Part shown: piece after piece, positions 1 to 20,235 of the stretch
How the letters are laid out: every line of letters starts with the position of its first letter
Numbering within the stretch: position 1 is the stretch's first letter
IMG/VR virus record: IMGVR_UViG_3300010354_000893
Coordinates: 1-20,235 of that record
Length of the DNA: 20,235 nucleotides
Source of the DNA: a virus
Direction: 5' to 3' (one strand)
The notes under the pieces: model-generated
Seen by the model: only the letters and a program-made list of their open reading frames with translations
Told to the model about the DNA's origin: nothing
Database searches by the model: none
Position numbers and translations under genes: made by a program

Positions 1-2706
1 TTTATCTACTAAAGGAATAAGATTGCTAGAAGCTTTCTTTTCATCGCCTTTTGCTAATAGTTCTTTTCGGAAGTCAGTAGCAATTGTAGTACCCGGAGTT
101 CGAAGAAATGCAAGTAAATTTAATTTTGTATAATCTAATGTAGCCCATTTATTTCCGGAATTATCGTTTGATCCTTCCGATTTAATATCATTTAACGATG
201 TTTTAGGGGCTGTAGAATTATTTACATATACATCCTGATAGTAACGTCCTTCGCCCGGATTCCATGTGCTATCATTAGAAGTTCTTCGCCATATATGTGC
301 TAATCCAATCGAATAATTGTTAAACGGTTCTGCAGTATAACTTTGATCTTTGGAAGATTCGGTATCATCGCCAAATGTACCTTGGGTTGTTCTATTTTGG
401 TTAAGAAATGGTGCATATCGACTTTTAAAAGAATATCTACCTACTGTTAAATCTGGAGTATAATCTATGTCCGAGCCGGTGATAAGCGATCCACCGACGA
501 CTATTACTCGACGCCCGAAAAGTTCTTGTCTAACATCCGCATTAGCATTGCCTAATTGATTTTTTAATGAAGTATCTACGGCTCTACGTATTGTAGTAAA
601 TCCTAAACCGTACACGGACTGCGGTCCGCCTACTTTCGATAATCTAGTTATTTCTTTTTTATCATTCTCGATAATGGGAGCTACTAATAAATCCTTTTTT
701 AATAGGGCTAATCTATTAAGCGATTTTCCCATATCTAATTCATCTTGCTTTAATCCTCGATGAAAGTTAGAATAATCAGCAGCTTCATTTAAAAACGGAA
801 TTCCATGTCTCGTAAAATGTAAACCAAATGGTGTACCTGGTACTGATAATAAAGAAGTTATTCCTAAATGTGTATGTGTATTATTAATTGCAATAGCAGG
901 ATTTTTTGTTAATTCTGCTACAGCCCCGGTAGATAAATAACCGTATGGTCTTACGTTAGATTTACCTAATCCTATTTGAGTAATAACCCATACAATACCT
1001 TTTGGACTAGCCATAAATTTAGCAATACGAGCCGTATCAATCGCAGCCCGTTCTACTGCCGTACTCGCGCCACCTCTTATAAATCCACCATCGAGTGCAG
1101 CTGCCATTCCGCCCGCTAATGCTTGACCATTTGGTCCGGCAGTAAGCCCCCATCGTTGCGGTCCTAAAAAATCAGGATTTTGTAGTCCACGTAGGACGTA
1201 CGGTTGAGGCATAAACGTAGGATTAAATGCTTCGTCTTGCAATTTAAATTTAGAATATTGCTGTTCTAAAGGAGACGGGCTTCTTCTACGTAATGCCCAA
1301 GACATTAATAAACTTTGATTTGAATCGTTACGAACTGCTTCGCTATAACGATTCTCTGCATAGAAACCGGTATTGCCCATTTTGGAACCAATACCTAATT
1401 GATTTTCTAATTTAGCAGTACCTAACGCACTACCCATTGCTACATTTAATAATCGCGCCCCTTTAACGGTATCAGGATATTGATATTTAGTATTATCAGC
1501 ACTAATACCTATAAATCCTGATTCATATGGAGCGATCCTATCTTTAAATCCCGTAGCACCAGATGTTTCATTAGGAAACCAATTAGTTACTCGCAATCTA
1601 TTTAAAGGAGTAACAAAAGAATAATTAGTTCCATAGCCGCCGTCGCTGATACCCGTAAAATTTGACTTATTTTTTTGTTGACGAATAATAAAATTTTTCT
1701 GCGGCTCATTACTAAGATAATCTACCCCGAAATCTTCTGGTGTAGAATTAATTAAATTTTTACCTGATGGATTAATAAATTGTGTTCCGTTAATTCCGTT
1801 AAATTGCGAATCGCCCCAAGAATTTTTAATTGTAAATCCTTTAGCGTGAACGTTCGGTATAAAATCAACACCAATTCCAGGTGTGGTATTTATTGTTTTT
1901 CCATTCGGATTCGTATACGTATTACCGCTAATACCCGTAAATTGAGAAACGTTTATAGGATTTTTAATTGTAAATCCTTTAGCATGGATATTAGTTATAA
2001 AATCAACACCCGTACCGGGGGTCGTATTTATTATTTTTCCGTTTGGATTTGTATATGTATTACCTTGTATTCCTGCAAACTGAGAAACGTTTATCGGGTT
2101 TTTAATTGTAAATCCTTTAGCATAGCCGTTATTAAAATAATCTACGCCTATTCCAGGAGTAGTTACAATTTCTATACCATTTGGATTTGTATATGTATTA
2201 CCTTGTATTCCCACAAATTGTGAAACGCCAATTGAATTTTTAATTGTAAATCCTTTAGCATTATCATTTTCAAATACATCAGTGCCGCCCGGTAACGGTC
2301 CATCAAAATCTAATTGAGATGCTCCTTCGGGTAAGCTACCTAATTTACCAGCAGTATCATATTTTTCAGGAATATCAGGTCTTCCGTATATTGAAGTTTG
2401 TCCATCATTTATAAATTGACTTACACCTACCGGATTTTGAATAGTAAATCCATTTGCATTTGTATTTGTAAAATTATCTGCATTTGCCGGTAATGGACTA
2501 TCAAAATCTAGATTTGATGCATTTTCTTCTAAGCTACCTAGTTTACCGGCGGTATCATATCGTTCAGGAACATTATCAATATCTAATTGAGAGTAATTTA
2601 CGCGCTGACCGCCTGGGTCATCGACATTACCTAATACCCCTTTAGTATCATATCTTTCGGGTGTACCGTTAATGGCCAAATTTGATTTAAGTGATAATAT
2701 TCCCAT
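1..2706 (-). CDS. Large repeat-bearing tail/baseplate structural protein, C-terminus off window
   Basis: The frame is open from ATG at 2706 to the window edge (902 codons, no stop), so the protein is incomplete. I do not recognise a named family. The N-terminal 380 residues are repetitive: PE(R/K)YDT motifs at about 16, 47 and 113, and a GFTI motif at 84, 150, 196, 242, 288 and, degenerately, 334 (NFII). The last five are spaced 46 residues apart. Residues 380 onward are non-repetitive, with a glycine/alanine-rich stretch and a segment near 562-583 (MASPKGIVWVITQIGLGKS). The start lies 9 nt after the tape-measure stop and has no visible Shine-Dalgarno sequence, so translation may be coupled to that gene. 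A place directly after the tape measure is where contractile phages usually encode baseplate and hub proteins. A baseplate, tail-tip or fibre-anchoring role is therefore inferred from position only. Confidence 0.85.
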   Translation of the reverse strand, partial: MGILSLKSNLAINGTPERYDTKGVLGNVDDPGGQRVNYSQLDIDNVPERYDTAGKLGSLEENASNLDFDSPLPANADNFTNTNANGFTIQNPVGVSQFINDGQTSIYGRPDIPEKYDTAGKLGSLPEGASQLDFDGPLPGGTDVFENDNAKGFTIKNSIGVSQFVGIQGNTYTNPNGIEIVTTPGIGVDYFNNGYAKGFTIKNPINVSQFAGIQGNTYTNPNGKIINTTPGTGVDFITNIHAKGFTIKNPINVSQFTGISGNTYTNPNGKTINTTPGIGVDFIPNVHAKGFTIKNSWGDSQFNGINGTQFINPSGKNLINSTPEDFGVDYLSNEPQKNFIIRQQKNKSNFTGISDGGYGTNYSFVTPLNRLRVTNWFPNETSGATGFKDRIAPYESGFIGISADNTKYQYPDTVKGARLLNVAMGSALGTAKLENQLGIGSKMGNTGFYAENRYSEAVRNDSNQSLLMSWALRRRSPSPLEQQYSKFKLQDEAFNPTFMPQPYVLRGLQNPDFLGPQRWGLTAGPNGQALAGGMAAALDGGFIRGGASTAVERAAIDTARIAKFMASPKGIVWVITQIGLGKSNVRPYGYLSTGAVAELTKNPAIAINNTHTHLGITSLLSVPGTPFGLHFTRHGIPFLNEAADYSNFHRGLKQDELDMGKSLNRLALLKKDLLVAPIIENDKKEITRLSKVGGPQSVYGLGFTTIRRAVDTSLKNQLGNANADVRQELFGRRVIVVGGSLITGSDIDYTPDLTVGRYSFKSRYAPFLNQNRTTQGTFGDDTESSKDQSYTAEPFNNYSIGLAHIWRRTSNDSTWNPGEGRYYQDVYVNNSTAPKTSLNDIKSEGSNDNSGNKWATLDYTKLNLLAFLRTPGTTIATDFRKELLAKGDEKKASSNLIPLVDK
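1708..2259 (-). repeat. Four tandem 138-bp (46-residue) coding repeats
   Basis: The string TTTTTAATTGTAAATCC (plus strand) recurs starting at 1823, 1961, 2099 and 2237, exactly 138 bp apart. Each unit encodes AKGFTIKN followed by a VSQF or DSQF segment, a G-N-(T)-Y-T-N-P-(N)-G segment and a TTPGxGVD segment. A related 66-residue unit precedes them: its GFTIQN is at residue 84 and the matching GFTIKN at 150, while PERYDT at 47 and PEKYDT at 113 show the same 66-residue spacing. The array is in frame throughout, so copy number could vary without breaking the gene. Confidence 0.9.
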
Positions 2707-2715
2707 ATATTATAA

Positions 2716-5700
2716 TTATGGCCTAAATCCATTTACGTTCGCAGTATAAGATCTATTTAAAGTAATTGCACTTTGAATATCTCTAATAGCACCATCGCCT
2801 ATTTTAAGTTGAACTGGTTGATTTAATTTAGAAATTAATTCTTTCAATAAAGCTTCAACGCCTTTATTATCGGTTTGCGTAGACGGAACCGTAGATTGTT
2901 CAGAAGCAGCCACTACTGCAGTGGTAACCGTAGCGGGTTGTTGCATTACAGGAGTAATCGCAGGCTTCGTTTGAGTAACTTGGGTTTCTTGTTTCGGCTC
3001 TTCTTCTCCGAATCCAAAGAAACTTCCTACAGAACTAATTGCACTACTTGCTAAATCTTTAACACCGGACATTGCCGACCCTAAAGTATCACTTATAACA
3101 TCCGTAATACCGCCGCCACCAACATCTTTAGGCGTTGCAGACGCAATTTGCTGCATACGAGCGATATCATCATCAGTTATTTTTTTCATTGATGCCATTA
3201 AATTATCATATGACTTAGATAAATTATCGATAGCAGATGCCAACGCATCAATTTCATCATGTTCTATGTCTGCAATATCATTTAATAAAGTAGCAATAAT
3301 ATCACCCTTATCAGCAACGCTATCATCCAATGCAGACATTTTTTGATTGAACGTTTCAATACTTGTTCCGGCAAGAGCAATAGAAGTAGCTACAGTATCT
3401 ATTTTAGCGGTATCAATTGCCGCTAATTGATTGAATACTGCAAATGGGTCTGAACCCAAGAAACTATTTAAAGCATCCGCTAAACCACCTTTAATAACTT
3501 GATCATTAAATTTATTTAATGCGTCTGCAGATTTTGTTATAGGCTCTGTATCTACATTACCGAAATTAGATAATGCAGTTGACATAGATTTTAAACCATC
3601 GGCGGTAGTTTTCATTTTATTACCATCGATAGTTTCTAACTCTTTTAATGTGTCAATAGGGCTAGCCCCAAAGAACGACGCTATACCATTAACCACTTCT
3701 CCGGCAGTAAGTGCTAATAAGCCAGCTCCTAATGCGCCTAATGATAATCCTACCGCAGCTATATTTCCTGCATCTACGTCGCTAAATTTAACAATAGAAT
3801 CTGCAATTGCAGTTATAACTGTAGATATTGCTTTACCTACTGATTCGATAACTTCACCGATGCCGTTTAATATACTAGATATTGCAGTACCCGCAGCTTC
3901 AATTGCCGGTGCTACTGCCCCTATACCTTTACCTAATCCTTCAAACATTATACCTAATGCAGCTATTCCCGGAGCGGCAATACGTAACGCAGCTGCAATG
4001 CCCATTGCCATACCTAGAAGAATTAAACCTACCGGCATACCAAAGAATGGAGTCGGTGTAGCCATTGCCTGAGCGAAAGTAACTAATCCGGTAGATAGGC
4101 CCGCAAAGAACGATCCTATTGCTTGACCTAAACTATTCATTATACCTGGTAATTTACTAGCCGCTTGGCCTAGGCCGTCTAATAAAGTATTAACGACTTT
4201 CATTACATTTTCAGCTAATGCATTTCCTACATTTCCTAATGCATTTACCAATGCAGTGCCTTGAGTATTTATTACTTCAATTACGGCACCTAATAATTCA
4301 CCAACCGCTCCTATTAAATTAGTACCAACGCCTTTAATTACATCTATCGCTGTATTTAATAAATCTCCGATATTTTGCATTAAAGATTGTAATGTAGAAG
4401 TTAATTCTTTTGCAACATCTTTAATTGTTTTAAAAATGTCTTTCATTACATTCTTAATAAAATCTAATATCGTTTTAACAGTATCTTTAACAAAGTTAAA
4501 AATATTTTTAAGCATATCACCGATTCCTTTAAATATTGCTTTTAAAGTATCGTTAATAGACTTAAATGCAGATTTTAAACGATCAGCAAAGGAAGTAGTA
4601 TTTTTTAATGTTTTATCAGCACCTTTTGTATCTACTTCAGGTGTATCAATTTTTTTATCAGCTAAATCTTCAACCCCGCCCTTCTTTTTACCAAAGGAAG
4701 GTAATTTACCTTCTTTTAAACTTTTAAATCCATCCTTTAAAGAAGACCCTATACCTTTTGCACTATCGTACATTGAAGATAGTCCTTCTTTTGCCTTACT
4801 CAATGTTTTTAAAATAAACCAACCTCCAATTATATTTCCAATTGCAAGAGCAACGTACTTAATAATTTCCATTGATTTACCGGTTTCTTTAGCGGCTTCT
4901 CCGGCGTCGCCCGTTGCATCTTTTATACCAAAAATATCTTCTTTTATAAATTTTATTACTTTACTTATTTTATCGAATACATACGATATAACATCGATAG
5001 TAACTCCTATAGGATACCATGCACCTCTTAAGATATTCATGGATATTTCCATTACAGTGCCTAATATAGAACCTATTGATTTAAAAGTTGATAATATGCC
5101 TTGTACAGGGCCGTCTGATTCTAATAAAGAATTTACGAAAGATTCGATTGCAGGTAATAAAGGCTCGATAGCTTTAAATAATGCAGTTTTAAATTTATTT
5201 GCAACTGCTGCTAGTTTTTCTTGCGTACTTAAATTTTGCTCGTTTAAAAGTTTTTCTTTTAACATGTCTCGAGCTTTACCTGCAGATACTTTAGATAATG
5301 CTTTTTCCATATCAAAACCTTCTTTAGTAGATGCATTTAACATCTCCTGTAATTCGGTTTGAGATAATCCTATCGTTTCTAACTCTTTCTGCTTAGCCAT
5401 CATTTCATCTAACTGATCAACGCCCATTCCCATTGCTTCTGCATAAAGCTTTCTTTGATATGGCCCTAATTTTTCGTATTCTGCGGCAGACCCCATTTGC
5501 TGAACCATAGCGTCCATCATTTTTTCCGTTTGGCCTGTCATATAGAAATAACGAGCAGCGTCCATATTAATGTTTTTACCTAACATAATACGAGCTTTAT
5601 TTTGTGCTGCGATTTGCGATTCTATATTCATTAGGTTTTCACCTACTGCATTCATTTTATCTAATGTAGTACCCATTAATTTAGCTTGCTTAACTGCTTT

Positions 5701-8025
5701 AGCTAAAGCTACTACATTACCTTTAAAATTAAATAAAACGCCTTTAGATACCTTACCTATATCTTTCATTAATTCACCCGCAGGAACTAAACCGTCTTTA
5801 CTCATGGCTTCTACTGTAAGAGCCATTTTATCCATTGTAGTACCCGTTATTGCAGCCGCTGAATTTAATTGAGCATTTTCTTCTGCCGTAGTTCCATAAC
5901 GTTTAGATAATAACGTACTAGTCTCTAAAAATTCTTTAGCTTTTGCATTAGTGGTAGATAAGGTTCCTAAATTAACACCCATTACTTTTTGTAACTCAAC
6001 CATTTGTTTAGTTACGTCAGAAGTTGATACTCCGAATTGACCTAATTCTCCCGCTATATCATTTGCAGTGCTATATACTTTAGTAGCTTCTTGATAAGAT
6101 AAATTTAAATTTTTAGCTAATTCTCCAACAGCGGCATCGGCATCTAAAAATAATTTTACTAATCCTACCACTCCTGCTATTGCTAACAATATTGGAAGGA
6201 TAGGTAGTAATGATGTCATTAACGTAGCGGCTCCTGATGCAGCTGCAGAGAAAAATCCCGTAACGCCGCCTCCAGCTGACATAAATCCATCTGTTATAGA
6301 TTTAAATAATTTATCTTTTAATTCTGATTGTATTTTATCTAATCCGAGCATTTTTGATATATTATCCGGTACTATACCGAATAACTTATCAACGGGTTGC
6401 GACAATACATCTGCCATTCCCTGTGCTTTACTTTGAATCGCGTCATAAGCGTCGCCAGTTTTTTGAACCGCTTCGAATTGTTTAAGCTGTTCGGTGACTA
6501 TTGCTTGTTGGGTATCTAATACTAATAATAATGCCGCTCGTTCTTCTCCTACAATACCATTAGAATCATCTAATACTGCCTGTCGCTGTAATTCTAATTT
6601 TCTTATACGGTCTTTAGTTTCAAATATTTCACTAGAAAGATCTATATTTCTATATTCTGCAGTTCCTAATTTACTTGCACTAGATTCTACATCAATCATT
6701 GATTTAGCAATATCTTCATATGCATTACCTGATTGATTTGTTAATTTATTTATTTCATTTAATATCGGTAATGATTTTGATGTAGTCTGAATACCCGCAG
6801 CTTTAAGAGCATTAATACGCTCTTCTTCTTTAGCGCTCAAATCTTTTACTGTATTTAAATTAGTTTCAGTATCAATTAAACTATTACTAACATTTTCTAA
6901 AAACTTTGTTTTATCAATTTGATCGATTAAGCCGTTTTTAATTAATCCTGAATTTGCAATACGTGCGCTATCATATGATATTAATTGTTTTGATATATTT
7001 GATAATTCTTTTTTAGAATCAAAATCTTTTAAAGATTCTGTAGCTACTTTTCTCATAGCGGCAGCCGCATCTTCTCCATACGAAACTAAAAACTTCATTT
7101 CTGAATTAGTTAGCTTAACATTATCGCCGCCTTGTTTTATTTTCTTTAAAATTTCTTCGTACCGCTTTTGCATTTTATCAGCGGATTTAGTCGATAAATT
7201 TATATTTTCTGTTATATTATCCGTTTCAGTAACTTGCTCTTGTAATTGATCCGTTGCATTAGATGCAGTTACTTCTGTTTGCAATTGTATAACAGGAGTA
7301 TTTTTAGCTATATTACTTAATAAAGAAGTATCTGGCGTATCTATAATAGAAGATAAAATAATTGGATTATACCTATCAATTGTTTTATCTAATAAAGAAG
7401 TATCAACTAAATCTATTTCTGCCATTAATTCCAAAATAGGCATTTTATCTAATTCTGATAAATCTAATTTATTTAATTTAGCATTAATTAATACGTTATT
7501 AAATTCGGGCAATTCAATGTCTTGAACATTAAATTTAACATTTGCATTGATATCTTCAATTTTAGGAATATCTATTGGTTGAACATTAAATTTAACATTT
7601 GCATTGATATCTTCGATTTTAGGAAGTTTAAGTTGATCTACATTAAATTTAACGGTTGCATTAATATTTTCTACGGACGGTAATTCAATATCTTCTACAT
7701 TAATATTAGATTCAATTTTAAGAGTAGGTATTTTTATATTCGATATATCTTTTGAAAAGCTATTTAATTCTCCACGTAATGATCCAAATTCTTTAGTTAA
7801 TGTAGTAACTGACTTACCCATATCAACTATTTTATCTTGAATTTGATCTGAATAGTCAATAGTGTCTTCGAACCCGGCTGTTAAGGATTTAACAAAATTA
7901 TCGAGTTTTTTAGTTTCAAAGATTTTTGATAATTCTTTACCTAAATCTTTTATAGATAAAGATAAATCTTCAAAAGAATCTTTTAGCTCCTCAGCTTTTT
8001 TCTTCGGATCTTGCTGTTTTGCCAT
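2716..8025 (-). CDS. Tail tape measure protein
   Basis: This 1769-residue protein is the longest gene in the window and has the expected composition: long helical and coiled-coil stretches, hydrophobic segments, and a position after tube and chaperone genes. Residues 1-95 are a charged helical region. Residues 113-169 hold three 19-residue repeats (consensus LPKIEDINANVKFNVQ). Hydrophobic, membrane-like segments lie near 602-632 (LLPILPILLAIAGVVGLV), 1055-1075 and 1327-1400 (Gly/Ala-rich). The C-terminus is low complexity and then ends in a short conserved-looking tail. In this family the protein fills the tube lumen, sets tail length and is often ejected into the host envelope. The start at 8025 follows AAGGAT and lies 3 nt after the upstream stop, so the two genes are probably co-translated. 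T4 gp29 has about 590 residues, so this tail is probably much longer. Confidence 0.92.
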   Translation of the reverse strand: MAKQQDPKKKAEELKDSFEDLSLSIKDLGKELSKIFETKKLDNFVKSLTAGFEDTIDYSDQIQDKIVDMGKSVTTLTKEFGSLRGELNSFSKDISNIKIPTLKIESNINVEDIELPSVENINATVKFNVDQLKLPKIEDINANVKFNVQPIDIPKIEDINANVKFNVQDIELPEFNNVLINAKLNKLDLSELDKMPILELMAEIDLVDTSLLDKTIDRYNPIILSSIIDTPDTSLLSNIAKNTPVIQLQTEVTASNATDQLQEQVTETDNITENINLSTKSADKMQKRYEEILKKIKQGGDNVKLTNSEMKFLVSYGEDAAAAMRKVATESLKDFDSKKELSNISKQLISYDSARIANSGLIKNGLIDQIDKTKFLENVSNSLIDTETNLNTVKDLSAKEEERINALKAAGIQTTSKSLPILNEINKLTNQSGNAYEDIAKSMIDVESSASKLGTAEYRNIDLSSEIFETKDRIRKLELQRQAVLDDSNGIVGEERAALLLVLDTQQAIVTEQLKQFEAVQKTGDAYDAIQSKAQGMADVLSQPVDKLFGIVPDNISKMLGLDKIQSELKDKLFKSITDGFMSAGGGVTGFFSAAASGAATLMTSLLPILPILLAIAGVVGLVKLFLDADAAVGELAKNLNLSYQEATKVYSTANDIAGELGQFGVSTSDVTKQMVELQKVMGVNLGTLSTTNAKAKEFLETSTLLSKRYGTTAEENAQLNSAAAITGTTMDKMALTVEAMSKDGLVPAGELMKDIGKVSKGVLFNFKGNVVALAKAVKQAKLMGTTLDKMNAVGENLMNIESQIAAQNKARIMLGKNINMDAARYFYMTGQTEKMMDAMVQQMGSAAEYEKLGPYQRKLYAEAMGMGVDQLDEMMAKQKELETIGLSQTELQEMLNASTKEGFDMEKALSKVSAGKARDMLKEKLLNEQNLSTQEKLAAVANKFKTALFKAIEPLLPAIESFVNSLLESDGPVQGILSTFKSIGSILGTVMEISMNILRGAWYPIGVTIDVISYVFDKISKVIKFIKEDIFGIKDATGDAGEAAKETGKSMEIIKYVALAIGNIIGGWFILKTLSKAKEGLSSMYDSAKGIGSSLKDGFKSLKEGKLPSFGKKKGGVEDLADKKIDTPEVDTKGADKTLKNTTSFADRLKSAFKSINDTLKAIFKGIGDMLKNIFNFVKDTVKTILDFIKNVMKDIFKTIKDVAKELTSTLQSLMQNIGDLLNTAIDVIKGVGTNLIGAVGELLGAVIEVINTQGTALVNALGNVGNALAENVMKVVNTLLDGLGQAASKLPGIMNSLGQAIGSFFAGLSTGLVTFAQAMATPTPFFGMPVGLILLGMAMGIAAALRIAAPGIAALGIMFEGLGKGIGAVAPAIEAAGTAISSILNGIGEVIESVGKAISTVITAIADSIVKFSDVDAGNIAAVGLSLGALGAGLLALTAGEVVNGIASFFGASPIDTLKELETIDGNKMKTTADGLKSMSTALSNFGNVDTEPITKSADALNKFNDQVIKGGLADALNSFLGSDPFAVFNQLAAIDTAKIDTVATSIALAGTSIETFNQKMSALDDSVADKGDIIATLLNDIADIEHDEIDALASAIDNLSKSYDNLMASMKKITDDDIARMQQIASATPKDVGGGGITDVISDTLGSAMSGVKDLASSAISSVGSFFGFGEEEPKQETQVTQTKPAITPVMQQPATVTTAVVAASEQSTVPSTQTDNKGVEALLKELISKLNQPVQLKIGDGAIRDIQSAITLNRSYTANVNGFRP
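7519..7689 (-). repeat. Three tandem 57-bp repeats in the tape measure gene
   Basis: A 57-bp unit (19 residues, ending VKFNV) is repeated three times in frame. GAACATTAAATTTAACATTT (plus strand) begins at both 7524 and 7581, and those two copies are nearly identical over more than 40 bp. The third copy (nearest 7689) and flanking degenerate units are more diverged. The unit is a beta-type or extended motif rather than a heptad coiled coil. Confidence 0.88.
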
Positions 8026-8028
8026 TTA

Positions 8029-8346
8029 TTATTTATCCTTTGCTTTTGGCCCATATTTTTGACCAAATGCATCTTTTCTACCGTATCGTTTAAATAATTC
8101 TATATATTCAGGACTATTACGTAATTCATTTTTACGATCCGTAGCCTGTTTTAAATCTTCCAAAGCATATTCTAAAGATCTAAATTTATCTTTAATATCC
8201 GGATCGTTTTTTAAATCTTCAACAGCTTTTTTAATTTTGCCTTTAAAAAATAATTTTATAATAAGATCTACGAACTTACTTTCTTTTATAAGCTCTTTAC
8301 GAACTTCTTCGCGTATAAGGTTTCTTAAGTTTTCTTGTTTATTCAT
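8029..8346 (-). CDS. Small helical protein of unknown function upstream of the tape measure
   Basis: The 105-residue product is highly charged, predicted largely helical, and lysine-rich at the C-terminus. Residues 7-19 (LRNLIREEVRKEL) share the pattern L-R-x-x-I-R-x-x-(I/V)-x-x-E-L with residues 93-105 of the coiled-coil protein at 10651-10163, which suggests a common docking helix. A hydrophobic patch (LIIKLFF) follows near residues 28-34. The start ATG at 8346 has no clear Shine-Dalgarno sequence and lies 3 nt after an inverted repeat that surrounds an AT-rich promoter-like box. The gene ends 3 nt before the tape measure start. That position suggests a role in tape-measure or tail-tube assembly, but I do not recognise a family. 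Confidence 0.75.
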   Translation of the reverse strand: MNKQENLRNLIREEVRKELIKESKFVDLIIKLFFKGKIKKAVEDLKNDPDIKDKFRSLEYALEDLKQATDRKNELRNSPEYIELFKRYGRKDAFGQKYGPKAKDK

Positions 8347-8349
8347 GAT

Positions 8350-8389
8350 GAATGCCCGACTTTAATATAAATATCAAGGTCGAGCATTC
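8350..8389 (-). promoter_or_regulatory. Inverted repeat enclosing an AT-rich promoter-like box
   Basis: GAATGCCCGAC at 8350-8360 and GTCGAGCATTC at 8379-8389 (plus strand) form an 11-position inverted repeat. The one mismatch becomes a U-G wobble in minus-strand RNA. The 18-nt loop contains the box TTTAATATAAATAT. No U-tract follows on the minus strand, so it is not an ordinary terminator for this direction. It ends 3 nt before the start codon at 8346. Confidence 0.55.
8361..8374 (-). promoter_or_regulatory. AT-rich late-promoter-like box upstream of the 105-residue gene
   Basis: Minus strand ATATTTATATTAAA, 14 nt before the start at 8346. It is one of nine intergenic copies of the box and the one held in the loop of a GC-containing inverted repeat. 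Confidence 0.5.
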
Positions 8390-8400
8390 TTTAGTAATTT

Positions 8401-8646
8401 TTAAGATCTTCTAGGCGCAATAGAAGGCTTATCTACTGTACGTTTATTAGATTTTTTACTTGCTTCTTGTTGCGCTTTATTTTGAGCTTCAATAGTTTCG
8501 TTTATTTTCTTAATATAGAATCTTCGTAAGAAGATTGGCATTTCGTAGACACACTCCCAAGTGAATCCTCCCTTACCATGATATACAAGGTTAAATATCT
8601 CCGAGTGGAGATACGGGCGATACTCAGGAGTTGGGCCAAAAAAAGC
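8401..8646 (-). CDS. gp51-like tail-assembly domain, reached by probable ribosomal frameshift from the gp26-like gene
   Basis: This frame is +1 to the preceding gene. It is closed by TGA at 8649-8647 and then open to TAA at 8403-8401. It has no ATG, GTG or TTG before an internal ATG at 8541, so most of the domain cannot be made by independent initiation. Read from the U-run (8640) it gives 79 residues. The segment VYHGKGGFTWECVYEMPIFL, continuing LRRFYIKK, has the (V/I)YxMPIxLRRFY pattern that I recognise from T4 gp51-type baseplate-hub assembly proteins. The tail is charged (NETIEAQNKAQQEASKK). A slip at UUU-UGG or UCC-UGA would fuse it to the gp26-like protein, giving 362 residues in both cases. 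A -1 or +1 error in the 7-base homopolymer is the main alternative explanation. No other gene occupies 8350-8620. Confidence 0.75.
   Translation of the reverse strand, partial: AFFGPTPEYRPYLHSEIFNLVYHGKGGFTWECVYEMPIFLRRFYIKKINETIEAQNKAQQEASKKSNKRTVDKPSIAPRRS
8596..8613 (-). promoter_or_regulatory. Stem-loop downstream of the putative frameshift site
   Basis: The minus-strand RNA UAUCUCC-ACUC-GGAGAUA forms a perfect 7-bp stem with a 4-nt loop. It starts 10 nt after the UGA of the gp26-like gene and 24 nt after the run of seven U. A stem at this distance could pause the ribosome at the stop codon. It lies inside the coding sequence of the gp51-like frame, so chance complementarity remains possible. 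Confidence 0.5.
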
Positions 8647-9490
8647 TCACGTCCATCGGCATATCCATTACCTTGGTTTCGCCGGTTGTTTCCGAGGTAA
8701 ATACAAATGTCATATCTAAATCTGGAGTGACTTTTTTAATCTGATCACGTAATGCTCTTGAATCCATTGCGAGAAGTTCATTATCGACAAAATTATTAAT
8801 AGTAGTCGTATCAGATTTACCATCAACTGAAGTAATTAAGTTTTTCAATCTAGTGGTAAGTTCTTTATCGATACCAGTATTCTTTGTTAATTTTGCATAT
8901 CCCTTAAGATCATCCTTAATCTTTTTCTCTAATCCATGGGTGAGCAACCTGAACGTAATTGTTCTTTTAGAAGCCGGTAAGACGAACGTAAATTCATTTT
9001 GTCCATTGGCGATAGACTCATAATCATATTCTTTTGGCTCAATTGTAGTTAAGTCAATAACTACCTTTTGCTTATTGTCAGAAAAAGGATCTTGAACCTC
9101 AACTGCATACTCTTTACCGTATCCTAAAATACGAGCTGCGAGCATAATTGCATTTTTATCACATACAAGCAAGTCGTCGTAATTAATTTTAGATACAATC
9201 ATACTTTGAAATAGTTTATCTAATACTACTCCTTGTTTAATAAGATTTGCAGAAGTAAGAATATCTTCTTCTCTTGCAGTCATATACTTCATTTCAACTT
9301 GCCCAGAAGCCAATGGATTATCTTTTGGATATAATAATCCTTTAGTAGGAAGATCTACAATTTCCGTTGGAAAATTATATTTCTTTACTTCTTCTTGTTT
9401 GAAATTTTGTAGGGCTGCTGCCTTAAGGGCTGCGTCCGACATTTCTTCTGCCGGAGATTTTTTAGGATAATTGTCATCAACTAATGCCAT
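8624..9490 (-). CDS. T4 gp26-like baseplate-hub / tail assembly chaperone
   Basis: The 288-residue product carries the signatures of the T4 gp26-type baseplate protein family: LPTKGLLYP at 47-55 and VEMKYMTAREEDIL at 65-78, followed by a mixed alpha/beta domain. T4 gp26 is about 208 residues. In T4, gp26 and gp51 act in central baseplate-hub assembly. In many other tailed phages the gene pair before the tape measure encodes chaperones that bind it. The gene lies between tail tube and tape measure, as expected. It begins after AGAGAA and an AT-rich box that follows a terminator. It ends in SFFWPNS, encoded by AGC TTT TTT TGG CCC AAC TCC TGA, which is the candidate recoding site leading into the gp51-like frame. 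Confidence 0.85.
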   Translation of the reverse strand: MALVDDNYPKKSPAEEMSDAALKAAALQNFKQEEVKKYNFPTEIVDLPTKGLLYPKDNPLASGQVEMKYMTAREEDILTSANLIKQGVVLDKLFQSMIVSKINYDDLLVCDKNAIMLAARILGYGKEYAVEVQDPFSDNKQKVVIDLTTIEPKEYDYESIANGQNEFTFVLPASKRTITFRLLTHGLEKKIKDDLKGYAKLTKNTGIDKELTTRLKNLITSVDGKSDTTTINNFVDNELLAMDSRALRDQIKKVTPDLDMTFVFTSETTGETKVMDMPMDVSFFWPNS

Positions 9491-9518
9491 AACGTTTTCT
9501 CTTTTTTTAATTGGTTTA

Positions 9519-9532
9519 TTTAATATAAATAT
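9519..9532 (-). promoter_or_regulatory. AT-rich late-promoter-like box upstream of the gp26-like gene
   Basis: Minus strand ATATTTATATTAAA, 28 nt before the start at 9490 and just downstream of the terminator at 9543-9568. This terminator-box-gene order suggests a new transcript begins here. Confidence 0.55.
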
Positions 9533-9542
9533 ACGGATAGTA

Positions 9543-9568
9543 AAAAACTCCTAATTTAAAGGAGTCTT
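9543..9568 (-). terminator. Rho-independent terminator after the tail tube gene
   Basis: On the minus strand ACTCCT, a 7-nt loop (TTAAATT) and AGGAGT form a 6-bp stem followed by a run of T. It lies about 30 nt after the tail-tube stop codon, placing the tube gene in its own transcription unit or attenuating read-through into the gp26-like gene. Confidence 0.75.
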
Positions 9569-9598
9569 TTACATTTATATTTTTATGATTACTTACTA

Positions 9599-10087
9599 TT
9601 AGAATTGTAAGATAGCGTAATCGTATTTAATAGTTAAACTGATGTTAATCGCATCTTCCGTAGCCCAATCAAAATCACCGAACTGCGCAGCACCGATATA
9701 AGCACCTTTTAAAGTCCACTCTTCAACCTTATCACCTACAGGTCCTAATACGTTAAAGGTAATATCTTTCTTATAAAAGTCAGAGTAACCATCGCGACCG
9801 GTAACTGATTCGTGAGATAAACGAACCCACTCCATTACTGCCTGTGCACCGGAAGGAACGATAGGATCATAAAGAGTAACGGTAACGTCATCCCAACGAC
9901 CTTTTCCTTTAAGTTTTCTTTCAACGTTAATATGATCTAATACTACATCGCCAAATGTAATACTTGGACGGCCTGAAGCTTTAACTAGGTATGCAGGGAT
10001 ACCTTCGATATACATAATGAACCTGTTGGCTACTTTTGGTTCAAATGCTGTAAACATTATTTCTGTAGGGTCAATTAATTCTGCCAT
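9599..10087 (-). CDS. Tail tube protein, T4 gp19 type
   Basis: The 162-residue product matches T4 gp19 (163 residues) in length and in organisation. It starts with an N-terminal segment containing EPKVANRFIMYIEGIPAYLV, which is the start of the tube fold. A central beta stretch follows with the RWDDVTVTLYDPI motif, and the C-terminus contains LKGAYIGAAQFGDFDW and an alternating hydrophobic strand. The protein stacks as hexamers to form the inner tube that the sheath surrounds and through which DNA passes. The start at 10087 is preceded by AAAAGGAAATAAA, a good Shine-Dalgarno sequence. The gene has its own AT box upstream and a terminator downstream, consistent with the high expression needed for a many-copy protein. 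Confidence 0.95.
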   Translation of the reverse strand: MAELIDPTEIMFTAFEPKVANRFIMYIEGIPAYLVKASGRPSITFGDVVLDHINVERKLKGKGRWDDVTVTLYDPIVPSGAQAVMEWVRLSHESVTGRDGYSDFYKKDITFNVLGPVGDKVEEWTLKGAYIGAAQFGDFDWATEDAINISLTIKYDYAILQF

Positions 10088-10128
10088 TTTATTTCCTTTT
10101 ATTAAATACCCAAATAGGTACTTTTTAA

Positions 10129-10142
10129 TTTAATATAAATAT
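10129..10142 (-). promoter_or_regulatory. AT-rich late-promoter-like box upstream of the tail tube gene
   Basis: Minus strand ATATTTATATTAAA, 41 nt before the start at 10087, the longest such spacing in the window. The leader between box and gene is unusually long and contains a weak TACC/GGTA pairing. Confidence 0.55.
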
Positions 10143-10162
10143 TCGTTTGGTTACAAAAAAAT

Positions 10163-10651
10163 TTATTTCGTAGCCATTTTAGATACTTTTTCTTTTTCTT
10201 TTTGAAGATCTGCAATCTTTTTTTGTAATGGTTCTGATTTTTTTGCAACATCAGATTTCAATTTAGCGACTTGACCTTGTAAATCCGATACTTGATTTTC
10301 TAGATCTGCTTTCTTTTCTTCTTTTTCTGCGTCTGTCAATTCATTTATAATTAAGTTTCTTATATATTCTCTTAATTTAGTTTCCTGTACAGATTCAGAA
10401 CGAGCAGGAACTTTCTGACCTTGCGGTGCTTGAGGTCTTGTAGGACTTTGAGCATCTACTTTAGGTTCGGTAGCTTGTGGAGTAGGTTCAGCAGTATTTT
10501 GATTTACATAAGAAGAAAGCTTTCCAAGTAACCCCGTAAATTTAGCGTTTAATTTCTGGGCAACGGGGTCTGTAGAAAACATTTCTGTTTTCTGCAATAC
10601 TCTGGTAAGCTTCTTTATTCTATCTAATATTACTTGAGCTTCACTCGCCAT
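10163..10651 (-). CDS. Coiled-coil protein of unknown function between sheath and tube genes
   Basis: The 162-residue product has three parts. Residues 1-50 are helical. Residues 53-90 are a Pro/Gln/Thr-rich linker (EPTPQATEPKVDAQSPTRPQ). Residues 91-162 are a helix that becomes a lysine/glutamate-rich coiled coil (DLENQVSDLQGQVAKLKSDV). Residues 93-105 (LREYIRNLIINEL) share a spaced motif with the N-terminus of the 105-residue protein at 8346-8029. I do not recognise a family. Its place between sheath and tube suggests a tail-assembly or minor virion protein. The start has AAAAGGA upstream and an AT box 10 nt from the ATG, and a terminator separates it from the sheath gene before it. Confidence 0.8.
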   Translation of the reverse strand: MASEAQVILDRIKKLTRVLQKTEMFSTDPVAQKLNAKFTGLLGKLSSYVNQNTAEPTPQATEPKVDAQSPTRPQAPQGQKVPARSESVQETKLREYIRNLIINELTDAEKEEKKADLENQVSDLQGQVAKLKSDVAKKSEPLQKKIADLQKEKEKVSKMATK

Positions 10652-10661
10652 TTAAAATTCC

Positions 10662-10675
10662 TTTTATATAAATAT
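10662..10675 (-). promoter_or_regulatory. AT-rich late-promoter-like box upstream of the coiled-coil gene
   Basis: Minus strand ATATTTATATAAAA runs directly into the Shine-Dalgarno sequence AAAAGGA, 10 nt before the start at 10651. It lies immediately after the terminator at 10685-10720. Confidence 0.55.
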
Positions 10676-10684
10676 GTTGATGAT

Positions 10685-10720
10685 ACAAAAAGAAAGGGGA
10701 ACTTTCGCTCCCCTTCCCCA
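10685..10720 (-). terminator. Rho-independent terminator after the 873-residue sheath gene
   Basis: On the minus strand AAGGGGA (10715-10709) pairs with TCCCCTT (10700-10694) across an 8-nt loop, followed by TCTTTTT. An alternative pairing using the neighbouring GGGGAA is possible. It lies 26 nt after the stop codon. Confidence 0.85.
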
Positions 10721-10740
10721 ATCAATTAAAAATCTAAAAA

Positions 10741-13362
10741 TTAAGCACCAAATGTTGCTCCGGTTGGTAAAATATTGAAATCAATAATAATGAATTCTGC
10801 AGTTCTGGTCGGCTGTAAATAAATCTGACCATACATAATATTTCTGTCAATTAAATCAGGCGTATTATTAGTGTCATCCATTACTACTTTGAAAGCATAT
10901 ACACCGCTTCTTTGTTGAACTGATTCCATATATGGGTTAACGATATTTAAGAATCTGTTACGAGTTGCTGATGTATTTTGCTCAAATACTAAATACTGGG
11001 TAGCTGATGCAATAAACTTCTTAAGCGCGATTAATAAACGGCGAACGTTAATTCTATCTAATGCTGAAGGTTTAGCTTGCAATGTTTTCTGACCCCATAC
11101 CGTAATACCTTGACCAGGTAATGTAGCGATAGGATTAACTCGACCATCATATAAAGTATCAATTTCTGTTCTTGATAATCTTGAATATGCATCTACTACA
11201 TTTGGTAATGTACCACGATTTAAACCTGCAGGAGCGAACCATTGTTCACCTACCTTATCATTATAAGCTAATACTCCCGGCATAACTACTGAAGGCGGTA
11301 CCCAAAGTGGTTTGGTTGTATTTGCATCTATAATTTTAACCCAAGGATAATAAGTAGCAGCGTAATTTGAATCCCAATCCTGAATAGCATCTACCGTAGC
11401 TTGAGCGGTCGCTTCTAATCCCGTAGCGTCAAATATAAAGAATGTATCACCTCTGTCTTGTGCCACTTGTTCTGCATAAGAAACAATAGCCGGATGTAAT
11501 AAATAAACTAATCCAGGGCACACGAGCAAATTAATATCCACGCTCGTTGCAGAACCTACTGCATCAATACCATATTTAAATGCTAAATATCCGTCCGATG
11601 TAGAAGTATTTACATTAAATCCTTGAGTATTTGTAGCAGTTATATTCGCACCAGTTAAAAGTTCTTTATTTGGATATGAACCATCAAATCCGAATTGGAA
11701 TGGAACTATAAATTTACGCGACTCGATATTTGTTGCAGAAGTTAAGCCGATAGCTATTTCTGCTCCTGCTGATGCATTTTGCGTATAATTTGATAATAAA
11801 AAGTTTTTATTAATTCCGGTTGTAGCATCGTTAGGAACTGGTTTTAAATAATTTAAATTATCATTAGTACTAAAATCATAATCAAATCCGAAATAAACTT
11901 TCTTGTTATAAACTCCATTTGAATCTAATTGATTAGATTTATATTTAGCAATAGGAAATGCATTAACCAATATTTGCGTATTACCATTAATATCGAGCGT
12001 AGACCCTGAATACAAATGAAGCGGTAATGTAGCATATAACGATTCAAAGCCAAATGGAACAAGCGCGGTTGAATATGAACCGCGCGATACTTTCGTATCT
12101 ACTTCAACGCGAATATATTTTGATTTATTGTCATAATCACCAGTAACTACGGCTCTTAAATTATCAGTATCAAAATAACGGTATCTGTCACCTATTTTCT
12201 TACCAATATAATTTTTAGAGGTAGGATCTAAATTACATTGAGTAAATGTTTCAAGAATAGTAGGTCTTACGTCAGAATCAATCGTCGTAAATGGCGATCC
12301 AGGAATTAATGATTGATCAACAGCTCTTACTACAACTGTAAAGTCTCCGTATTCTGTTCCCGGTACTGTGCCGGCAGCGCGAATATTTGAAATACCTACT
12401 TTAACTTCATAGTTAGCATTAGAACCTTCTGACAATGTATGAAATTTAAATAATTTATTATTAACCCCATTAACTGTTTGAGAAATAATCCAAGGGGTAG
12501 ATGCATAAGTATGATATTGTCCCGAAGCACCCGTTCTTCTATCGCCGGAAAATACGATAGATGCAGATACTGTACCTGCTACCGATGCAGTAGGTAGTGA
12601 AACAAATAATGAATTAAGCCCTGCAGATCCCGAATATAAACTTGATATCCCGTTAGACGCAGTGCCGCCATATGTATACTGAAACGTATTATACAAATAT
12701 ACAGGATCGGTAGATGTCATCGGAGTCGTACCAAATACTTTAGTAAAGTAATTATTATCGGTACGAAGTAATCCGTTAATCGTATATGAGGAATTAGTAG
12801 ATCCTGATCCTGATATCGATAATGTAATCGATGAAGAGAAATCTGCTGCTACGTTAACTGTATATGAACTATTATCATCATTAAAAAACTTCGTTGGATT
12901 TGATATAGTATAAAATCCTGAATTCGTTTGTTTTTTAGTTGGATGTAACGTAAACAATAATTGACTAGAAGCTCCGTATTGCAGTGCTTCTGCATTAGTA
13001 TATAATCCCGTAGCAGCTAAACTATTAGATACAGAAGCCCGTACCTTAGCCGATCCTGATGCATATACTGCTACTAAGCCTGTATTAAGTGCATAACCTT
13101 CTGACGGCATAATACGTACTACAGTAGCTCTACCACCGTTAGTTACATATTCTTTAACCGCATAAGGCATATAATAATTTGCATTGGTTTTTCCGAATAT
13201 CGTTTCGAATTCCGTAAATGAATTAAGTGCAGTGGGTACGAAAGCAGGTCCTTTTGTTGCGGCACCTACAAACGCTCCACCTATTTGAGCGACGCCCGCG
13301 GGAAGGAATGATAAGTCCTTTTCATTCGTAAATACACCCGGGCTAACTATTTTTTCTGCCAT
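10741..13362 (-). CDS. Tail sheath protein, copy A (873 residues)
   Basis: This protein is a contractile sheath subunit of the T4 gp18 type. The N-terminus (SPGVFTNEKDLSFLPAGVAQ, then GAFVGAATKGPAFVPT and an FGKTN segment) is the typical sheath start. The C-terminal 230 residues hold the conserved core, including LWVPPSVVMPGVLAYNDKVG, DGRVNPIATLPGQGITVWGQ and ALDRINVRRLLIALKKFI. Phage T4 gp18 has 659 residues, so extra surface domains (about residues 105-310 and 410-620) are inserted between the conserved ends. It polymerises around the tube and contracts on infection. It is a paralogue of the gene at 15876-13453: the last 100 residues are almost identical, while the inserted regions differ in length and sequence. 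The start at 13362 follows TTTAGGAGAACA. Confidence 0.96.
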   Translation of the reverse strand: MAEKIVSPGVFTNEKDLSFLPAGVAQIGGAFVGAATKGPAFVPTALNSFTEFETIFGKTNANYYMPYAVKEYVTNGGRATVVRIMPSEGYALNTGLVAVYASGSAKVRASVSNSLAATGLYTNAEALQYGASSQLLFTLHPTKKQTNSGFYTISNPTKFFNDDNSSYTVNVAADFSSSITLSISGSGSTNSSYTINGLLRTDNNYFTKVFGTTPMTSTDPVYLYNTFQYTYGGTASNGISSLYSGSAGLNSLFVSLPTASVAGTVSASIVFSGDRRTGASGQYHTYASTPWIISQTVNGVNNKLFKFHTLSEGSNANYEVKVGISNIRAAGTVPGTEYGDFTVVVRAVDQSLIPGSPFTTIDSDVRPTILETFTQCNLDPTSKNYIGKKIGDRYRYFDTDNLRAVVTGDYDNKSKYIRVEVDTKVSRGSYSTALVPFGFESLYATLPLHLYSGSTLDINGNTQILVNAFPIAKYKSNQLDSNGVYNKKVYFGFDYDFSTNDNLNYLKPVPNDATTGINKNFLLSNYTQNASAGAEIAIGLTSATNIESRKFIVPFQFGFDGSYPNKELLTGANITATNTQGFNVNTSTSDGYLAFKYGIDAVGSATSVDINLLVCPGLVYLLHPAIVSYAEQVAQDRGDTFFIFDATGLEATAQATVDAIQDWDSNYAATYYPWVKIIDANTTKPLWVPPSVVMPGVLAYNDKVGEQWFAPAGLNRGTLPNVVDAYSRLSRTEIDTLYDGRVNPIATLPGQGITVWGQKTLQAKPSALDRINVRRLLIALKKFIASATQYLVFEQNTSATRNRFLNIVNPYMESVQQRSGVYAFKVVMDDTNNTPDLIDRNIMYGQIYLQPTRTAEFIIIDFNILPTGATFGA

Positions 13363-13382
13363 TGTTCTCCTAAATTAAGATT
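13350..13382 (-). repeat. Duplicated 33-bp leader/start region (copy A)
   Basis: A 33-bp stretch covering the ribosome binding site AGGAGAA, the start codon and the first codons of sheath copy A is identical to 15864-15896 of copy B. The upstream AT boxes differ, so identity ends just before the promoter-like element. Confidence 0.9.
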
Positions 13383-13386
13383 TTAT

Positions 13387-13396
13387 ATATAATTAT
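13387..13396 (-). promoter_or_regulatory. Degenerate AT-rich box upstream of sheath copy A
   Basis: Minus strand ATAATTATAT differs at one position from the ATATTTATAT core, 24 nt before the start at 13362. It follows the strong terminator at 13409-13435. As the weakest match among the nine boxes it may drive lower expression of this copy. Confidence 0.4.
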
Positions 13397-13408
13397 GTTG
13401 TTACGACA

Positions 13409-13435
13409 CAAAAAAAAGGGGCCGAAGCCCCTTTT
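13409..13435 (-). terminator. Strong rho-independent terminator between the two sheath genes
   Basis: The minus strand reads AAAAGGGGC-TTCG-GCCCC followed by eight T. This is a perfect stem closed by a stable UUCG tetraloop, with an A-tract facing the U-tract so that it could also act from the other strand. It lies about 20 nt after the stop of sheath copy B and separates the two paralogues. Confidence 0.92.
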
Positions 13436-13452
13436 GTAAATTAAATTTAATA

Positions 13453-15876
13453 TTATGCACCGAATGTCGCACCGGTAGGTAGAATATTGAAATCAATAAT
13501 GATAAATTCTGCCGTACGAGTAGGTTGCAAATAAATTTGACCATACATAATATTACGATCAATAAGATCCGGTGTATTATTTGTATCATCCATTACAACT
13601 TTAAATGCATAAATACCTTGTCTCTGCTGAACTGATTCCATATAAGGATTTACAATATTCAAGAATCTATTTCTGGTTGCAGAAGTATTTTGTTCGAATA
13701 CAAGATATTGAGATGCAGAAGCAATAAACTTCTTAAGTGCGATAAGCAATCTACGTACATTGATACGATCTAATGCACTAGGTTTAGCTTGAAGTGTCTT
13801 TTGACCCCATACTGCAAATCCGATATTCGGAATAGTTGCAATAGGATTAACTCGACCATCATATAAAGTATCGATATCTGTTCTATTTAAACGTACATAA
13901 GCGTCATTAACTGCTAAACCACCTCTGTTAAGGCCTGCAGGAGCGAACCACTGCTCTCCTACTTTATCATTAAATGCAAGTACGCCTGGAATAATAACGC
14001 TAGGCGGAACCCATAATGGACGAGTGGTATTAGCATCGGTTATCTTAACCCATGGATAATAAGTAGCGGCATAATTTGAATCCCAATCAGCAATTTGATC
14101 TACTGCATTTTGTACGGTAGATTCTAACCCAACTGCATCGAATACAAAGAATGTATCACCTCTGTCTTGAGCAATTTGCTCTGCATAAGAAACCATTGCA
14201 GGATGATATTGATAAATAACTCCCGGTATTACTAATAAATTAATATCTACTGTGGTTGCACTGGATACGGCATCGATTGCTCTTTTATATTGTACATATC
14301 CGTTAGTTGAAGTACTAGAAAAATCATATCCTTGAGAATTTGTAGAGGTAATATCGGCTCCTGTAGATATTACTTTACTAGGATATATACCGTCAAATCC
14401 GAATTGGAATGGAACTATAAATTTACGAGTTTCAACAGACGTTGCGGTCGTTAATCCAATCGATCCGGTATACGAGAATGAAGAATCTTGATTATAATTC
14501 GATAATAAGAATTTAGCATTTGATCCTGTCGTAGCTCCGTTAGGAACTGGTTTTAAATAATTTAAATTATCCGTCGTAGCAAAATCATATTTAAATCCAT
14601 AATGTATTTTCTTGTTATAAACTCCATTTGAATCTGTTTGATTAGTTTGGAATCTTGCTACCGGAAACTCCGTGCCGTTAGGATAAAATGAACTAGATAA
14701 TGTATTCATTAATGCAGAATGCCCAAACGGTACTAATACGGTTGGATATGCCCCATCTTTAACTCTATTATCAATTTCAACACGAATATATTTTGACTTA
14801 TTTGGATAATCGCCCGTTACTACCGTACGTAAATTAGCCGTATCATAATACTCGTATCTGTCACCTATTTTCTTACCAATATAATTTTTAGATGTCGGAT
14901 CTAAATTACATTGAGTAAACGTTTCAAGAATATTTGGTCTTACGTCAGAATCAATAAAATCAAACGGAGATCCTAAAATTAATGATTGATCTACACCACG
15001 AACTGTTACTGTAAAGTCTCCATATTCCGTACCTGGTACTGTACCTGCCGGTCTGATTGTAGATATTGCTACCTTAACTTCATAGTTAGCATTAGAGCCT
15101 TCAGATATTGTATGAAACTTAAATAATTCGTAATTCGTATTATTTGTAGTTTGAGAAATAATCCAAGGGGTAGATGCATAAGTATGACCCGCACCGGATT
15201 GTGTACTTGATCGATCACCGCTAAACGTTATACCACCTACAATAGTTGTAAATGATGTAGCAGTAGCAGTTCCAGATGCAGCTGATGCAGTTACTGGAAA
15301 ATTCATATACAAATATCCGTACTCGTCAGTCGTAGTAGGATTTTGCGGAAATACTTTAGTAATAAAATTATTTGACGTTGAATTTAAACTAGCAGTATAT
15401 ACGGAATTAGCTCCTACAGCACCTGCTAATTTTAATCCTAATGAATCTTGAGTTAATACGGTAGTTGTAGCTGATGTGTCAAATACGTTATTTGCTCCGT
15501 TATAATCTGCAGACCCTGTTACTTTTTGCGTGGGATGAAGTGCAAATAACAATGTATTAATACCACCGTCATTTGCATATACGCCTACAATACCATTTGT
15601 TAATGAATACCCGTCAGAATTCATTACACGTACAACCGTCGCACGTCCGCCGTTGGTTACATATTCTTTAACAGCGTACGGCATATAATAATTTGAATTT
15701 GTTTTACCAAATATAGTTTGGAAGTCAGTAAACGAATTTACTGCTGTGGGTACATACGCCGGTCCTTTGGTTGCCGGTCCTATAAATGCACCACCTATTT
15801 GTGCGATGCCTGCAGGTAAAAACGAAAGATCTTTTTCATTCGTAAATACGCCAGGACTTATGATTTTTTCTGCCAT
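13453..15876 (-). CDS. Tail sheath protein, copy B (807 residues)
   Basis: This is a second T4 gp18-type sheath subunit, placed first in the transcription direction. It shares with copy A the N-terminal 100 residues (MAEKIISPGVFTNEKDLSFL onward), a middle block (TQCNLDPTSKNYIGKKIGDR) and a nearly identical C-terminal 230 residues, including GRVNPIATIPNIGFAVWGQK. Between these lie regions with clear differences: the insert after about residue 110 is shorter than in copy A, which accounts for most of the 66-residue length difference. All conserved core blocks are present, so both copies look functional. The start follows AGGAGAACA, identical to copy A, with a full AT box 29 nt upstream. The gene is followed by a strong UUCG-loop terminator. 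Confidence 0.96.
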   Translation of the reverse strand: MAEKIISPGVFTNEKDLSFLPAGIAQIGGAFIGPATKGPAYVPTAVNSFTDFQTIFGKTNSNYYMPYAVKEYVTNGGRATVVRVMNSDGYSLTNGIVGVYANDGGINTLLFALHPTQKVTGSADYNGANNVFDTSATTTVLTQDSLGLKLAGAVGANSVYTASLNSTSNNFITKVFPQNPTTTDEYGYLYMNFPVTASAASGTATATSFTTIVGGITFSGDRSSTQSGAGHTYASTPWIISQTTNNTNYELFKFHTISEGSNANYEVKVAISTIRPAGTVPGTEYGDFTVTVRGVDQSLILGSPFDFIDSDVRPNILETFTQCNLDPTSKNYIGKKIGDRYEYYDTANLRTVVTGDYPNKSKYIRVEIDNRVKDGAYPTVLVPFGHSALMNTLSSSFYPNGTEFPVARFQTNQTDSNGVYNKKIHYGFKYDFATTDNLNYLKPVPNGATTGSNAKFLLSNYNQDSSFSYTGSIGLTTATSVETRKFIVPFQFGFDGIYPSKVISTGADITSTNSQGYDFSSTSTNGYVQYKRAIDAVSSATTVDINLLVIPGVIYQYHPAMVSYAEQIAQDRGDTFFVFDAVGLESTVQNAVDQIADWDSNYAATYYPWVKITDANTTRPLWVPPSVIIPGVLAFNDKVGEQWFAPAGLNRGGLAVNDAYVRLNRTDIDTLYDGRVNPIATIPNIGFAVWGQKTLQAKPSALDRINVRRLLIALKKFIASASQYLVFEQNTSATRNRFLNIVNPYMESVQQRQGIYAFKVVMDDTNNTPDLIDRNIMYGQIYLQPTRTAEFIIIDFNILPTGATFGA

Positions 15877-15896
15877 TGTTCTCCTAAATTAAGATT
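15864..15896 (-). repeat. Duplicated 33-bp leader/start region (copy B)
   Basis: This stretch is identical to 13350-13382. It includes the Shine-Dalgarno sequence and first codons of sheath copy B and marks the upstream boundary of the preserved duplicated segment. Confidence 0.9.
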
Positions 15897-15905
15897 ATAA
15901 ACTAT

Positions 15906-15915
15906 ATATAAATAT
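15906..15915 (-). promoter_or_regulatory. AT-rich late-promoter-like box upstream of sheath copy B
   Basis: Minus strand ATATTTATAT, 29 nt before the start at 15876. No terminator is visible between this box and the 87-residue gene upstream, so read-through is also possible. Confidence 0.5.
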
Positions 15916-15935
15916 ACTTTATAAACATCAAAATA

Positions 15936-16199
15936 TTAGGAAATGGTACCTGTTTCTAAATTTAATGTACCTTCCCCATATTTTTCGGAAAGCTCTTTTG
16001 ATAAAGTATATTCTTTTTCTTTTAACTCTAAATACTGTTTATCTAAATCTTGTTCTAATTGATCTACTGCATTTAACTGCGTAATTAAATTAAGTTTTTC
16101 AATTTTAATTTGTCCAAATTTAGATGCAATTTCAGTTAAACTATTAGCTAAAGTAGTTACGTTTGCTAATTCTTCTGGTGTTAATTGTTTTTGTTCCAT
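15936..16199 (-). CDS. Small coiled-coil protein of unknown function upstream of sheath genes
   Basis: The 87-residue product is mostly two helices with heptad-like leucines (TTLANSLTEIASKFGQIKIE and LEQDLDKQYLELKEKEYTLS) joined by a short turn, resembling a helical hairpin. It ends in SEKYGEGTLNLETGTIS. I do not recognise a named family. The compact helical-hairpin form and place between tail terminator and sheath suggest a small tail-assembly or sheath-associated factor, but this is inference. The start at 16199 is preceded by AAAAAACGTT, with no strong Shine-Dalgarno sequence, and by an AT box 10 nt upstream. Confidence 0.8.
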   Translation of the reverse strand: MEQKQLTPEELANVTTLANSLTEIASKFGQIKIEKLNLITQLNAVDQLEQDLDKQYLELKEKEYTLSKELSEKYGEGTLNLETGTIS

Positions 16200-16209
16200 A
16201 ACGTTTTTT

Positions 16210-16219
16210 ATATAAATAT
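16210..16219 (-). promoter_or_regulatory. AT-rich late-promoter-like box upstream of the 87-residue gene
   Basis: Minus strand ATATTTATAT followed by AAAAAA, 10 nt before the start at 16199. It lies in the 25-nt gap after the tail-terminator gene, with no terminator before it. Confidence 0.5.
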
Positions 16220-16224
16220 ATTAA

Positions 16225-17235
16225 TTAAATTAATGAATCTGGTCTAGGCCATTGTAATGAATCCGACCCCGGTGATGCTATAGGCGGTGTGGGGTCATTA
16301 GGTGCACCAGTTACTGGAGGTATTTGATTTCTATTAATATCCGTATTGGCCGTTTGGATAGTGGGGTCGTTATTACTTGCATTAGATATCATTTGAAGAA
16401 CTCGAGCCTGACGTTCGGCGAACGTTTCATTTAATTCTTCTGGGTTTACTTCTGTTTCTGTAGCTATCATAGTTTTGGTAACGCCATAGAATTTTTCTAA
16501 ACCAGAATCATTACCTGTTCTATCAGGAATTAAATGAGCTTGAGTTCTTAACGAAAATGCGGCTCTTACTAATCTATCAGAACCTATATCATTTACAACA
16601 TCAAATCCAGGAGTATCAGTATACGTAATAAATTTAAATGCATCACCCCATGCTTTTCCATCATAATAAATAAATTGTTCACATACGTCATTTAATTGTT
16701 CCATTCCATTTGTCCATATCAATAAATCATAATTTACTGAAACGAACTTTGGAAAATCTACCGCATAAAATTCTCGTAAAGGAGTTATTTTATTATATAC
16801 TGAAAATCTATCATATCTATTAGCTGCCGTATATCTTTTTTCAAATAACATTTTATTACCGGTATTATAAGATATACCACGCAATACGTTGTTATTTTCT
16901 AAATCCGTTCTAGGATCCATACCCGTTCTACGTATCATAATTAATGGAGTTAATAGCATTCCATTTTTATCTCGTAAAAATCCATTACGTTGAGCAGACG
17001 CCCATTTTTCTCCTGTACTAAACATTACAGGAACGGTTATCATATTACCATCTTCGTTAATTATGGGCCGAATAACATTTTGAATGTGCCATTTTATAGC
17101 ATGATCAATGTCGTACGTAGTAACTGATATTTTACGTACTTTATCATTATCTCTACGTGTACTATATTCTCTATTAACGCTTTTATCGTTTTTAGAAAAC
17201 GTACTTTCCGTTTTATCTTGTTTTGGCTTTCCCAT
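16225..17235 (-). CDS. Tail terminator / sheath stabiliser, T4 gp15-like
   Basis: The 336-residue product resembles T4 gp15 (272 residues) in order of features. An N-terminal helix (DIDHAIKWHIQNVIRPI, 42-58) leads to the strand pair around MITVPVMFSTGEKWASA (65-81). A long central segment follows, then YDLLIWTNGMEQLNDVCEQF (169-188), which matches the gp15 pattern of a beta strand leading to a helix. The C-terminal 70 residues are Asn/Pro-rich and probably disordered, as in gp15. In T4 this hexameric ring caps the finished tail tube and sheath and provides the head-binding surface. The start overlaps the upstream stop by one base (TAATG), with CGAGGAA as ribosome binding site, so expression is coupled to the neck gene. 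The N-terminal 35 residues are very basic. Confidence 0.75.
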   Translation of the reverse strand: MGKPKQDKTESTFSKNDKSVNREYSTRRDNDKVRKISVTTYDIDHAIKWHIQNVIRPIINEDGNMITVPVMFSTGEKWASAQRNGFLRDKNGMLLTPLIMIRRTGMDPRTDLENNNVLRGISYNTGNKMLFEKRYTAANRYDRFSVYNKITPLREFYAVDFPKFVSVNYDLLIWTNGMEQLNDVCEQFIYYDGKAWGDAFKFITYTDTPGFDVVNDIGSDRLVRAAFSLRTQAHLIPDRTGNDSGLEKFYGVTKTMIATETEVNPEELNETFAERQARVLQMISNASNNDPTIQTANTDINRNQIPPVTGAPNDPTPPIASPGSDSLQWPRPDSLI

Positions 17236-17768
17236 TATATGTTCCTCGGTAATATAGTATCATTTTGAGAACTGTTAGTATCCCCGAAACGCGTATTCAT
17301 AATATTAAGATTAGATATACGAGTTAAATGACCCGTACAAAGAATCGATATATTATAACCATGAGAATTTCCTCCAAACCATAAGTCAGGATCTTTACCC
17401 ATAAATCTTTGGTTTTGAACTACAGTATCAATTTCATAAAACGAAGCATTATGTTCTACAATATCGCCCACTTCCGGTACTAAATCTAATTCAACTAAAA
17501 TGTCGCGTAAAAATGCAATATTAAAAGTTTGCGTAACGTTAGGACCATAATCTTCTACAGACCATTCTTGATCTTCTTTTGATAATAACGCATGCACTAA
17601 TACAGGAGGAAAATATACTTTATTTCGCGATTCTTCATACAAATTAGTTTTTGTATCTCCTACATTTAATTTATAATACAATATTTCAGTATCTATTACC
17701 TTTTTAACAACTTCTTTGTTAAATTTTTTAAATACATCCATATCACGAGCACCGCCAAATAAAGCCAT
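17235..17768 (-). CDS. Neck protein, T4 gp14-like
   Basis: The 177-residue product carries a pattern shared with neck proteins of T4-type phages: DTEILYYKLNVGDTKTNLYEESRNK with a following YFPPV segment near the N-terminus (residues 26-55), and LVPEVGDIVEHNASFYEIDT at 96-115, which parallels the EGDLIYF...LFEI segment of T4 gp14. It is shorter than T4 gp14 (256 residues), lacking much of its C-terminal region. Such proteins close the capsid portal after packaging and form the surface that receives the tail. It begins 1 nt after the stop of the preceding gene, using an AGGA inside that gene, and overlaps the gp15-like gene by one base, so the three genes form one coupled unit. Confidence 0.7.
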   Translation of the reverse strand: MALFGGARDMDVFKKFNKEVVKKVIDTEILYYKLNVGDTKTNLYEESRNKVYFPPVLVHALLSKEDQEWSVEDYGPNVTQTFNIAFLRDILVELDLVPEVGDIVEHNASFYEIDTVVQNQRFMGKDPDLWFGGNSHGYNISILCTGHLTRISNLNIMNTRFGDTNSSQNDTILPRNI

Positions 17769-17769
17769 A

Positions 17770-18921
17770 TTATCCTATATAAATTGTTAATGGAATTTTA
17801 TTTAATTGCTCTTGTAAATAATTAGCTTCATTATTTAAACGTTCCATTTGGGTTGTACGTGACGTAGCTTCTAAATTTTCTCGTAATTGAGTTATTAATG
17901 CTTCTTGTTCTGCTTTACCTTCTGATACTAAAGAATCGCCGTTTAATGTTACTTCTGCATTAGGAATAGGAACTGATGAATACTTATTGCGTATATTTCC
18001 TAATACTTCCTTAGCAAGTGCTAAAGTATATTTATTAATCCATTGTTTTCCCGGATCATTAATATTTGCATAATCAAATTTATTATAAGGTGCATTACTA
18101 AAATCAGATATAGACCCCGTAGGATTAGCAAATAATAATGCATCTCTATCTTCTGTAGTTATATATTGCATCCATAATGTAAAATCGTATGGCGGTATAG
18201 GAAATATTTTAAATCGCGTACCAGTTAATTCAAAACTATATCCGGATCTACGAATCATATCATTAAATTCAATAGCTTGTAATCTTAATAAATCATGATA
18301 TAAAGGCATTAATACAAACGATACTGCCGGAGAATAATTACCCCAACCAAACGTTTCTAATAATTGTTGTGATCCGGCACCTGTACCCGCGAATGGATCA
18401 AAATATCTAACGAGTGCGGGTGGTGTATAATGGAATACTTTTTTAATTTCTAAATGCTTTGATGCATCATTCGTTACTTCTAAAGATAATTGAGATAAAT
18501 CGTATGTTTGTTGATTTGCTTTAATTGATAATGATGCAGATTTATATGCTATTTCTCCGCCATAACCTGCTTCCGTCCCATATCCTTTAGATATACCTAT
18601 TAATCTACCTAATGTAGGCTGAATTGCTCTACCCGTTAAAGTAGTAGATGTAGATGCTCCTTGCAAAAGAAACATGTTATCGCGAATATTAAATTGATTT
18701 ACTTGGTTAGAATATTCAGTTACTGCTTCTTCAAAACATGTATAAAAATGAATTGACTGAAGTTCTACATCCATTATAGGATATCCTAAACGCGTTGCAC
18801 ACCAATTTGCTACTTGATCAGCAGTTGATTGAAATTGTAAGTCATTATCATAAAATCCAAAAGGCGTATCTCCTGGATAAAATGATGATGAACCGGGCCA
18901 AATAGGTACAGAGATAGACAT
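17770..18921 (-). CDS. Putative neck / head-completion protein (gp13-like by position)
   Basis: The 383-residue product has an N-terminal region with FYPGDTPFGFYDNDLQFQST and WCATRLGYPIMDVELQSIHF, followed by a helix (CFEEAVTEYSNQVNQF). This resembles the N-terminal part of phage connector and neck proteins, where a G-Y-P-x-x-(D/N)-V-E-L segment precedes a helix of the E-E-A-V type. The middle is a beta-rich domain, and the C-terminal 60 residues are a helical, charged coiled coil (LITQLRENLEATSRTTQMER). The gene starts the coupled neck unit, immediately before the gp14-like gene, the position of gene 13 in T4. Exact orthology is uncertain. The start follows AAAAGGA and an AT box at 18931-18946. 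Confidence 0.6.
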   Translation of the reverse strand: MSISVPIWPGSSSFYPGDTPFGFYDNDLQFQSTADQVANWCATRLGYPIMDVELQSIHFYTCFEEAVTEYSNQVNQFNIRDNMFLLQGASTSTTLTGRAIQPTLGRLIGISKGYGTEAGYGGEIAYKSASLSIKANQQTYDLSQLSLEVTNDASKHLEIKKVFHYTPPALVRYFDPFAGTGAGSQQLLETFGWGNYSPAVSFVLMPLYHDLLRLQAIEFNDMIRRSGYSFELTGTRFKIFPIPPYDFTLWMQYITTEDRDALLFANPTGSISDFSNAPYNKFDYANINDPGKQWINKYTLALAKEVLGNIRNKYSSVPIPNAEVTLNGDSLVSEGKAEQEALITQLRENLEATSRTTQMERLNNEANYLQEQLNKIPLTIYIG

Positions 18922-18930
18922 TAGTAGTCC

Positions 18931-18946
18931 TTTTAATAATAAATAT
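18931..18946 (-). promoter_or_regulatory. AT-rich late-promoter-like box upstream of the neck gene unit
   Basis: Minus strand ATATTTATTATTAAAA passes directly into AAAAGGA, 9 nt before the start at 18921. It has one extra base in the centre compared with the commoner form and is identical to the copy at 20121-20136. It probably serves the three-gene neck unit. Confidence 0.5.
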
Positions 18947-18959
18947 CTTGAATATGATA

Positions 18960-19727
18960 TTAATTAAGCTTTTCAATAGTCATATATGAACATACTACGC
19001 TGGTAGATAATCTTGAAAATTTGTATAAGTAAAACGGTTGCGTATTTGAATTAATATGAAATTCAATAGTATCTGTTGTATGTAAATTAGCTACGCAAGA
19101 AAAAGTATACATACTTACATCAGATTTAATATTTTTTATATAATATGTTTTATATGGATTCCCGTTTATAAACATAACAAGTTCTGCGTCACCTGACAAC
19201 CCCGAAGAAACTTCGATATTACACTGAGCGTATATTTTATATATCCCGTCACTATTTACAGTTATAGTATTTGTATTTCTAGTATAATTCAGATTCGGTA
19301 TAAGATCTTGATCTAATTCAATCGTATTATCTCCAACAGTATATGCAGAACTAGTTCTTTCTAAAAACGAAACTTCATATACTTGAGCATTAGCATTTAA
19401 TGAACCAGATATATTTACAGAGCCGGTTATAGTTTGATCTCCTATAAATGTATTTAATCCTGTAGTTGCAAATGACGACGTTTGTGAATTTTGTACATAA
19501 GAACTTGTAGCTGATGTTAAACTACTTATTCTAGTATTAAAAGAAGAACTATCCGTTTGATATGAACTTGTAAATGTATTAAAAGATGATGTTGTAGTAT
19601 ATGACCCTGAATCGAATACGGGCGTGTTACCGATTGGACCTTGTATACCTTGAATACCTTGAGGTCCTTGAGCAGTTACTGTAACTACATTAGTAACATT
19701 TTTATTTACGGTTACTGTATTACTCAT
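18960..19727 (-). CDS. Collagen-like fibre protein with C1q-like C-terminal domain
   Basis: The 255-residue product has four parts. Residues 1-20 are Thr/Val-rich. Residues 21-33 are a short collagen-like stretch (GPQGIQGIQGPIG). Residues 38-90 are a Ser/Thr/Phe-rich repeat region with many SSF and SSY motifs, followed by a segment IGDQTITGSVNISGSLNANA (95-114). Residues 115-255 look like a C1q/TNF-type jelly-roll, with alternating strands, GIYKIYAQ in a typical position and hydrophobic strands to the end. This is the layout of trimeric phage fibres or head decorations that bind cell surfaces or glycans. Start and upstream stop overlap as ATGA, with AGAGG as ribosome binding site, so it is coupled to the 128-residue gene. 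Being next to neck genes, a head- or neck-fibre role is as likely as a tail-fibre role. Confidence 0.7.
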   Translation of the reverse strand: MSNTVTVNKNVTNVVTVTAQGPQGIQGIQGPIGNTPVFDSGSYTTTSSFNTFTSSYQTDSSSFNTRISSLTSATSSYVQNSQTSSFATTGLNTFIGDQTITGSVNISGSLNANAQVYEVSFLERTSSAYTVGDNTIELDQDLIPNLNYTRNTNTITVNSDGIYKIYAQCNIEVSSGLSGDAELVMFINGNPYKTYYIKNIKSDVSMYTFSCVANLHTTDTIEFHINSNTQPFYLYKFSRLSTSVVCSYMTIEKLN

Positions 19728-20110
19728 CTTGTTACCTCTTTACTTAATTTAATATTTCCTTCAAGTATACGCGTAACCGAACTTCCGTACGTTAATTCTA
19801 AATCATATTTAGCAGTATTAAAAGTAAATAATGAACTAGATGTTGCTGATATAACAATTGCTATTGATCCTGATGATAAAGGCGTACTTCCATTAGATCC
19901 ACTAAAATTTAATCCAGTGCCATCAGCAGCTAATGAGCTTGATAGGGTGATATACGTTGTTGGATTATTATCTGCATAATCCGATCGAATTTGCATTTTA
20001 CCGGAATATCCAGTTAAGTCAATAGGAGTTCCTGTAGAATCTTTATATTGTATTTCAAAATTTAATGTCGACCCTTGTTCAATTACAAAGGAATATTTTC
20101 CAGCTGCCAT
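19724..20110 (-). CDS. Small beta-rich adaptor-like protein, BppU-N-like
   Basis: The 128-residue product starts MAAGKYSFVIEQGSTLNFEI and contains DSTGTPIDLTGYSGKMQIRS (residues 24-43), then a Ser/Gly-rich section and a closing strand pair (AKYDLELTYGSSVTRILEGN). The order of a strand, a D-x-x-G-x-P-(I)-(D)-L-T-G-Y segment, and Y-D-L-(E) at the end resembles the N-terminal domains of phage baseplate- and fibre-anchoring proteins of the BppU type, which attach receptor-binding proteins. No other domain is present. Its coupling (ATGA overlap) to the collagen/C1q fibre gene suggests that it is the fibre's anchor or partner. The start follows AAAAGGAAAC, part of an inverted repeat. Confidence 0.65.
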   Translation of the reverse strand: MAAGKYSFVIEQGSTLNFEIQYKDSTGTPIDLTGYSGKMQIRSDYADNNPTTYITLSSSLAADGTGLNFSGSNGSTPLSSGSIAIVISATSSSLFTFNTAKYDLELTYGSSVTRILEGNIKLSKEVTR

Positions 20111-20114
20111 TAAA

Positions 20115-20150
20115 GTTTCCTTTTAATAATAAATATTACTGTAAGGAAAC
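20115..20150 (-). promoter_or_regulatory. Inverted repeat that pairs with the Shine-Dalgarno sequence, enclosing an AT box
   Basis: GTTTCCTT (20115-20122) and AAGGAAAC (20143-20150) on the plus strand form a perfect 8-bp inverted repeat. Its 20-nt loop contains most of the AT-rich box. In minus-strand RNA the downstream arm is AAGGAAAC, so folding would hide the ribosome binding site of the 128-residue gene. Confidence 0.45.
20121..20136 (-). promoter_or_regulatory. AT-rich late-promoter-like box upstream of the fibre pair
   Basis: Minus strand ATATTTATTATTAAAA, 10 nt before the start at 20110. It overlaps the stop codon of the upstream gene by one base and is identical to the copy at 18931-18946. 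Confidence 0.5.
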
Positions 20151-20235
20151 ATAAAAGTTTGTATCCGTAAAATAAAATAATCCTACTCTGCTAGGAGGAT
20201 TTACCGGATCATTAATATTAGAAAATAATCCAAAA
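20136..20235 (-). CDS. 3' end of an unknown structural gene
   Basis: Only the last 32 codons and a TAA stop are in the window (FGLFSNINDPVNPPSRVGLF, then YFTDTNFYVSLQ). The residues are beta-type and resemble C-terminal strands of phage surface proteins, but no family can be assigned. The gene is followed without a terminator by the AT box of the next gene. The frame is chosen because the other two minus frames contain early stops. Confidence 0.65.
   Translation of the reverse strand, partial: FGLFSNINDPVNPPSRVGLFYFTDTNFYVSLQ

Follow-up and report, generated by a model that had tools for sequence, protein, structure and literature searches.

A predicted +1 frameshift in a gp26-like gene and the probable tail assembly chaperones of the T4 superfamily

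The G and GT proteins of phage lambda are tail assembly chaperones whose long form is made by frameshifting (Levin 1993; Xu, Hendrix and Duda 2004; review PMC5009743), and T4 is named in the review as an exception to this G/GT rule (PMC5009743). The T4 proteins gp26 and gp51 are counted among the hub assembly chaperones and not among the tail components (PMC3004832), and the tail chaperonin of Bacillus phage 0305phi8-36 consists of two genes (PMC2147016). In cyanophages, gp51 is reported to have only about 20% of its usual length and to be devoid of the first ~200 residues; frameshifting is not mentioned for this protein in the paper describing it (Sullivan 2010, PMC3037559). In the literature searched, mainly open papers, frameshifting was not found to be described for gp26/gp51. 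Sites of +1 shifting have been described in E. coli prfB (CUU_UGA) and in influenza PA-X (UUU_CGU) (PMC10885494, PMC5009743).

The window analysed here is the whole stretch of 20,235 nucleotides of the viral record IMGVR_UViG_3300010354_000893. It very probably carries a frameshift-encoded tail chaperone gene of the G/GT type, decoded by a +1 slip, within a T4-superfamily layout of three forms. Its position, architecture and homology mark the system as a G/GT tail assembly chaperone. As in lambda, two overlapping ORFs lie between the tail tube and tape measure genes, the second ORF has no start of its own, and there is a short and a long form, which are predicted in the case of the window. On the other hand, the window shift would be a +1 step at UUU_U whereas that of lambda is -1, and the first window protein belongs, unlike lambda, to the PF12322 (T4 gp26) family. 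The site, its conservation, the coding character of the extension, the homology chain and the gene order can be read directly from the sequences. The features concerned are:

2716 to 8025, minus strand: tape measure protein gene, downstream (1769 aa; phrog_1272, 5.8e-20)
8029 to 8346, minus strand: small ORF (105 aa, ORF call) between the chaperone and tape measure genes
8401 to 8637, minus strand: +1-frame extension, T-like domain, 78 codons after the shift and then the stop TAA at 8403-8401 (open frame, all-helical model, bridging profiles)
8404 to 9490, minus strand: predicted frameshift fusion, GT-like, 362 residues (+1 step inside the U run)
8624 to 8626, minus strand: 0-frame stop TGA (position roughly kept in relatives)
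8624 to 9490, minus strand: gp26-like ORF, unshifted G-like product (288 aa; PF12322 T4_baseplate / phrog_150)
8634 to 8637, minus strand: GGCC directly 3' of the U run (0-frame: A-site UGG, then Pro; +1 frame: GGC)
8638 to 8644, minus strand: slippery run UUUUUUU (0-frame UUU UUU U), proposed +1 slip of the P-site Phe-tRNA (invariant in relatives)
9599 to 10087, minus strand: tail tube protein gene, upstream (phrog_4542, 2.5e-25)

The gp26-like gene and its proposed decoding

The gp26-like ORF ends in AGC TTT TTT TGG CCC AAC TCC TGA, and a re-reading of the sequence confirmed what the first-pass annotation had described for the +1 frame, in which a TGA at 8649-8647 is followed by an open stretch up to the TAA at 8403-8401. 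The resulting ORF of 74 codons (78 codons when counted from the shift) has no usable start, the first ATG, GTG or TTG of this frame being located 32 codons past the site. The chance of a 74-codon open stretch at the base composition of the window is ~0.007, taken alone. Translation with a +1 shift in the U run reproduces the 362-residue length that had been claimed for the fusion, with ..DVSFFGPTPEYR as the predicted peptide at the junction. Assignment of the first ORF to the gp26 family also holds, as it matches PF12322 above the curated Pfam cut-off (7.2e-7, 29.5 bits versus 24.5) and phrog_150 in PHROG (2e-10). The extension, searched as a single sequence, returned nothing useful in Pfam or PHROG.

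The genes follow the order tail tube, gp26/T, small ORF and tape measure, so that the overlapping ORF pair occupies the G/GT position. The 105-aa ORF has no convincing family match in Pfam or PHROG; an extra small ORF between T and the tape measure gene is an arrangement reported for some other phages, and further members of the group, such as Mel-JY01 and HTVC008M, have one in this position. Elsewhere on the minus strand of the window, tandem paralogous tail sheath genes (10741-13362 and 13453-15876, both phrog_23, E ~1e-68) have nearly identical ends and a divergent middle, while the related isolates Mel-JY01 and immuto have one annotated sheath gene; a predicted tail protein (18960-19727, minus strand) has a short GPQGIQGIQGPIG stretch of collagen-like sequence close to the N terminus.

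The gp26-like part and the extension were folded separately. The AF2 model of the former has a pLDDT of 90, and its best two matches among 350,542 PDB chains (Foldseek) are to the HK97 tail assembly chaperone 2ob9, with probabilities of 0.82 and 0.72 and E values of 0.28 and 0.47 that are not significant alone; if borne out, the top match would be a further likeness to lambda G/GT. The T-like extension is predicted to be all-helical, and its model has no convincing match in the PDB.

In the proposed mechanism, most ribosomes would terminate at the stop of the gp26-like ORF and release the short G-like protein. A minority would pause when the P site holds Phe-tRNA paired to UUU and the A site holds UGG, move one base forward (UUU to UUU within U7), and go on to make the 362-residue GT-like fusion, which includes the helical T-like domain. 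If lambda G/GT is taken as the model, the segment shared by both products would cover the tape measure protein, and tail tube subunits would be brought in by the rare T part. That shifting occurs, as well as its direction, its rate and the functions of the proteins, we infer.

Conservation of the site and direction of the proposed shift

The first-pass annotation had proposed that the U run gives programmed entry into the +1 frame, and had suggested a comparison with related phages, and both site and ORF prove to be conserved, in agreement with a predicted shift. A scan of viral contigs gave a nearest set of 80 IMG/VR loci with 62-93% identity. TTTTTTTGGCC is in frame in all 80, with the 0-frame stop a few codons on, and all 80 contain the +1 ORF, which has 72-80 codons (two loci are cut by the contig end). 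Synonymous sites were compared in 53 distinct genes with less than 95% nucleotide identity, and every one of the 53 has TTT TTT GGC as its shift codons, while Phe codons elsewhere in the gp26-like cores are 459 TTT versus 117 TTC (20% TTC). The two shift-site Phe codons are the only invariant ones among 43 conserved two-fold columns, and the adjacent GGC is the only one among 37 conserved four-fold columns; in these genes the shift codons are thus the only degenerate columns without synonymous change. The extension's own frame is free of stops, whereas the two others contain 141 and 337; from this and from a median dN/dS of 0.45 (0.135 in the core), the extension is judged to be coding.

A shift at UCC-UGA of the antizyme type, which had been suggested as a second site, was rejected because the last codon and the stop vary freely (16 last codons and the three stops TGA, TAA and TAG) and the U run is invariant; only 13/53 distinct genes have TCC before the stop. 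As to stimulatory elements, RNAalifold predicted no conserved stem downstream of the site. The window alone can form UAUCUCC-ACUC-GGAGAUA there, the downstream region folds on average somewhat more stably than control stretches do, and the SD-like pairing upstream of the site (mean -4.7 versus -2.2 kcal/mol in controls) is weak and variable.

With a broader scan and with bacterial MAG contigs, the +1 extension was traced down to 47% identity and is present wherever the sequence suffices, except in one very distant MAG contig (L190). Site variants in this wider set are TTT TTT TGG, TTT TTT TAC, TTT TTT TAT, TTT CTT TGG (L256/L267), CTT TTT TGG (L241) and TTT TTT TTC. In a MAG contig of Winogradskyella (L180, near 5758), eight U (TTT TTT TTC CCT) replace U7GGCC and the +1 extension is kept. 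The total amounts to 170 loci and 129 distinct 280-nt contexts with the same frame relation, one locus having a motif outside the list used. Isolates at 25-57% identity likewise have the extension in the +1 frame, and the corresponding sites are TTT CTT TGG in Flavobacterium phage immuto, TTC TTT CGT C in Streptococcus GXN1 (L083), TTT TTT CAC in Bacillus SP-15 and TTT TTT AGT in Listeria LIS04; the uncultured phage LR756508 (L086) has AAC TTT CTA. Further scans with the gp26 of Desulfovibrio 7757 and SP-15 as queries revealed no further phages.

Re-pairing of the P-site tRNA after a +1 step (UUU to UUU or UUC, CUU to UUU) fits nearly all of these sites, although in LIS04 it must take place at the first UUU. 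A +1 slip of the P-site tRNA on UUU or CUU is favoured because of the invariance of the site together with its variants in wider relatives. The same slip on CUU or UUU is used by prfB and PA-X, and window relatives use CUU_UGG and UUU_CGU; differently from a stop-dependent site such as CUU_UGA, the A-site codon of window-type sites is usually UGG (Trp), and no conserved strong SD element was found.

The first-pass annotation had left a +1 and a -2 shift side by side, and of these it is the +1 shift that the variants favour. Slippage of the ribosome by -2 on U7, known in phage Mu (review), would yield the same fusion with FFF-G instead of FF-G at the junction, and it is considered unlikely. In the U7 lineage, where -2 is possible, none of the seven U varies, not even within the first Phe codon, which is not needed by a +1 slip at the second codon; nevertheless, -2 re-pairing is impossible at the homologous sites of GXN1 (TTC TTT CGT) and LR756508 (AAC TTT CTA), which allow +1, and L241 has CTT TTT TGG. 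The invariance of the first UUU codon fits not only -2 but also RNA polymerase slippage on the seven T, through which some mRNAs would have one U less or two more and give the fusion by ordinary translation. Such slippage is in keeping with the conserved length and purity of the run, but it seems quite improbable, given that the bacterial example in the review has runs of 9 A or T and that relatives maintain the same frame relation without a long run (TTT CTT TGG, TTC TTT CGT, TTT TTT CAC, TTT CTA).

There is very little to be said for a separate 3' gene expressed from an internal start or by termination-reinitiation. TAATG overlaps are seen at the ORF junction of the distant huge phage LR756511 and of Pseudomonas Cygsa01, and several phages of the -1 type have TGATG/TAATG in addition to the heptamer, but the first ATG, GTG or TTG of the window lies 32 codons into the domain, 3/83 lineage members lack such a codon over the stretch examined, the start position is not conserved, and no start would explain the synonymous freeze at the U run. 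An internal start was rejected for the window lineage on account of these late, sometimes absent and unconserved starts. A sequencing or assembly indel, for which the homopolymer run in a metagenome contig might speak, or a decaying gene can practically be dismissed, as the same frame relation recurs across the 129 distinct contexts among 170 loci and in isolate genomes.

Cyanophages and T4

In T4-like cyanophages, gp26 genes end in xxT TTT TTC, the canonical -1 heptamer U_UUU_UUC, which was found in 80/80 loci and 75/75 distinct genes. The Ser, Ala or Asn codon preceding the heptamer always ends in T, whereas 37% of such codons elsewhere do not. T_TTT_TTT, again followed by a -1-frame domain, is the site of Pelagibacter HTVC008M and Ochrobactrum OC, and Desulfovibrio 7757 has U_UUU_UUC. 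The -1 domain of cyanophages carries the annotation 'gp51, baseplate hub assembly catalyst' (phrog_634), and the second window ORF, in which a gp51-like segment had been recognised at the outset, resembles this domain via bridging profiles. Cyanophages and the window are alike in gene order, in the FF pivot and in a second domain read by a predicted frameshift, which is -1 at U_UUU_UUC in the former and +1 in the window lineage. From this comparison, the residues absent from cyanophage 'gp51' are those of gp26, supplied by the predicted -1 frameshift. Cyanophage 'gp51' (L098-L177, L280 and annotated genomes) is annotated from internal starts, and the domain is open back to U_UUU_UUC in gp26; it should probably be re-annotated as the product of a -1 frameshift.

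Some loci depart from this pattern. Synechococcus phage S-SCSM1 (L090, 5669-5710) has U_UUU_UUC, yet its T domain has an ATG of its own and occupies the +1 frame, which reflects either a sequence error or a lineage in which the shift has been lost. D507 has a TAATG overlap at the ORF junction. Four loci (L274, L275, L277, L278) combine the -1 heptamer with a TGATG/TAATG overlap, and phages with both may make a free T protein as well as the fusion.

Regarding T4 itself, gp26 and gp51 align with each other over 195 columns (HHalign 99.4%, E 4.8e-22), gp51 having ~50 extra C-terminal residues, and both match PF12322 over its full length; residues 1-201 of gp51 correspond to PF12322, and phrog_634 covers only residues 147-246. 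These profile matches indicate that the two proteins are paralogues and that gp51 is a gp26-type domain followed by a C-terminal tail. PF12322 is matched by the window, cyanophage and SP-15 proteins and by T4 gp26 and gp51 alike. The profile chain leads from window-type plus divergent members to cyanophage gp26 (97.7%, 1.6e-12) and from there to T4 gp26 (98.9%, 1e-17); for the tails, it links the cyanophage extension to the T4 gp51 tail (97.1%, 5e-11) and window-type plus Firmicute-phage extensions to cyanophage plus T4 tails (94.6%, 6e-8). Profiles restricted to the window lineage did not match T4 gp26 or gp51, for which broader profiles were needed. The window extension compared directly with the T4 gp51 tail gave no significant match, and thus the link between the two extensions rests on the bridging groups.

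The proposal that the window fuses gp26 to gp51, as two separate T4 proteins, has to be reworded. Since T4 gp51 already holds a gp26-type domain and a tail, an architecture that the whole window fusion shares via bridging profiles and that the second ORF alone does not equal (phrog_634 spans just the 147-246 segment), the comparison should read that the fusion is gp51-like as a whole and that gp26 is the unshifted form. Because of the paralogy and the profile chain, T4 would have a G-like gene 26 and a G+T-like gene 51, which look like a G/GT tail-assembly-chaperone pair made by gene duplication. Its gene 26 belongs to the same Pfam family as the first window ORF and has lost the U run (the site reads TTC TTT GAG), and each form has a gene to itself, the two paralogues being divergently transcribed, whereas the window has one gene and a predicted shift. 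Phage 0305phi8-36, with G and GT equivalents as two genes, is similar to what is proposed for T4, a likeness drawn from its description, sequences not being compared. The bridge between the T4 and lambda arrangements that the first-pass annotation had envisaged is supported.

A proposed shared layout in T4-related phages

The G-T layout of the T4 superfamily would accordingly exist as a +1 shift (the window lineage and SP-15-like phages), as a -1 shift at U_UUU_UUC (cyanophages and the Pelagibacter phage), and as a gene duplication in T4, with gp26 as G and gp51 as G+T. It is likely that the T4 superfamily is no exception to G/GT, with gp26/gp51 as its chaperone, and that its ancestor had one frameshift gene at the FF pivot, where the direction was switched between +1 and -1 by lineage; the 'short gp51' of cyanophages would then be the domain of a -1 product, and T4 would have swapped the shift for gene duplication. 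If this is true, the G/GT pair would be present in many T4 relatives by a +1 or -1 shift and in T4 by duplicated genes, gp26 and gp51 would be predicted to act as tape measure chaperones, and the annotation of very abundant marine phages would be corrected. Moreover, the FF pivot would be a homologous site at which the direction of frameshifting switched in evolution.
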